Source of the DNA: a virus
Direction: 5' to 3' (one strand)
Virus record (IMG/VR): IMGVR_UViG_3300021962_000197
Span: 1 to 45,361 of that record
DNA length: 45,361 bases
Numbering within the stretch: the first letter of the stretch is position 1; the number at the start of each line of letters is the position of its first letter. A program made the position numbers and the translations under genes. The notes under the pieces were generated by a model, which worked only from the letters and a program-made list of their open reading frames with translations, did no database searches and was not told the origin of the DNA. Positions 1 through 45,361 of this stretch are shown here, piece after piece.

Positions 1-126
1 TGGCAACAAGCCAAAGAAATTGAGAAGTATGTAGCGCAGCAATATGCAGAATTTGCAATTGAATGTTACAGAAAAGAACTTCCCGTTCTTGAGTTTGATG
101 GATGGATTAACCACCTTAGACACTAA
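1..126 (+). CDS. hypothetical protein, C-terminal fragment
   Basis: The window opens inside this gene. Frame 1 is open from base 1 and stops at TAA 124-126, giving the last 41 residues, ending in DGWINHLRH. The fragment is helical and charged and shows no recognisable domain. The next gene starts 6 nt after the stop, so it belongs to the same tightly packed operon. The sequence around its stop (ACGAGAAATGAAA) recurs at the 354/351 gene junction. The function cannot be assigned from this tail. Confidence 0.6.
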   Translation, partial: WQQAKEIEKYVAQQYAEFAIECYRKELPVLEFDGWINHLRH

Positions 127-132
127 CGAGAA

Positions 133-354
133 ATGAAACAGAGCAGTATTGATTGGTTGTACAACAACCTTAAGTCACACTTTGAACACGATGGTGATTT
201 ACTTGAGGCTGTTAATATGAGCTTTGAACAAGCCAAAGCAATGCACAAGGATGAGATTGAGAATGCGTATTGGGATGGCGGACAATGGATTCCATCATCG
301 GGTTCTCAATGCGAGGAATACTACAATGAAACCTTTAACACCAACGAGAAATGA
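133..354 (+). CDS. small phage protein with C-terminal YYNETF motif, unknown function
   Basis: 73 residues. It begins MKQSSIDWL, followed by a helical segment (FEQAKAMHKDEIENAY, residues 31-46) and an EEYYNETF motif near the C-terminus. From memory, small proteins with this MKQ-S-x-x-WL start and YNETF end are common in Bacteroidetes phages and prophages, with no known function. It sits 6 nt after the preceding gene and overlaps the next by 4 nt (ATGA), so translation is probably coupled. No membrane segment or catalytic motif is visible. Confidence 0.75.
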   Translation: MKQSSIDWLYNNLKSHFEHDGDLLEAVNMSFEQAKAMHKDEIENAYWDGGQWIPSSGSQCEEYYNETFNTNEK

Positions 355-617
355 AAAAGGATAAAATAGAGGTTAGAAATAGAAAATCAGCATTCGTTGA
401 ACTAAAAGATTTTTGCACCTTTTCAACAGGTGAACGAAAGGATAAAGGTGATTTTTTGGAAGTTACCGAATGGACTAATGGTGAGGGTTATGATATTCAT
501 ATTTCAGATGTAAATGGTGAGAAGCAATTCCAACTAACTTGGGGTCAGATGGAAGCCCTATTCAAATGTGTGAAATCTATGGATGAATCATTTGGTGAAG
601 AGGAAGATAAAAAATGA
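351..617 (+). CDS. hypothetical protein
   Basis: 88 residues, acidic at the C-terminus (ESFGEEEDKK). The central part alternates short beta-type segments (FLEVTEWTNGEGYDIHIS) with a helical C-terminal third. It looks like a small single-domain alpha/beta protein. The ATG overlaps the upstream stop by 4 nt and the gene overlaps the next by 4 nt, so it is one member of a co-translated run of small early genes. I do not recognise the family. Confidence 0.7.
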   Translation: MKKDKIEVRNRKSAFVELKDFCTFSTGERKDKGDFLEVTEWTNGEGYDIHISDVNGEKQFQLTWGQMEALFKCVKSMDESFGEEEDKK

Positions 618-877
618 ACTACCGATACGACATCAATCAATTCTATTGGGATAAGGAGGCAAACCATTTCTTTGCACGAAGGTCCACCCTATGGAATTAT
701 GACTACGATGCCGCTACCATACCCTTCTTAAATGGAAGGTCGCAGTTTTATATTGTCAATCCATCCACCGGAGGGAATCGCAGATTCCGTTTTTCACACG
801 AAAAAATTTTTAAAAGTGACACGGTGTGGTACTTCAAGTCGGAGGATGGGATTGGAGTCGAAATCTTAATTGACTGA
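614..877 (+). CDS. hypothetical protein
   Basis: 87 residues, rich in aromatic residues (Tyr, Phe, Trp) and with predicted beta character, for example the run RSQFYIVNP and the segment RRFRFSHEKIF. It has no transmembrane segment and no recognised motif. It overlaps its upstream neighbour by 4 nt and ends 4 nt before the ATG of the next gene. It is probably a small soluble protein of the early operon; function unknown. Confidence 0.7.
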   Translation: MNYRYDINQFYWDKEANHFFARRSTLWNYDYDAATIPFLNGRSQFYIVNPSTGGNRRFRFSHEKIFKSDTVWYFKSEDGIGVEILID

Positions 878-881
878 TACT

Positions 882-1094
882 ATGGTATTTAGAAGTGGAA
901 AGTATCAAGGATATACTATCGAGGAAGTTCAACGAATCGCTCCGTGGTATATTCAATGGGTTAAGGAGAACCGACCTGAAATGTTGAAAGAACACACCCC
1001 AAAGAAAAAGGTGGTACGAGTTCACGAGGATGATGACATTCCGACCCACTCCTATAAGAACATCAGACCGGCAACATTAGATGAAGCATTTTAA
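882..1094 (+). CDS. ExoX-like C-terminal (DUF3820-type) small protein
   Basis: 70 residues from ATG 882. An in-frame TTG at 870 would add four residues but overlaps the previous gene, and the ATG is the better start. Residues 3-25 (SGKYQGYTIEEVQRIAPWYI then QWVKEN) follow the pattern F-GKY-G-T-EEV-x-x-PxYLxWLxxN. That pattern is typical of the small domain at the C-terminus of exonuclease X and of stand-alone DUF3820-like phage proteins. The stand-alone form has no nuclease active site, so a role in DNA binding or metabolism is inference only. It lies directly before the dCMP deaminase gene. Confidence 0.55.
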   Translation: MVFRSGKYQGYTIEEVQRIAPWYIQWVKENRPEMLKEHTPKKKVVRVHEDDDIPTHSYKNIRPATLDEAF

Positions 1095-1097
1095 GTT

Positions 1098-1538
1098 ATG
1101 AATTGGATTGAATATTTTAGAGGGATTGCCCACCAAGTCAAATTGAAGTCCAAAGACATCCGTACTCAAATCGGTGCGGTCATTGTCGGCCACGACCACG
1201 AGATTCTCTCTACGGGCTACAACTCGTTCCCTCGTGGAATCAACGACCTACGGAACGAACGACAAGAACGACCCGAAAAGTATTATTGGTTTGAACACGC
1301 AGAACGGAACGCCATCTACAATGCGGCTCGTATTGGAGTATCACTAAAGGATTCTACTATGTACCTCACTTGTGGAATGTGTTGTACGGATTGTACACGA
1401 GGGATTATCAACGCAGGAATCAAGAAGGTATATCTTGAAAGAGACGGCGGTGCTAAGGGTGAGATGTGGAGTGAACACGCAATCCGTTCCGAACAAATGT
1501 TTAAGGAAGCGGGTGTGGATGTTCACTACTATGAGTAG
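1098..1538 (+). CDS. deoxycytidylate (dCMP) deaminase
   Basis: 146 residues, a normal length for phage dCMP deaminases. The zinc cytidine-deaminase signature is visible: HAE at residues 67-69 (His zinc ligand, Glu proton shuttle) and Cys96-x-x-Cys99 (CTDC) as the other two ligands. The usual Pro before the first Cys is replaced by Cys95. The enzyme converts dCMP to dUMP, the substrate for the thymidylate synthase encoded at 5.6 kb, so the two genes together form a phage dTMP supply route. The codons are C-ending rich, unlike most neighbours. A free ATP/CTP deaminase family member is less likely given the HAERNAI motif. Confidence 0.93.
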   Translation: MNWIEYFRGIAHQVKLKSKDIRTQIGAVIVGHDHEILSTGYNSFPRGINDLRNERQERPEKYYWFEHAERNAIYNAARIGVSLKDSTMYLTCGMCCTDCTRGIINAGIKKVYLERDGGAKGEMWSEHAIRSEQMFKEAGVDVHYYE

Positions 1539-1539
1539 A

Positions 1540-1580
1540 TTGTTAATAACTTGTTGAAAACTTAACAATTTAATAACATT
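1540..1580 (+). repeat. tandem 11-mers TTGTTRAWAAC plus TTAACA half-sites upstream of a class A promoter
   Basis: TTGTTAATAAC (1540-1550) and TTGTTGAAAAC (1551-1561) lie in tandem with exact 11-bp spacing. They are followed directly by TTAACAATTTAATAACATT (1562-1580), two further TTAACA/TAACAT half-sites. The 11-bp phasing puts all copies on one DNA face. The 11-mers also resemble degenerate DnaA boxes (reverse complement near TTATCAACA). They could be activator sites for the promoter just downstream or initiator-type boxes. Confidence 0.5.
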
Positions 1581-1586
1581 AGAAAT

Positions 1587-1617
1587 TTGGATATATAAAA
1601 GGTTCTTACTATCTTTA
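1587..1617 (+). promoter_or_regulatory. class A Bacteroidetes-type promoter
   Basis: TTG at 1587-1589, exactly 20 nt, then TATCTTTA at 1610-1617, matching the Bacteroidetes -33/-7 pattern TTG / TAnnTTTG with A for the final G. It drives the LPD29-like gene starting at 1638. Six sister copies in the window have the same N20 spacing; most share the TTAACA repeats. Confidence 0.75.
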
Positions 1618-1637
1618 CACTGTAATCAATGAGAGAT

Positions 1638-2222
1638 ATGAAAAACAATCAGAAAATCCAAATCGCCCTCGGTGGGGAAATCTACGAGGTGTCTAACAAG
1701 TGTGTCCGTAACTACTCTTCTTGGAGTGGTAAACAAGGTAAGTACATTTACATCTCCCACGCCGACGCCGGGTCGTTGGTTCGCCAGTTTGTCAAGAAGA
1801 AGTTCAAAGGTGAGGATGTGATTGTCCGTGTGAGTTCTTCATCCTTTAGTGGTGGTAACTCACTCGATGTCTATGTCCACAACTCTATCGGTGCTCCGGT
1901 TGAGAAACACATCTTCGAACAAATCTCGAACTTTGCCAATCAATGGGAGTACGGAAAGTTCAACGGAATGTACGACATCTACGAGTCCTACGAAGCGAGT
2001 GGTGCTGTGTCTGACAACGGAAACGAGATTCAAGCCGGTGTCAAGTATGTTCATTGTAACAACCGAAGTCGTTTCGGAACTATGGAAGGCCTTCTCTACG
2101 AAGTGTTAGTTGAGGGTCGTGAGTTCGGTGAGGCTGCTAAATACTACACCGATAGTCAAGGTAAGAAAGCCAAGGTTGCTGCCGAGAACTTCTTGAAGAG
2201 TTGGGAAGGTCGTAAGATTTAA
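1638..2222 (+). CDS. LPD29-like domain protein
   Basis: 194 residues from ATG 1638. An in-frame ATG at 1629 lies inside the AATGAGAG leader conserved after other class A promoters, so the second ATG is preferred. Residues about 36-75 carry the pattern YISHADAGSLVR, then a KKKF-G segment, then a VRVSSSSFSGGNSLDV-type strand. Farther on come FNGMYDIYESYE and GVKYVHCNNR. This order matches the large polyvalent protein-associated domain 29 (LPD29), found in phage and mobile-element proteins and of unknown biochemical role. C-ending codons dominate, suggesting high early expression. The stop codon overlaps the TTAACA element of the next promoter. Confidence 0.6.
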   Translation: MKNNQKIQIALGGEIYEVSNKCVRNYSSWSGKQGKYIYISHADAGSLVRQFVKKKFKGEDVIVRVSSSSFSGGNSLDVYVHNSIGAPVEKHIFEQISNFANQWEYGKFNGMYDIYESYEASGAVSDNGNEIQAGVKYVHCNNRSRFGTMEGLLYEVLVEGREFGEAAKYYTDSQGKKAKVAAENFLKSWEGRKI

Positions 2223-2237
2223 CAATTTGATAACATT

Positions 2238-2263
2238 GGGGACTTGTTTAAGTCCCCTCTTTG
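2238..2263 (+). terminator. intrinsic terminator fused to the next promoter
   Basis: Perfect 8-bp stem GGGGACTT (2238-2245) / AAGTCCCC (2250-2257) with a GTTT loop, followed by the T-rich stretch TCTTTGTATT. It ends the LPD29-like transcript. The TTG of the following promoter (2244-2246) uses the top of the stem and the first loop base. Confidence 0.75.
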
Positions 2264-2274
2264 TATTATCTTTA
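2244..2274 (+). promoter_or_regulatory. class A promoter overlapping a terminator hairpin
   Basis: TTG 2244-2246, N20, TATCTTTA 2267-2274. TTAACA and ATAACATT half-sites (about 2219-2237) precede it, the first overlapping the upstream stop codon. It drives the gene at 2298. Confidence 0.75.
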
Positions 2275-2297
2275 CATAGTAATAAGAGAGATAAGTT

Positions 2298-2630
2298 ATG
2301 ATGTTTCAAAATTCACTTCCAGTCAACTCCATCGAGGAGTTCCAAGACCAACTTCAAAATCAGTTGGGCGAGTATTACTCAAAACACCTTTCGGGCTTGA
2401 ATGTCCCACGAGTCAAAATCAACAAAGGTAGTAAATTCTACAAAATCATAATTGATAGTTCGGTGTGGGGTTTCATCGCCCGAATCCCTATGATTCACAA
2501 GGGTGTTCAAATTAACAAAGGTGACTTGATGAAAGCTGCCGGATGGAACGCTGCTGCGAAACACTCTCGTGGTAATGTGATTGATGGAACTGCTCAATAC
2601 GGACCTTATGGACCTACTTACTTAAATTAA
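2298..2630 (+). CDS. hypothetical phage protein (GDLMKAAGWN / YGPYGPTYL motifs)
   Basis: 110 residues; ATG 2298 is immediately followed by a second ATG at 2301 that could also serve. The C-terminal half carries KGVQINKGDLMKAAGWNAAA, KHSRGNVIDG and YGPYGPTYL. I remember this combination from uncharacterised proteins of tailed phages, without known function. It is expressed from its own class A promoter with a leader similar to the other class A genes. It is probably soluble, with no membrane segment or catalytic motif evident. Confidence 0.7.
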   Translation: MMFQNSLPVNSIEEFQDQLQNQLGEYYSKHLSGLNVPRVKINKGSKFYKIIIDSSVWGFIARIPMIHKGVQINKGDLMKAAGWNAAAKHSRGNVIDGTAQYGPYGPTYLN

Positions 2631-2643
2631 AAATTGAAATAAA

Positions 2644-2880
2644 ATGATGATTGACTTAAATCAAGAAATGGCTTGGATTACTTTCTTCAACGATGGTTGG
2701 GAAAAGAAATGGTATCCTATTTTAGACCCTATCACAGGTCAACAATTGGCATTTGATGACACCATTATGGACCGGTGTCGTGAACAATACAATGGTCGTG
2801 ATGGTCGTGGGTGGACTTACTTTGGAATTGCCCAAACCAGTCAAATGATTTTGGGTAACGCAGTACGAGATAATTTGTAA
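2644..2880 (+). CDS. hypothetical protein
   Basis: 78 residues, aromatic rich (WITFFNDGWEKKWY near the N-terminus). It starts 13 nt after the previous stop and ends 1 nt before the next ATG, so it is co-transcribed with the 2298 gene. No domain is recognised. Confidence 0.65.
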   Translation: MMIDLNQEMAWITFFNDGWEKKWYPILDPITGQQLAFDDTIMDRCREQYNGRDGRGWTYFGIAQTSQMILGNAVRDNL

Positions 2881-2881
2881 T

Positions 2882-3373
2882 ATGAGATTAGACCGAATCA
2901 AAGAACTACTTTTAGAAATCGACACCATTTGTAAAGAGGATGGTATTGGTGATATATTTTCATACTCCAAAGTAAAGGAGGTTTTGATGGCGGCTCAATT
3001 GGGTCATATTGTATGTTCGGAGTTCTCTGGCGCAGATGGTATCGAACAAGATGGTAATGGTGCTGAATATAAGTCCACTATTGGTAAACGAATTACCGGC
3101 ACCTATAATGGTATTTCCGTTCAATCTACTTGGGAATCACAAGTGGAGTATTTGAAGAGGGATAAGATTGGTAAATATCCAAATCACTACTTCGCACGAT
3201 TTGATGGTAGTGTTATCGCCGAGTTGTGGAAGATGTCTTCAGATGATGTTCTGAAATGTCTAACTCCCAAACTCAAACGGGCATACCATTCCGTTGGTAA
3301 CAAGAAAGACCCACGATTGGGTGCAAGTATCTCTATGTCCGAGATTAAAAAGTTTGGAACTCAATTAATTTGA
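2882..3373 (+). CDS. possible PD-(D/E)xK restriction-endonuclease-fold protein
   Basis: 163 residues. A helical N-terminus (KEVLMAAQLGHIVCSEF, residues 31-47) is followed by an acidic patch and then the strand GNGAEYKST (about 59-67). A short strand follows, then YPNHYFARFDGSVIAELW (about 98-115). The arrangement D...(E)-x-K in EYK after a GADGIE turn, then a FARFD strand, is reminiscent of small type II restriction-type nucleases, but the assignment rests on motif layout only. No methyltransferase partner is adjacent. If it is a nuclease, host DNA degradation would be a plausible role; alternatively it is simply an uncharacterised phage protein. Confidence 0.4.
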   Translation: MRLDRIKELLLEIDTICKEDGIGDIFSYSKVKEVLMAAQLGHIVCSEFSGADGIEQDGNGAEYKSTIGKRITGTYNGISVQSTWESQVEYLKRDKIGKYPNHYFARFDGSVIAELWKMSSDDVLKCLTPKLKRAYHSVGNKKDPRLGASISMSEIKKFGTQLI

Positions 3374-3374
3374 T

Positions 3375-3405
3375 TTGTAAATGTCAATTATTTTTTGTAT
3401 ATTTG
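3375..3405 (+). promoter_or_regulatory. class B Bacteroidetes-type promoter
   Basis: TTG 3375-3377, N20, TATATTTG 3398-3405, with the TTTTG extension before the -7 box shared by the class B copies. It starts the operon running from 3428 to about 6755. Confidence 0.75.
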
Positions 3406-3427
3406 TATAGGTATAAATGGAGGACTC

Positions 3428-3607
3428 GTGGAACAAGAACCAAACAATCGTAAAAACGCTCTCGCGTGGTGGAGGAGTATGTCGTTGGATGACCAGTATG
3501 ATTGGTCTAAACGAGTGTACCCTACCTGGCATTTTAACCTTGTATCCGCATCATCTTCAATGATTGAAAGAATCTATAATCGTTATAAAAATGAAACACG
3601 AATATAA
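3428..3607 (+). CDS. small hypothetical protein, GTG start
   Basis: 59 residues. The frame is open upstream, but the only sensible start is GTG 3428, placed 4 nt after a strong Shine-Dalgarno-like TGGAGGA (3418-3424). That is rare in this window, where most starts lack such a sequence. Any earlier start would lie inside the promoter at 3398-3405. The product carries KNALAWWRSMSLDDQYDW and has no recognised domain. It is the first gene of the class B operon and overlaps the next gene by 17 nt. Confidence 0.65.
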   Translation: MEQEPNNRKNALAWWRSMSLDDQYDWSKRVYPTWHFNLVSASSSMIERIYNRYKNETRI

Positions 3608-3977
3608 AAATCGCTATGGTGATGTATTCACCTTTACTCCCACCGAAGATGGTAACATTCTTTGGGAAGGAAACTTTAAGTATCACCGAACTGGTTATCC
3701 AAATGTGTACACGGATGCGTACAATGAATACCTAAAAGATGGTGGTGAATTGTCTATGAAAGAATTCATCAAAGAAGTCCATCATTACGATGGCACTACA
3801 TTCCAACCATCTGAAATTGGTAAGATGTATCGTGAGTTGGTGTACTCTGATTTGGATACTATTGATATGGTAGACCCATCCGGCGGACCATACTTAACAC
3901 GAGGTATGGAATTCCAAGGCAAAGTAATTGACCGATTTGAATCGGTGGAGTCCGGCTATAAAATCATTTGTCAATGA
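3591..3977 (+). CDS. hypothetical protein
   Basis: 128 residues from ATG 3591, which overlaps the preceding gene's end by 17 nt; an upstream in-frame TTG is less likely. The N-terminal part has a beta pattern (YKNRYGDVFTFTPTEDGNIL) and the middle has acidic helices. It overlaps the next gene by 4 nt. No family is recognised and no membrane segment is present. Confidence 0.7.
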   Translation: MKHEYKNRYGDVFTFTPTEDGNILWEGNFKYHRTGYPNVYTDAYNEYLKDGGELSMKEFIKEVHHYDGTTFQPSEIGKMYRELVYSDLDTIDMVDPSGGPYLTRGMEFQGKVIDRFESVESGYKIICQ

Positions 3978-4597
3978 GGACTAAATTTGAAATAAAAGAC
4001 AATAGACCATTCAGCGAAAAATCTAAATCATTCGTACAAAGTATGTTGTTTTGGAGAGGTCGTAAAAAAGGTATAATTCATACTCGTTATTTGGAGTGGG
4101 GTGATTTCCGTTATATCTTCTTTCCAACTAAATTGGAACGATACGGATACTTGGGTATTACCTTCTATAATGAAGATAGTGAATCATACAAGGCGATATA
4201 CCCATTAGTTCTTGCTATGGACTACGAAGCAAAACCTCACTGGTGTCCTCGTTGGTTCTTACGATTCTTACATATCTTTGGGAATGATAAAAGTATTGTA
4301 CGAGTTCGTAATCGGACTTTACATAACTTACATCGTAAACTAACCAAAGGCATCCAGTTCTGGGATTGGAAAACTAAATGGTCTCATTATGATTTAAGAA
4401 TCAGTATTTCGGGACCCGAACACCTTCAAAACCTTGCCGATGATATTGAACACGGATTTTATTCTCGTGGAAGACAAAAAGAGTTAGTAGAGCAAATTAA
4501 AAAGATAGACCCTAATGCTAGTATTATTTGGGGTAGTATTGACCGATTTGAAAAACAATTGGAGGAATTAGAAAATGAGCAAGCTAAAACAAAATAA
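3974..4597 (+). CDS. conserved hypothetical phage protein
   Basis: 207 residues from ATG 3974 (ATGA overlap with the previous stop). It has many Arg, Trp and Tyr residues. Recognisable segments include HWCPRWFLRFLHIFGND (about 90-106), RVRNRTLHNLHRKLTKGI and KWSHYDLRISISGPEHLQ. I recall similar uncharacterised proteins in marine T4-like phages, but no function. The C-terminus is charged and coiled-coil-like (EKQLEELENEQAK). It overlaps the next gene by 23 nt. Confidence 0.75.
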   Translation: MRTKFEIKDNRPFSEKSKSFVQSMLFWRGRKKGIIHTRYLEWGDFRYIFFPTKLERYGYLGITFYNEDSESYKAIYPLVLAMDYEAKPHWCPRWFLRFLHIFGNDKSIVRVRNRTLHNLHRKLTKGIQFWDWKTKWSHYDLRISISGPEHLQNLADDIEHGFYSRGRQKELVEQIKKIDPNASIIWGSIDRFEKQLEELENEQAKTK

Positions 4598-4919
4598 AAT
4601 CCCAATGACATTAGAAGAAAATGTCTTGAAGGTTGCCCTTGAACAAGGTGTAATTGAAAACGAATTCAATTGGAAGTTGGTCCGTGAACACGATGGTCAT
4701 ACCGCTCAATCCAAAGCAATAAAATGGTTGGAGTGGAATGAAGAGGGTCGGTATAAAGCTGACCATCAAGAACCCGCTATTGGCCGTTCATTACTTATGT
4801 CACCATTTAATATGTATTTTACTTGGCAAACAACAGATATTACAGAAATCGTGGAGGAGCGAGAGGATTATATTAAATTTAACACATTAAATAGCACATA
4901 CGAATTATGGAAAATCTAA
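4575..4919 (+). CDS. hypothetical protein
   Basis: 114 residues, starting 23 nt inside the end of the previous gene. The middle portion (HTAQSKAIKWLEWNEEGRYK) is helical. The end (EDYIKFNTLNSTYELWKI) looks like two beta strands. The gene overlaps the following one by 13 nt, continuing the translationally coupled chain. I do not recognise the family. Confidence 0.7.
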   Translation: MSKLKQNKIPMTLEENVLKVALEQGVIENEFNWKLVREHDGHTAQSKAIKWLEWNEEGRYKADHQEPAIGRSLLMSPFNMYFTWQTTDITEIVEEREDYIKFNTLNSTYELWKI

Positions 4920-5179
4920 TTACAGAAAAAGACCTAATCGAATTTGGTTTCGAACGAAATGATGTAACCGCTGAAGAGAGCGGTGCTGACAATGACTTTT
5001 ATTATTACACTCTTGACATTAAAGATTTTTGTTTAATGAGTAGAGCTAATGATGAGCAAGTTGAAAACGATAGTTGGAATGTTTACATCTTTGACTATTT
5101 AGGATTTGAATTCACCCAGGTTGAACAAGTAGCAGGTATTATTAACGCATTAAAGGTGGGGCTTAAAAACAATGGCTAA
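4907..5179 (+). CDS. hypothetical acidic protein
   Basis: 90 residues, acidic. The N-terminal helix is ENLITEKDLIEFGFERN, followed by strands YYYTLDIKDFCLMS and WNVYIFDYLG and a C-terminal helix. It looks like a small alpha/beta domain. It overlaps both neighbours (13 nt and 8 nt). No function can be assigned. Confidence 0.7.
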   Translation: MENLITEKDLIEFGFERNDVTAEESGADNDFYYYTLDIKDFCLMSRANDEQVENDSWNVYIFDYLGFEFTQVEQVAGIINALKVGLKNNG

Positions 5180-5501
5180 GCGATTAAGTCGAGAAGAGAA
5201 AAAACAAAAGGCGGTTAAAGACATCATTAACAAGATGTTTGAAATCGCAGGATACGAGGTCACCTATGATGATATTGTAGGTGTGGATAAATGGTTTCAA
5301 AAATATACAATGACTGTTGAACAATCCGAGGAGTGGAAACTATGGGGTAAAAAATACCTAATGAAAGAACTCCGAATGTATGCTAAATCAGCAGAACGAG
5401 AAATGTTATGGGTTAACTTACAATGGGGACTAACCTATTCTAATTGGGATAGTTATAATAAACCGAATAAACAATCTGATGATGAAAAAGATTTGGATTA
5501 A
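5172..5501 (+). CDS. hypothetical protein
   Basis: 109 residues, strongly helical. The N-terminus is lysine rich (MAKRLSREEKKQKAVKDIIN). Tryptophans are spread through the C-terminal half (SEEWKLWGKK, MLWVNLQWGLTYSNW). The acidic tail is DDEKDLD. It overlaps the previous gene by 8 nt, and its last 20 nt overlap a 35-codon gene in another frame. Function unknown. Confidence 0.7.
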   Translation: MAKRLSREEKKQKAVKDIINKMFEIAGYEVTYDDIVGVDKWFQKYTMTVEQSEEWKLWGKKYLMKELRMYAKSAEREMLWVNLQWGLTYSNWDSYNKPNKQSDDEKDLD

Positions 5502-5589
5502 AATCAAAGAGATTTATAACTACCTTGGGTGGTTAGAACAAGAACGAATCAAAGCAATGATTCATTGTGGAAGACCTACATCTATCTAA
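5482..5589 (+). CDS. very small hypothetical protein
   Basis: 35 residues (MKKIWIKIKEIYNYLGWLEQ then ERIKAMIHCGRPTSI). It starts 20 nt inside the previous gene and ends 1 nt before the thyA ATG, filling the gap exactly, as real genes in this operon do. It is basic and amphipathic helical. Evidence is limited to position and the start/stop fit. Confidence 0.45.
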   Translation: MKKIWIKIKEIYNYLGWLEQERIKAMIHCGRPTSI

Positions 5590-5590
5590 T

Positions 5591-6481
5591 ATGAATAAAT
5601 TAGACCAACAATATATAAACCTCCTCAAGGACATTTTGGAGAACGGAGTAGAGAAGGCTGACCGAACGGGCACAGGCACCATCTCCGTATTCGGAAGACA
5701 ATTCCGACACGATATGTCAGAGGGGTTTCCTCTACTCACTACCAAGAAAATGGCGGTGAAGTCAATGATGACCGAACTGAAGTGGTTCTTAAAAGGAGAT
5801 ACCAACATCAAGTATTTGGTTGATAACGGATGTAATATTTGGAATGGAGATGCCTATAAGAATTATGCATCTAAAACTCGTGCTCGTAAAACAATCAATG
5901 GGTTTATCAACGAAATCAAAACCAATGATGAGTTTGCAAAACAATGGGGTGAGTTAGGTCCAATTTATGGAGCGCAGTGGAGAGCGTGGGAATCTTCCGA
6001 TTTAGCCGGAGGAGTGATTGACCAAATCAAACACTTGATTCACCAACTAAAAAATAACCCAGATAGTAGACGCCTGATGGTAAATGCTTGGAATGTAGAT
6101 GCTCTCGAATATATGGTACTCCCGCCCTGTCACTACGGATTCCAATGTTATGTATCTGAAGGTCGACTTTCTCTGATGTGGAATCAGAGGTCAGTTGATA
6201 CTTTCTTGGGTTTACCCTTTAACATTGCAAGTTACGGAACATTACTCCTACTCCTATGTGAGGAAACTGGTCTACAACCCGGAGAGTTGATTGGTAATCT
6301 TGGCGATGTTCACTTATACACAAACCACATTGAACAAGCCAAAGAACAAATGTCACGAGAGGGTGCTCAATCTCTACCTGATATTGTTCTAAATAATGTG
6401 GATATTTTAAATGGTGAGTTTGATTATATGATTCTTGGATACGAATCACACCCACCTATCTTTGCACCTCTATCAAACTAA
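5591..6481 (+). CDS. thyA: thymidylate synthase (ThyA type)
   Basis: 296 residues from ATG 5591; an in-frame GTG at 5567 would extend into the previous gene. All hallmark ThyA motifs are visible: RTGTGT at 25-30, ArgArg at 160-161, LPPCHYGFQ with the catalytic Cys180, QRSVD at 199-203, PFNIASYG at 209-216 and GDVHLYTNH at 238-246. It methylates dUMP to dTMP using methylene-tetrahydrofolate. Together with the dCMP deaminase at 1.1 kb it gives the phage a route from dCMP to dTMP. The length is slightly above E. coli ThyA (264), with an insertion around residues 95-125. There is no ThyX-type motif. Confidence 0.97.
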   Translation: MNKLDQQYINLLKDILENGVEKADRTGTGTISVFGRQFRHDMSEGFPLLTTKKMAVKSMMTELKWFLKGDTNIKYLVDNGCNIWNGDAYKNYASKTRARKTINGFINEIKTNDEFAKQWGELGPIYGAQWRAWESSDLAGGVIDQIKHLIHQLKNNPDSRRLMVNAWNVDALEYMVLPPCHYGFQCYVSEGRLSLMWNQRSVDTFLGLPFNIASYGTLLLLLCEETGLQPGELIGNLGDVHLYTNHIEQAKEQMSREGAQSLPDIVLNNVDILNGEFDYMILGYESHPPIFAPLSN

Positions 6482-6482
6482 T

Positions 6483-6755
6483 ATGGACTACGACAAATTT
6501 AATAGATTACAATATCTCCTATACCAACGAGATATCCTAACCGACATTTCAGCTATCCTCTATGGAGATGACTTTGTAGAACATCCAAAATTTTGGGGTT
6601 CGGTTACGGAAAAACAAATGGCGGATGTTGTAGAAGAAATGGTTGATATGGGATGGGAAGAAACATACGATGATGAAATCAGAAATGAAGCTGATAGAAT
6701 CTTCCGAAAGTTTTTTGGAAATTTACCAGATGAGGATTTGGATAATTTAAATTAA
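6483..6755 (+). CDS. hypothetical acidic protein
   Basis: 90 residues from ATG 6483, 1 nt after the thyA stop. It is helical and acidic and ends NLPDEDLDNLN. The last codons overlap the -33 element of the next promoter (TTGGAT encodes part of DLDN). It is the last gene of the operon that started at 3428. No family is recognised. Confidence 0.7.
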   Translation: MDYDKFNRLQYLLYQRDILTDISAILYGDDFVEHPKFWGSVTEKQMADVVEEMVDMGWEETYDDEIRNEADRIFRKFFGNLPDEDLDNLN

Positions 6756-6768
6756 TTTTGTATATTTG
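6738..6768 (+). promoter_or_regulatory. class B promoter overlapping the upstream gene's end
   Basis: TTG 6738-6740 (TTGGAT), N20, TATATTTG 6761-6768. The next ATG is at 6774, so the predicted transcript would have only about a 2-nt leader. Confidence 0.75.
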
Positions 6769-6773
6769 CAACT

Positions 6774-6941
6774 ATGAAACGAATTTTAGACAAGTGGGAT
6801 AAGTTCCGATTGGGTCATAAACTACATCAACTACAAAAGCGGTACAAACGAGCCCGTTTAAATGGTTATGAAGATAAAGCCCAAATGTATAAAAGGCGTA
6901 TCGATGAGATTACTGACAAATTAAGAAACATTAAACAATGA
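6774..6941 (+). CDS. small basic helical protein
   Basis: 55 residues, highly basic (many Lys/Arg; for example QKRYKRARLN at 21-30). It is predicted to be an almost continuous amphipathic helix or helix pair. Its ATG lies about 5 nt after the -7 box, so it would be translated from a nearly leaderless message. The gene overlaps the next by 4 nt. It could bind nucleic acid, but that is inference from charge only. Confidence 0.6.
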   Translation: MKRILDKWDKFRLGHKLHQLQKRYKRARLNGYEDKAQMYKRRIDEITDKLRNIKQ

Positions 6942-7090
6942 CTACCGAAGAACAAATTGAAGAAATCCTACACGAAGCATCCTCATATGGTCTTCGTATA
7001 GAAGTAATGGAATCCGCAAAAGGTTTCATTGAAGAGGGTTATGATAAAGTAACCGCATATGAACTCGCGTATCAAGAATGGATTAAATAA
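6938..7090 (+). CDS. small acidic helical protein
   Basis: 50 residues from ATG 6938 (ATGA overlap). It is entirely helical and acidic, with EEQIEEILHEASSYGLRIEV at the start and a C-terminal helix YELAYQEWIK. No family is recognised. Confidence 0.6.
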   Translation: MTTEEQIEEILHEASSYGLRIEVMESAKGFIEEGYDKVTAYELAYQEWIK

Positions 7091-7097
7091 CTGAATT

Positions 7098-7196
7098 ATG
7101 AATGAAATAGTAATTGCAATGGCTTTTGTAATTCTCCTCGTTGGAGGTGGATTATTTTATGTTGGGTATCAAGAACACAAAGACAAAAACAAATGA
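7098..7196 (+). CDS. small single-pass membrane protein
   Basis: 32 residues. One hydrophobic segment (about residues 4-23, IVIAMAFVILLVGGGLFYVG) is followed by a charged tail (YQEHKDKNK), giving a likely N-out/C-in single-pass protein. The stop overlaps the next ATG (ATGA). Such mini membrane proteins are common in large phages and their roles are unknown. Confidence 0.6.
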   Translation: MNEIVIAMAFVILLVGGGLFYVGYQEHKDKNK

Positions 7197-7723
7197 ACGA
7201 CCATATTTTTCCGTATTGGGATGATGACCGATTGAGTCAGCGTGACCCAGGTGATGAACAACCACCACACACACCTTCTAAAAAGTCCTTGGATGATAGA
7301 GATGATGTAGAACTCTATATTATGTCTGAAGAGGAGGAAGCTGACTTTGTAGAGTTCTTGGAATCCGATGAGTACAAGAACTGGCAAGAACAACAAGCTG
7401 AAATCGAACAATTGAGTCAGTCAACTGAAAAACGATTCTATGGTCTTGTTAAGGTTAAGAAAGCCGACCTCATCGCTCCTACTGAATCTCAACTATTGTC
7501 GTATTATATTGACTATGGATTTAATAACATTGAAGATGTAATCGAAGAGTATGGTGAGGAGGAGATGCTTCGTGAGTGGTATGTGAATACTAACTTTACA
7601 TATGACAATGAACAATATCGTGAATTAAATTCAATCAATCACATTGATTGGGATTCCGAATGCGAAGAGGTTGAGGTTATTAGTAAGGATGAATATGATG
7701 ACTATAAAAAATATTCTTGGTAA
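7193..7723 (+). CDS. hypothetical highly acidic protein
   Basis: 176 residues with a very high Asp/Glu content. Residues 1-40 are proline-rich and probably disordered. A coiled-coil-like helix (about 60-80) follows, then RFYGLVKVKKADLIAPTE (about 81-98), the most domain-like part, and an acidic C-terminus ending in KKYSW. Acidic phage proteins of this kind may mimic DNA or bind host factors, but nothing specific is visible. It overlaps the upstream small membrane protein by 4 nt. Confidence 0.7.
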   Translation: MNDHIFPYWDDDRLSQRDPGDEQPPHTPSKKSLDDRDDVELYIMSEEEEADFVEFLESDEYKNWQEQQAEIEQLSQSTEKRFYGLVKVKKADLIAPTESQLLSYYIDYGFNNIEDVIEEYGEEEMLREWYVNTNFTYDNEQYRELNSINHIDWDSECEEVEVISKDEYDDYKKYSW

Positions 7724-7724
7724 T

Positions 7725-7937
7725 ATGGATTGGTTACAAATCGTATCAATCTATCTGATGATTGGATTGGTTAATACATTTATCATCGATTGGTGGCATA
7801 ATGTATTAGTCAGAATCACCAAGGAGAACTTTGAACAATACAACAATTGGGAACGAGTGGTGTTGATTGTATTGTGGCCCGTATACTCTACGGTATTTTG
7901 GTTTATTTTTTGGAAAAACATTTTTAAGAAAAAATGA
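7725..7937 (+). CDS. small two-pass membrane protein
   Basis: 70 residues from ATG 7725, 1 nt after the previous stop. There are two hydrophobic segments (about 4-22 and 45-63) separated by a polar loop, plus a basic C-terminus (KNIFKKK). It is aromatic rich (Trp, Tyr, Phe). Its size and topology would suit a holin-like or envelope-modifying protein, but no lysis enzyme is adjacent, so the function is open. Confidence 0.6.
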   Translation: MDWLQIVSIYLMIGLVNTFIIDWWHNVLVRITKENFEQYNNWERVVLIVLWPVYSTVFWFIFWKNIFKKK

Positions 7938-8023
7938 GTGAATTAGTAATCGTTCTCATACCAATTTGTATAATGGGATTGATTGTATGGAGAGCCGTAA
8001 AGATGTTATTAGATGAAGAGTAA
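7934..8023 (+). CDS. very small membrane protein
   Basis: 29 residues, ATGA overlap with the previous gene. One hydrophobic helix (about residues 4-19, LVIVLIPICIMGLIVW) is followed by a short charged tail. It is supported by exact start/stop overlap with both neighbours. Confidence 0.5.
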   Translation: MSELVIVLIPICIMGLIVWRAVKMLLDEE

Positions 8024-8183
8024 AGAATGTACTTGTACCATTTGCGGAGTTGAAGAGGATGACCAATTCATTAAAGGTGAGATTGGAATTATGCAGGTTC
8101 AATTTTGTATTTGGTGTTTGACTGGCCTTCTTGATATGGCTGAACAACTAAACCCTTGCCCTTGTAGAGATGATGAAGAATAG
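8013..8183 (+). CDS. small Cys-rich, zinc-ribbon-like protein
   Basis: 56 residues. The cysteines are arranged as ECTCTICG (residues 5-12), FCIWC (31-35) and PCPC (48-51), so several CxC/CxxC pairs could bind zinc or another metal. It overlaps its neighbours by 11 and 14 nt. It may be a small zinc-binding regulator or adaptor; no named family is recognised. Confidence 0.55.
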   Translation: MKSKECTCTICGVEEDDQFIKGEIGIMQVQFCIWCLTGLLDMAEQLNPCPCRDDEE

Positions 8184-8331
8184 ATATATTAAACTCGAAC
8201 GATTTACCCAATGGGGTCAAATCTATCCCCTACCAACAATCAGAATCACCCACGACAAAATGTTGTATGGTTGGTATACTATTGAATTTATTTGGATGAA
8301 GTGGGGAGTATCCCTAAACATTATTCTATGA
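8170..8331 (+). CDS. small hypothetical phage protein
   Basis: 53 residues from ATG 8170 (a second ATG follows at 8173). It is rich in Trp/Tyr and basic, with NRYIKLERFTQWGQIYP near the N-terminus and YGWYTIEFIWMKWG near the C-terminus. The stop overlaps the start of the methylglyoxal synthase gene (ATGA at 8328). Function unknown. Confidence 0.6.
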   Translation: MMKNRYIKLERFTQWGQIYPLPTIRITHDKMLYGWYTIEFIWMKWGVSLNIIL

Positions 8332-8702
8332 AAATAGGATTGATTTCCCACGATGGGAAAAAAGCTTCAATGGTCGCATTCGTAATGAAGAGATTGGATT
8401 TCTTCAATCGTGAGGATGTGGATATTGTAACTACCGGCACAACTGGTACAATGATTCTTCACGCTGGGGTTGGGAAGGTACAACGAGTATCTTCTGGTCC
8501 TCTTGGTGGTGATGCTGAAATCGGAGCGATGGTCGCTCGTAAAGAAATGGATGCTGTAATCTTCTTCCGTGACCCTTTGGATAAACACCCACACGAACCA
8601 GACATTCAGATGTTGATGAGATTGTGTGATGTTCACGATGTCCCTCTGGCTACCAACTATAAAGCCGGGCATATTGTTATTGATTACTTTTCTAAAAAAT
8701 GA
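8328..8702 (+). CDS. mgsA: methylglyoxal synthase
   Basis: 124 residues from ATG 8328. The family signatures are clear: SHDGKK (7-12), the phosphate-binding TTGTTGTM (35-42), SGPLGGDAEIGA (56-67) with Asp62, FFRDP with Asp82, and PHEPD with His89 and Asp92. With an offset of nine these match the E. coli catalytic Asp71, Asp91, His98 and Asp101. The enzyme converts dihydroxyacetone phosphate to methylglyoxal and phosphate, bypassing lower glycolysis. The protein is about 28 residues shorter than E. coli MgsA (152). It lacks the C-terminal extension that carries an additional phosphate-contacting Arg in the bacterial enzyme. It overlaps both neighbours by 4 nt, so it is an integral operon member. 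Confidence 0.93.
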   Translation: MKIGLISHDGKKASMVAFVMKRLDFFNREDVDIVTTGTTGTMILHAGVGKVQRVSSGPLGGDAEIGAMVARKEMDAVIFFRDPLDKHPHEPDIQMLMRLCDVHDVPLATNYKAGHIVIDYFSKK

Positions 8703-9223
8703 AAACATTTCTTGAAATCGGAACTTGTGATTTTGATACTTTAAACTATCTATCCGACCGTGGGTGGAGAGGGATTATTGTAGAACCAATTAAAAAGTAT
8801 TTAGATAATATTAAAAGAAAAGAAAGAATACATTATTATAATGCGGCTGTGGATTGGGTCGATGGTACTCGTAAGATGTATATAGCACCCGACCATATTG
8901 TAAATGAAGATTACGACTTTGCAGGAATGTCTTCATTTTATAATATAAGTAATGTTCTTACTGAAGAGGTGATTGTACCTACAATCACAATTAAAAAGAT
9001 TCTTTACGATACTAATATTGTGGAATTGGACTTCTTAAAAATCGATACAGAAGGTCACGATTTTGAAATACTACAAATGGTTTTTAATGAAAAAGTTTTT
9101 CCAAAATATTTACAAGCCGAAATCAAACATCTAACTAATGTTGATGAACTAAAAAAGTTATTGACCACAAACGGATATCACTATACTATTAGCGGTGATA
9201 ATGTATTTGCAATTTTATTATGA
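8699..9223 (+). CDS. FkbM-family SAM-dependent methyltransferase
   Basis: 174 residues. Class I methyltransferase motifs are present: FLEIGTCDFDTL (4-15, SAM-binding motif I), IIVEP (26-30, acidic ribose contact) and the FkbM hallmark DFLKIDTEGHDFEIL (111-125), followed by QAEIKHL. FkbM enzymes O-methylate sugars and other small molecules. It lies with another methyltransferase, a GT25 glycosyltransferase and a sulfotransferase, so it may modify a glycan (virion, host surface or DNA-linked). It overlaps its neighbours by 4 nt on both sides. It is shorter than typical bacterial FkbM proteins but keeps the core fold. Confidence 0.85.
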   Translation: MKTFLEIGTCDFDTLNYLSDRGWRGIIVEPIKKYLDNIKRKERIHYYNAAVDWVDGTRKMYIAPDHIVNEDYDFAGMSSFYNISNVLTEEVIVPTITIKKILYDTNIVELDFLKIDTEGHDFEILQMVFNEKVFPKYLQAEIKHLTNVDELKKLLTTNGYHYTISGDNVFAILL

Positions 9224-9912
9224 ACGAAATAAAAGAAGCACTTTCAACCCACTGGGAAGAACCTTGGTGTATGGATAGATGGGAAATCATCAATCATATT
9301 ATCAAGCGTTACGGATTTGAATCTTACTTGGAAATTGGTGTATCCAATCCAAGGTGGTGTTTTAATATGGTATCGTGTCGTGATAAAGATGCAGTAGACC
9401 CTGGCGTTGAGTTTGAGAACAATGTCGCTAACTATAAGATGACCTCTGATGAGTTTTTTAAGTCCATCCCCAAAGACAAAAAGTGGGATGTGATTTTTAT
9501 TGATGGTCTTCATCTCGCTCAACAAGTAATCAAGGATGTTCACAATTCACTTGACCATTTGAACAATGGTGGTTTTATTATTATGCACGATTGTAGTCCA
9601 CCCAACATCTGGCGTCAACGAGAAAATTATTCTATTGATGGGTTCAACTATCCGTGGAATGGAACTACTTGGAAAGCGTACTACGCATTACGAATTACAC
9701 GACCTGATTTGACAATGGGAGTGGTTGATACTGATTACGGAGTTGGTATTATTCGTAGAGGTTCTCAAATGTTAGCACCTGCTGACAACACCTTCTATGA
9801 CTACAATGTCTTTGATTCAAATCGTAAGGAGTACCTCAATCTTATCAGTTGTGATGACCTCCAAAACTTTTTAGATGAATCTGATAGAAAGTATTTGGAT
9901 ATATCAAATTAA
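9220..9912 (+). CDS. class I SAM-dependent methyltransferase (Methyltransf_24-like)
   Basis: 230 residues. Motif I is YLEIGVSNPRW (36-46), with an acidic residue at VDPG (59-62). WDVIFIDGLH (89-98) and GGFIIMHDCSPP (117-128) follow, a pattern typical of the Methyltransf_24 type found beside glycan genes. The substrate is not evident; the adjacent FkbM methyltransferase and downstream GT25 and sulfotransferase suggest glycan modification. The final codons (YLDISN) contain the -33 element of the next promoter. Overlap with the upstream gene is 4 nt. Confidence 0.8.
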   Translation: MNEIKEALSTHWEEPWCMDRWEIINHIIKRYGFESYLEIGVSNPRWCFNMVSCRDKDAVDPGVEFENNVANYKMTSDEFFKSIPKDKKWDVIFIDGLHLAQQVIKDVHNSLDHLNNGGFIIMHDCSPPNIWRQRENYSIDGFNYPWNGTTWKAYYALRITRPDLTMGVVDTDYGVGIIRRGSQMLAPADNTFYDYNVFDSNRKEYLNLISCDDLQNFLDESDRKYLDISN

Positions 9913-9925
9913 TTTCGTATATTTG
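9895..9925 (+). promoter_or_regulatory. class B promoter
   Basis: TTG 9895-9897 (TTGGAT), N20, TATATTTG 9918-9925, with the TTTCG extension. The -33 element is inside the upstream coding end. The next start is ATG 9944. Confidence 0.78.
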
Positions 9926-9943
9926 TATCAAAGATTAAGAAAT

Positions 9944-10273
9944 ATGAAATATCAGAAAATCTCAAACAAAGAAAAAGCGAATCAACTTGTGGGTGGTTCA
10001 TCTTTAAAGGACCGATTGATTGGATTCAATTACAAACAATTAGTAACCGCATTTGGCGAACCCACATTCGACTCACGAAGTGGTGATGGTAAAGTTCAGA
10101 AGCAATGGGTATTTCAGCGAAAATCAGATGGGGCTATATTCACCCTCTATGATTGGAAGACATACGATGTTAATCAAACTGAAAACTTTCTTCAGAATTG
10201 GAATGTTGGTGGTCACTCTTACGCGGGTGAGTTTGTTAGTGATTTAATCATTGAACTTAAAAAGAAAAATTAA
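9944..10273 (+). CDS. conserved hypothetical protein
   Basis: 109 residues from ATG 9944; upstream in-frame starts would overlap the promoter. The sequence has an AFGEPTFDSRSGDGKVQKQW stretch and then FTLYDWKTYD, ending in a glycine-containing segment (NWNVGGHSYAGEFV). I recall this layout from small phage proteins of unknown function. It is the first gene of a class B operon that continues with the glycosyltransferase. No catalytic motif can be named. Confidence 0.7.
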   Translation: MKYQKISNKEKANQLVGGSSLKDRLIGFNYKQLVTAFGEPTFDSRSGDGKVQKQWVFQRKSDGAIFTLYDWKTYDVNQTENFLQNWNVGGHSYAGEFVSDLIIELKKKN

Positions 10274-10274
10274 T

Positions 10275-10430
10275 ATGATATCGTATTATTTCTATTCTCG
10301 TAACGATAAGAGTTGTGAACCTATTTACTATTGTAAAGCAAAGTCACGATTGCGAGCCGCTCAAATGTTTGCCGAAGGTAAACGACTTCCTCTCAAAACA
10401 TTCTTGTCGTTGTACGGAGTATCAAAATGA
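10275..10430 (+). CDS. small hypothetical protein
   Basis: 51 residues from ATG 10275, 1 nt after the previous stop, with ATGA overlap into the glycosyltransferase gene. The N-terminus is aromatic (MISYYFYSRNDKS) and the C-terminal half is basic helical (KSRLRAAQMFAEGKRLPLKT). It is supported by the exact fit between its neighbours. Confidence 0.55.
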   Translation: MISYYFYSRNDKSCEPIYYCKAKSRLRAAQMFAEGKRLPLKTFLSLYGVSK

Positions 10431-11152
10431 AACTCGATAAAGTTTATATCATAACTACCAATCACTCCGAAGAAAATTATTCGGATATTGTGAGTCGGTT
10501 AAACATATTGTTACCATATGGAACTCCCTATGAAATTATAGAGGGTGTTATTGGTAAACACTTATCCGGCGATGATGTACACTTGTTTCCTAATTGGAAC
10601 ATCGAATCTGACAACGAATTTTGGAATCGTGAGATTACCAAAGGTGAAATCGGGTGTACCCTATCTCATATTAAAGTTTGGGAAGACGCTTACAAAAATC
10701 AATACGAAAATGTTCTGATTCTTGAGGATGACTTTTTCACATACAACCTAATAGATTGGGATTCGATTGACAAGGTAAATTTTACAGCGTGGGATATGAT
10801 TTATTTAGGTCGGATTCCACAAACCGGCTACGAAGGTATTGGTGATGTTCCTATTAAAGGATTCACCGACTTTGTATACGCAGGGTTCTCGTATCAAACT
10901 CACGCATACTTGTTGAATCGTAAGGGATTGGGTAAGATTATGTTTCAGATAGATACAATCAAAAATAACATTATACCGGCAGATGAACTTTTGTCCGCAT
11001 TGATTTCATATCATCCACGAGTAGATGTTCGTAGAACCTTTGTATCCAATCTAATAGGACTCTCATTTGTAGAGAATCAAATTCAACAATTTAGAAACGA
11101 AGCGGTAGGTGGGTCAACCACCGCCCCAATAAAAGATATAGATTATGACTGA
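10427..11152 (+). CDS. glycosyltransferase family 25 (LPS-type)
   Basis: 241 residues. Typical GT25 features are present: the N-terminal strand DKVYIITTNHSEE (4-16), the signature KGEIGCTLSHIKVWED (72-87), VLILEDDFF (96-104, metal/nucleotide-sugar acidic triad) and WDMIYLGR (122-129). GT25 enzymes transfer galactose, glucose or related sugars to LPS or proteins. In this phage it is grouped with two methyltransferases and a sulfotransferase, suggesting a surface or virion glycan-modifying set. It overlaps both neighbours (4 and 8 nt). Confidence 0.85.
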   Translation: MKLDKVYIITTNHSEENYSDIVSRLNILLPYGTPYEIIEGVIGKHLSGDDVHLFPNWNIESDNEFWNREITKGEIGCTLSHIKVWEDAYKNQYENVLILEDDFFTYNLIDWDSIDKVNFTAWDMIYLGRIPQTGYEGIGDVPIKGFTDFVYAGFSYQTHAYLLNRKGLGKIMFQIDTIKNNIIPADELLSALISYHPRVDVRRTFVSNLIGLSFVENQIQQFRNEAVGGSTTAPIKDIDYD

Positions 11153-11462
11153 ACAGGAACTACACAAACTATTAGAGATTCAATACCTAAAAGGTCGTAT
11201 TGATGAACTACATAAAGCGTTTCCTACCATTACCAATATGGATAGGTCGAGAAAATTAGACGCTCGTATTCAAAAGTATTACGACAAATTAAAGAACACC
11301 GATGAGATGGCGTATCACTTATATCTTGTCGAACATCACAATCAACAAATCTCTAAAGAAAAATCAAAGAAACACATACAAGAGTTGTTACGAGAAATCA
11401 TTCCACAACTTGGAGATGTTGAGTTGATTCACAAAATCAAATTACAACTCGAAAAATACTAA
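11145..11462 (+). CDS. hypothetical coiled-coil protein
   Basis: 105 residues, almost entirely helical with heptad-like Leu/Ile spacing (for example the run LEIQYLKGRIDELHKAF, residues 10-26, and KLDARIQKYYDKL). It is charged and has no catalytic motif. It lies between the GT25 and sulfotransferase genes, with 8-nt overlap upstream and a 1-nt gap downstream, so it is co-translated with them. It may be a structural or adaptor protein. Confidence 0.65.
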   Translation: MTEQELHKLLEIQYLKGRIDELHKAFPTITNMDRSRKLDARIQKYYDKLKNTDEMAYHLYLVEHHNQQISKEKSKKHIQELLREIIPQLGDVELIHKIKLQLEKY

Positions 11463-11463
11463 T

Positions 11464-12063
11464 ATGATATTTCATAAACATCAATTGGTTTTTATTGCGA
11501 TTCCCAAAACGGCTACTACATCCGTGTGGTGGTTGTTGAAGAATCGTACCGATGGGTTTTCAGGTCACCAACACATTTCAATGTTGGATTTATATAAAGA
11601 AAATGATAAGGACCTTGTAGATTTTTATCATTCGTTCACCATAGTCAGGAATCCATACACAAGATTCGTATCTGCGTACAAACATATGAAAAAGAGTAAC
11701 AATTTGTATGGTAATTCAACTCCACTTGAAATGTTAAAATATCTCTATGGTAAAATGCAGGAATCTGAAAATAAGATTCTCGAAAGACATTCGGTAGATG
11801 ATGTCTGGGTTCCTCAAAATCAATGGTGTTGTATTCATAAGATTCCTGTCGTAGATAGGATTATACGATACGAATCTTTGGAATCCGAATGGAAGGATTT
11901 TGTTGAGTTTCAAAACAACCGTATTACCATCTCAAACATATCAGACCAATTACCCCATCACAATCTTGGCGCTGGTACTGATATTATACTTGGTGAAGAG
12001 GAAAAGAAATATATTCAAAAGATTTACCGAAACGACTTTGAAATATTTGGATATTCCAAGTAA
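11464..12063 (+). CDS. sulfotransferase (Sulfotransfer_2-like)
   Basis: 199 residues. The PAPS-binding elements are visible: the 5'-phosphosulfate loop FIAIPKTATTSVWW (10-23) and the 3'-phosphate-binding segment FTIVRNPYTRFVSAYKHM (58-75) with Arg62 and Ser70. These are hallmarks of Golgi-type and bacterial carbohydrate sulfotransferases. The enzyme would transfer sulfate from PAPS to a hydroxyl, most likely on a glycan given the glycosyltransferase and methyltransferases upstream. The cofactor PAPS could be made by the APS-kinase-like protein at 14431-14865. It is the last protein gene before the RNA block, and its end overlaps the -33 element of the RNA promoter. Confidence 0.85.
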   Translation: MIFHKHQLVFIAIPKTATTSVWWLLKNRTDGFSGHQHISMLDLYKENDKDLVDFYHSFTIVRNPYTRFVSAYKHMKKSNNLYGNSTPLEMLKYLYGKMQESENKILERHSVDDVWVPQNQWCCIHKIPVVDRIIRYESLESEWKDFVEFQNNRITISNISDQLPHHNLGAGTDIILGEEEKKYIQKIYRNDFEIFGYSK

Positions 12064-12077
12064 ATGTCGTATATTTG
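12047..12077 (+). promoter_or_regulatory. class B promoter of the tRNA block
   Basis: TTG 12047-12049 (TTGGAT), N20, TATATTTG 12070-12077. Transcription would begin just before tRNA-Leu at 12090. Confidence 0.78.
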
Positions 12078-12089
12078 TATCACTAAAAT

Positions 12090-12174
12090 GCCGATGTGGT
12101 GAAATGGTAGACACGAGGGACTTAAAATCCCTTGAACAGTAATGTTCGTGCCGGTTCGAGTCCGGCCATCGGTA
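12090..12174 (+). tRNA. tRNA-Leu (anticodon TAA)
   Basis: Cloverleaf with acceptor GCCGATG/CATCGGT (G1:U72), anticodon loop CTTAAAA, a long variable arm (class II, as expected for Leu), and T-loop TTCGAGT. The 3' CCA is not encoded. Confidence 0.95.
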
Positions 12175-12219
12175 CACGGAAACCCACATAGTTCTTTGAC
12201 TTATTGTCCCTATTAAGAT

Positions 12220-12296
12220 GCACCCATAGCTCAGCTGGATAGAGCAACGCACTTCTAATGCGTAGGTCGAAGGTTCGAATCCTTCTGGGTGTACCA
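12220..12296 (+). tRNA. tRNA-Arg (anticodon TCT)
   Basis: Acceptor GCACCCA/TGGGTGT, anticodon stem ACGCA/TGCGT with loop CTTCTAA, canonical D-loop and TTCGAAT T-loop. Discriminator A is followed by an encoded CCA. It reads AGA/AGG. Confidence 0.95.
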
Positions 12297-12298
12297 TT

Positions 12299-12372
12299 TA
12301 CCCCTTTCGTCTAATTGGCAGGACATCTGATTTTGGTTCAGCGAATCGAGGTTCGAATCCTTGAGGGGGTAC
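12299..12372 (+). tRNA. tRNA-Gln (anticodon TTG)
   Basis: Acceptor TACCCCT/GGGGGTA with the weak U1:A72 pair typical of tRNA-Gln. Anticodon loop TTTTGGT, T-loop TTCGAAT. CCA is not encoded. It lies only 2 nt after the tRNA-Arg CCA. Confidence 0.92.
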
Positions 12373-12381
12373 ACATACATT

Positions 12382-12463
12382 GGGAGTATCGCATAGCGGC
12401 TATTGCAGTTGACTGTAAATCAATCGCCTAACGGCATCGGTGGTTCGAGTCCATCTACTCCCA
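12382..12463 (+). tRNA. tRNA-Tyr (anticodon GTA)
   Basis: Acceptor GGGAGTA/TACTCCC, anticodon loop CTGTAAA, long class II variable arm as expected for bacterial Tyr, T-loop TTCGAGT. Confidence 0.94.
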
Positions 12464-12552
12464 CTCCCAGGCGTGTACTGAAGGTTTCCTTATTCCTTAA
12501 AAATAAGGTGGAGCTGAAGTGGCGGGTTGTTGGTGTCCCTTAACACCAAGTT
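12464..12552 (+). ncRNA. structured spacer RNA with two CCTTAA-loop hairpins
   Basis: This tRNA-sized gap between tRNA-Tyr and tRNA-Pro is not a recognisable tRNA. It contains hairpin CCTTATT/AATAAGG (12488-12508) with loop CCTTAAA, and hairpin TTGGTG/CACCAA (12530-12549) with loop TCCCTTAA. The shared loop core CCTTAA recurs in a hairpin at 13803-13825. It could be a small RNA, a processing signal, or a decayed tRNA. Confidence 0.35.
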
Positions 12553-12625
<73 letters not shown>

Positions 12626-12630
12626 CAAAT

Positions 12631-12702
12631 GGTCCGTTGGTCTATCGGTTAGGACACATCCCTTTCACGGATGAAAGAGGGGTTCGATTCCCCTACGGAC
12701 TA
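12631..12702 (+). tRNA. tRNA-Glu (anticodon TTC)
   Basis: Acceptor GGTCCGT/ACGGACT, anticodon stem CATCC/GGATG with loop CTTTCAC, T-loop TTCGATT. CCA is not encoded. Confidence 0.94.
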
Positions 12703-12703
12703 C

Positions 12704-12796
12704 AAAGTGGTTATAGACGAGCACGATTCTAAAGTGAGTTGTACATAATCTTTAGATAGTTAGTAGAAGTAGAAACCGCAAGTTTCTCACCACTTT
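12704..12796 (+). ncRNA. candidate structured RNA closed by AAAGTGG/CCACTTT
   Basis: A 93-nt stretch with terminal 7-bp helix AAAGTGG (12704-12710)/CCACTTT (12790-12796). Inside are TCTAAAG/CTTTAGA (12728-12756) and AGAAAC/GTTTCT with a CGCAA loop (12771-12787), giving a three-way-junction layout. There is no anticodon arm or T-loop, so it is not a tRNA. Its position in the tRNA transcript suggests a processed small RNA. Support is base-pairing only. Confidence 0.4.
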
Positions 12797-12803
12797 AATT
12801 AAA

Positions 12804-12934
12804 GGTACAAACCATATTTATTTGTACCGAGCGTAGTAAGGGAAGGAGTTGATAGAAATACAGCGACCCCACCTTCCCAATTTGAGAGTTTAAAAAGGGC
12901 CCTTCCGTTTTACGGCTTGTTGGGCCCGACTCTC
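12804..12934 (+). ncRNA. candidate structured RNA / leader with three stem-loops
   Basis: Three stem-loops lie in a row: GGTACAAA/TTTGTACC (12804-12828, loop holding the late-promoter-like CCATATTTA), GGGAAGG/CCTTCCC (12840-12878), and a nested stack. The stack consists of GAGAGT/ACTCTC (12884-12934) enclosing GGGCCC/GGGCCC and CCGT/ACGG. The last stack is terminator-like but is followed by only a weak T tract (ACTTTATT). No open frame covers it. It may be a small RNA or the 3' end of the first tRNA transcript. Confidence 0.4.
12811..12822 (+). promoter_or_regulatory. class C (late-type) motif
   Basis: ACCATATTTATT, matching the A(A/C)CATATTTATW motif seen before genes at 12987, 22556, 30660 and 40980. 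It lies inside an 8-bp inverted repeat. Assignment as a late promoter is inference from recurrence. Confidence 0.35.
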
Positions 12935-12953
12935 ACTTTATTAACATTGTGAA

Positions 12954-12963
12954 ACATATTTAT
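12954..12963 (+). promoter_or_regulatory. class C (late-type) promoter motif
   Basis: ACATATTTAT, 23 nt before ATG 12987. It is the same motif found before structural genes. It resembles the T4 late core TATAAATA read as TATTTATA, but its orientation relative to the gene needs experiment. Confidence 0.45.
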
Positions 12964-12986
12964 TATAGTAAATAAAACAAAAAGTT

Positions 12987-13247
12987 ATGAGTAAGATTTC
13001 TCGAAGATTATTCCAGGCGTTGGAATCAAAATACACCGCAGAGATTATGGATGCAAGAGCACGAATCTCAATCTATTTTGAAAATCCGGTCGCAATCGGT
13101 GAACACCCACAACATACTGAAGAACTTGATTTGTTAGTAACGCAACTGACTGACGCTACTGATAAGCTTTCTACACTCCGTGATAACTTTGGTGAGGAGT
13201 ATGGTGGATTTGATGAGAAGGACTCGAAAACTTTGTTGAAAGGATAA
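12987..13247 (+). CDS. conserved hypothetical phage protein
   Basis: 86 residues, helical, with the segment ARISIYFENPVAIGEHPQHT (about 24-43) flanked by two helices (ALESKYTAEIMDA and LDLLVTQLTDATDKLSTL). I recall this NPVAIGEHPQH pattern in short proteins of marine T4-like phages, generally unannotated. It is expressed behind a late-type motif, which hints at a structural or assembly role, but that is inference. It lies between the structured RNA region and tRNA-Ser. Confidence 0.7.
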   Translation: MSKISRRLFQALESKYTAEIMDARARISIYFENPVAIGEHPQHTEELDLLVTQLTDATDKLSTLRDNFGEEYGGFDEKDSKTLLKG

Positions 13248-13258
13248 ATCAACACTAC

Positions 13259-13343
13259 GGAGAGTTGGCAGAGTGGTCGATTGCGGCGGTCTTGAAAACC
13301 GTTGAGGGTAATACCTCCGGGAGTTCGAATCTCTCACTCTCCG
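13259..13343 (+). tRNA. tRNA-Ser (anticodon TGA)
   Basis: Acceptor GGAGAGT/ACTCTCC, discriminator G as required for Ser, anticodon loop CTTGAAA, long class II variable arm, T-loop TTCGAAT. Confidence 0.95.
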
Positions 13344-13385
13344 CTACGCAGTCAGATGTTTCTTTGAGGTACGGAAAAAAATATT

Positions 13386-13415
13386 TTGAAATATGAAAAT
13401 TATTTCGTATATTTG
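13386..13415 (+). promoter_or_regulatory. class B promoter of the second RNA block
   Basis: TTG 13386-13388, N19, TATATTTG 13408-13415 with the TTTCG extension. It lies 12 nt before the Gly-type cloverleaf at 13427. This is the only copy with 19 rather than 20 nt spacing. Confidence 0.72.
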
Positions 13416-13426
13416 TATCACAAATC

Positions 13427-13498
13427 GCGGGAGAAGAGTTAAAAGAAACTCGCTTATCTACCAGATAGGAGATGTTGGGGCAGTTCCAACTTCCCGCT
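13427..13498 (+). tRNA. aberrant tRNA-Gly-like RNA (anticodon ACC)
   Basis: A 72-nt cloverleaf: acceptor GCGGGAG/TTCCCGC, D-stem GAGT/ACTC, anticodon stem CTTAT/ATAGG with loop CTACCAG (U33, anticodon ACC), T-stem GTTGG/CCAAC, discriminator T as in Gly tRNAs. The elbow is abnormal. The D-loop TAAAAGAA has no G18G19, position 8 is A, and the T-loop GGCAGTT lacks TTCRA. A sister copy at 13986 has the same layout with compensatory stem changes, so the fold is supported. It may be a divergent tRNA-Gly, a non-decoding glycyl-tRNA or a decoy. Confidence 0.6.
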
Positions 13499-13547
13499 CA
13501 AAGTTTGTTCTTTGTTTTTATGTTTAATTTAATTTGAAAGATTTCTT

Positions 13548-13730
13548 ATGAAAAAATTCATCGCAATGTTCGCTATCGCAACCGCATTGGTTGCTTGTAG
13601 TGAATCTACTGAAGAAGTAGTTGAAGGAGTGGCTATTGATTCAACTTATGTTGATTCAACCACTATCGGAACTACAACTGACCTCGAAGATTCAGTAGTA
13701 GCAGAAGGTTTCGAAGCTTCTGCTGAATAA
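13548..13730 (+). CDS. small lipoprotein
   Basis: 60 residues. It has a classical lipoprotein signal: basic start MKKF, hydrophobic core AMFAIATA, lipobox LVAC with Cys17, then a Ser/Thr/Glu-rich tail (SESTEEVVEG) with no structured domain. Acidic residues shortly after the Cys resemble the surface-export signal of Bacteroidetes lipoproteins, so it may reach the host surface. It is an isolated gene between RNA genes. Small phage lipoproteins often mediate superinfection exclusion; that role is inference here. Confidence 0.75.
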   Translation: MKKFIAMFAIATALVACSESTEEVVEGVAIDSTYVDSTTIGTTTDLEDSVVAEGFEASAE

Positions 13731-13739
13731 CCTATTGTT

Positions 13740-13825
13740 GGCATAGACGCCGCCTGAAGACACTGGGTCTAGCCTCGTACCATTTCGGTACAAAGGGTTT
13801 TGGTAGTTGTACCTTAAACAACTAC
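13740..13825 (+). ncRNA. structured spacer RNA with three hairpins
   Basis: Between the lipoprotein gene and tRNA-Thr there are three hairpins: GGC-TAGAC/GTCTA-GCC (13740-13774, one bulged A), GTACC/GGTAC with ATTTC loop (13777-13791) and GTAGTTG/CAACTAC with loop TACCTTAAA (13803-13825). The last loop shares CCTTAA with the two hairpins at 12488-12549. It is not a cloverleaf. It may be a small RNA or a processing element. Confidence 0.35.
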
Positions 13826-13830
13826 TTGAC

Positions 13831-13906
13831 GCCACCATAGCTCAGTTGGTAGAGCTACTGATTTGTAATCAGTAGGTCGGGGGTTCGAGTCCCTCTGGTG
13901 GCTCCA
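13831..13906 (+). tRNA. tRNA-Thr (anticodon TGT)
   Basis: Acceptor GCCACCA/TGGTGGC, anticodon loop TTTGTAA on stem ACTGA/TCAGT, T-loop TTCGAGT. CCA is encoded. Confidence 0.95.
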
Positions 13907-13980
13907 AGGTATGGATTGAAGACAGTAATAAAACCGACTGCTGTGAATCTGATTCGAGTGTTACCGGACATCCATACCTT
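13906..13980 (+). ncRNA. candidate structured RNA with 11-bp closing helix
   Basis: AAGGTATGGAT (13906-13916) pairs perfectly with ATCCATACCTT (13970-13980), enclosing about 53 nt with shorter internal pairings such as CAGT/ACTG. No cloverleaf can be drawn. It is tRNA-sized, exactly fills the gap between tRNA-Thr and the second Gly-like cloverleaf, and would be released by tRNA processing on both sides. Confidence 0.45.
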
Positions 13981-13985
13981 TATAA

Positions 13986-14057
13986 GCGGAGAAAGAGTTT
14001 AGAGAAACTCGTTGTACTTCCAGTACGAAGATGGTGGGGCAGAACCACCTCTCCGCT
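13986..14057 (+). tRNA. aberrant tRNA-Gly-like RNA (anticodon TCC)
   Basis: 72 nt with the same layout as the copy at 13427: acceptor GCGGAGA/TCTCCGC (7 perfect pairs), D-stem GAGT/ACTC, anticodon stem TTGTA/TACGA with loop CTTCCAG (anticodon TCC), variable AGAT, T-stem GGTGG/CCACC, discriminator T. The D-loop TTAGAGAA lacks G18G19 and the T-loop is GGCAGAA instead of TTCRANN. Nearly all differences from the first copy are compensatory in stems, while the unusual loops are kept. That argues for selection on this form. Confidence 0.62.
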
Positions 14058-14063
14058 CTATAA

Positions 14064-14136
14064 GCGAAAGTAGCTCAGTTGGTAGAGCACAACCTTGCCA
14101 AGGTTGGGGTCGCCGGTTCGAACCCGGTCTTTCGCT
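14064..14136 (+). tRNA. tRNA-Gly (anticodon GCC)
   Basis: Canonical cloverleaf: acceptor GCGAAAG/CTTTCGC, anticodon stem CAACC/GGTTG with loop TTGCCAA, D-loop with GG, T-loop TTCGAAC, discriminator T. It contrasts with the two aberrant Gly-type RNAs upstream. Confidence 0.95.
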
Positions 14137-14139
14137 CAA

Positions 14140-14427
14140 ATGGACAATAAACGAGAATATATAAAAAACCTTTGGGGGAACAAAACAACCTCCGAGATAA
14201 TTCTTGTATTGCTCCAACTCATAGATAACTCATTTTATACGGACACGGAGAAAGATAAGATTCGAGCCGTATTACGAGGTGTCCTTGCATACACCGATAG
14301 AGATGAACCTCTATACGAACATCACCGAGAATACTTGAAAAGAACTTGGGATGAGGTTTGGATGGTTCAACGGAACAATCAAGTTAAAGAAGACATATTA
14401 GATTGGTTAAGAGAACCCCCGTTTTAA
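14140..14427 (+). CDS. hypothetical helical protein
   Basis: 95 residues from ATG 14140, immediately after tRNA-Gly; an upstream in-frame start would lie inside the tRNA. It is helical throughout, with hydrophobic helix TSEIILVLLQLIDN (about 16-29) and charged helices toward the C-terminus (HHREYLKRTWDEVW). It ends 3 nt before the APS-kinase-like gene. No family is recognised. Confidence 0.65.
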   Translation: MDNKREYIKNLWGNKTTSEIILVLLQLIDNSFYTDTEKDKIRAVLRGVLAYTDRDEPLYEHHREYLKRTWDEVWMVQRNNQVKEDILDWLREPPF

Positions 14428-14430
14428 AAT

Positions 14431-14865
14431 ATGATATATTGGTTTTATGGTCAACCCGGTAGTGGAAAGACCACCCTCGCAAAAGCCCTCAAGGAACATT
14501 TGGAACTGAACAACCATCGTATGGTTCAACATATTGATGGTGATGAAATGCGTCACATATTTGATAATAAAGATTATACTAAAGATGGTCGTATGAAGAA
14601 TCTTCGTAACATCAATAACATAATCCGTTACTTGGATTATAAAGGATGGGATGTGGTTGTTTCAGTTGTAGCACCTTACAATGAAACTCGTAATGAGTTA
14701 AGAGATTTAGATTCACAATTTTATTATGTCTTTACCACGGAAACTCGTGGTCGTGAAGATTACTTTGTGGATAGATTTGAAATAGATTATAGGGACAAGA
14801 AAGTAGATACTACAAATAAGTCCGTACTACAAACATTAAATGAAATATTCACTTTATATAGGTAG
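14431..14865 (+). CDS. adenylylsulfate (APS) kinase-like P-loop kinase
   Basis: 144 residues, shorter than bacterial CysC (about 200). P-loop GQPGSGKTT at 7-15; HIDGDEMRHIF (34-44), matching the LDGDNxRxGL substrate motif of APS kinases; a DGRMKNLRNI segment (52-61) in the position of the D-R-x-x-N-I-R-R stretch; and VSVVAPYNETR (77-87), matching the SxISP(Y/F) motif. It would phosphorylate APS to PAPS, the donor for the sulfotransferase at 11.5 kb. Adjacent genes (nucleotidyltransferase, DUF2061) fit a sulfate-activation set. Other small-molecule P-loop kinases are possible. It overlaps the next gene by 26 nt. Confidence 0.75.
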   Translation: MIYWFYGQPGSGKTTLAKALKEHLELNNHRMVQHIDGDEMRHIFDNKDYTKDGRMKNLRNINNIIRYLDYKGWDVVVSVVAPYNETRNELRDLDSQFYYVFTTETRGREDYFVDRFEIDYRDKKVDTTNKSVLQTLNEIFTLYR

Positions 14866-15190
14866 ATGGCAACCCTGGCACGAGGGACACCAATGGTTGA
14901 TAGACCAACAACTCAACGAAGGTAATCGTGTATTACTTGCAATTCGTGATGTTCAACCCGATGAGAATAATCCGTGGACTGCTGACCAAGTTTATAAAAA
15001 CTTATCAAAGGTACATTATGAACTTATTAGACAAGGTAAAATTAAGTTAATCATTATACCTGATATTGATTCAGTTAACTATGGTCGTGGAGTTGGGTAT
15101 CAAGTTATTGAACACATCCCACCACAAGAGGTATCTGAAATATCGGCTACCAAGATTCGTGAACAAATGAGAACCGATGGTAAGTTATAA
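14840..15190 (+). CDS. HxGH-motif nucleotidyltransferase (cytidylyl/adenylyltransferase-like)
   Basis: 116 residues, smaller than NadM (about 170-180). N-terminal YIGRWQPWHEGHQWLID (6-22) carries the HxGH nucleotide-binding motif (14-17). The C-terminal ISATKIREQM (101-110) matches the ISxTxIR motif of the same superfamily (NadM, PPAT, ATP sulfurylase). It transfers a nucleotide to a phosphate-type acceptor. NMN adenylylation is the closest family match. Its position between an APS-kinase-like gene and DUF2061 raises the possibility of an ATP-sulfurylase-like role, which is inference only. Confidence 0.7.
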   Translation: MKYSLYIGRWQPWHEGHQWLIDQQLNEGNRVLLAIRDVQPDENNPWTADQVYKNLSKVHYELIRQGKIKLIIIPDIDSVNYGRGVGYQVIEHIPPQEVSEISATKIREQMRTDGKL

Positions 15191-15404
15191 ACGACATATT
15201 GCAAAAACTATAACTTGGAGAATCGTAGGTACTATTGATACCATTCTCTTGGGATATTTAATAAGTGGTGATATCACAATCGGATTAACTATTGGTGGTG
15301 TCGAATTATTAACTAAAATGGTATTATATTATGCCCACGAACGATTCTGGTACAAATACATCAAATATGGAATTGATAACAACTCACCCAATCAAGAAAT
15401 CTGA
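15177..15404 (+). CDS. DUF2061 membrane protein
   Basis: 75 residues. It starts SYKRHIAKTITWRIVGTIDT, the DUF2061 hallmark, with two hydrophobic segments (about 15-34 and 36-53) and a C-terminal ERFWYKYIKYG. DUF2061 proteins are small two-pass membrane proteins often encoded with, or fused to, APS kinase (CysC), which supports the sulfate-activation reading of this cluster. It overlaps the previous gene by 14 nt and the next by 38 nt. Confidence 0.8.
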   Translation: MVSYKRHIAKTITWRIVGTIDTILLGYLISGDITIGLTIGGVELLTKMVLYYAHERFWYKYIKYGIDNNSPNQEI

Positions 15405-15759
15405 TTTAGGGTTTCACGCAAATCTATTTGGAGGAAAACTACTCGCGTGGTTAGATGCGGCTGCTGCTGCCTATGCAATGCAAGTTTGTGATACTCCGAG
15501 AATGGTTACTGTAAAGATTGATGAGTGTGTATTCAAGAAACCGGCGAAAGAAGGTCAACTGATTAAGATATATGGTGAGGTCCATTCAGTCGGAACTACC
15601 TCCATCGAGTTGTACCTTGAAGCGCGAGCCCACAATGTTTATTCGGGTTCACAAACTCCAATCCTATCCACCAATATTACATTTGTTCGTATTGATGAGA
15701 ATGGCGATGCAATTCCGATAGCCGATAGGGTTCGAGAGAAGTATCAAAAAAATAAATGA
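15367..15759 (+). CDS. acyl-CoA thioesterase, hotdog fold (YciA-like)
   Basis: 130 residues from ATG 15367; ATG 15331 would add 12 residues deeper in the preceding gene, and family members begin close to this point. The sequence MELITTHPIKKSDLGF is followed by HANLFGGKLLAWLDAAAAAY (residues 17-36), the HxNxxGGxLLxWxD signature of type II hotdog acyl-CoA thioesterases. KKPAKEGQLIKIYGEV and the C-terminal strands complete the fold. It hydrolyses fatty acyl-CoA to free acid and CoA. A phage role could be host lipid remodelling. Its end overlaps the next start by 4 nt. Confidence 0.88.
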   Translation: MELITTHPIKKSDLGFHANLFGGKLLAWLDAAAAAYAMQVCDTPRMVTVKIDECVFKKPAKEGQLIKIYGEVHSVGTTSIELYLEARAHNVYSGSQTPILSTNITFVRIDENGDAIPIADRVREKYQKNK

Positions 15760-16520
15760 AAAAATACATAGTAGGATTGTTGTCTTTGGCCTCCTTGATG
15801 ACAACCGCAAACGCAAAGTGTGATTGGTCTAAAGTCAATGTCACACAAAATGTCCAATATCGTAATTACTACAAGTATTACGCTAAAGGATTGGAATCAG
15901 ATTCGTGTACTGAATTCTTTTGGATGTTTACTTATCGTAATACTAAAGGTCAATTGTTGACTGATACATTTGCGTACAATAGTAACATCGCCGAATTCGA
16001 AATTAATCTAAAGGGTGAGTTTAAGTTACGATTGAAAGCTATCAACAAATGTGATAAGTGTGATACCACTTGGTCGTTCTATCTTCAACAAGTAACATTC
16101 CAAAACGCAAAATGGTCGTATGGAATGCAGGATTGTAAACGACATATCTTTGAAGCCAACAAACTTACTAACCAAGATGAAAAGTGTATTAAAGTGTATT
16201 GGTATGTCTACGATAATGTTGGAAACGAGATACACAATGATTCTGGTTATAGAATGGATTACACATTCCCTTGGGAAGGTAAGTTTGAAGTTTATTGTCA
16301 ATGGTGGAATAAGTGTTTGAGTCAGGATACTTTTTATGGAATTGACTTCGACATTTATTGCGATTCTACTACAATGAATACTATTCAGTTTAACAAACCC
16401 CAACCCAAACTGATTGGTATTTACGATATGATGGGTCGTAGATATGATGGTATTAAAGAAGATGAAATTATGATTTTGTTGTATGATGATGGGTCTACAC
16501 GCAAAATCATACAACATTAA
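15756..16520 (+). CDS. secreted protein with two PKD-like repeats and a T9SS-type C-terminal domain
   Basis: 254 residues. Signal peptide about 1-20 (basic MKKY, hydrophobic core, cleavage near ANA). Two similar Cys-containing beta domains follow (about 21-115 and 116-205), each with a W-x-F/V-Y, then a GEF/GKF strand (KGEFKLRLK; EGKFEVYCQW). The C-terminal about 45 residues contain LIGIYDMMGRR and end LLYDDGSTRKIIQH. This resembles Bacteroidetes Type IX secretion C-terminal sorting domains (IxDxxGR ... YDDG). If so, it would cross the outer membrane through the host T9SS and be released or anchored at the surface. It is the last gene before a strong terminator. Confidence 0.7.
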   Translation: MKKYIVGLLSLASLMTTANAKCDWSKVNVTQNVQYRNYYKYYAKGLESDSCTEFFWMFTYRNTKGQLLTDTFAYNSNIAEFEINLKGEFKLRLKAINKCDKCDTTWSFYLQQVTFQNAKWSYGMQDCKRHIFEANKLTNQDEKCIKVYWYVYDNVGNEIHNDSGYRMDYTFPWEGKFEVYCQWWNKCLSQDTFYGIDFDIYCDSTTMNTIQFNKPQPKLIGIYDMMGRRYDGIKEDEIMILLYDDGSTRKIIQH

Positions 16521-16542
16521 TGTTGATAACTTTGTTAATAAC
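16521..16542 (+). repeat. TGTTRATAACT tandem repeats
   Basis: TGTTGATAACT and TGTTAATAACT, 11-12 nt apart, lie directly after the stop codon and before the terminator/promoter at 16553. They match the repeats at 1540-1561 and resemble DnaA-box variants. They take the place of the TTAACA element here. Confidence 0.45.
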
Positions 16543-16552
16543 TTTTTTTGAA

Positions 16553-16580
16553 GGGGGCTTGTATAAGTCCCCTTTTTTTA
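16553..16580 (+). terminator. intrinsic terminator fused to a class A promoter
   Basis: Stem GGGGGCTT (16553-16560)/AAGTCCCC (16565-16572) with one G:U pair, loop GTAT, then seven T residues. It ends the sulfation-cluster transcript. Confidence 0.85.
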
Positions 16581-16589
16581 TTATCTTTG
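16559..16589 (+). promoter_or_regulatory. class A promoter inside/after the terminator hairpin
   Basis: TTG 16559-16561 (top of the stem plus first loop base), N20, TATCTTTG 16582-16589, a full match to TAnnTTTG. It drives the small gene at 16602. Confidence 0.8.
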
Positions 16590-16601
16590 TATGTATTTGT
16601 G

Positions 16602-16766
16602 ATGGAAAAGAATAAATCATATCAAGACAAACTTGACTTCAACGGAGGCTGGTCCCGAGGTGAAGCTGCCCATCACATTGGTAAAAAAACTACCGAACAA
16701 GCGATAAAGAGTAAGAAAACCTATTCTCGTAAGGAGAAACACAAAAAAGATTTAACAATTTCTTAA
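16602..16766 (+). CDS. small basic protein
   Basis: 54 residues from ATG 16602, 13 nt after the -7 box; upstream in-frame starts lie before the promoter and are excluded. It is Lys-rich (KKTYSRKEKHKKD), with a central LDFNGGWSRGEAAHHIGKK. Its last codons overlap the TTAACA elements of the next promoter. It may bind nucleic acid because of its charge; no family is recognised. Confidence 0.6.
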   Translation: MEKNKSYQDKLDFNGGWSRGEAAHHIGKKTTEQAIKSKKTYSRKEKHKKDLTIS

Positions 16767-16807
16767 CATTGGGAATTTGGTTATTCGACCTTTATTTACT
16801 ATCTTTA
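16752..16807 (+). promoter_or_regulatory. class A promoter with TTAACA direct repeats
   Basis: TTAACA (from about 16752) and TTAACATT (about 16763-16770) half-sites overlap the upstream stop, followed by TTG 16777-16779, N20 and TATCTTTA 16800-16807. It drives the VWA/metallopeptidase gene. Confidence 0.78.
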
Positions 16808-16824
16808 CACTGTAAATGAGTGAT

Positions 16825-18951
16825 ATGAAAAACAAAATGTCTTATTCATCGTTCTGGCTTGACTCTTCAATCTTTGAAGAGGATGATGACAACCTCAATA
16901 AGGTTGAGAAAAAGTCAGCTGACTTGATGAAACTGATGGCCTATAAGAGGTCCATCGGTAACTTCGTTTCTATCGTGACAGGCAAGTCAATTCCTGTGAC
17001 TTTCGATGGTCGTGGTGAGGATTCCTACACCGATGGAAAACAAGTCGTTATTTCCGCTAAATTAGATGACAAAGAGTTTGACCCCGTTGTTGGTCTGGCT
17101 CTCCACGAGGGTTCTCACATCGCCCTTACCGACTTCACTACCTTGACTCAAATGAGAGATGAGTTTTATCTTCCCTCTTCAATTGATGTTGAGTATTTGA
17201 TTAAAAAGTACAACATTGTTCAAAGTGAGTTTTGGACTCCAAAACAATTGGTTGCCCGATTTATCGGTGACAACCTCAAGTCACTTCTCAACTATGTAGA
17301 AGACCGAAGAATCGACAACCACATCTACACTACCGCTCCCGGCTATCGTGGTTACTACGAGGCGATGTATGAAAAATACTTCCACTCCAAGATTGTCGAT
17401 AAAGGTCTTCAGTCCGCCGAGTATCGTGATGAGAATTGGGACTCTTATATGTTCCGTATCATCAACTTAACTAACCCCAATCGTGACCTTAACGCCCTCA
17501 AGGGTCTTCGTGAGATTTGGAATGTCCTTGACCTCCGTAACATCTCTCGACTCAAAACTTCTTGGGAAGCTCTTGAGGTTGCAGGTCAACTTCTGATGAT
17601 TATCGAAAAGAACCTTGAAGCTTCTCAAGAGAAGAATGAAGGTCAGAATGGTGAGGGTCAAGACCAAGGTGGTGAGTCCAATGGTAACTCCCCGATGAGT
17701 GGTGATATGGACCAGCAACCCACGAATTCCGAAACGAGTATGGATGCTAAAGGTAGTGGTGATTCAGTTCCCTCTAATGATAATAGTGAAGGTGAAGATT
17801 CGGATGATGACACCGACTCCAATTCCGGCTCCCCATTGTCACCCAATCAAAATGGTGCCGGTGGTCAGTATGAATCTCTTAATGACCGCCAACGCCGTCA
17901 ACTTGAGAAGGCGATTGAGGACCAGAAGAAGTTCCAAGAGGGTGACATTAAAAAGACCAAGTTGTCTAAAGCCGACAAAGATAAGGTCGAAACCCTTGAC
18001 AAAGCCGACATTCAAACCGAGGTGACAGGTAAGGGTCTTCAACAAGGTTACTATGGTAGTCAGACCTCAAATGGTGTTCAGACCTACATCATCAACAACC
18101 TCAACCAACGATTGATTGAATCACGAATCGTGGGGATGTTGACTAACTCATCTTGGTCAATCAGCAAGGGTGAACAAAATGTTAAGAAGGGTATTCAGTT
18201 GGGTACGCTACTTGGTAAGAAACTCAAGACCCGTAATGAGGAACGGAGTATGACTACCCCACGATTGAAGAGTGGTAAATTGAGTGGTCGTATGATTCAC
18301 GAGATTGGGTTTGGTAACTTCGACATCTTCGAACAAACCTTGGTCAGTAAGGCTACCCCAGTTATGTTACACATCTCGATTGACGCCAGTTCTTCGATGA
18401 GTGGTAATAAGTGGAACAACACCCAAGTCGCCGCCATCGCTATCGCTAAGGCGGCTTCGATGACCGACAACATCCAAGTGGTTATTTCCTACCGAGGTGT
18501 CTACTACGCTAACGGAAAATGTCAACCTCTGATGTTGATTGCTTACGATAGTCGTAAAGACAAGTTTTCGAAGATTCAACAACTCTTCAAACACATCACC
18601 TACGATGGTACGACACCTGAAGGATTGTGTTACGAGGCAATCCTCAAAGAGTTGACCAAGACCAAGAATGGTACGGATACCTACCTTGTAAACTTCTCCG
18701 ATGGTTACCCAGGTTTCGATAACTCCGAGATTGCTTACGGAGGCGACTACGCTATCAACCACACCGCTGAACAAGTTAAGAAGATTCGCCAAGCCGGTGT
18801 CAAGGTTCTTTCCTACTTCATCTCCGATGGTTACCATTATAGTACGGAATCCTTCCAAAGGATGTACGGAAAAGATTCGGAGTTCATAAATGTGGAGAAT
18901 GTCGCTGAACTCGCTAAGTCCCTCAATAAAAAGTTTGAGGTGAAAATTTAA
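16825..18951 (+). CDS. metallopeptidase-like + VWA domain protein (DUF2201/CobT-like)
   Basis: 708 residues from ATG 16825; ATG 16816 lies in the conserved leader. The N-terminal domain has GLALHEGSHIALTDF with HEGSH at 94-98, a zincin HExxH motif, followed downstream by LLNYVEDRRIDNH, a plausible third-ligand segment. The linker at about 260-360 is low complexity (Glu, Gly, Ser, Asp, Asn). The C-terminal VWA domain has the MIDAS DASSSMSG starting near residue 520, with later Thr and Asp (GTTPE, NFSDGYPG). This matches VWA proteins that pair with MoxR ATPases; the AAA+ partner follows at 19332. Together they may remodel or cleave a target complex. Codons are strongly C-ending, suggesting high expression. 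Confidence 0.82.
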   Translation: MKNKMSYSSFWLDSSIFEEDDDNLNKVEKKSADLMKLMAYKRSIGNFVSIVTGKSIPVTFDGRGEDSYTDGKQVVISAKLDDKEFDPVVGLALHEGSHIALTDFTTLTQMRDEFYLPSSIDVEYLIKKYNIVQSEFWTPKQLVARFIGDNLKSLLNYVEDRRIDNHIYTTAPGYRGYYEAMYEKYFHSKIVDKGLQSAEYRDENWDSYMFRIINLTNPNRDLNALKGLREIWNVLDLRNISRLKTSWEALEVAGQLLMIIEKNLEASQEKNEGQNGEGQDQGGESNGNSPMSGDMDQQPTNSETSMDAKGSGDSVPSNDNSEGEDSDDDTDSNSGSPLSPNQNGAGGQYESLNDRQRRQLEKAIEDQKKFQEGDIKKTKLSKADKDKVETLDKADIQTEVTGKGLQQGYYGSQTSNGVQTYIINNLNQRLIESRIVGMLTNSSWSISKGEQNVKKGIQLGTLLGKKLKTRNEERSMTTPRLKSGKLSGRMIHEIGFGNFDIFEQTLVSKATPVMLHISIDASSSMSGNKWNNTQVAAIAIAKAASMTDNIQVVISYRGVYYANGKCQPLMLIAYDSRKDKFSKIQQLFKHITYDGTTPEGLCYEAILKELTKTKNGTDTYLVNFSDGYPGFDNSEIAYGGDYAINHTAEQVKKIRQAGVKVLSYFISDGYHYSTESFQRMYGKDSEFINVENVAELAKSLNKKFEVKI

Positions 18952-18966
18952 CATAAACTTAACATA

Positions 18967-18996
18967 GGGGGCTTGGAAAAGTCCCCTTCTTTTTTT
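18967..18996 (+). terminator. intrinsic terminator fused to a class A promoter
   Basis: Stem GGGGGCTT (18967-18974)/AAGTCCCC (18979-18986), loop GGAA, then a T-rich run (TTCTTTTTTT). It ends the VWA transcript. Confidence 0.82.
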
Positions 18997-19003
18997 ATCT
19001 TTA
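18973..19003 (+). promoter_or_regulatory. class A promoter overlapping the terminator hairpin
   Basis: TTG 18973-18975, N20, TATCTTTA 18996-19003. TTAACATAAACTTAACAT half-sites precede it, starting at the upstream stop codon. Confidence 0.78.
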
Positions 19004-19020
19004 CATAGTAAATGAGAGTT

Positions 19021-19254
19021 ATGAGAAAGACACTTAAAATCCAAAAGTCCTCCAAGGTCGTAAATGGTAACCAATGTTACGAACTCTTGGAAGGTGGTAA
19101 GACCATTGGGGTCTATATCAATAAAGAGAAGGCGGAAGACGCCAAAGAGAAACGAATGATTGAGAATCGTTCGAATCGGGCCGTTCAAGTAATCAACCCG
19201 GATTTGAAAGCTCAACACTTCGCTTTTATCAGAATGTCAATTGATGAAATTTAA
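19021..19254 (+). CDS. small hypothetical protein
   Basis: 77 residues from ATG 19021 (ATG 19012 is in the AATGAGAG leader). It starts with a basic beta-like stretch (TLKIQKSSKVVNGNQCYELL), then GKTIGVYINKEKAEDAKEKR and a mixed C-terminus. It is flanked on both sides by class A promoters, so it is transcribed between the VWA and AAA+ genes and may belong functionally with them. No family is recognised. Confidence 0.65.
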   Translation: MRKTLKIQKSSKVVNGNQCYELLEGGKTIGVYINKEKAEDAKEKRMIENRSNRAVQVINPDLKAQHFAFIRMSIDEI

Positions 19255-19306
19255 CAATTTGATAACATTAGAAATTTGGAGTTGTGAACCTAAATCACTA
19301 TCTTTA
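19251..19306 (+). promoter_or_regulatory. class A promoter with TTAACA direct repeats
   Basis: TTAACAATTTGATAACATT begins at the upstream stop; TTG 19276-19278, N20, TATCTTTA 19299-19306. It drives the AAA+ ATPase gene. There is no terminator hairpin here. Confidence 0.78.
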
Positions 19307-19331
19307 CATAGTAATAATGAGAAATAAAAAT

Positions 19332-20597
19332 ATGAAAGCACAAAAATCAGTTTTCGGTAAGATTGTCCAAGTGGAAAACCTTTACTTGTTTGAGGACTCT
19401 GCCGGTGTCCGTTTTAACATCCCTCAATTGAATGAAGAGGGTACATCTCTTTATGGCCGTGTTCGCCAGTCGGCTAAACGACCTGACAAGTATGGTTTCA
19501 AAATTCGTGTGGTAGGTCGTTTGTCTGATGGTGAACTTGGGTTCACTCGTGTTCCGGTTGTTCAAGTCGAGAATAATCCTGAACCGGTTGGTAACTTCTC
19601 TTCACCAAATGGCGGTCTTCTGGCTCTGAAATATGAACCCAACACCCCACCGGCTGTCGCTGCTCCTGAAATGGGACAAGATGTCCTTAACTTTATCCAC
19701 CAAACCGCAGAGGGTCTGAAACCCAAGATGTTGTTTATGGATTCTCTCAAGTGGAAATACTTGGTTCGTAACATCATCCGTGGTAAGAACATTATGATGA
19801 CCGGTCCTGCCGGATGTGGTAAGACAATGGCTGCTAAGGCCGCCGCTAACTCACTTGAGGGTTACAACACCTTCATCATCAACTTGGGTGCTACTCAAGA
19901 CCCACGAACTACCTTGATTGGTAATACTCAATTCGATACCAAGAAAGGTACGGTCTTCAGTCCATCTCCCTTTGTCAAGGCGATTTCAACTCCCAACACG
20001 GTAGTTGTCCTTGATGAGTTGTCACGAGCTCACCCTGAAGCTCACAACATCTTGATGTCGGTTCTTGACCAAGGTCAACGATACCTTCGATTGGATGAGG
20101 CTAGTGACTCGCCAGTTGTCAAAGTTGCCGAGGGTGTGTCCTTCATCGCCTCTGCTAACATTGGTAATGAGTACACCGCCACTCGAGCCATCGACCGGGC
20201 TATCCTTGACCGATTCACGGTTATCGAGATGGATACCTTGACCAAAGAAGAAGAGTCACAACTCCTTCAAATGATGTATCCTTCAGTAGATGTCACTACC
20301 TTGGAGAATGTCGCTGAAATCACCTCTATGACTCGTTCTGATGTGATGTCCGAATCACCTAAATTGTCTAACTCACTTTCGACTCGTACCGCAGTCGAGA
20401 TTGGTTCTCTCCTCTACGATGGTTTCACCTTGGGTGAGGCTGCCGAGATAACCATCTATCCCTTGTTTGACCAAAGTGGTGGTGCTCAATCGGAACGAGT
20501 TTATATGAAACAATACATTCAGAAGTTCTTGGGTGAACGCCCCTCTGATGAGAACTTGTTCAACATTGACACCGAAGATATCTCTAATCCTTTCTAA
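19332..20597 (+). CDS. MoxR/CobS-type AAA+ ATPase
   Basis: 421 residues from ATG 19332; ATG 19317 and an upstream GTG lie in the leader/promoter. An N-terminal beta-rich domain (about 1-110) precedes the AAA+ module. Walker A GPAGCGKTMAA starts near residue 158, and Walker B VVVLDELSRAHPEAH is followed by LMSVLDQGQR. Sensor-type SFIASANIGNEYT and an arginine-finger region AIDRAILDRFTVIEM come next. This order is typical of MoxR/CobS ATPases, which work with VWA proteins as chaperones or metal insertases. The VWA/metallopeptidase partner is just upstream under the same promoter class. Cyanophages carry a cobS-like gene, but a partner VWA with a peptidase motif is less familiar. Confidence 0.88.
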   Translation: MKAQKSVFGKIVQVENLYLFEDSAGVRFNIPQLNEEGTSLYGRVRQSAKRPDKYGFKIRVVGRLSDGELGFTRVPVVQVENNPEPVGNFSSPNGGLLALKYEPNTPPAVAAPEMGQDVLNFIHQTAEGLKPKMLFMDSLKWKYLVRNIIRGKNIMMTGPAGCGKTMAAKAAANSLEGYNTFIINLGATQDPRTTLIGNTQFDTKKGTVFSPSPFVKAISTPNTVVVLDELSRAHPEAHNILMSVLDQGQRYLRLDEASDSPVVKVAEGVSFIASANIGNEYTATRAIDRAILDRFTVIEMDTLTKEEESQLLQMMYPSVDVTTLENVAEITSMTRSDVMSESPKLSNSLSTRTAVEIGSLLYDGFTLGEAAEITIYPLFDQSGGAQSERVYMKQYIQKFLGERPSDENLFNIDTEDISNPF

Positions 20598-20599
20598 AG

Positions 20600-21013
20600 A
20601 TGTCTTACAATCCATTCCGTTGGTATACAAAAGGTAAAAAGAAACGCTTACCCCAAAGCGTTCACCTATTCGATAGGATTCTAAATGGGGACTTTAATCT
20701 CTCTCATTATTACACGGAAGCAGAGGCGGCTCGGACACGGGCCGCCTCCACCTTCCAAACGGTAATGAAAGAAACCGGCACCTATTCAATGGCTCGTCAA
20801 GCTTCTCGTATGGACAATGTACGGGCTATGAAGTTGGATGAAGAAGCTCACAAAGATGAGTTCCGATTGCTCAAAGAACTTCGTGATTCTTTACACAACG
20901 AATTCGGTTTTGATTTGTGGGATGATATGATGGAAGCTGACCCGATGGACTTGGAAGAGTTGTACGATTTTTATTGTCACGAAAAAATGCGCCGAAATGG
21001 CTTGGATGTTTAA
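20600..21013 (+). CDS. hypothetical protein
   Basis: 137 residues, 2 nt after the AAA+ gene and so probably on the same transcript. It begins MSYNPFRWYTKGKKKRLPQS. The middle is helical and rich in Ala/Arg (TEAEAARTRAAS). The C-terminus is acidic helical (DDMMEADPMDLEELYDFY). The last codons (GLDV) contain the next promoter's TTGGAT. It could be an adaptor for the AAA+/VWA pair, inferred from position only. Confidence 0.68.
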   Translation: MSYNPFRWYTKGKKKRLPQSVHLFDRILNGDFNLSHYYTEAEAARTRAASTFQTVMKETGTYSMARQASRMDNVRAMKLDEEAHKDEFRLLKELRDSLHNEFGFDLWDDMMEADPMDLEELYDFYCHEKMRRNGLDV

Positions 21014-21032
21014 AAATTATTTTGTATATTTG
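21002..21032 (+). promoter_or_regulatory. class B promoter
   Basis: TTG 21002-21004 (TTGGAT), N20, TATATTTG 21025-21032. The following ATG at 21038 would leave about a 2-nt leader. Confidence 0.78.
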
Positions 21033-21037
21033 TACCG

Positions 21038-21379
21038 ATGATTTACGACCCTAATAACGAATTGACCGATGAACAAATGGCGGCATTGTCCGAAGATGAG
21101 TTCTTTGAGTATTTAGATGCAAAAGCCGAATATCTAAAACAATTCAGTAAACCATTGGATACATACCACCTCAAACAATTCAACGCTGCTGATTTAGGTC
21201 AACGAGGTGAAGAGGTAACTATGGAGGAGTTGAAACGAATCAAAAAGTTGGGTAAGGAAAATGAACTCAAAACTTTTGATGAGGAACAATCTCTCGAATG
21301 GAAAGAAAAGAAGCACGAAATGTTAAAACGAGCCGGTGTTAAGAATGTAAAAACTCACCGCTCACAATGGTTCGACTAA
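21038..21379 (+). CDS. hypothetical acidic helical protein
   Basis: 113 residues. It starts only 5 nt after the -7 box, so the message should be nearly leaderless; an internal ATG at 21077 is an alternative start. It is helical and acidic (DEQMAALSEDEFFEYLDAKA), with a basic C-terminus (KRAGVKNVKTHRSQWFD). It is the first gene of a run of small genes to 22510. No family is recognised. Confidence 0.68.
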   Translation: MIYDPNNELTDEQMAALSEDEFFEYLDAKAEYLKQFSKPLDTYHLKQFNAADLGQRGEEVTMEELKRIKKLGKENELKTFDEEQSLEWKEKKHEMLKRAGVKNVKTHRSQWFD

Positions 21380-21380
21380 T

Positions 21381-21557
21381 ATGGGATTTGACAAAAGAAT
21401 TATATTACCTAAACACCAACTCCAACAAATGGTGTATGACCACGGAGCTGAATATGTTGTCAAGTATTACGCAAAGGCAGATGCTGTTTATGGTGACACC
21501 GATAGTATGGAATATTTGAAATCATTAAAAGAAATTATAAATAAAAATAAAAAATGA
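21381..21557 (+). CDS. small hypothetical protein
   Basis: 58 residues from ATG 21381, 1 nt after the previous stop, with ATGA overlap to the next. It is helical, with LPKHQLQQMVYDHGAEYVVK and a Lys/Asn-rich end (EIINKNKK). It is supported by the exact fit between neighbours. Confidence 0.58.
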   Translation: MGFDKRIILPKHQLQQMVYDHGAEYVVKYYAKADAVYGDTDSMEYLKSLKEIINKNKK

Positions 21558-21790
21558 GTCACGAAGAACATTCAATTCCGGCAAAGATGTATCAAGACCA
21601 AGGTGAGAACTATGGTATCATCGTAGTACCCGCAGGTAAACAACACAATGGTGAAAAGATGGTTCAATACTATCATACCATTCTTGAAGATTTTCATTGG
21701 GTAGGTCCTAATGGTCAATACAAACTCGTGGATGAGTTTGAATTAAATGAAATGTTAAACACTAATTATATCAATCAAAATCAAATCTAA
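21554..21790 (+). CDS. hypothetical protein
   Basis: 78 residues, with a central beta-type segment GENYGIIVVPAGKQHNGEK and an acidic C-terminal helix (VDEFELNEML). It overlaps the previous gene by 4 nt. It is probably a small soluble alpha/beta protein. Function unknown. Confidence 0.65.
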   Translation: MSHEEHSIPAKMYQDQGENYGIIVVPAGKQHNGEKMVQYYHTILEDFHWVGPNGQYKLVDEFELNEMLNTNYINQNQI

Positions 21791-21799
21791 ATTTAAATT

Positions 21800-22000
21800 A
21801 TGGCGTATTACATTGCTAAAGTGAAAGTTCATCACGAAGATGACAAAGGTCGAGTTAAGAAGGTTACCGAACAATACCTTGTTGACGCAGTTTCAGTTAC
21901 CGATGCTGAAGTAAAAGTTGTTGAAGAGTTCGATGGTTCAAGCCTTGAGTTTGAAGTAACGGCTGTAATCGAAACTAAATTAGTTAAGGTTATCCAATAA
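21800..22000 (+). CDS. DUF4494-like protein
   Basis: 66 residues. The pattern YIAKVKVHHEDDKGRVKKVT, EQYLVDAVSVTDAEVKVVEE matches the DUF4494 layout (KVRY...KKVTEPYLVDALSFTEAEARI), a small domain almost confined to Bacteroidetes and their phages. Biochemical role unknown. It supports the Bacteroidetes host assignment. The stop overlaps the next start by 1 nt. Confidence 0.6.
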   Translation: MAYYIAKVKVHHEDDKGRVKKVTEQYLVDAVSVTDAEVKVVEEFDGSSLEFEVTAVIETKLVKVIQ

Positions 22001-22260
22001 TGACTTTCGACAAAGGTGAACAAGTAGTAGTGAAAGTAAACGGCACTCACCGAGTGGGTGTCGTTACTTCACGAACACGATTAAAGCGTGGATGGACTTA
22101 TTCAGTTGAGTTGGAGAATGGTAAAATTATGAGCGAATGCTCAGTAAACAAAGAATTATCCGATTGTCACATCATCCGTGGACTTACAAAATCTTTTAAT
22201 AATGCAAACACAGGACATCAAGAAAAAATTCATCCGACTCAAGAAGAAGGTGCTGAATAA
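22000..22260 (+). CDS. hypothetical protein with SH3-like N-terminus
   Basis: 86 residues. The N-terminal half, FDKGEQVVVKVNGTHRVGVV and then WTYSVELENGKIMSE, looks like a small SH3-type beta barrel. The C-terminal 25 residues are polar and overlap (59 nt) the next gene in another frame. No specific family is recognised. Confidence 0.6.
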   Translation: MTFDKGEQVVVKVNGTHRVGVVTSRTRLKRGWTYSVELENGKIMSECSVNKELSDCHIIRGLTKSFNNANTGHQEKIHPTQEEGAE

Positions 22261-22510
22261 ATACCCTAAAGCCGAAACTCGTATTACCTATGATGGTAAG
22301 TATTATGTTTCAGATGGATTGGGTGGTCGTATTGGTGGTGACTTTATGATTCCACCACAAGACAAGGTGTTTGATGCTTGGAAATGGGCGGCAGAATCTA
22401 TTCGTGTGAGTCAGAATATCAACCGAACGCATCCAGACAAATATGAGATGTCGTTTGATGAGAAAAAATTTGATAGAGTTTCTCGTAGGAATCGAAAAAA
22501 GAATCGTTAA
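22202..22510 (+). CDS. hypothetical protein
   Basis: 102 residues from ATG 22202, inside the end of the previous gene (59-nt overlap); an upstream GTG at 22178 is possible. The N-terminus is Lys-rich helical (QDIKKKFIRLKKKVLNKYP), then TRITYDGKYYVSDGLGGRIG, then helix AWKWAAESIRVSQNI and a very basic tail (RVSRRNRKKNR). It may bind nucleic acid. It is the last gene of this small-gene run before a late-type motif. Confidence 0.65.
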   Translation: MQTQDIKKKFIRLKKKVLNKYPKAETRITYDGKYYVSDGLGGRIGGDFMIPPQDKVFDAWKWAAESIRVSQNINRTHPDKYEMSFDEKKFDRVSRRNRKKNR

Positions 22511-22522
22511 TAAGTTTCATTA

Positions 22523-22533
22523 ACATATTTATT
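22523..22533 (+). promoter_or_regulatory. class C (late-type) promoter motif
   Basis: ACATATTTATT, 22 nt before ATG 22556, preceded by AA-rich sequence as in the other class C sites. Confidence 0.45.
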
Positions 22534-22555
22534 GGAAACAATAATTCTTAATGTT

Positions 22556-22855
22556 ATGAAACCATTTAAAAAGCCAATCAGAGGATTTGTTAATATGTCC
22601 GCTGGTGTGACCGACTCCGAAGTGCAAAGACAAGCTAAAGCATTCGGCCCCAACTATTCATCAATTGATTTTGGATTTAATCCTGATTTGAGAGCGGAGG
22701 ACTTTCCCATTCGGAATTCTACCACTCTTGGAAGTTTGATGATTGGTTCAATGGAGATTCCATTGACAAAGGCAGAATGTGAAAAGATTATGTTCACAAT
22801 GCACGATGCGATTCAATCATCTCAAAAAAGATATCGTTTAGGTATTTTAGATTAA
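22556..22855 (+). CDS. hypothetical, possibly late protein
   Basis: 99 residues from ATG 22556; an upstream in-frame TTG overlaps the promoter motif. It has SAGVTDSEVQRQAKAFG, DFGFNPDLRAEDFPI, and helix TKAECEKIMFTMHDAI. Its late-type motif and its position at the head of a run with the 22860 gene suggest a virion or assembly role; that is inference. No family is recognised. Confidence 0.65.
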   Translation: MKPFKKPIRGFVNMSAGVTDSEVQRQAKAFGPNYSSIDFGFNPDLRAEDFPIRNSTTLGSLMIGSMEIPLTKAECEKIMFTMHDAIQSSQKRYRLGILD

Positions 22856-22859
22856 GTTG

Positions 22860-23228
22860 ATGCCCAAGTCAGATTTATTCAGGAGGTTGTTTAACGACTC
22901 CTCCGATGAACATACGGAATTATCTGACTACATTAGTAGTGGGGTTGACCAAATCATTCGTGGTAAGGTTGACCCCTACTATACTATTGTGAAGACCAAG
23001 ATAAAAGATTACTATCTATGGTCAGATACTCAAATTGATGAAGAGTATAAAACTAAAATGGTAGAGCGTTTAAATCGTATGTACTTTAGGGCTACTAATA
23101 CAATACAAGATACTTTCGAGAAGAACTTCTTGGAGATTTGTTTAGAATATGTCAAAGAGAACAATACCGCCATATCAAAGTCAGCATTATCTTATCTTAA
23201 TGAGATGAATAAGGGATTACCCAAATAG
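22860..23228 (+). CDS. hypothetical protein
   Basis: 122 residues from ATG 22860, 4 nt after the previous stop (a TTG directly before it is not needed). It is helical throughout, with many charged residues (DYYLWSDTQIDEEYKTKMVE), and ends in a Ser/Leu helix (ISKSALSYLNEMNKGL). It is probably co-transcribed with 22556. No family is recognised. Confidence 0.68.
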   Translation: MPKSDLFRRLFNDSSDEHTELSDYISSGVDQIIRGKVDPYYTIVKTKIKDYYLWSDTQIDEEYKTKMVERLNRMYFRATNTIQDTFEKNFLEICLEYVKENNTAISKSALSYLNEMNKGLPK

Positions 23229-23248
23229 TTATAATAAAGGAGATTAAG

Positions 23249-23359
23249 ATGGCTGAATGTACTTGTACTAATTGCGCTTGTGAAACCGAAGAACAATGTC
23301 AAGGTGGTGTAGCCCCTTGTTGTTGTACCGGAACACCAGGTTGTAACTGCGGAGGTTAA
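23249..23359 (+). CDS. metallothionein-like Cys-rich peptide
   Basis: 36 residues with 10 cysteines: CTCTNCAC (4-11), C17, CCC (24-26) and CNC (32-34), and many Gly/Thr. CxC, CxxC and CCC clustering at this density is the hallmark of metallothionein-type metal-binding peptides rather than a folded enzyme. An AAAGGAG Shine-Dalgarno-like sequence (about 23236-23242) lies at good distance before ATG 23249, and the stop is 1 nt before the next ATG. It may sequester zinc/copper or deliver metal. It is too short for a family assignment. Confidence 0.6.
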   Translation: MAECTCTNCACETEEQCQGGVAPCCCTGTPGCNCGG

Positions 23360-23360
23360 A

Positions 23361-23720
23361 ATGGAAGATTACGGAGATTGGATTTGGGATGAATCTGAAT
23401 ACAATTTCTTTATGAGTTTAGACGATGCGACTAAACTTGAATATGTATTCGACTATTTTAATTTTAGAATCGAAGACCTCACCGAAGAAGAATTCGATGA
23501 AATGTTTGAGATTGAGGCCCGAGCCGAACATATCGATGTGAGTGTTGTTATTACTGATACTCATCTAACCATTACTTGTGATAAGAAGGAAATCCTTGAT
23601 AGAACTATTAATATGTTTATTATGGATGGTATGATTCTTATGAAACAATCGGAGAATGAATCTGGCACAACTCGTGTCTATAAATTCATTGGACAATCCA
23701 ACCCATACTCCGTGAACTGA
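23361..23720 (+). CDS. hypothetical acidic protein
   Basis: 119 residues. The N-terminal half is very acidic and helical (EEEFDEMFEIEARAEH). The C-terminal half alternates strands (SVVITDTHLTITCDKKEIL, RVYKFIGQ). It directly follows the Cys-rich peptide gene. No motif is recognised. Confidence 0.66.
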   Translation: MEDYGDWIWDESEYNFFMSLDDATKLEYVFDYFNFRIEDLTEEEFDEMFEIEARAEHIDVSVVITDTHLTITCDKKEILDRTINMFIMDGMILMKQSENESGTTRVYKFIGQSNPYSVN

Positions 23721-23724
23721 CAAC

Positions 23725-23761
23725 TTGTCACTATATCTGACAAAGTGTACTAAAATACACT
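23725..23761 (+). promoter_or_regulatory. inverted repeat plus hairpin upstream of hsp20
   Basis: TTGTCA (23725-23730)/TGACAA (23738-23743) form a 6-bp inverted repeat with a 7-nt spacer. AGTGTA (23744-23749)/TACACT (23756-23761) follow at once as a hairpin. No -33/-7 promoter was found between here and ATG 23815. The arrangement would fit an operator or an mRNA-stabilising element for the heat-shock gene. Confidence 0.4.
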
Positions 23762-23814
23762 ATTGGTATACAAATTGACCCTTTATGTGAAAATAACAAA
23801 AGAAAGGGTAATAT

Positions 23815-24162
23815 ATGACACTATTTGATTCAAGATTACACACTATGATTTCCGATATGGTTTCCGGTGGTTGGGATTCACATCGTATTTCAGATACTAC
23901 TGCATATCTAAAGGATGATGTATTGACTATGGAGTTTGAGGTTCCTGGAATGTCTAACAAGGATATTGAGGTTATTGTGGAAGACCGAACCTTGGAGGTT
24001 AAAGCCGAGAAAGGTAGTCGGGCATTTCATAAGAGATATAAAATCCAAGAATCGTTTGATATCAACCAAACATCTGCAATTGCAAAGGATGGTATTCTTA
24101 CCATCACTATTCCACGATATGAGGATAGGAAATCAAAAAGGATTGAAGTAAAAGTTAAATAA
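23815..24162 (+). CDS. Hsp20/alpha-crystallin family small heat-shock protein
   Basis: 115 residues, smaller than bacterial Hsp20 (about 140-150). The alpha-crystallin domain is clear: FEVPGMSNKDIEVIVEDRTL (about 41-60), EVKAEKG, the core KRYKIQESFDINQTSAIAKD and DGILTITIPR (the conserved G-x-L-x-I-x-x-P). The N-terminal arm is short (about 25 residues) and the C-terminal extension has the IEV-type tail. It is an ATP-independent chaperone that holds unfolding proteins. T4-like cyanophages also carry hsp20 genes. An inverted repeat upstream may regulate it. Confidence 0.92.
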   Translation: MTLFDSRLHTMISDMVSGGWDSHRISDTTAYLKDDVLTMEFEVPGMSNKDIEVIVEDRTLEVKAEKGSRAFHKRYKIQESFDINQTSAIAKDGILTITIPRYEDRKSKRIEVKVK

Positions 24163-24357
24163 GTGATAGATTATTTCCGTTCTGAAAAGATTCTCTATAA
24201 CGATAAACTTTACCTCGTTATAAGAAAGATACGAGAGAGTTCCAATCCAATTGTTGACACTTGGAAAAAACATCTTTTAGCCGATATCGTTCTCCGTAAA
24301 GATGGTTGGTACTACTTTTGTCAAGAAGTTACAGACATAGAATGGGAAGAAATTTAA
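24163..24357 (+). CDS. small hypothetical protein, GTG start
   Basis: 64 residues read from GTG 24163, which immediately follows the hsp20 stop; no internal ATG exists. The sequence has basic and beta character (KLYLVIRKIRES, DGWYYFCQEVTDIEWEEI). The end of the gene overlaps the first TTAACA half-site of the next promoter. Function unknown. Confidence 0.55.
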   Translation: MIDYFRSEKILYNDKLYLVIRKIRESSNPIVDTWKKHLLADIVLRKDGWYYFCQEVTDIEWEEI

Positions 24358-24372
24358 CACAAATTTAACATA

Positions 24373-24400
24373 GGGGGGCTTGTTTAAGTCCCCCTTTTTT
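24373..24400 (+). terminator. intrinsic terminator fused to a class A promoter
   Basis: 9-bp stem GGGGGGCTT (24373-24381)/AAGTCCCCC (24386-24394), with one G:U pair, loop GTTT, then six T residues. It ends the hsp20 transcript. It is the strongest of the four fused hairpins. Confidence 0.85.
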
Positions 24401-24410
24401 ATTATCTTTG
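24380..24410 (+). promoter_or_regulatory. class A promoter overlapping the terminator hairpin
   Basis: TTG 24380-24382 in the stem/loop, N20, TATCTTTG 24403-24410. TTAACA half-sites start at the upstream stop codon. It drives uvsE. Confidence 0.8.
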
Positions 24411-24430
24411 ATTATATAAAAAAATACACT

Positions 24431-25336
24431 ATGACAAATTTAGGTTACTGCTGTATCAATATGACCCTTGGTAAGAAGAAGGTTACTACCAATCGGTCTA
24501 TGATAAAAAAGACATTCCTCAATGAAGGTATTAGTCGGTCATCTGACCTTGCAGTTCAAAACGCCCGTGACCTTTGTGAGATTATCAAATGGAATCATCA
24601 GAATGGTTTCAAGTTGTTCCGTATGACTTCAGACCTCGTTCCGTGGGCTAGTGAGTTTGAGTTGTCCAATATGCCTGACTATCGTAAGTTCGCCAACTTA
24701 CTTCGTGGTGCCGGCAATCTCGCTAAGATGTACGACCAGCGAATTACATCACACCCAGGTCCGTTCAATGTGTTAGTATCCCCCAACGAGAATGTAGTTC
24801 TTAACACGATTAAAGACCTTTCTCTACACGGAGAACACTTTGACCTTATGGGTTTATCTCGTACACCCTACAACCTTATTAACATTCATTGTAATGGTGT
24901 CTATGGTGACAAACAATCGGCGATGGATAGATTTTGTAAAAACTTCGAACGATTGCCAGAATCAGTTCAGACACGATTGACTATTGAGAACGATGACAAA
25001 GCCAGTATGTATTCGGTTAAAGACCTTATGTACATCCACAAGCGTATCGGTATTCCCATCGTGTTCGACTATCACCACCACAAGTTCAATACCGGCGACT
25101 TAACCGAACAAGAAGCTCTCGAACTCGCTATGTCTACTTGGGGTAATATCAAACCCCTCGTTCATTACTCCGAGTCCAAGACCATCGAAGACCCTACTGC
25201 AAAACCACAAGCACACTCTGACTACATCTATTCAGAGATTAACACCTATGGTCACGACCTTGACATTGACATAGAAGCCAAGATGAAAGAGTTGACTGTT
25301 CTTGACTACATTTCCAAATTTAGTAAACACCCATAA
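24431..25336 (+). CDS. uvsE: UV damage endonuclease UvsE/UvdE
   Basis: 301 residues from ATG 24431; upstream in-frame starts lie within the promoter. It has the N-terminal LGYCCINMTL typical of UvdE. FKLFRMTSDLVPWAS, ITSHPGPFNVLVSPNENVV, LTIENDDKASMY, IPIVFDYHHHKFN and the late HYSES/HSDYIY segments match the metal-binding TIM-barrel ligands (His, Glu, Asp). It nicks DNA 5' to UV photoproducts. A surface-water phage benefits from such repair. Length matches the family (about 300). The gene has C-ending codons like the other class A genes. Confidence 0.93.
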   Translation: MTNLGYCCINMTLGKKKVTTNRSMIKKTFLNEGISRSSDLAVQNARDLCEIIKWNHQNGFKLFRMTSDLVPWASEFELSNMPDYRKFANLLRGAGNLAKMYDQRITSHPGPFNVLVSPNENVVLNTIKDLSLHGEHFDLMGLSRTPYNLINIHCNGVYGDKQSAMDRFCKNFERLPESVQTRLTIENDDKASMYSVKDLMYIHKRIGIPIVFDYHHHKFNTGDLTEQEALELAMSTWGNIKPLVHYSESKTIEDPTAKPQAHSDYIYSEINTYGHDLDIDIEAKMKELTVLDYISKFSKHP

Positions 25337-25495
25337 GGGCATAATTCGGGCAATGCTTGATAATATTAATTAATATTAAGTTTGCTTGATATTTATTCTT
25401 AACAAGTTGCTTACTTGCTTAACACCTGCGGTTATAAACTTTGTTTAAATAAGTACAAGTCCTGGAGTTAATAAAGTCAACTTTTTTGGAGAAAT
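25337..25495 (+). other. AT-rich non-coding region with palindrome and TGCTT repeats
   Basis: A 159-nt gap without an open frame. It holds an 18-bp perfect palindrome TAATATTAATTAATATTA (25361-25378) and four TGCTT-containing repeats (about 25354, 25383, 25408, 25416). It also holds a TTGATATTTATTC stretch resembling a late motif, and a GGAGA sequence 5 nt before ATG 25496. No class A or B promoter is visible. It could be a regulatory or replication-related site. Confidence 0.35.
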
Positions 25496-26638
25496 ATGAA
25501 AAAACTTTTCAACAGACAAAATGGGTTCATCCTTCTGATGATTATCAGTACACTGGCATTAGCCGGTTCTGCTGCTTATTATTCGGTTTCTGGTTTAGGT
25601 TCACTATTTGCTGGGGCTAAAACCGAAGTAATAATAATGGCGTCAGCACTTGAGTTTTCTAAACTAATTCTTGCATCCTACCTCCACAACCATTGGAGTA
25701 AGGCTGGTTGGATGAAGTGGTATCTAACTCTTGCGGTCGCAGTTCTTATGTTAATTACATCGGCCGGTATCTATGGATTCTTAACATCTGCTTATCAGAC
25801 AACCGCAGACAAGTTGGGTGTTACTGATAAACAAGTAGAGGTAGTAGAATTAAAGAAGGGTAGATTCCAAGAACAATTAACCTATTATACGGATGAGAAA
25901 AATAAATTAAACGAATCAATCAATTCACTTCGTGGTGGACTTGCTAACAATACTCAAAGTAGGGTTGACTCTCGTGGTAATGTAATAACATCATCATCCT
26001 CCTCACAACGAAGAGCGTTGGAATCACAACTTAATACTGCGGTTCAACAACGAGAAACCACCTCAAAGAAAATCGAAGTATTAACTGATTCTATAACAAA
26101 GTTAGATTTACAGGTATTAGACCTACAAACCAATAACGAAGTAGCGGCGGAAGTTGGACCACTTCGTTATATGTCGGAGATTACCGGCAAACCTATGAAT
26201 GTAATCGTAAACTGGTTTACCCTTTTGATTGTATTCGTATTCGACCCACTCGCAATCTCAATGGTGATTGCTTTAAACAAACTAACTAAAAAGGAAAAAG
26301 AAGATGATGGACCTGAACTCAACTTTAGCATTGACAGCACTACTATTGACAATGATGATGCTGGGATTCTTGTTGGGGATACCAACAATGAAGAAACTGA
26401 ATCAGAATTATCTCAACCTCAAGATAGCTTGGGAGGAGATGGAACTGAAGAGGTCGTTGAAGAAACAACGGAAAGCTCTAAAGAAATCACAAGCCCTAAA
26501 AGGGAAAAAGAAGAAGTAACATTTATACCTACTGATGAGGAAGCCACAAACTTATATGGTGAACAACCAAAAGTTGTTAAAAAACCTAAATTACATCAGT
26601 ACATATCAACATCTCAAAGATATAGAGGTAAAAAATAA
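25496..26638 (+). CDS. membrane protein with coiled-coil domain
   Basis: 380 residues. There are three hydrophobic segments near the N-terminus (about 10-32, 44-62 and 77-97). A long helical, coiled-coil-like region follows (about 110-220, heptad pattern KIEVLTDSITKLDLQVLDL). A fourth membrane segment lies at about 236-258 (NWFTLLIVFVFDPLAISMVI). The acidic/Ser-rich tail is probably cytoplasmic. GGAGAAAT precedes the ATG. It may reorganise the host membrane or anchor other phage proteins; similar uncharacterised proteins occur in other marine phages. It is not a classical holin, being too long. Confidence 0.75.
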   Translation: MKKLFNRQNGFILLMIISTLALAGSAAYYSVSGLGSLFAGAKTEVIIMASALEFSKLILASYLHNHWSKAGWMKWYLTLAVAVLMLITSAGIYGFLTSAYQTTADKLGVTDKQVEVVELKKGRFQEQLTYYTDEKNKLNESINSLRGGLANNTQSRVDSRGNVITSSSSSQRRALESQLNTAVQQRETTSKKIEVLTDSITKLDLQVLDLQTNNEVAAEVGPLRYMSEITGKPMNVIVNWFTLLIVFVFDPLAISMVIALNKLTKKEKEDDGPELNFSIDSTTIDNDDAGILVGDTNNEETESELSQPQDSLGGDGTEEVVEETTESSKEITSPKREKEEVTFIPTDEEATNLYGEQPKVVKKPKLHQYISTSQRYRGKK

Positions 26639-26643
26639 TAAAT

Positions 26644-26674
26644 TTGGATTATTGGATTTTATTTCGTATATTTG
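26644..26674 (+). promoter_or_regulatory. class B promoter
   Basis: TTG 26644-26646 (TTGGAT), N20, TATATTTG 26667-26674 with the TTTCG extension. It leaves about a 35-nt leader before ATG 26713. Confidence 0.78.
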
Positions 26675-26712
26675 TTATATTATAAAGTTAAAAAACACAA
26701 AATAGTTATTAT

Positions 26713-27348
26713 ATGGATGAATTGTATAGCACCACCCTTGGTAATACCACACGGATTAATTACGAGGAAGTAGATGAGAATGGAACTGACATCGATAATC
26801 ACCGTAAGTATTATCGTGAGTTCGACTATGGTATCGATACCACGGATAATGTAATCCTTATTCAGGATGAGATTCAACCCGGACTTATTTTTGATATTAT
26901 TTCAAAAGTTCGTTTAATGAAAAAAATTAATGGAAATCTCGATACCATTAATATTATGTTGAACTCTCCCGGCGGTGATGTAATTGAAACCCTTGGTCTT
27001 ATTGATTTTATGAAATCACAAGAAGAGCAGGGTATTAAATTCAATATCATCGTTCGAGGTGCTGCTATGTCCGCTGCTGCTTTATTATTGACTTGTGGAA
27101 CGGGCCTTCGTGCTGCATCAAAACACTCCAAGATTATGGTTCACCAATTGTCTACCATTGTAGTAGGTAAATTGAGTGATGTTAAATCTAACGCCAAATT
27201 TAGTGAGGAGTTGGAACACGAGTGTAATCAGTTAATGGCTGACAACTCAAAAATGGATAAAGCATATTGGGAAAATATTTCATCTTCAGATTACTTTATG
27301 TCTGCAGAGAAAGCTTTAGAATTGGGAATTATCGACAAAATTATTTAA
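26713..27348 (+). CDS. ClpP-like serine protease
   Basis: 211 residues. ClpP signatures are visible: NIMLNSPGGDVIETLGLIDF (80-99), the nucleophile GAAMSAAALLLTCG (Ser120) and IMVHQLST with His144. SSDYFMSAEKALELGIIDK closes the domain in the place of the usual DRFxSAxEAxxYGxID. The exact third catalytic residue is unclear because the canonical Asp position aligns near Ile189. An N-terminal extension of about 40 residues is unusual. It could be a head-maturation protease or act with a host Clp ATPase; no capsid gene is adjacent. It is the first gene of a class B operon. Confidence 0.85.
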   Translation: MDELYSTTLGNTTRINYEEVDENGTDIDNHRKYYREFDYGIDTTDNVILIQDEIQPGLIFDIISKVRLMKKINGNLDTINIMLNSPGGDVIETLGLIDFMKSQEEQGIKFNIIVRGAAMSAAALLLTCGTGLRAASKHSKIMVHQLSTIVVGKLSDVKSNAKFSEELEHECNQLMADNSKMDKAYWENISSSDYFMSAEKALELGIIDKII

Positions 27349-27358
27349 TTAAACATAA

Positions 27359-28147
27359 ATGGAAAATTTCTTCACCGCTGAGGAACTCGTAGAGAACTAC
27401 GAAAAGTTTCGTAAACTAATCAATCAAACATTTACAGGCGAACGATTGGATGCTCTTAATCGTATGTATGACCACTTTGAAGAACGGATGATTTATACAC
27501 CCGCTTCATCAGTAGAACATTACCACAACGCTTTTCCTGGCGGATATGTAGACCACATCCTTCGAGTCACTCGTAATGCTTTAAAAGTTTACGAAATGTG
27601 GCAAGACCTTGGTATGATTATGGAGGATATTGACAAAGAAACGATTGTGTTTACAGCTCTCCATCACGACCTTGGTAAATTAGGAACTCCTGAAATGGAT
27701 TACTACATTAAGAATGATTCCGAATGGCATATAAAAAATCAAGGTAAGATTTACAAAACCAATCCTAAAATCCACTGGATGAATCTCAATGACCGAACGA
27801 TGTTTAATCTTCAGTATTTCGGAATTAAGTACACCGAAGTTGAGATGATTGGTATGAAACTTACTGATGGATTGTATGATGATAATAACAAAGAATATTA
27901 TATCAAGTACAATAACGATGACCGACTAAAGACATCTCTCCCATTCATTATGCACACCGCAGACCAGATGGCTGCTATTTATGAAAACAAGCGGTGGGAA
28001 ACTCAACTAAACCCTGTCAAATCAACTCGTAACCCAAATGGTCGACCATCGACTAAAGGTAAGTTGACTGACGCTTTCTCTACCACCGAAACCAAGTTTG
28101 ATACGGGTGGTGTATTTGACGCATTCAAAGATATTATTGAGGATTAA
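27359..28147 (+). CDS. HD-domain phosphohydrolase
   Basis: 262 residues. HD metal ligands are visible: GGYVDHILRV with His66, LHHDLGKLG with His103-Asp104, and IMHTADQMA with Asp202. These follow the H...HD...D spacing of HD phosphohydrolases. The C-terminal about 45 residues are polar and probably disordered. The substrate is unknown; nucleotides or cyclic nucleotides are possible, and a role in countering host nucleotide signalling is inference. It is 10 nt after the clpP-like gene. Confidence 0.85.
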   Translation: MENFFTAEELVENYEKFRKLINQTFTGERLDALNRMYDHFEERMIYTPASSVEHYHNAFPGGYVDHILRVTRNALKVYEMWQDLGMIMEDIDKETIVFTALHHDLGKLGTPEMDYYIKNDSEWHIKNQGKIYKTNPKIHWMNLNDRTMFNLQYFGIKYTEVEMIGMKLTDGLYDDNNKEYYIKYNNDDRLKTSLPFIMHTADQMAAIYENKRWETQLNPVKSTRNPNGRPSTKGKLTDAFSTTETKFDTGGVFDAFKDIIED

Positions 28148-28149
28148 TT

Positions 28150-28458
28150 ATGATTTGGGTAATAGCATTATTAATTATTTCAACATCTGTATTTGGATAT
28201 ACAACATTCAACCTTCTTCGTAAGAATGAGGCCTTGGAAGAGTCCATAGAAGAATATGAGGTTGGATTAAATCAACAAGAAGAGTTAATTTCTGAAATAG
28301 CTACAAAGATTGACTCTGCTATGTTACGAATGAAAGAGATTGACCGAATTGGGTCATTTGAGGCCGATGATGAAACCGGCTTCATTTTTAAAAACATATA
28401 TGATATCATTTCAGAATTAGAACAATTTTATGGCACGGAAGAAAAGAGCGAAGAGTAA
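28150..28458 (+). CDS. single-pass membrane protein with coiled coil
   Basis: 102 residues: a hydrophobic helix at about 2-20 (IWVIALLIISTSVFGYTTF), then a charged coiled-coil (KNEALEESIEEYEVGLNQQE). It overlaps the sigma-factor gene by 29 nt. Topology: short periplasmic N-terminus or signal anchor with the bulk in the cytoplasm. Similar small proteins precede the late sigma gene in some T4-like phages, from memory; function unknown. Confidence 0.7.
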   Translation: MIWVIALLIISTSVFGYTTFNLLRKNEALEESIEEYEVGLNQQEELISEIATKIDSAMLRMKEIDRIGSFEADDETGFIFKNIYDIISELEQFYGTEEKSEE

Positions 28459-29152
28459 ACGATATTTTACGGCCATAACTGAAATGGCTATCAATGCGTA
28501 TAACCGATGTGATGACCATCGATTGAAGAATAAAATCTATAATCGTTTTATTCACTATCCATTTGACAAACTGGCAGAGAATGTAATTCACACTTACAAG
28601 ACATACTATTTTGATGTCCCTTATGAGGATGTTAAAATGAATGTTGTCGCGTTCTTGAACGAAAAGATTCACAAATTCAAAGGTGAGAATGGTAGAGCAT
28701 TCTCTTACTTCACGGTAATTGCAAGAAACTATCTATTCAACGAGAACAACGCCAACTACGCACGAATGAAAGCTCGTGAAGATGTTGATGTGATTGACAC
28801 AAGTCGTAATGTAGTAAATGAAGTTTATGACAAAATCAATCAAGAAATGATGTCTGACTTTATGGACTATTATGTCCGTTACATTGACTATAACATTTTT
28901 GACCTATTTGAAAAGGAACGGGATAGAAAAATAGCAGATTCTTTAGTAGAACTATTCAGAACCCGTGACAACCTATATTCATACAATAAAAAAGCTCTTT
29001 ATATACTTATTAGAGAACGGACTAATGTTCAAACGCAATATATAACCCGTGTAGTTGGTAAAATGAGAACAATCTATGGTGAATTATATATTGACTATAC
29101 CAAGGGTGAACTATTGAGCATTACACACCGAGTGGAGGAATTCAATGACTAA
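28430..29152 (+). CDS. late-transcription sigma factor (T4 gp55-like)
   Basis: 240 residues. The central segment YFDVPYEDVKMNVVAFLNEK, then IHKFKGENGRAFSYFTVIAR and NYLFNENN, reproduces sigma region 2 (KFD..KGRAFSYFTTIARNYLI), with the aromatic residues that contact the -10 element. This matches the gp55 family of T4-like phages. The N-terminus is very basic (MARKKRAKSKR). It would redirect host RNA polymerase to late promoters, perhaps the ACATATTTATW sites before structural genes here. It lies directly upstream of the structural block, as expected. Confidence 0.82.
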   Translation: MARKKRAKSKRYFTAITEMAINAYNRCDDHRLKNKIYNRFIHYPFDKLAENVIHTYKTYYFDVPYEDVKMNVVAFLNEKIHKFKGENGRAFSYFTVIARNYLFNENNANYARMKAREDVDVIDTSRNVVNEVYDKINQEMMSDFMDYYVRYIDYNIFDLFEKERDRKIADSLVELFRTRDNLYSYNKKALYILIRERTNVQTQYITRVVGKMRTIYGELYIDYTKGELLSITHRVEEFND

Positions 29153-29504
29153 AGATGAAGAAATCTTTAAGGGAAAGACATTCTCTGACTTAATGTCTGA
29201 TATCTATTCGAATCAGAAGAAGAAGGATAGGCAAATTAAGTTATTGATTGCACAACTTGAGCCGATGGTTAAATCACTTGACCAAGCGGCTGTTGTTGTT
29301 CCATTGATTAAGGAGTATCTTGATATCTCCGTAAAGAATGATGATTCATTAATCAAACTTGCGGCTATCGTTCAACGAATGATGAAAGACAACGCTACCG
29401 CCGAAAGCGGAGGATTTATTCTTTCCGAAGAAGAGAAGCGTCAACTTATGGATGCAATTGAAGAGGTTGAAAAAGACCTACCAACTGATGGAGATGATGA
29501 ATGA
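29145..29504 (+). CDS. hypothetical protein downstream of the late sigma
   Basis: 119 residues, helical. It starts KDEEIFKGKTFSDLMSDIYS, then KKKDRQIKLLIAQLEPMVKS, IKEYLDISVKNDDSLIKL, and an acidic C-terminus. I recall conserved homologs in marine T4-like phages. T4 carries the co-activator gp33 near gp55, so a late-transcription partner role is conceivable but not shown by motif. It overlaps both neighbours (8 and 4 nt). Confidence 0.7.
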   Translation: MTKDEEIFKGKTFSDLMSDIYSNQKKKDRQIKLLIAQLEPMVKSLDQAAVVVPLIKEYLDISVKNDDSLIKLAAIVQRMMKDNATAESGGFILSEEEKRQLMDAIEEVEKDLPTDGDDE

Positions 29505-30457
29505 TTTCAGGCGTAGTAGAAGCTATAAATTTATCAGATGAAAATGATGCTGTAAATACCATCTGGGTAGCTACCACTAACAAGGGTAGAAATCTCATCA
29601 AAGCGTCACCATTAAGTATGAATGTTAGATACATTCCTATTCTTGGTGAAATGGTATATCTTGTAAAAGCCGCTACTGATGAATCATCTGGTACAAAAAA
29701 TAGTGAAAAGTATTACTATCTATCTCCAGTAGCAGTACATAGAAATATAAACCACAACGCCATACCTCCGTTTTTAGAAATGGAGGGTGGTGGTACTGCT
29801 GGATATGAACAAGCCGCAGCCGGTGTCGCAAACTCATCATCCCCATCTACCGATGTAGATTTGGGTAGAGGATTTGTTGAATTGAATACATTACCTCAAC
29901 TTCAGGGGTTTCTTGGTGATATAATCTTTGAGGGTAGGTTTGGTCAATCGATACGATTTGGATATACACCCAAAGGTGTCACTACGAGTGACAACAAAAT
30001 TTCGGCCGTAAAAAAACAACCATCTTGGACTTCTACCAAACCAGAATCTCCAATCACAATACTCCGTAATGGTGTAACCACAAACGATGGTTATAATAAA
30101 CTTGTAATAGAGGACATCAATAAAGATGCATCTTCAATATGGTTAACTGACCAACAAAAAGTAAACATAACTTTATCATCAACTCTGCCAGTTGGTATAA
30201 CCCCATCCAGCTTGTGGTCAAAACCACAAGTTATTGTGAATTCGGATAGGATTGTTATAAATTCGAAAAAGGATAATATCATTTTAGCATCTAAAAAGGA
30301 TATTGTGGTGACAACTGCAACAAACACTACTACGATTGATAAAATTATCGAAGCAATTACAATATTAGCTCAAGGACTATATCCAACGGCCGTAGGACCA
30401 ACTGGACCACATCCACAAATTGCTCAAATTATAGCTAAACTAAAACAAGGTATTTAA
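29501..30457 (+). CDS. baseplate hub protein (gp5-like, OB and beta-helix)
   Basis: 318 residues. The N-terminal OB-like domain (about 1-75, with WVATTNKGRNLI and YIPILGEMVYLV) is followed by a linker and GDIIFEGRFGQSIRFGYTPK (about 142-161), the gp5/VgrG-type motif before the beta-helix. The C-terminal strand repeats (DRIVINSKKDNIILASKKDI) resemble the T4 gp5 needle. No lysozyme domain is inserted, unlike T4 gp5 (575 residues). It probably forms the central spike of the contractile tail. It opens the structural block. Confidence 0.72.
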   Translation: MISGVVEAINLSDENDAVNTIWVATTNKGRNLIKASPLSMNVRYIPILGEMVYLVKAATDESSGTKNSEKYYYLSPVAVHRNINHNAIPPFLEMEGGGTAGYEQAAAGVANSSSPSTDVDLGRGFVELNTLPQLQGFLGDIIFEGRFGQSIRFGYTPKGVTTSDNKISAVKKQPSWTSTKPESPITILRNGVTTNDGYNKLVIEDINKDASSIWLTDQQKVNITLSSTLPVGITPSSLWSKPQVIVNSDRIVINSKKDNIILASKKDIVVTTATNTTTIDKIIEAITILAQGLYPTAVGPTGPHPQIAQIIAKLKQGI

Positions 30458-30458
30458 G

Positions 30459-30644
30459 ATGGCATTAAATAAAACACAATTAAAAAATACAATCGCAGTT
30501 GGACTTGAATCGTTAAGAAAAAAACCAGGCGGTGGTACTACTGAAGAATTTGCCAAGATAATTTCAGATGCCATTGATGTGTATGTGAAAGCCGCTAAGA
30601 TTGAAAATAAGAATGGCAATGATACTGAAAATAAAATAAGATAA
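30459..30644 (+). CDS. small hypothetical protein
   Basis: 61 residues, 1 nt after the hub gene. It has NKTQLKNTIAVGLESLRKKP, a GGGT turn and a helix TEEFAKIISDAIDVYVKAAK. It ends just before a late-type motif. In other T4-like phages small proteins occupy this position between hub and wedge genes. No family is recognised. Confidence 0.65.
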   Translation: MALNKTQLKNTIAVGLESLRKKPGGGTTEEFAKIISDAIDVYVKAAKIENKNGNDTENKIR

Positions 30645-30645
30645 A

Positions 30646-30656
30646 ACATATTTATA
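30646..30656 (+). promoter_or_regulatory. class C (late-type) promoter motif
   Basis: ACATATTTATA, ending 3 nt before ATG 30660. The ATG is so close that transcription from it would give a leaderless message, or the motif may function differently. Same motif as at 22523 and 40948. Confidence 0.4.
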
Positions 30657-30659
30657 GGT

Positions 30660-31133
30660 ATGGACACGACTAAATTAGTAAAAGCGATTCAAATCATCGT
30701 TAAAGAAGAGGTTAAGAAGGAAATGGCTAAACGAGAAAAAGCCATCCGTGAATCTATTCTTAAAGAGATGAAACAATCACAACCAAAGAGAGTTGAGAAA
30801 GACCCTTTGGATGTCGAACATATTTTTGAACAAAAACAAACCCCTAAAACGGAAGTTTTTAAATCAACGGGTTTTGCCGACTTGTTGAACGAAACTGCCG
30901 AAGGTGGTGAGTGGAGAAGTATTAATGGACAAGGTGGTGTCTTTCAAGCATCACAAGCTCAGGGTTGGGGTAGTATGACCAAACAAACTACTGGCGTTCT
31001 TCAAACCGCGGAAGGTAATGCGGTTTCCGTTGATAGATTGACCCAAACATCAGCCGGTCAGGCGGTTGTTGATGCTTTAACACGAGATTACTCCGGCTTG
31101 ATGAAACACATCAATGCTAAGAAAGGTAAGTAA
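30660..31133 (+). CDS. structural-region protein with N-terminal coiled coil
   Basis: 157 residues: a charged helical N-terminus (VKEEVKKEMAKREKAIRESI), a proline/lysine linker and a glycine-rich C-terminal half (SINGQGGVFQASQAQGWGSM). It resembles conserved proteins found before gp25 in marine T4-like phages. The final codon overlaps the gp25 start by 1 nt. It is probably a virion or assembly protein. Confidence 0.7.
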   Translation: MDTTKLVKAIQIIVKEEVKKEMAKREKAIRESILKEMKQSQPKRVEKDPLDVEHIFEQKQTPKTEVFKSTGFADLLNETAEGGEWRSINGQGGVFQASQAQGWGSMTKQTTGVLQTAEGNAVSVDRLTQTSAGQAVVDALTRDYSGLMKHINAKKGK

Positions 31134-31567
31134 TGGCCGTTCGTAAAGAATATAGATTAAACCCACTTGACCTCAAGAAAAATATAGCGATTGGTGTTAT
31201 GTTACCATTGGGTGGTAATCCTATGTTCAAATCTTCATACACAACCGAAGAACAAGCTCTTTCTAATCTAAAAAATTTAGTATTGACACGAAAGGGTGAG
31301 CGCCCATTCCAACCTTTATTTGGTACTGATGTGTATTCTTTACTATTTGAAAATATTGAAACAAATTTAACCGATACCTTGTCAGAATCATTGAGAAATG
31401 ATATTGCATTTTGGTTACCATATATTATCATAGATTCGGTTAATGTATCACCACAAGAAGATTATAATAGAGTAGATATTTCTTTAAGTGTTAGAGTTAC
31501 TGAAAATGGAGCTAATACTCCAATAATCATTCGTGTTACAAATCAAGGAAGTATATCTGTTGTTTAA
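31133..31567 (+). CDS. baseplate wedge protein gp25
   Basis: 144 residues. N-terminal domain with AVRKEYRLNPLDLKKNIAIG; the core signature LVLTRKGERPFQPLFGTD (about 50-67), then VYSLLFENI; beta strands at the C-terminus. This is the T4 gp25 / lysozyme-like GPW family (T4 gp25 is 132 residues) that forms the wedge core with gp6. It sits immediately upstream of gp6, as in T4. Confidence 0.92.
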   Translation: MAVRKEYRLNPLDLKKNIAIGVMLPLGGNPMFKSSYTTEEQALSNLKNLVLTRKGERPFQPLFGTDVYSLLFENIETNLTDTLSESLRNDIAFWLPYIIIDSVNVSPQEDYNRVDISLSVRVTENGANTPIIIRVTNQGSISVV

Positions 31568-31576
31568 GGAATCGTA

Positions 31577-33490
31577 ATGGCAAATAAAATTAAAAAAGAA
31601 GTAAAACTGATAGGTAGGGATTTTGGTGATATTCGCCAGAACTTAATAGATTTTACAAAAAACTATTTCCCACAAACCTATAACGATTTTAACGAATCTG
31701 ACCCGGGTATGATGTTTATGGAAATGGCATCATATGTTGGCGATGTATTATCATACTACACGGACTATCAGTTACGAGAGTCCATCCTTGAACAAGCTCA
31801 AGAAAAGAGTAATATATTTACTATCGCACAATCATTTGGTTATAAACCAAAATTGAATGTACCTGCGACAACCACTCTAACTGTTTATCAATTAGTACCA
31901 TCTCAAGGTAGTGGTGATAATGTTTCTCCCAATTGGGATTATGCCCTTACCATAAAGGAAGGTATGATTGTTGGGTCTACCTCGAATGATAATGTTGAGT
32001 TCTCTACAATCAACAAAGTACGATTCAATTATTCATCATCATTTGACCCTACCGAAGTTAGCGTTTATGAAATTGACCCCATTACAAATGAACCTATTTA
32101 CTATTTGTTAAAAAAATATGTGAAAGCGGTTAGTGGTAACGCTAGAACAAGTACATTTACATTTACATCACCAAAACCATATGATAAAATTCGTTTAGAG
32201 GATGAAGATGGGTTGATTGATGTAATATCAATCACCGATGATGATGGTGATGAGTGGACAAAGGTAGATTACCTCGCTCAAGATACTGTATTTGAAGAAC
32301 TACCAAATACAACTGACTATTCGTTGGCTATGTCTGCATATGCAAACGAAACTCCGGCTCTTTTAAAATTAAAGAGAGTACCAAAACGATATATTACTCG
32401 TATTACCGATGATGGTAAAATCGACATTCAGTTTGGTAGTGGTATATCTCAAAACGCGGATGAAGAAATTCTTCCAAATCCTGATAATGTTGGTTCTGCT
32501 CTTTATGCGGGAAGTGGTAACCTTGACCAAGGTATTGACCCTTCAAACTTTATGTACGCTAAAACATATGGAGTAGCTCCTTCAAACACAACATTGAGTG
32601 TTAAGTACCGAGTTGGTAATGGCGTTGAAGATAATGTACCATCACAAGACCTAACGACCATCATAGAGAAGGTCATAGAAACTTCTAACATAAATCTTGT
32701 AACTAATGTATTTAATGTAGTACAAAACTCAATTGCCGTTACTAATGAAAAGGCAGCTGCTGGTGGTAAGTACGAAGAAGAAATTGAAGAAGTTCGTAAC
32801 AATGCTATGGCGTACTTTAGAGCGCAAAATAGAGCAGTCACTAAAGAAGATTACTTATTAAGAGCATACGCACTTCCACCTCAATTTGGTTCGGTTGCTA
32901 AGGCGTACGCTGCTCCTGATTTCCAAATCAATACTTTATTAGATGATGGGCCAGACCCAATTCCAAATCCGTTAGCTATTAATTTCTATGTATTGGGTTA
33001 TGATTCAAATAAGAAACTTCAGACACTAAATCCGGCTACAAAGCAAAACTTACAAAGTTATTTATCTTACTATCGAATCTTAACTGACGCCGTAAATATC
33101 AAAAACGCCTATATTGTAAACATTGGTATTGATTTTGAAATTATTGTTTTACCAAATTATAATTCGAACGAAGTTCTTTTGAAGTGTATTGATGCATTGA
33201 AAGATTTCTTTAGAATTGAGAATATGGGTATTAGCAAACCTATTGTACTTACCGATGTGTATGTGTTATTGGATAGAATCGATGGAGTACAAAGTGTAGT
33301 TAGACCTGATAAAGATGGTAATGGTGGATTGCAGATTACAAACCGATTTAATGGTAACTATTCATCAAATAAATACGACATTAAAAATGCAACTCGTGAT
33401 GGTATTGTCTATCCACCCAAAGACCCAAGTTGCTTTGAAGTAAAATACCCAGATGTGGATATCCGAGGTAGAGTAGTATCGTTATTTTAA
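31577..33490 (+). CDS. baseplate wedge protein gp6 (baseplate J-like)
   Basis: 637 residues, near T4 gp6 (660). The N-terminus IGRDFGDIRQNLIDFTKNYF, then NESDPGMMFMEMASYVGD, is the conserved gp6/J-like start. The central beta-rich region and later segments (RNNAMAYFRAQNRAVTKEDY) are typical of the baseplate J fold. It forms the ring of the baseplate wedge with gp25 and gp53-type proteins. It is 9 nt after gp25. Confidence 0.9.
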   Translation: MANKIKKEVKLIGRDFGDIRQNLIDFTKNYFPQTYNDFNESDPGMMFMEMASYVGDVLSYYTDYQLRESILEQAQEKSNIFTIAQSFGYKPKLNVPATTTLTVYQLVPSQGSGDNVSPNWDYALTIKEGMIVGSTSNDNVEFSTINKVRFNYSSSFDPTEVSVYEIDPITNEPIYYLLKKYVKAVSGNARTSTFTFTSPKPYDKIRLEDEDGLIDVISITDDDGDEWTKVDYLAQDTVFEELPNTTDYSLAMSAYANETPALLKLKRVPKRYITRITDDGKIDIQFGSGISQNADEEILPNPDNVGSALYAGSGNLDQGIDPSNFMYAKTYGVAPSNTTLSVKYRVGNGVEDNVPSQDLTTIIEKVIETSNINLVTNVFNVVQNSIAVTNEKAAAGGKYEEEIEEVRNNAMAYFRAQNRAVTKEDYLLRAYALPPQFGSVAKAYAAPDFQINTLLDDGPDPIPNPLAINFYVLGYDSNKKLQTLNPATKQNLQSYLSYYRILTDAVNIKNAYIVNIGIDFEIIVLPNYNSNEVLLKCIDALKDFFRIENMGISKPIVLTDVYVLLDRIDGVQSVVRPDKDGNGGLQITNRFNGNYSSNKYDIKNATRDGIVYPPKDPSCFEVKYPDVDIRGRVVSLF

Positions 33491-33500
33491 GAGGTAGAAA

Positions 33501-35573
33501 ATGATTTATAGAATATATCCAAGTAAAGACGCCACAATCTACGAAGATTCTCTTCGTAAAACACAAAACACAGGCAAGGATGAGATTCTCGAAATCGGTA
33601 AATTTTATGATACCGATAACACTACCTTGTTGGGTAATAGTAGAGCTCTAATTGAATTTGATTTAAGCACAATATCATCTTCAGTTTCAAATGGTGACAT
33701 CACATCACCTCAATATAGATTGAAGTTGGAAAATATAGAAAGTCGTGAGATTCAATCAAATTACGACCTTTATGTTTTTCCTTTAAAAGAAAGTTGGACT
33801 GAAGGTATTGGTTCAGAGCCAGACACCCCACACAATCAATTAAATGTTTCGTGGGTTAGTCGTAGTTTATCCGAAATGTGGGATGTTGAAAACTCAACAG
33901 TGGGTAAACCTACAAATCCTGCATTGATAAATGCTCTACAAGCATACTACAACTTTGTATCATCGATTGGTAATTTTGAATTAGTAGACAAGATTAAAGG
34001 TGCAAACGGACAAGACCCAATACTTGTTATATCCGGTTCAAAAATGGCATTATCATCATCACATTATAGTGGTGGTACTGCAAATTTATCAGCATCGTTG
34101 GAAGCTGGTACAATTTACAAAATTGACTTTGATTTTAATAGGGGTTCTCTTTCGGGTGTTGAATTTAATGTAGTAGACCCTAATGGTACTCTATTAAACG
34201 ATGATATCTTAAATTTTCAAGATTCACTCGTAAGTACGGCCACCTACAATATGGCGTTTACCGCAAGTGTTAGTGGTATACATAAATTACAACTTTCATT
34301 CTTTGATAATAATGGGGCCGATGGTTCTAAAGGTTCGATAGATAATTTCTATCTATATAGTCAGGTTTCTGAAAACACATTGGTATTAGACCAGTTCAGT
34401 TCAAATCTAACCGAATTGCCATCTACATATGTTATAAACCAAGGTATTGAAAATGTTCAAGGAATCACAGGTTCGGCTCAAATTCTAAACTATGAGTTAG
34501 TTCTAACTTCATCAAATTATGGTGGTGCTACTCTGAATAGAAAATACACCCTGCAAGAAAATAGACACTACACTGCAAGTTTTGATTTAGACCCCGGCAA
34601 CTATCCAACAACCCGTGGTGATGGTACTGATTTGGGTATCGAATTCACAATCCAATCGCCTGATGGTAGATTAATAGATGAAAATGATATTACGGATTAT
34701 GTTCAATACATAACCTCAAGCTTATCACCTTCAGTTAAATTTCAAGCCAGAGAAAGTGGTGAGTACCTATTTAGATGGACTTTTTTCGCAAGTGCTAGTT
34801 ACGGATGTAGTTCATCGCTTGATAATATTAAAATAGAATCAGATGACCACGATAAAACATCCGCTCAATACACCGACATTTTTTATGACGCTAGATGGTG
34901 TGTAAATGATGGCGGTGGTACTTGGTACACGGCATCTTGGGCAAGTGGTAGTCATTCAAAACAATCATTTACAAAATATACAAATAACCTTGATGTTGAA
35001 GTTACTGACTATGTGAATGAATGGTTAAATGGAACTCGTACTAATAATGGTCTTATAATCAAGAAGGCAAACTCCGATGAGTGTTCTTCTACAAAGTTTG
35101 GTTCTATTAAGTTCTTCTCTTCAGATACACATACTATTTACCCACCTACACTTGAGGTTCGTTGGGATGATTCATCATTCTCAACGGGTTCACTTGAACC
35201 TTTAACAAATGAGGATATCATTTTATATGTTAAAGGTCTTGGTACTGAATACAAAGAAACTTCAAAAGCAAAAGTTAGAGTATATGGTCGTGCCAGATTC
35301 CCCGAAAGGTCATTTGTGTCATCGCCGATGGCTGATGTTAAATATCTCCCAACTACCTTGTACTATTCGGTAGTTGATGCTGAAACCGAACAAGTAATTA
35401 TTCCGTTCGATACTAATTATACAAAGGTGAGTTGTGACTCCACATCCAATTATTTTAATTTTTGGTTTAATGGTCTTCAACCTGAAAGATTCTATAAGTT
35501 TATTTTCAGATTAGACCAAGGTGGTACTACAAAATACTTTGATGATAATTTTTATTTTAAGGTGGTTAGATAA
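33501..35573 (+). CDS. large tail/baseplate structural protein with DNRLRE-like ends
   Basis: 690 residues, beta-rich. The start IYPSKDATIYEDSLRKTQN, then GKDEILEIGKF and SRALIEFDLS, has the DNRLRE/CBM96-like pattern (D-A-x-I...N-x-G...R-x-L-I-x-F-D-L). A similar second pattern (DVEVTDYVNEWLNGTRTNNG...) occurs near residues 490-520. Two internal similar carbohydrate-binding-module-type beta domains lie between. It sits between gp6 and later tail genes, the position of T4 gp7/gp8-type wedge or fibre-attachment proteins. Binding host polysaccharide is plausible. Confidence 0.72.
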   Translation: MIYRIYPSKDATIYEDSLRKTQNTGKDEILEIGKFYDTDNTTLLGNSRALIEFDLSTISSSVSNGDITSPQYRLKLENIESREIQSNYDLYVFPLKESWTEGIGSEPDTPHNQLNVSWVSRSLSEMWDVENSTVGKPTNPALINALQAYYNFVSSIGNFELVDKIKGANGQDPILVISGSKMALSSSHYSGGTANLSASLEAGTIYKIDFDFNRGSLSGVEFNVVDPNGTLLNDDILNFQDSLVSTATYNMAFTASVSGIHKLQLSFFDNNGADGSKGSIDNFYLYSQVSENTLVLDQFSSNLTELPSTYVINQGIENVQGITGSAQILNYELVLTSSNYGGATLNRKYTLQENRHYTASFDLDPGNYPTTRGDGTDLGIEFTIQSPDGRLIDENDITDYVQYITSSLSPSVKFQARESGEYLFRWTFFASASYGCSSSLDNIKIESDDHDKTSAQYTDIFYDARWCVNDGGGTWYTASWASGSHSKQSFTKYTNNLDVEVTDYVNEWLNGTRTNNGLIIKKANSDECSSTKFGSIKFFSSDTHTIYPPTLEVRWDDSSFSTGSLEPLTNEDIILYVKGLGTEYKETSKAKVRVYGRARFPERSFVSSPMADVKYLPTTLYYSVVDAETEQVIIPFDTNYTKVSCDSTSNYFNFWFNGLQPERFYKFIFRLDQGGTTKYFDDNFYFKVVR

Positions 35574-35917
35574 TGGCAACTCGTAAAGTTAACAGAAATG
35601 GTAGAGGGCAAATTATATCCTACGAATTAAGTGGATATGATTCAACAAATAATAAACAAACATATGGTAGTGTTTTATTATCAAACGGAGGTTCTCAATC
35701 AGTTGACAAGTATGATTTGGCTTCATTTAGAGCTAATGTTGATTCTCAAATAACAGAATTTGCTATAAATCCGGAATATCAATCTTCTACAATTAACATT
35801 CAACTAAATTTACCATTTTTCAATACCAATACTGTTAATGTTTCAACAACAACACAGGCCTTTGTTGAGTCGAATCCTAATATAAATTTAGGATACATTG
35901 CATCATTACAGGGATAA
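35573..35917 (+). CDS. structural-region hypothetical protein
   Basis: 114 residues, start overlapping the previous stop (TAATG). It is rich in Asn, Ser and Thr, with beta character (TINIQLNLPFFNTNTVNVST). No family is recognised. The position in the tail block suggests a small tail or connector protein. Confidence 0.68.
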   Translation: MATRKVNRNGRGQIISYELSGYDSTNNKQTYGSVLLSNGGSQSVDKYDLASFRANVDSQITEFAINPEYQSSTINIQLNLPFFNTNTVNVSTTTQAFVESNPNINLGYIASLQG

Positions 35918-35929
35918 TTAGTATAACAT

Positions 35930-38900
35930 ATGTCACTCGATAGATACTATAACAACGAAACGGTAAAGGGAACAACTCCCACCTTTGGAGAAGATTTTTC
36001 ACCAGAGGTTAATTCTACTGTAAATAGAATAAACACACCCATATCTTTATACGATGTGGATGGTGAGTATGTGGGTGGTATAAAAGTACCAACCGCATTA
36101 GAAGCACACATCTATGCGGATGACAATTTGTTAAGGTCAATTTATAATAGACCTATTACTTATGAAACTAGCGGTAGCAACCCTATCTTAAAAATCAATC
36201 CTGAACTTGATTTACGAGTGGTTAATATCAAACAAGGTGCATATTCAATCAACTACAACTTCTTACATAAGTTTGTTAGGAATTGTAAAATTCTTCAGAT
36301 TAATGGTGATAGGACTGAAGTCCGTATTGAGAAAGTAACCAATAAGGTAAACGCGTTCTCACAATTAAGAGATATCGTAATTTCAAATAGTTCTTTAAAT
36401 TCATTTACACGAGTGGGAGTTCTTCCTGAATTGGTAATGAATTTAAAAAACAATGAATTATATAATGTCATTAATATTAGTTTTGAAGGACCGGTCACCG
36501 GTGTTATTACGGAAACATTACAATATCCAACCGATAGATTTGGTAATATATCAACGACATTTGTTCCGATTGATAATACAGTTCAAACACCAAATTCGTG
36601 GCGGACCTTTATAGAGGTTTACACCCCTGCGATTGGAGAATCCACCACAAATGCAGGTGAACCAACACAAAGAGCTCGTAGGTATAGATTAAAAGAAAGT
36701 GTTCAGAATCCTGGATTTTATGTTTGGGAAGCCGGTAGTAATACATTTAGCTCCGGTCAGGGTAATATCCCATCAGAGGTGCCACTTACGGAAATATTTG
36801 ATGAGGACCAAAATGGTAACCAAGTCAAAGTAGGTGAAGAAATCATATTAAACACTCCAATCGATTTTACGGATTTAAAACTGACCTACAACCGATGGGA
36901 TGTTACGGCAACCTCATATGATAAAGTAGTATTAAAATTAGACAGACCTCTTGCAACTGAATTTGATTTAAACTCAAGATTCGATTTGGATGGTCGTATA
37001 TATAATTCATACATTGAAAAAATTATAGCATTTCCAAGTATTGATTCTGAAGAAGTATACGATTTTTCAGAACCAAATTTCAATATGGATATGTCAGACC
37101 AAGCAGGCGCATCTGCTACAAACTGGCAAACTTGGAACTCATTGTTGGATGCAAATCCTACAACATCTCAACAATTAGTTAACTACTACTTTAGTGGTTC
37201 TCTTGGAAATGTAAAATTAAATATCGATTATTCGGACTTTGCTAATTTTGTACACTTTTCATCGGCTACAGAACGAGTTGATAATTTTGTGTATAAAATC
37301 CAACAAATTGAAAATTACAACAATCGTATAAATCTATTGGAGTCGGTAAGTGGTTCTGATGCTTTGACAAACATCTCACAATCAATAGTTCGTAGGGATA
37401 CTGTTATTGGTGGTTTTGATGAGTTTGAATACTATTTGTATTACGGAACTACTTCTAACAACTATACACATTGGTCATCATCCGCATATACAATTGAACC
37501 ATATCCAAAGGTATCTACATTCCCACATATTCTATATCCAAGCACTTCATCACAAGGTGAGCAATGGTATGGTGGTGTGTATGATTCTGCATCGCTGTAC
37601 GATGAATTCAATGATTCTCGTTTGAGAAATATGATTCCAATCCATCTCCAAGAAGATGAAAGAAACATTGAGTATGTTACCTTTATTGATATGATTGGTC
37701 AACATTTTGACATTCAATGGACTTACATTAAATCTCTTACCGATATCAATCGTAGAGAAGAACATCCTAAAGATGGTATGGCCGATAATCTACTCAAATC
37801 AGTAGCGGACTCTTTTGGGTGGTATTTATCAAACGGATACTCTGATGTATCCCTTTGGAAATACGCTCTTGGTGTCGAGAATGATGGAACACTTTTCACA
37901 ACAGGTTCACTTGAGTCCAAGTCAAGACAACAAATTGTTCACGAAACTTGGAGAAGAATTGTTAACACCCTACCTATGTTGTATAAGACAAAAGGTACGG
38001 CTCGTTCTATTAAAGCAATCCTTGCTACATATGGTATCCCACAGGCGTTCTTAAAAATTCGTGAGTGGGGTGGTCCTACTGTTTCGACTCGTAAAAATGT
38101 TTATGAACACGAGCGATTTGTAAACAAGTTAGAATTATCACCTTCACAATATCTTACCGCTCCTTGGGATGATATTAATTCGGATAGACCAAATACTATT
38201 GAGGTTATTGGTAAGATGCCAAAAGCACATTATCATATCCTCCGTTTAACTGATGGGTCTGATAATGTAGATTATTTTTGGGACTATCTCGCAGACACGG
38301 CTAGAATTCGTTTGGCCGTTAATGGAACTGACATTATATCATCATCATATGTTCCTTACAAAACTCGTAGGGACATAGTGTTTACATTAACTTCGGGTAG
38401 TGTTGATATTCAGGCGGCTTGGGTAGATGATTGGGGTGGTATCTTGGCTAACCCAACAGCATCCGTATCTACACCAAACTCAACATTTAATTCGGTTTGG
38501 ACTTCAGTAGGAACTTTACAAGTACCTGGTCCGACTACCGACGCCAATATCTACAACTATGAAACCGCAAGTATTCAAGAGGTAAGATATTTCCGAGATG
38601 GTATCTCAAGTGAAATTGTTTACGAACACGCTAAAAACCGAGAGGCATATTTTAGTGATGATAATACTACCGACTTGGATATCGATACCTCATTTGATAA
38701 GTTGATGTTCCGTGTATTTCCTGATAGTCAAGTAGCAACAACTTCAAGTTATATTACATCAAAACACCCAAATCAGAGAATCACAACAACCGATAGTGGG
38801 TTAGTTTTATCTGCGTCTTTAACGAATGTAACCTCCGTTCAATTAGTCGGAGAAGTGGATACTCAATTTGTAACAGTTCCATCGATGGGTGCTTTGAATT

Positions 38901-40936
38901 TAATGAATAACAAGATTCGTATTGAATCTGCATCGTTAAATGGTCCGTTAAATCCTGACAAGTCAAACGAATTGAGTGAGTTTGATTATGCCCCAATTGA
39001 TTCAAACTTATTGGGTACATATTTCTCAACCACGGATACTGTAAACTTTGATATCTTCAATTCCGAAGGTTACTTTGAGGCAGATGATTGGGTGGGTGAC
39101 CCTGATAAACGATATAATGCCGATTATCCTTTATTGAAATATCGTGCTAAAAACTATTTCCAAAAATATACAAGTGGTACTGCTATTGATTTGATTTTAG
39201 ATATGTTATCTCGATATGATATGTCGGTGTTTACCCAAATCCAACAACTTTTACCAGCTCGTGTAGATTGGCATAAGGGTATTTTGATTGAACCACACAT
39301 CTTTGAGAGAAACAAGTATCGTAGAAATCGTGATATCACATTTACACGACATATGTACGATGGTACAATCTCTATGGTTAATCATAGTTTGACTGCTTCA
39401 AGGAATGACTATGACCCTGCTGAAATTGATTTATATGATTATCAACCATCAACTTATAGGTATTACATCCCAACTCTATCTTCAAGTATTCAATGTACTG
39501 CGCCAAGTTCTACCTATATAACATCATCTACCACATTGAATAGTAGAATTGGTGGTTTGGCCACGGATTATTTATCTTACAACTCTACAAACTATCTTAT
39601 TTTAAATCGTATATCAAGCACTAAAGTAGAAATCGATACAGCACTTCCGGCCGCATCATCTCAAAGTGGTACGATATACTATACTGGTAGTTTTGATTTC
39701 ATAGGTCAAAATATTACCGCCAGTTATGCATCCGCATCCACATCATACACGGAAAATAGTGCTTCGGTTGAAAATAGAAGTGATATAAACAATAACGATA
39801 CAACATTTGAGTATCAAAACTTTGCAATAATAACTGGTCTTACAGAACCAAATTATAATGGAAAGTTGGTAAGATTAAAATGTACATTAAATTTGGTTGC
39901 TCCAAATAATACTGATATATTTTCAACAGGTACCGATGAGATTGACGCTACAGTAAATACAATAGCTGGTGAAATAGATTTAGTGGGAGGTCAAGTAATT
40001 TTGTCCGGAGGAACAATTTCAGCCGGTCAAGCTCAATTTGAAATATCATTCTTAACAAGCTCTATTAGTACAACGGATGTAGCAACAAACCTTGTTCATA
40101 AATTTAGTGGTGCTAATTGGCCTGCAGATGTAGCTCAATACGGAAACATTGTATTTGATGATGGTAATGGTGATGATAAGACATATCCGATTTTAGAAAG
40201 AATTAGTGATACTCAAATCAAGATTGATACTTCTTCACACGCTCCAAACACAAGTGGTTCTGCTGTAAGTGCCGATACACAATACTCATCATCTGCTCAA
40301 CAATCAATCACATTTACTATTGGTGACCCGACTCTTATTACTTGTGTAACATCAAGTACATACACAAATCTTTCAAATGGATACTGGCAGTATAATCCAA
40401 TTGCTACTACTGCTGTAAATCATAAGCGTTCTAAAGTATATCAAGTTCCGAAATACTTTTACTCAACTCCGATGTCCGCCAGTTTAAAGCTACCAAGTTC
40501 AGCTTCTATGGAGTGGTGGGAAGGTCAAGATGATAGATTGTCATTGTCTTTGGAAAACTTGTTCTACAATGGATGTCGTATTAGTTCCGACTCATTAACC
40601 ACGGATTCATTGGATACTCCAGATGGCGGCCCGGTTGTGGAAATAACCAAAGTTGACCCAAATGTGATTGTTTATTCAACGCAAACCCCAAGTGATGGTG
40701 GTACTACTACCGAAACACCTGTGGGTACTAAACCTGTTAGAATTACACCAGCTGAAGTTTTGGTTAGTCGTAAAGTTGATTTAGAAACAACCGCACGACC
40801 AAGCGTTGCTTTAGAAAATGATGTTTTAAAACCAGTACCATTCATACCGGCTGTAAACAAACCAAAGATTTCTTTAGGAGAAGATAAGATAAAGAAATTG
40901 ATAAATAAATTGTTAAAAGGGAATAGACAACTATAA
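35930..40936 (+). CDS. giant tail protein with P2-gpI-like segment
   Basis: 1668 residues. The N-terminal 300 residues are a baseplate-type beta domain. Near residue 681 the sequence LPMLYKTKGTARSIKAILA, then YGIPQAFLKIREWGG, resembles tail protein I (P2 gpI), which links baseplate and fibre. Downstream there are LamG-like and Ser/Thr-rich beta repeats (about 750-1560). Around residue 1087 helix IDLILDMLSRYDMSVFTQ occurs. The C-terminus (about 1570-1668) is Pro/Thr-rich and then basic. It is the largest protein in the window and is probably a combined tail-fibre/baseplate component. Confidence 0.78.
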   Translation: MSLDRYYNNETVKGTTPTFGEDFSPEVNSTVNRINTPISLYDVDGEYVGGIKVPTALEAHIYADDNLLRSIYNRPITYETSGSNPILKINPELDLRVVNIKQGAYSINYNFLHKFVRNCKILQINGDRTEVRIEKVTNKVNAFSQLRDIVISNSSLNSFTRVGVLPELVMNLKNNELYNVINISFEGPVTGVITETLQYPTDRFGNISTTFVPIDNTVQTPNSWRTFIEVYTPAIGESTTNAGEPTQRARRYRLKESVQNPGFYVWEAGSNTFSSGQGNIPSEVPLTEIFDEDQNGNQVKVGEEIILNTPIDFTDLKLTYNRWDVTATSYDKVVLKLDRPLATEFDLNSRFDLDGRIYNSYIEKIIAFPSIDSEEVYDFSEPNFNMDMSDQAGASATNWQTWNSLLDANPTTSQQLVNYYFSGSLGNVKLNIDYSDFANFVHFSSATERVDNFVYKIQQIENYNNRINLLESVSGSDALTNISQSIVRRDTVIGGFDEFEYYLYYGTTSNNYTHWSSSAYTIEPYPKVSTFPHILYPSTSSQGEQWYGGVYDSASLYDEFNDSRLRNMIPIHLQEDERNIEYVTFIDMIGQHFDIQWTYIKSLTDINRREEHPKDGMADNLLKSVADSFGWYLSNGYSDVSLWKYALGVENDGTLFTTGSLESKSRQQIVHETWRRIVNTLPMLYKTKGTARSIKAILATYGIPQAFLKIREWGGPTVSTRKNVYEHERFVNKLELSPSQYLTAPWDDINSDRPNTIEVIGKMPKAHYHILRLTDGSDNVDYFWDYLADTARIRLAVNGTDIISSSYVPYKTRRDIVFTLTSGSVDIQAAWVDDWGGILANPTASVSTPNSTFNSVWTSVGTLQVPGPTTDANIYNYETASIQEVRYFRDGISSEIVYEHAKNREAYFSDDNTTDLDIDTSFDKLMFRVFPDSQVATTSSYITSKHPNQRITTTDSGLVLSASLTNVTSVQLVGEVDTQFVTVPSMGALNLMNNKIRIESASLNGPLNPDKSNELSEFDYAPIDSNLLGTYFSTTDTVNFDIFNSEGYFEADDWVGDPDKRYNADYPLLKYRAKNYFQKYTSGTAIDLILDMLSRYDMSVFTQIQQLLPARVDWHKGILIEPHIFERNKYRRNRDITFTRHMYDGTISMVNHSLTASRNDYDPAEIDLYDYQPSTYRYYIPTLSSSIQCTAPSSTYITSSTTLNSRIGGLATDYLSYNSTNYLILNRISSTKVEIDTALPAASSQSGTIYYTGSFDFIGQNITASYASASTSYTENSASVENRSDINNNDTTFEYQNFAIITGLTEPNYNGKLVRLKCTLNLVAPNNTDIFSTGTDEIDATVNTIAGEIDLVGGQVILSGGTISAGQAQFEISFLTSSISTTDVATNLVHKFSGANWPADVAQYGNIVFDDGNGDDKTYPILERISDTQIKIDTSSHAPNTSGSAVSADTQYSSSAQQSITFTIGDPTLITCVTSSTYTNLSNGYWQYNPIATTAVNHKRSKVYQVPKYFYSTPMSASLKLPSSASMEWWEGQDDRLSLSLENLFYNGCRISSDSLTTDSLDTPDGGPVVEITKVDPNVIVYSTQTPSDGGTTTETPVGTKPVRITPAEVLVSRKVDLETTARPSVALENDVLKPVPFIPAVNKPKISLGEDKIKKLINKLLKGNRQL

Positions 40937-40947
40937 AAAGTTTGAAA

Positions 40948-40959
40948 ACCATATTTATA
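40948..40959 (+). promoter_or_regulatory. class C (late-type) promoter motif
   Basis: ACCATATTTATA, 21 nt before ATG 40980, between two structural genes. Matches the motif at 12811, 12954, 22523 and 30646. Confidence 0.45.
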
Positions 40960-40979
40960 TACATAAATGAGGAAACACT

Positions 40980-41651
40980 ATGGGATTTTTAGATAATTCA
41001 TCAGTAACAGTAGACGCCATCCTTACCAAGAAGGGTAGAGAGCTTTTGGCGCAAGGTCGTGATAAGTTTCAAATCACTCAATTCGCTCTTGCGGATGATG
41101 AGGTTGATTATGAACTTTGGAATCCAGCACACTCGTTGGGTTCTGACTATTATGGAATCGTAATTGAAAATATGCCGGTGATTGAAGCAATCACGGATGA
41201 AAATTACGCAATGAAGTATAAGTTGTTGACCTTACCAAAGACAACTACAAAGTTACCATTCATTTCAGCATCACCATCATCCGTTACAATCAATGAGGGT
41301 CAATTGACCTCTGTAATTTCAGTAGCTACGGTTAATGGTGGTAATGTCGACTTGGGATACACAGCAATTCTTTTGAACAAAGACGCGGGTACTATTAGTG
41401 GTAACCCTGGAGTTCCTGGTAATGTTTCTCCTATCGTAAGTGTTAGTTCATATAATTCAAATCAGTCAATGACGGTTGTAGGTAAAAATCAATTCACATT
41501 CCGTTCTACATCATTCCTCGCCGGAAGAGCTTCTCTTTCAACTCGTATCATTATTATTGGTAACGAAACTGGTGGTAGAACTGAAGTTGATATTGTAGTC
41601 AATCCTGTATCAGACATTCAAACCGCAACACAACCATTGACTAACGCATAA
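40980..41651 (+). CDS. virion structural protein
   Basis: 223 residues. The N-terminus MGFLDNSSVTVDAILTKKGR, ELLAQG, FQITQFALADDEVDYELW and YYGIVIENMPVIEA match a conserved virion protein of marine T4-like phages, from memory. The C-terminal half is a beta-sandwich (Ig-like) with FISASPSSVTINEGQL. It is the first gene behind a late-type motif and is probably part of the distal tail or a decoration. Confidence 0.75.
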   Translation: MGFLDNSSVTVDAILTKKGRELLAQGRDKFQITQFALADDEVDYELWNPAHSLGSDYYGIVIENMPVIEAITDENYAMKYKLLTLPKTTTKLPFISASPSSVTINEGQLTSVISVATVNGGNVDLGYTAILLNKDAGTISGNPGVPGNVSPIVSVSSYNSNQSMTVVGKNQFTFRSTSFLAGRASLSTRIIIIGNETGGRTEVDIVVNPVSDIQTATQPLTNA

Positions 41652-41663
41652 GAGGAATAAAAA

Positions 41664-42848
41664 ATGCCAGAATCTCCAATTTTTAATCCGTTCGGCGCAC
41701 CACAAGGTGGTGGCACGGGACTTTCGGGTGGAACAACCCAAACATCTACTCCGGTAGGAACACCTGCCCAACCAACCACAATCAATGATTTGGTTAGAGC
41801 TGACATACAAGAGAGTAGAACTCCAACAATTCCTGCCGGCGCTTATGATTACGGTAGTGGTAAAGTATTTAACGCATTCACGGTTGAAGATGTAGTTGAA
41901 GGTGACTCTCAACGAATTACTCGTGGTTTGTGGAGTGGTAATGTTGGTGAGTTGACTTCGTTTTGGACATCATCTTATCAATCGGCTACTCAAAAACAAT
42001 ACTACTACGAAATTTATAATGGCGACCCAACGGATTCTACAAAGTATCCTCAATTTTCAATTGCTTATGGTCACAATTATGGTAGTGGTTCGTTAGGAAC
42101 AAACGAAGATTCACCTTCAAGTGCAATCTACTCACAATTCCAACAAATCCTCTTACCTGCATCACAAAGAACATTTACTTTTGGTAGTGTTGTACAAGAT
42201 GACATTTATGTTATTTCAATTAATCGTTCAAGATTAAGAGATAAACTTGACCCAGGAAACTGGGAGTTGGTATTGTCTGGTTCCAATGGTGAAACTCTTC
42301 GATTAATCGATAATAGCGGTGACGCAAATCAGACCGGAAACTCCAATCAGAATGTTTATAGTGTTGTATCTGGTTCACTTTTAAATGGTGTCCAAGATGC
42401 TAACAAAATCTTTGGTGCCGTATATCCTCAATTTGGATGTATTGTATTAGGTGGTAGAATGTTAGACGCGTCTGCTTCTCTTGGAACAAATACAGGTTCA
42501 AATGTTGATGCTCAAAACCACAAGAAATTATTCCTTGCAATTAGTGGTGCTGCAGTTGAAAACGCAAATGATGGTTTCCAAGCCAGAAGTGAAGAAGAAG
42601 TTAAATCTACATTCTTCTTTGTTAGAGCAAAGAATGGTGAATATAACTTTTCAAATAACCCATCGTATGTAACGGGTTCAACTGGTCAGTTAAGACAACA
42701 AACTTTTGTCGGTGACCCTAAAACTTATATCACCACTGTTGGTTTGTATAATAACGATAACGAATTGTTGGCAATCGCTAAATTGTCTAAACCTTTATTG
42801 AAATCTTTCTCAAACGAGATTTTAGTCAAGGTTAAATTAGATTTCTAA
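41664..42848 (+). CDS. tail/structural protein with shared C-terminal VGLYN domain
   Basis: 394 residues. The Pro/Gly/Thr-rich N-terminus (about 1-50) is probably disordered. The middle is beta-rich. The C-terminal about 65 residues contain VGLYNNDNELLAIAKLSKP (near 359-377), shared with the 568-residue protein at 43437. The shared domain suggests a common attachment or oligomerisation surface in the tail. It lies 12 nt after the previous gene. Confidence 0.7.
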   Translation: MPESPIFNPFGAPQGGGTGLSGGTTQTSTPVGTPAQPTTINDLVRADIQESRTPTIPAGAYDYGSGKVFNAFTVEDVVEGDSQRITRGLWSGNVGELTSFWTSSYQSATQKQYYYEIYNGDPTDSTKYPQFSIAYGHNYGSGSLGTNEDSPSSAIYSQFQQILLPASQRTFTFGSVVQDDIYVISINRSRLRDKLDPGNWELVLSGSNGETLRLIDNSGDANQTGNSNQNVYSVVSGSLLNGVQDANKIFGAVYPQFGCIVLGGRMLDASASLGTNTGSNVDAQNHKKLFLAISGAAVENANDGFQARSEEEVKSTFFFVRAKNGEYNFSNNPSYVTGSTGQLRQQTFVGDPKTYITTVGLYNNDNELLAIAKLSKPLLKSFSNEILVKVKLDF

Positions 42849-42859
42849 AATGACACCCA

Positions 42860-43435
42860 ATGGGAATGGTATTCAAACGGATATTCAATGGGGGAGTTCA
42901 AGAACGACCCTTTAAAGCTCATAAACGATATGAGGTGACTGATGCTAATTATTCATCTTCGTTTGAAATTTCCATTTTAAGAGGTGTATCTGACAATGGT
43001 ATATTAACTGAAGTTTCAACATCGGTACAAAGTCAAATAGCAGTCGACCCTAATGTAATTACTGGTTCTGGCGCTATGACTTCCGAATTGAACTCTATTC
43101 CTCAAACCATTGTTTGGAACTCTATTAATTCAACATTCTTTAAAAGAACAAATCGTACACTTTTCGAAACCGCTTCTATCGTATCAATTCCTCAAAACAA
43201 ATTTGGAGATGGTATCAAGCCGGGTTCGGTATATGTTACGGATAATAGCCATTACCCATATGCTCCGATAAATTTATCAGACCAAAAGGTAGATGATGAG
43301 TACGGATTGTTGATTATAAATGAACTAACATCTTCGGCGTTAATAAATGAGTCAGACACGATTGTTAAATTTACATTTGATACCGGTAAAGTTATTGACT
43401 CTTCCAACTATCAAAATCAAATTATAGTGAGTTAA
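42860..43435 (+). CDS. structural-region hypothetical protein
   Basis: 191 residues from ATG 42860; a nearby ATG at 42850 opens only a short frame. It is beta-rich with a basic N-terminus (FKRIFNGGVQERPFKAHKRY), then SSFEISILRG and a long Ser/Thr/Ile region. It lies between two proteins that share a C-terminal domain but lacks that domain itself. It is probably a tail accessory protein. Confidence 0.68.
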   Translation: MGMVFKRIFNGGVQERPFKAHKRYEVTDANYSSSFEISILRGVSDNGILTEVSTSVQSQIAVDPNVITGSGAMTSELNSIPQTIVWNSINSTFFKRTNRTLFETASIVSIPQNKFGDGIKPGSVYVTDNSHYPYAPINLSDQKVDDEYGLLIINELTSSALINESDTIVKFTFDTGKVIDSSNYQNQIIVS

Positions 43436-43436
43436 T

Positions 43437-45143
43437 ATGGCTTGGAATTCTACATCCATAGGTTATTTTACCACCGAGTTTGAATATCTTTCTGCTGGAA
43501 ATGGTGGGACATTTCTTGCCGTACAAAGTGGTTCTAAAACTCTTAATACAACATCACCGCTCACATTAGATGATATTTTTTCACCATCGGTTGTTGTATC
43601 GGCATCAAGAACTCATTACGATACACTTGTATTAGATGGCGTAACTTTATATGGTGGAGAGTTAAGTAATGCCGCTATTGTATCAGACACCGTAGCAAGT
43701 GCGTCTTTGTCGGCTGCAATTAGTGGTGGATTGTGGGCGGTTTCATCAATTAATTACTTTAGTTCTTCGACTGATTATAATGTATACTATCCATTCGTAA
43801 ATAGAAATACGGGTGTAACTTCAAGTATAGCCAAAGTTACGGGATTTTCGTTCCCTGGGAGTGGGATTGTAAATCTTTTATTTGAAAATAATAATGTAAC
43901 ATTCCAACAATCATCCACTTTAGCATCCACATATGGAGCAAGTTATGCTTCAGAAATGGAAGGTCCTGAGCGACTCGTATATTTGGTCGGTGACACTTCA
44001 AGTTTAAATCCAAACGAGTTGGGATATCCGTTATCCGCAAGTTTATCTTCAGGTGTTTTCAGTTATAGCTCGCCTGTACTCGCAGGGGGTGGTGGTGGTA
44101 TATCCAGAACAAGTGGAGTTGGTAGTACGGGTTATGGTTATGTATTTGGCGGTCAGAGTCAAAGTATCTTAATCAGACATAATTCAAATTTTGACATACT
44201 AAATTCATATGACAATTGGAGTGTGTCATTTTGGTCAAGTTTACCATCGTATCAACCTGGGTCAAATTCTGAACAATTAATTGTTTCAAAACAAGTTGCG
44301 GAAAGTTATCCAAACTCATATGGGAATATTGTAACTCGCAATAATCAAGCTGCCGCATACCCATTTAAAATTGGAGTTTATACTGATAATAGTGTTGATG
44401 ATGGTAAAATATTCTTTGAAACTTCGGATGGTAAAAAAACAACAAGAATAACATCATCCGCCGCATATAATGATGGTTCTTATAGACAATACACATTTAA
44501 TAAGACCGGCTCTTTGTATGAAATTTGGGTAGATGGCACTCGCATATCAAGTCAATCAGTATCATACACAAACATCAATAATCAACACGATATTTTAATT
44601 GGAAACAACACATATGGTGGTGGTAACGCATTTAGCGGTTCTATCGATGAGTTTAGGATTCGCAGAACATCCTTATCATCAAATGAAATCGAATCGCTTT
44701 CGGATACAAATGTAGTTAGTGGTTCGTTTTTACAAAAAAATTATGCCGGTTATGTTTTTTATAAACAAGGTATGATTGTAGTCACCGACCCAAGACCTCG
44801 ATATCAAAATATGTTCTTGGGTAATGGTAATTGGGATTATACAAACAAATCATTTCAGTTAGATTATAGAGCCACTAAAGTAGTAGAAGAAGTGTCAATA
44901 CTTTGCGAATTGGGCAAGGGTGAGTTTAATGTATCATCGAACCCATCGTTAAGATTGACATCAAATGATAACGACCCTCGATTAAAGTCAATGATTACTG
45001 GTTCTGATTTTAGACCATATGTAACTCAAGTTGGATTATACAATGATAGCGGTGACCTTTTAGCCATTGCAAAACTTGGTTCACCTTTAAAGAAAAGACA
45101 AGATGTTGATGTAACCATCAATGTTAAATTTGATATAGATTAA
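43437..45143 (+). CDS. LamG-domain tail (receptor-binding?) protein
   Basis: 568 residues. The N-terminal half (about 1-240) is Ser/Tyr/Gly-rich beta. A concanavalin/LamG-like domain lies at about 245-420 (NWSVSFW, YEIWVDGTRI, GSIDEFRIRRTSLSSNEI). C-terminal domain VGLYNDSGDLLAIAKLGSP (near 532-550) is shared with the protein at 41664. A sugar-binding LamG domain in a tail protein suggests host glycan recognition. It is the last complete gene in the window. Confidence 0.74.
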   Translation: MAWNSTSIGYFTTEFEYLSAGNGGTFLAVQSGSKTLNTTSPLTLDDIFSPSVVVSASRTHYDTLVLDGVTLYGGELSNAAIVSDTVASASLSAAISGGLWAVSSINYFSSSTDYNVYYPFVNRNTGVTSSIAKVTGFSFPGSGIVNLLFENNNVTFQQSSTLASTYGASYASEMEGPERLVYLVGDTSSLNPNELGYPLSASLSSGVFSYSSPVLAGGGGGISRTSGVGSTGYGYVFGGQSQSILIRHNSNFDILNSYDNWSVSFWSSLPSYQPGSNSEQLIVSKQVAESYPNSYGNIVTRNNQAAAYPFKIGVYTDNSVDDGKIFFETSDGKKTTRITSSAAYNDGSYRQYTFNKTGSLYEIWVDGTRISSQSVSYTNINNQHDILIGNNTYGGGNAFSGSIDEFRIRRTSLSSNEIESLSDTNVVSGSFLQKNYAGYVFYKQGMIVVTDPRPRYQNMFLGNGNWDYTNKSFQLDYRATKVVEEVSILCELGKGEFNVSSNPSLRLTSNDNDPRLKSMITGSDFRPYVTQVGLYNDSGDLLAIAKLGSPLKKRQDVDVTINVKFDID

Positions 45144-45146
45144 TTT

Positions 45147-45361
45147 ATGGCAAAAGGAAATTGGAGTCACATCCAAAAATCAAAAGGACATAAGTCCGGC
45201 CTTGAAGACAAGATTAACGAACAGTTACGAATTCAAGGAATTGATGGGGAATACGAACAACACGAAATTCCATACACCATCCCTGCAACTCATCACACTT
45301 ACAAACCCGACTTTAGGTTACCCAACGGAATCTACATTGAATCCAAAGGTTGGTTCTTGCC
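45147..45361 (+). CDS. T7 endonuclease I-like Holliday junction resolvase, 5' part
   Basis: The first 71 residues of a gene that runs off the window. GLEDKI with Glu20, HTYKPDF with Asp55, and YIESKGW with Glu65 and Lys67 match the T7 endonuclease I active site (E20, D55, E65, K67) at identical positions. It resolves branched DNA during packaging and recombination. It starts 3 nt after the tail gene stop, so it follows the structural block. Confidence 0.9.
   Translation, partial: MAKGNWSHIQKSKGHKSGLEDKINEQLRIQGIDGEYEQHEIPYTIPATHHTYKPDFRLPNGIYIESKGWFL

Follow-up and report, generated by a model that had tools for sequence, protein, structure and literature searches.

Non-proteinogenic tRNA-Gly has been described in staphylococci, where it serves the FemXAB cell-wall pathway (PMC9976931). 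Phage tRNAs with altered anticodon loops have been proposed to evade anticodon nucleases (van den Berg et al. 2023, PMC10264068); these tRNAs have a normal body and are proposed to decode. Glycine is also known on phage DNA bases. The CmoX/CmoY system makes a cytosine glycine amide hypermodification from free glycine and ATP, with a ligase that acts on carboxymethylcytosine and without any tRNA (PMC12783734). The product of phage Mu Mom is alpha-N-(purin-6-yl)glycinamide (Swinton 1983, as cited in PMC3874153), and the donor has been proposed to be an acyl-CoA, e.g. glycyl-CoA (PMC7824862). A glycinamide is not what ordinary GNAT acyl transfer would make from acetyl-CoA, and for this reason the donor and the chemistry of Mom are in dispute.

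Here we describe phage RNAs that resemble each of these systems in part. With the staphylococcal tRNAs they share glycine identity, altered translation features including the loss of G18G19, and the presence of several copies, and for both, the proposal is that an aminoacyl transferase passes the glycine to an acceptor outside the ribosome. Unlike the staphylococcal tRNAs, the phage RNAs have a GGCRG T-loop, an A-rich D-loop and a 15-58 pair, have lost U33 in many members, come without FemAB and are linked to a DNA-modifying enzyme. Altered anticodon loops are shared with the nuclease-evading tRNAs, but the present family is without the normal elbow, U8 and U33. With CmoX/CmoY the common element would be glycine on a phage DNA base. 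The proteins linked to the RNAs agree with Mu Mom (PF25680, PDB 8bv8) in profile, fold and the invariant Ser124, but Mu itself encodes no such RNA. A glycine tRNA conserved beside mom would be a concrete and testable answer to the question of the Mom donor.

The window, i.e., the whole stretch of DNA analysed here, is an IMG/VR record of 45,361 bases; it is a fragment without mom genes, and its relatives carry two. An initial annotation had placed in its tRNA array (Table 1) two full 72-nt cloverleafs with anticodons ACC and TCC that lack U8, G18G19 and the TTCRA T-loop, next to a canonical tRNA-Gly(GCC). All of this was borne out. The minimum free energies were -26.5 kcal/mol (copy 1) and -30.3 kcal/mol (copy 2), and 0/200 shuffles folded equally well. 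Reading the two RNAs directly showed the anticodon loops CTACCAG (copy 1) and CTTCCAG (copy 2), an A at position 8 in place of U8, and no G18G19. ARAGORN called nine canonical tRNAs in the array and neither of the two RNAs, and Rfam (4227 models, E<=1) gave no match on either. The -7 promoter element of Bacteroidota has the consensus TAnnTTTG; a match to it precedes copy 1, and the surrounding stretch 13402-13420 is repeated exactly at 9912-9930.

Table 1. Features of the tRNA array in the window.
Feature	Position	Strand	Remarks
Seven canonical tRNAs (Leu, Arg, Gln, Tyr, Pro, Glu, Ser)	12090..13344	+	ARAGORN; same array
TATATTTG, match to Bacteroidota -7 element TAnnTTTG	13408..13415	+	11 nt 5' of copy 1
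Elbow-swapped Gly-tRNA-like RNA, copy 1	13427..13498	+	ACC, U73, T-loop GGCAGTT; z -4.0; R1 covariance model 91.4 bits
Canonical tRNA-Thr(TGT)	13831..13906	+	ARAGORN; between copies 1 and 2
Elbow-swapped Gly-tRNA-like RNA, copy 2	13986..14057	+	UCC, U73, T-loop GGCAGAA; z -5.0; R1 covariance model 95.8 bits
Canonical tRNA-Gly(GCC)	14064..14137	+	ARAGORN; Rfam tRNA 69.3 bits; ordinary decoder adjoining the pair

Viral contigs were scanned with patterns that each left a different part of the RNA free, and with a covariance model, a search that the initial annotation had suggested. This gave 54 distinct sequences of the window type (group I/II) and 20 of a related group III. Among the first 29 distinct homologues, 99.7% of the pair cells were standard, 12 pairs had both sides changed, and the covariation was matched in 0/500 shuffles. 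The RNAs are thus maintained rather than decayed, as had been suggested, and because the homologues covary, a chance origin of the window cloverleafs is excluded. The D stem was invariant in these 29 sequences, partly since one pattern fixed it; in the wider set it occurs as GAGTT/AACTC, GACTT/AAGTC, GGGTT/AACCC and GTCTT/AAGAC, so that all four stems covary. We regard it as virtually certain that these sequences form a real family, so far undescribed and carried by many phages, of glycine tRNA-like RNAs in which the elbow is rebuilt. The family has been overlooked by standard tRNA finders, and it shows that tRNAs with another kind of elbow occur in nature. Our search of open-access papers, which did not extend to subscription papers and preprints, found no description of the family or of its link to Mom.

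In 4.64 Mb of fetched DNA, every cloverleaf with a GGC(A/G)G T-loop was of the glycine type (U/A at 34, CC at 35-36, U73), bar one chance match, although the acceptor part of one search pattern, and not of the others, favoured glycine. A pattern scan of genome contigs gave chance matches only, and blastn of the window RNAs against cultured phages gave no match. A 33-bit match in megaphage LR756508 was rejected as a family member, as it is without the GGCRG T-loop. The stretch 438938-439009 of this megaphage (W03) is tRNA-like, with a GCC-type loop and a non-canonical T-loop ATCATTT, and the same megaphage has weak Mom-like matches.

The bacterial glycine identity set consists of G1-C72, C2-G71, C35, C36 and U73 (PMC9976931), and the group I/II RNAs carry all of it. 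C35, C36, A37, G71, C72 and U73 were found in 54/54 sequences and C2 in 53/54; G1 was present in all but one sequence, which is truncated at position 1, and G3-C70 is also kept. Since every glycine determinant is kept, these RNAs are very likely glycylated by the host GlyRS. The features of proteinogenic tRNAs, on the other hand, are absent: A8 and a GGC T-loop were found in 54/54 sequences, and the D-loop is without GG. Position 33 is T in 24, A in 28, C in 1 and G in 1 of the 54 sequences, so that U33 is lost in 30/54; the window alone gave no hint of this free variation, as its two copies share U33. A C32-G38 pair forms, covaries once to U-A, and closes the anticodon loop to five bases (NWCCA). 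Reading this loop as a Trp CCA anticodon was rejected, since U73 and the acceptor pairs are of the glycine type and position 34 is A in 15/54 sequences.

In the elbow, the RNAs have gained a GGC(A/G)G motif in the T-loop and an A(A/G)AG motif in the D-loop. Column 15 of the D-loop and column 58 of the T-loop form the strongest covariation outside the helices (A-U 32, U-A 4, G-C 4, G-U 1, A-A 5; standard in 41/46). Because the two motifs and the covarying 15-58 pair are gains, the elbow is re-engineered rather than absent. Judged from this conservation, the odd loops are a conserved alternative elbow, which goes beyond the missing features pointed out initially.

The RNA was present in 26 of the first 30 whole records searched, mostly in two copies that belong to two paralogous types. 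A canonical tRNA-Gly(UCC) is present alongside the swapped RNA in L170, L189 and L455; the swapped RNA has thus not simply taken the decoder's place. Two copies in most phages, together with a coexisting normal tRNA-Gly(UCC) in some, speak against decoding and favour a dedicated glycyl carrier, and a non-decoding role of the group I/II RNAs is likely. The staphylococcal-like role outside translation that was put forward in the initial annotation holds as an analogy, as glycine identity is kept, decoding features are lost and canonical tRNA-Gly coexists. It does not hold for the partner: the FemAB (PF02388) profile found nothing over the cut-off in 19 phage records, and Mom is linked instead.

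Group III comes from marine phages and has swapped D- and T-loops together with U8 and, in 20/20 sequences, U33. Relative to the canonical tRNA-Gly(UCC) of L189, the differences are concentrated in the D-loop, which goes from ATAATGGTAT to ATAAAAGTAT, and in the T-loop, which goes from TTCGATT to GGCAGTA, with U8 and U33 unchanged. Group III may show how the elbow swap began, and its RNAs may decode. Its members in L502, L503, L504, L507, L511, L524, L549, L554 and others are tRNA-Gly(UCC), often with an encoded CCA, and the phages encode T4-type replication proteins (sliding clamp, RNase H). No mom was found adjacent to a group III RNA or anywhere in G033, and G031 gave a sub-threshold match only, which sits in a 518-aa protein and is not claimed as Mom.

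The link of group I/II RNAs to Mom came from a comparison of the open reading frames of four RNA-bearing phages (G005, G001, G009 and G032) with those of two cultured relatives without the RNA, Microcystis phage Mel-JY01 and Flavobacterium phage immuto. About a dozen proteins were common to the four and missing from the two, and among them were two mutually adjacent Mom proteins, in tandem, that matched PF25680 with 165.6 and 158.4 bits. A profile search covered 48 records. Of the 13 group I/II records that have the RNA and measure 125 kb or more, 12 gave two to three Mom genes, and the RNA-less Mel-JY01, immuto and G006 gave none. In G035 the RNA occurs without a Mom match, perhaps since this record is a fragment. 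RNA and mom are tens of kb apart in these T4-sized phages, for example ~65 kb in G005. Because the big phages are one clade, the co-occurrence in 12/13 records does not represent 12 independent events, and alone it could be hitch-hiking.

Five other phage lineages have the RNA within 0-1.2 kb of mom, with CCA encoded in four of the RNA genes. The contigs L513, L553, L506, L354 and L350 were fetched by RNA patterns only. In L513 and L553 the RNA is directly 5' of mom, with no more than about 6 bases between its end and the Mom reading frame, and L506 begins inside the RNA, followed by the mom ATG. L354 has two mom ORFs, the second of which is overlapped at its end by the RNA, and in L350 a 70% GC RNA lies about 1.2 kb 3' of mom. 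The cultured Psychrobacter phage Y8A (L653, OQ059336) has tandem RNAs at 3162-3226 and 3234-3299, 8 and 80 nt after mom; the published paper on this phage reported no tRNA genes. The two Y8A RNAs are divergent, with shortened D arms, and compensatory changes distinguish the acceptor and anticodon stems of one from those of the other. With about 20 bits and an E of about 0.005 they score weakly by themselves, and their assignment is founded on where they lie, how they pair, their glycine identity and an encoded CCA. In both of them this CCA comes straight after U73, as it does in L350 and L354 and in five genes that are group III or divergent (L507, L519, L520, L530 and L549). A second mom is present in phage Y8A at 39,405.

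Outside the two large groups, Mom was found in 5/13 RNA-bearing contigs vs 2/285 pattern-fetched RNA-less loci (p 1.4e-6); with lineages collapsed, by counts made by hand, the association had a p of 6e-7. Direct adjacency of RNA and mom thus recurs across phages that differ in genome type and GC content. The RNA was not found in most of the cultured Mom phages tested, Mu and A511 included, and L055 and L080 likewise have Mom and no RNA. Because such phages carry no RNA of this kind, their Mom would need host Gly-tRNA as the donor.

The Mom proteins of the RNA-bearing phages matched PF25680 above the cut-off, and their fold model (pLDDT 87.9) had phage Mu Mom 8bv8 as the best match (E 5e-13). 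Ser124, which is mutated in the inactive S124A, was invariant in ten Mom proteins. We propose, with a probability of about 0.6, that the window-type RNAs are dedicated, largely non-decoding glycyl-tRNAs which donate glycine to Mom; the family, its charging identity and its linkage are read from sequence, and the transfer step is conjectural. After charging by the host GlyRS, as the identity elements predict, the rebuilt elbow and the loss of U8 and U33 would bar the charged RNA from the ribosome and mark it for a phage enzyme. This enzyme would be the GNAT-fold Mom, encoded elsewhere in the genome or, in other phages, beside the RNA. Mom would move the glycyl group from the tRNA onto the adenine N6 of phage DNA, giving N6-glycyl-adenine, an isomer of the known product. 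By our own reasoning, a Smiles-type shift through a five-membered ring, in which the free amino group attacks C6, would then yield N6-carbamoylmethyl-adenine. This is the glycinamide known from Mu, and it would shield phage DNA from restriction. Whether the proposal extends to Mom in general, with phage glycyl-tRNAs as the glycine donor where they exist and host Gly-tRNA as the donor in RNA-less phages, Mu included, seems to us an even bet. If true, DNA would join the known acceptors of aminoacyl-tRNA through a classic anti-restriction modification.

The RNAs could instead be decoding tRNA-Gly(UCC/ACC) of the usual kind, in which the elbow is odd, and aid phage translation of GGA/GGU codons. 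Their place within tRNA arrays fits such a role, as do the U33 and normal anticodon loop of group III and the group III arrays with 18-20 other tRNAs and no canonical tRNA-Gly (L502, L554). Decoding is nevertheless unlikely for group I/II, in which U8 is lacking throughout and U33 in 30/54, the Watson-Crick 32-38 pair shrinks the loop to five bases, and a canonical tRNA-Gly(UCC) coexists at three loci; it would also leave the mom linkage unexplained. That linkage could be mere travelling company if the glycine went to another non-ribosomal acceptor, such as peptidoglycan, a lipid, LPS or a peptide. Surface-polysaccharide glycosyltransferases, sulfotransferases and FkbM methyltransferases are encoded near the array, and group III has no Mom link. 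We find this improbable, given the result of the FemAB search and the direct RNA-mom adjacency that repeats across differing genome types and GC content.

A role as a decoy or sponge for host defence on tRNA-Gly, whether against anticodon nucleases or against TacT-like GNAT toxins, which acetylate Gly-tRNA(Gly), appears slightly more improbable still. The TacT determinants U73 and G71 are invariant, and nuclease-evading phage tRNAs with altered anticodon loops have a precedent (PMC10264068). But nothing in the gene context pointed to an antitoxin or to defence, the RNA adjoins mom in several phages, and two conserved paralogues with a specific new elbow are more than a decoy requires; the initial suggestion of a decoy of tRNA-cutting or processing enzymes found no support. 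It is scarcely credible that the RNA is a cis-acting leader controlling mom translation: it is immediately 5' of mom in L506, L513 and L553, but 3' of mom in L354, L350 and Y8A, and in the large phages it lies tens of kb away with its own promoter-like site. The encoded CCA also suits a tRNA end and not a leader. Donation of glycine to Mom by the window-type RNAs is the reading that we prefer.

The window array has several further features. A 60-aa ORF between the two RNAs (13548-13730) has the look of a small lipoprotein (signal with VACS) and no Pfam match. The spacers between the tRNAs at 12470-12552, 12704-12800, 13733-13826 and 13909-13981 have folding z of only -0.8 to -2.2, and 8-bp stems close those at 12704-12800 and 13909-13981. 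A sulfotransferase gene lies at 11464-12063, and directly 3' of the array (14431-15759) are APS-kinase-like, cytidylyltransferase-like, DUF2061 and thioesterase genes. Among the other phages, DruA-like proteins (PF14236) are encoded at L491:2037-3224, near mom in a group I/II phage, and at L519:6225-7391, in a phage with a divergent swapped RNA.
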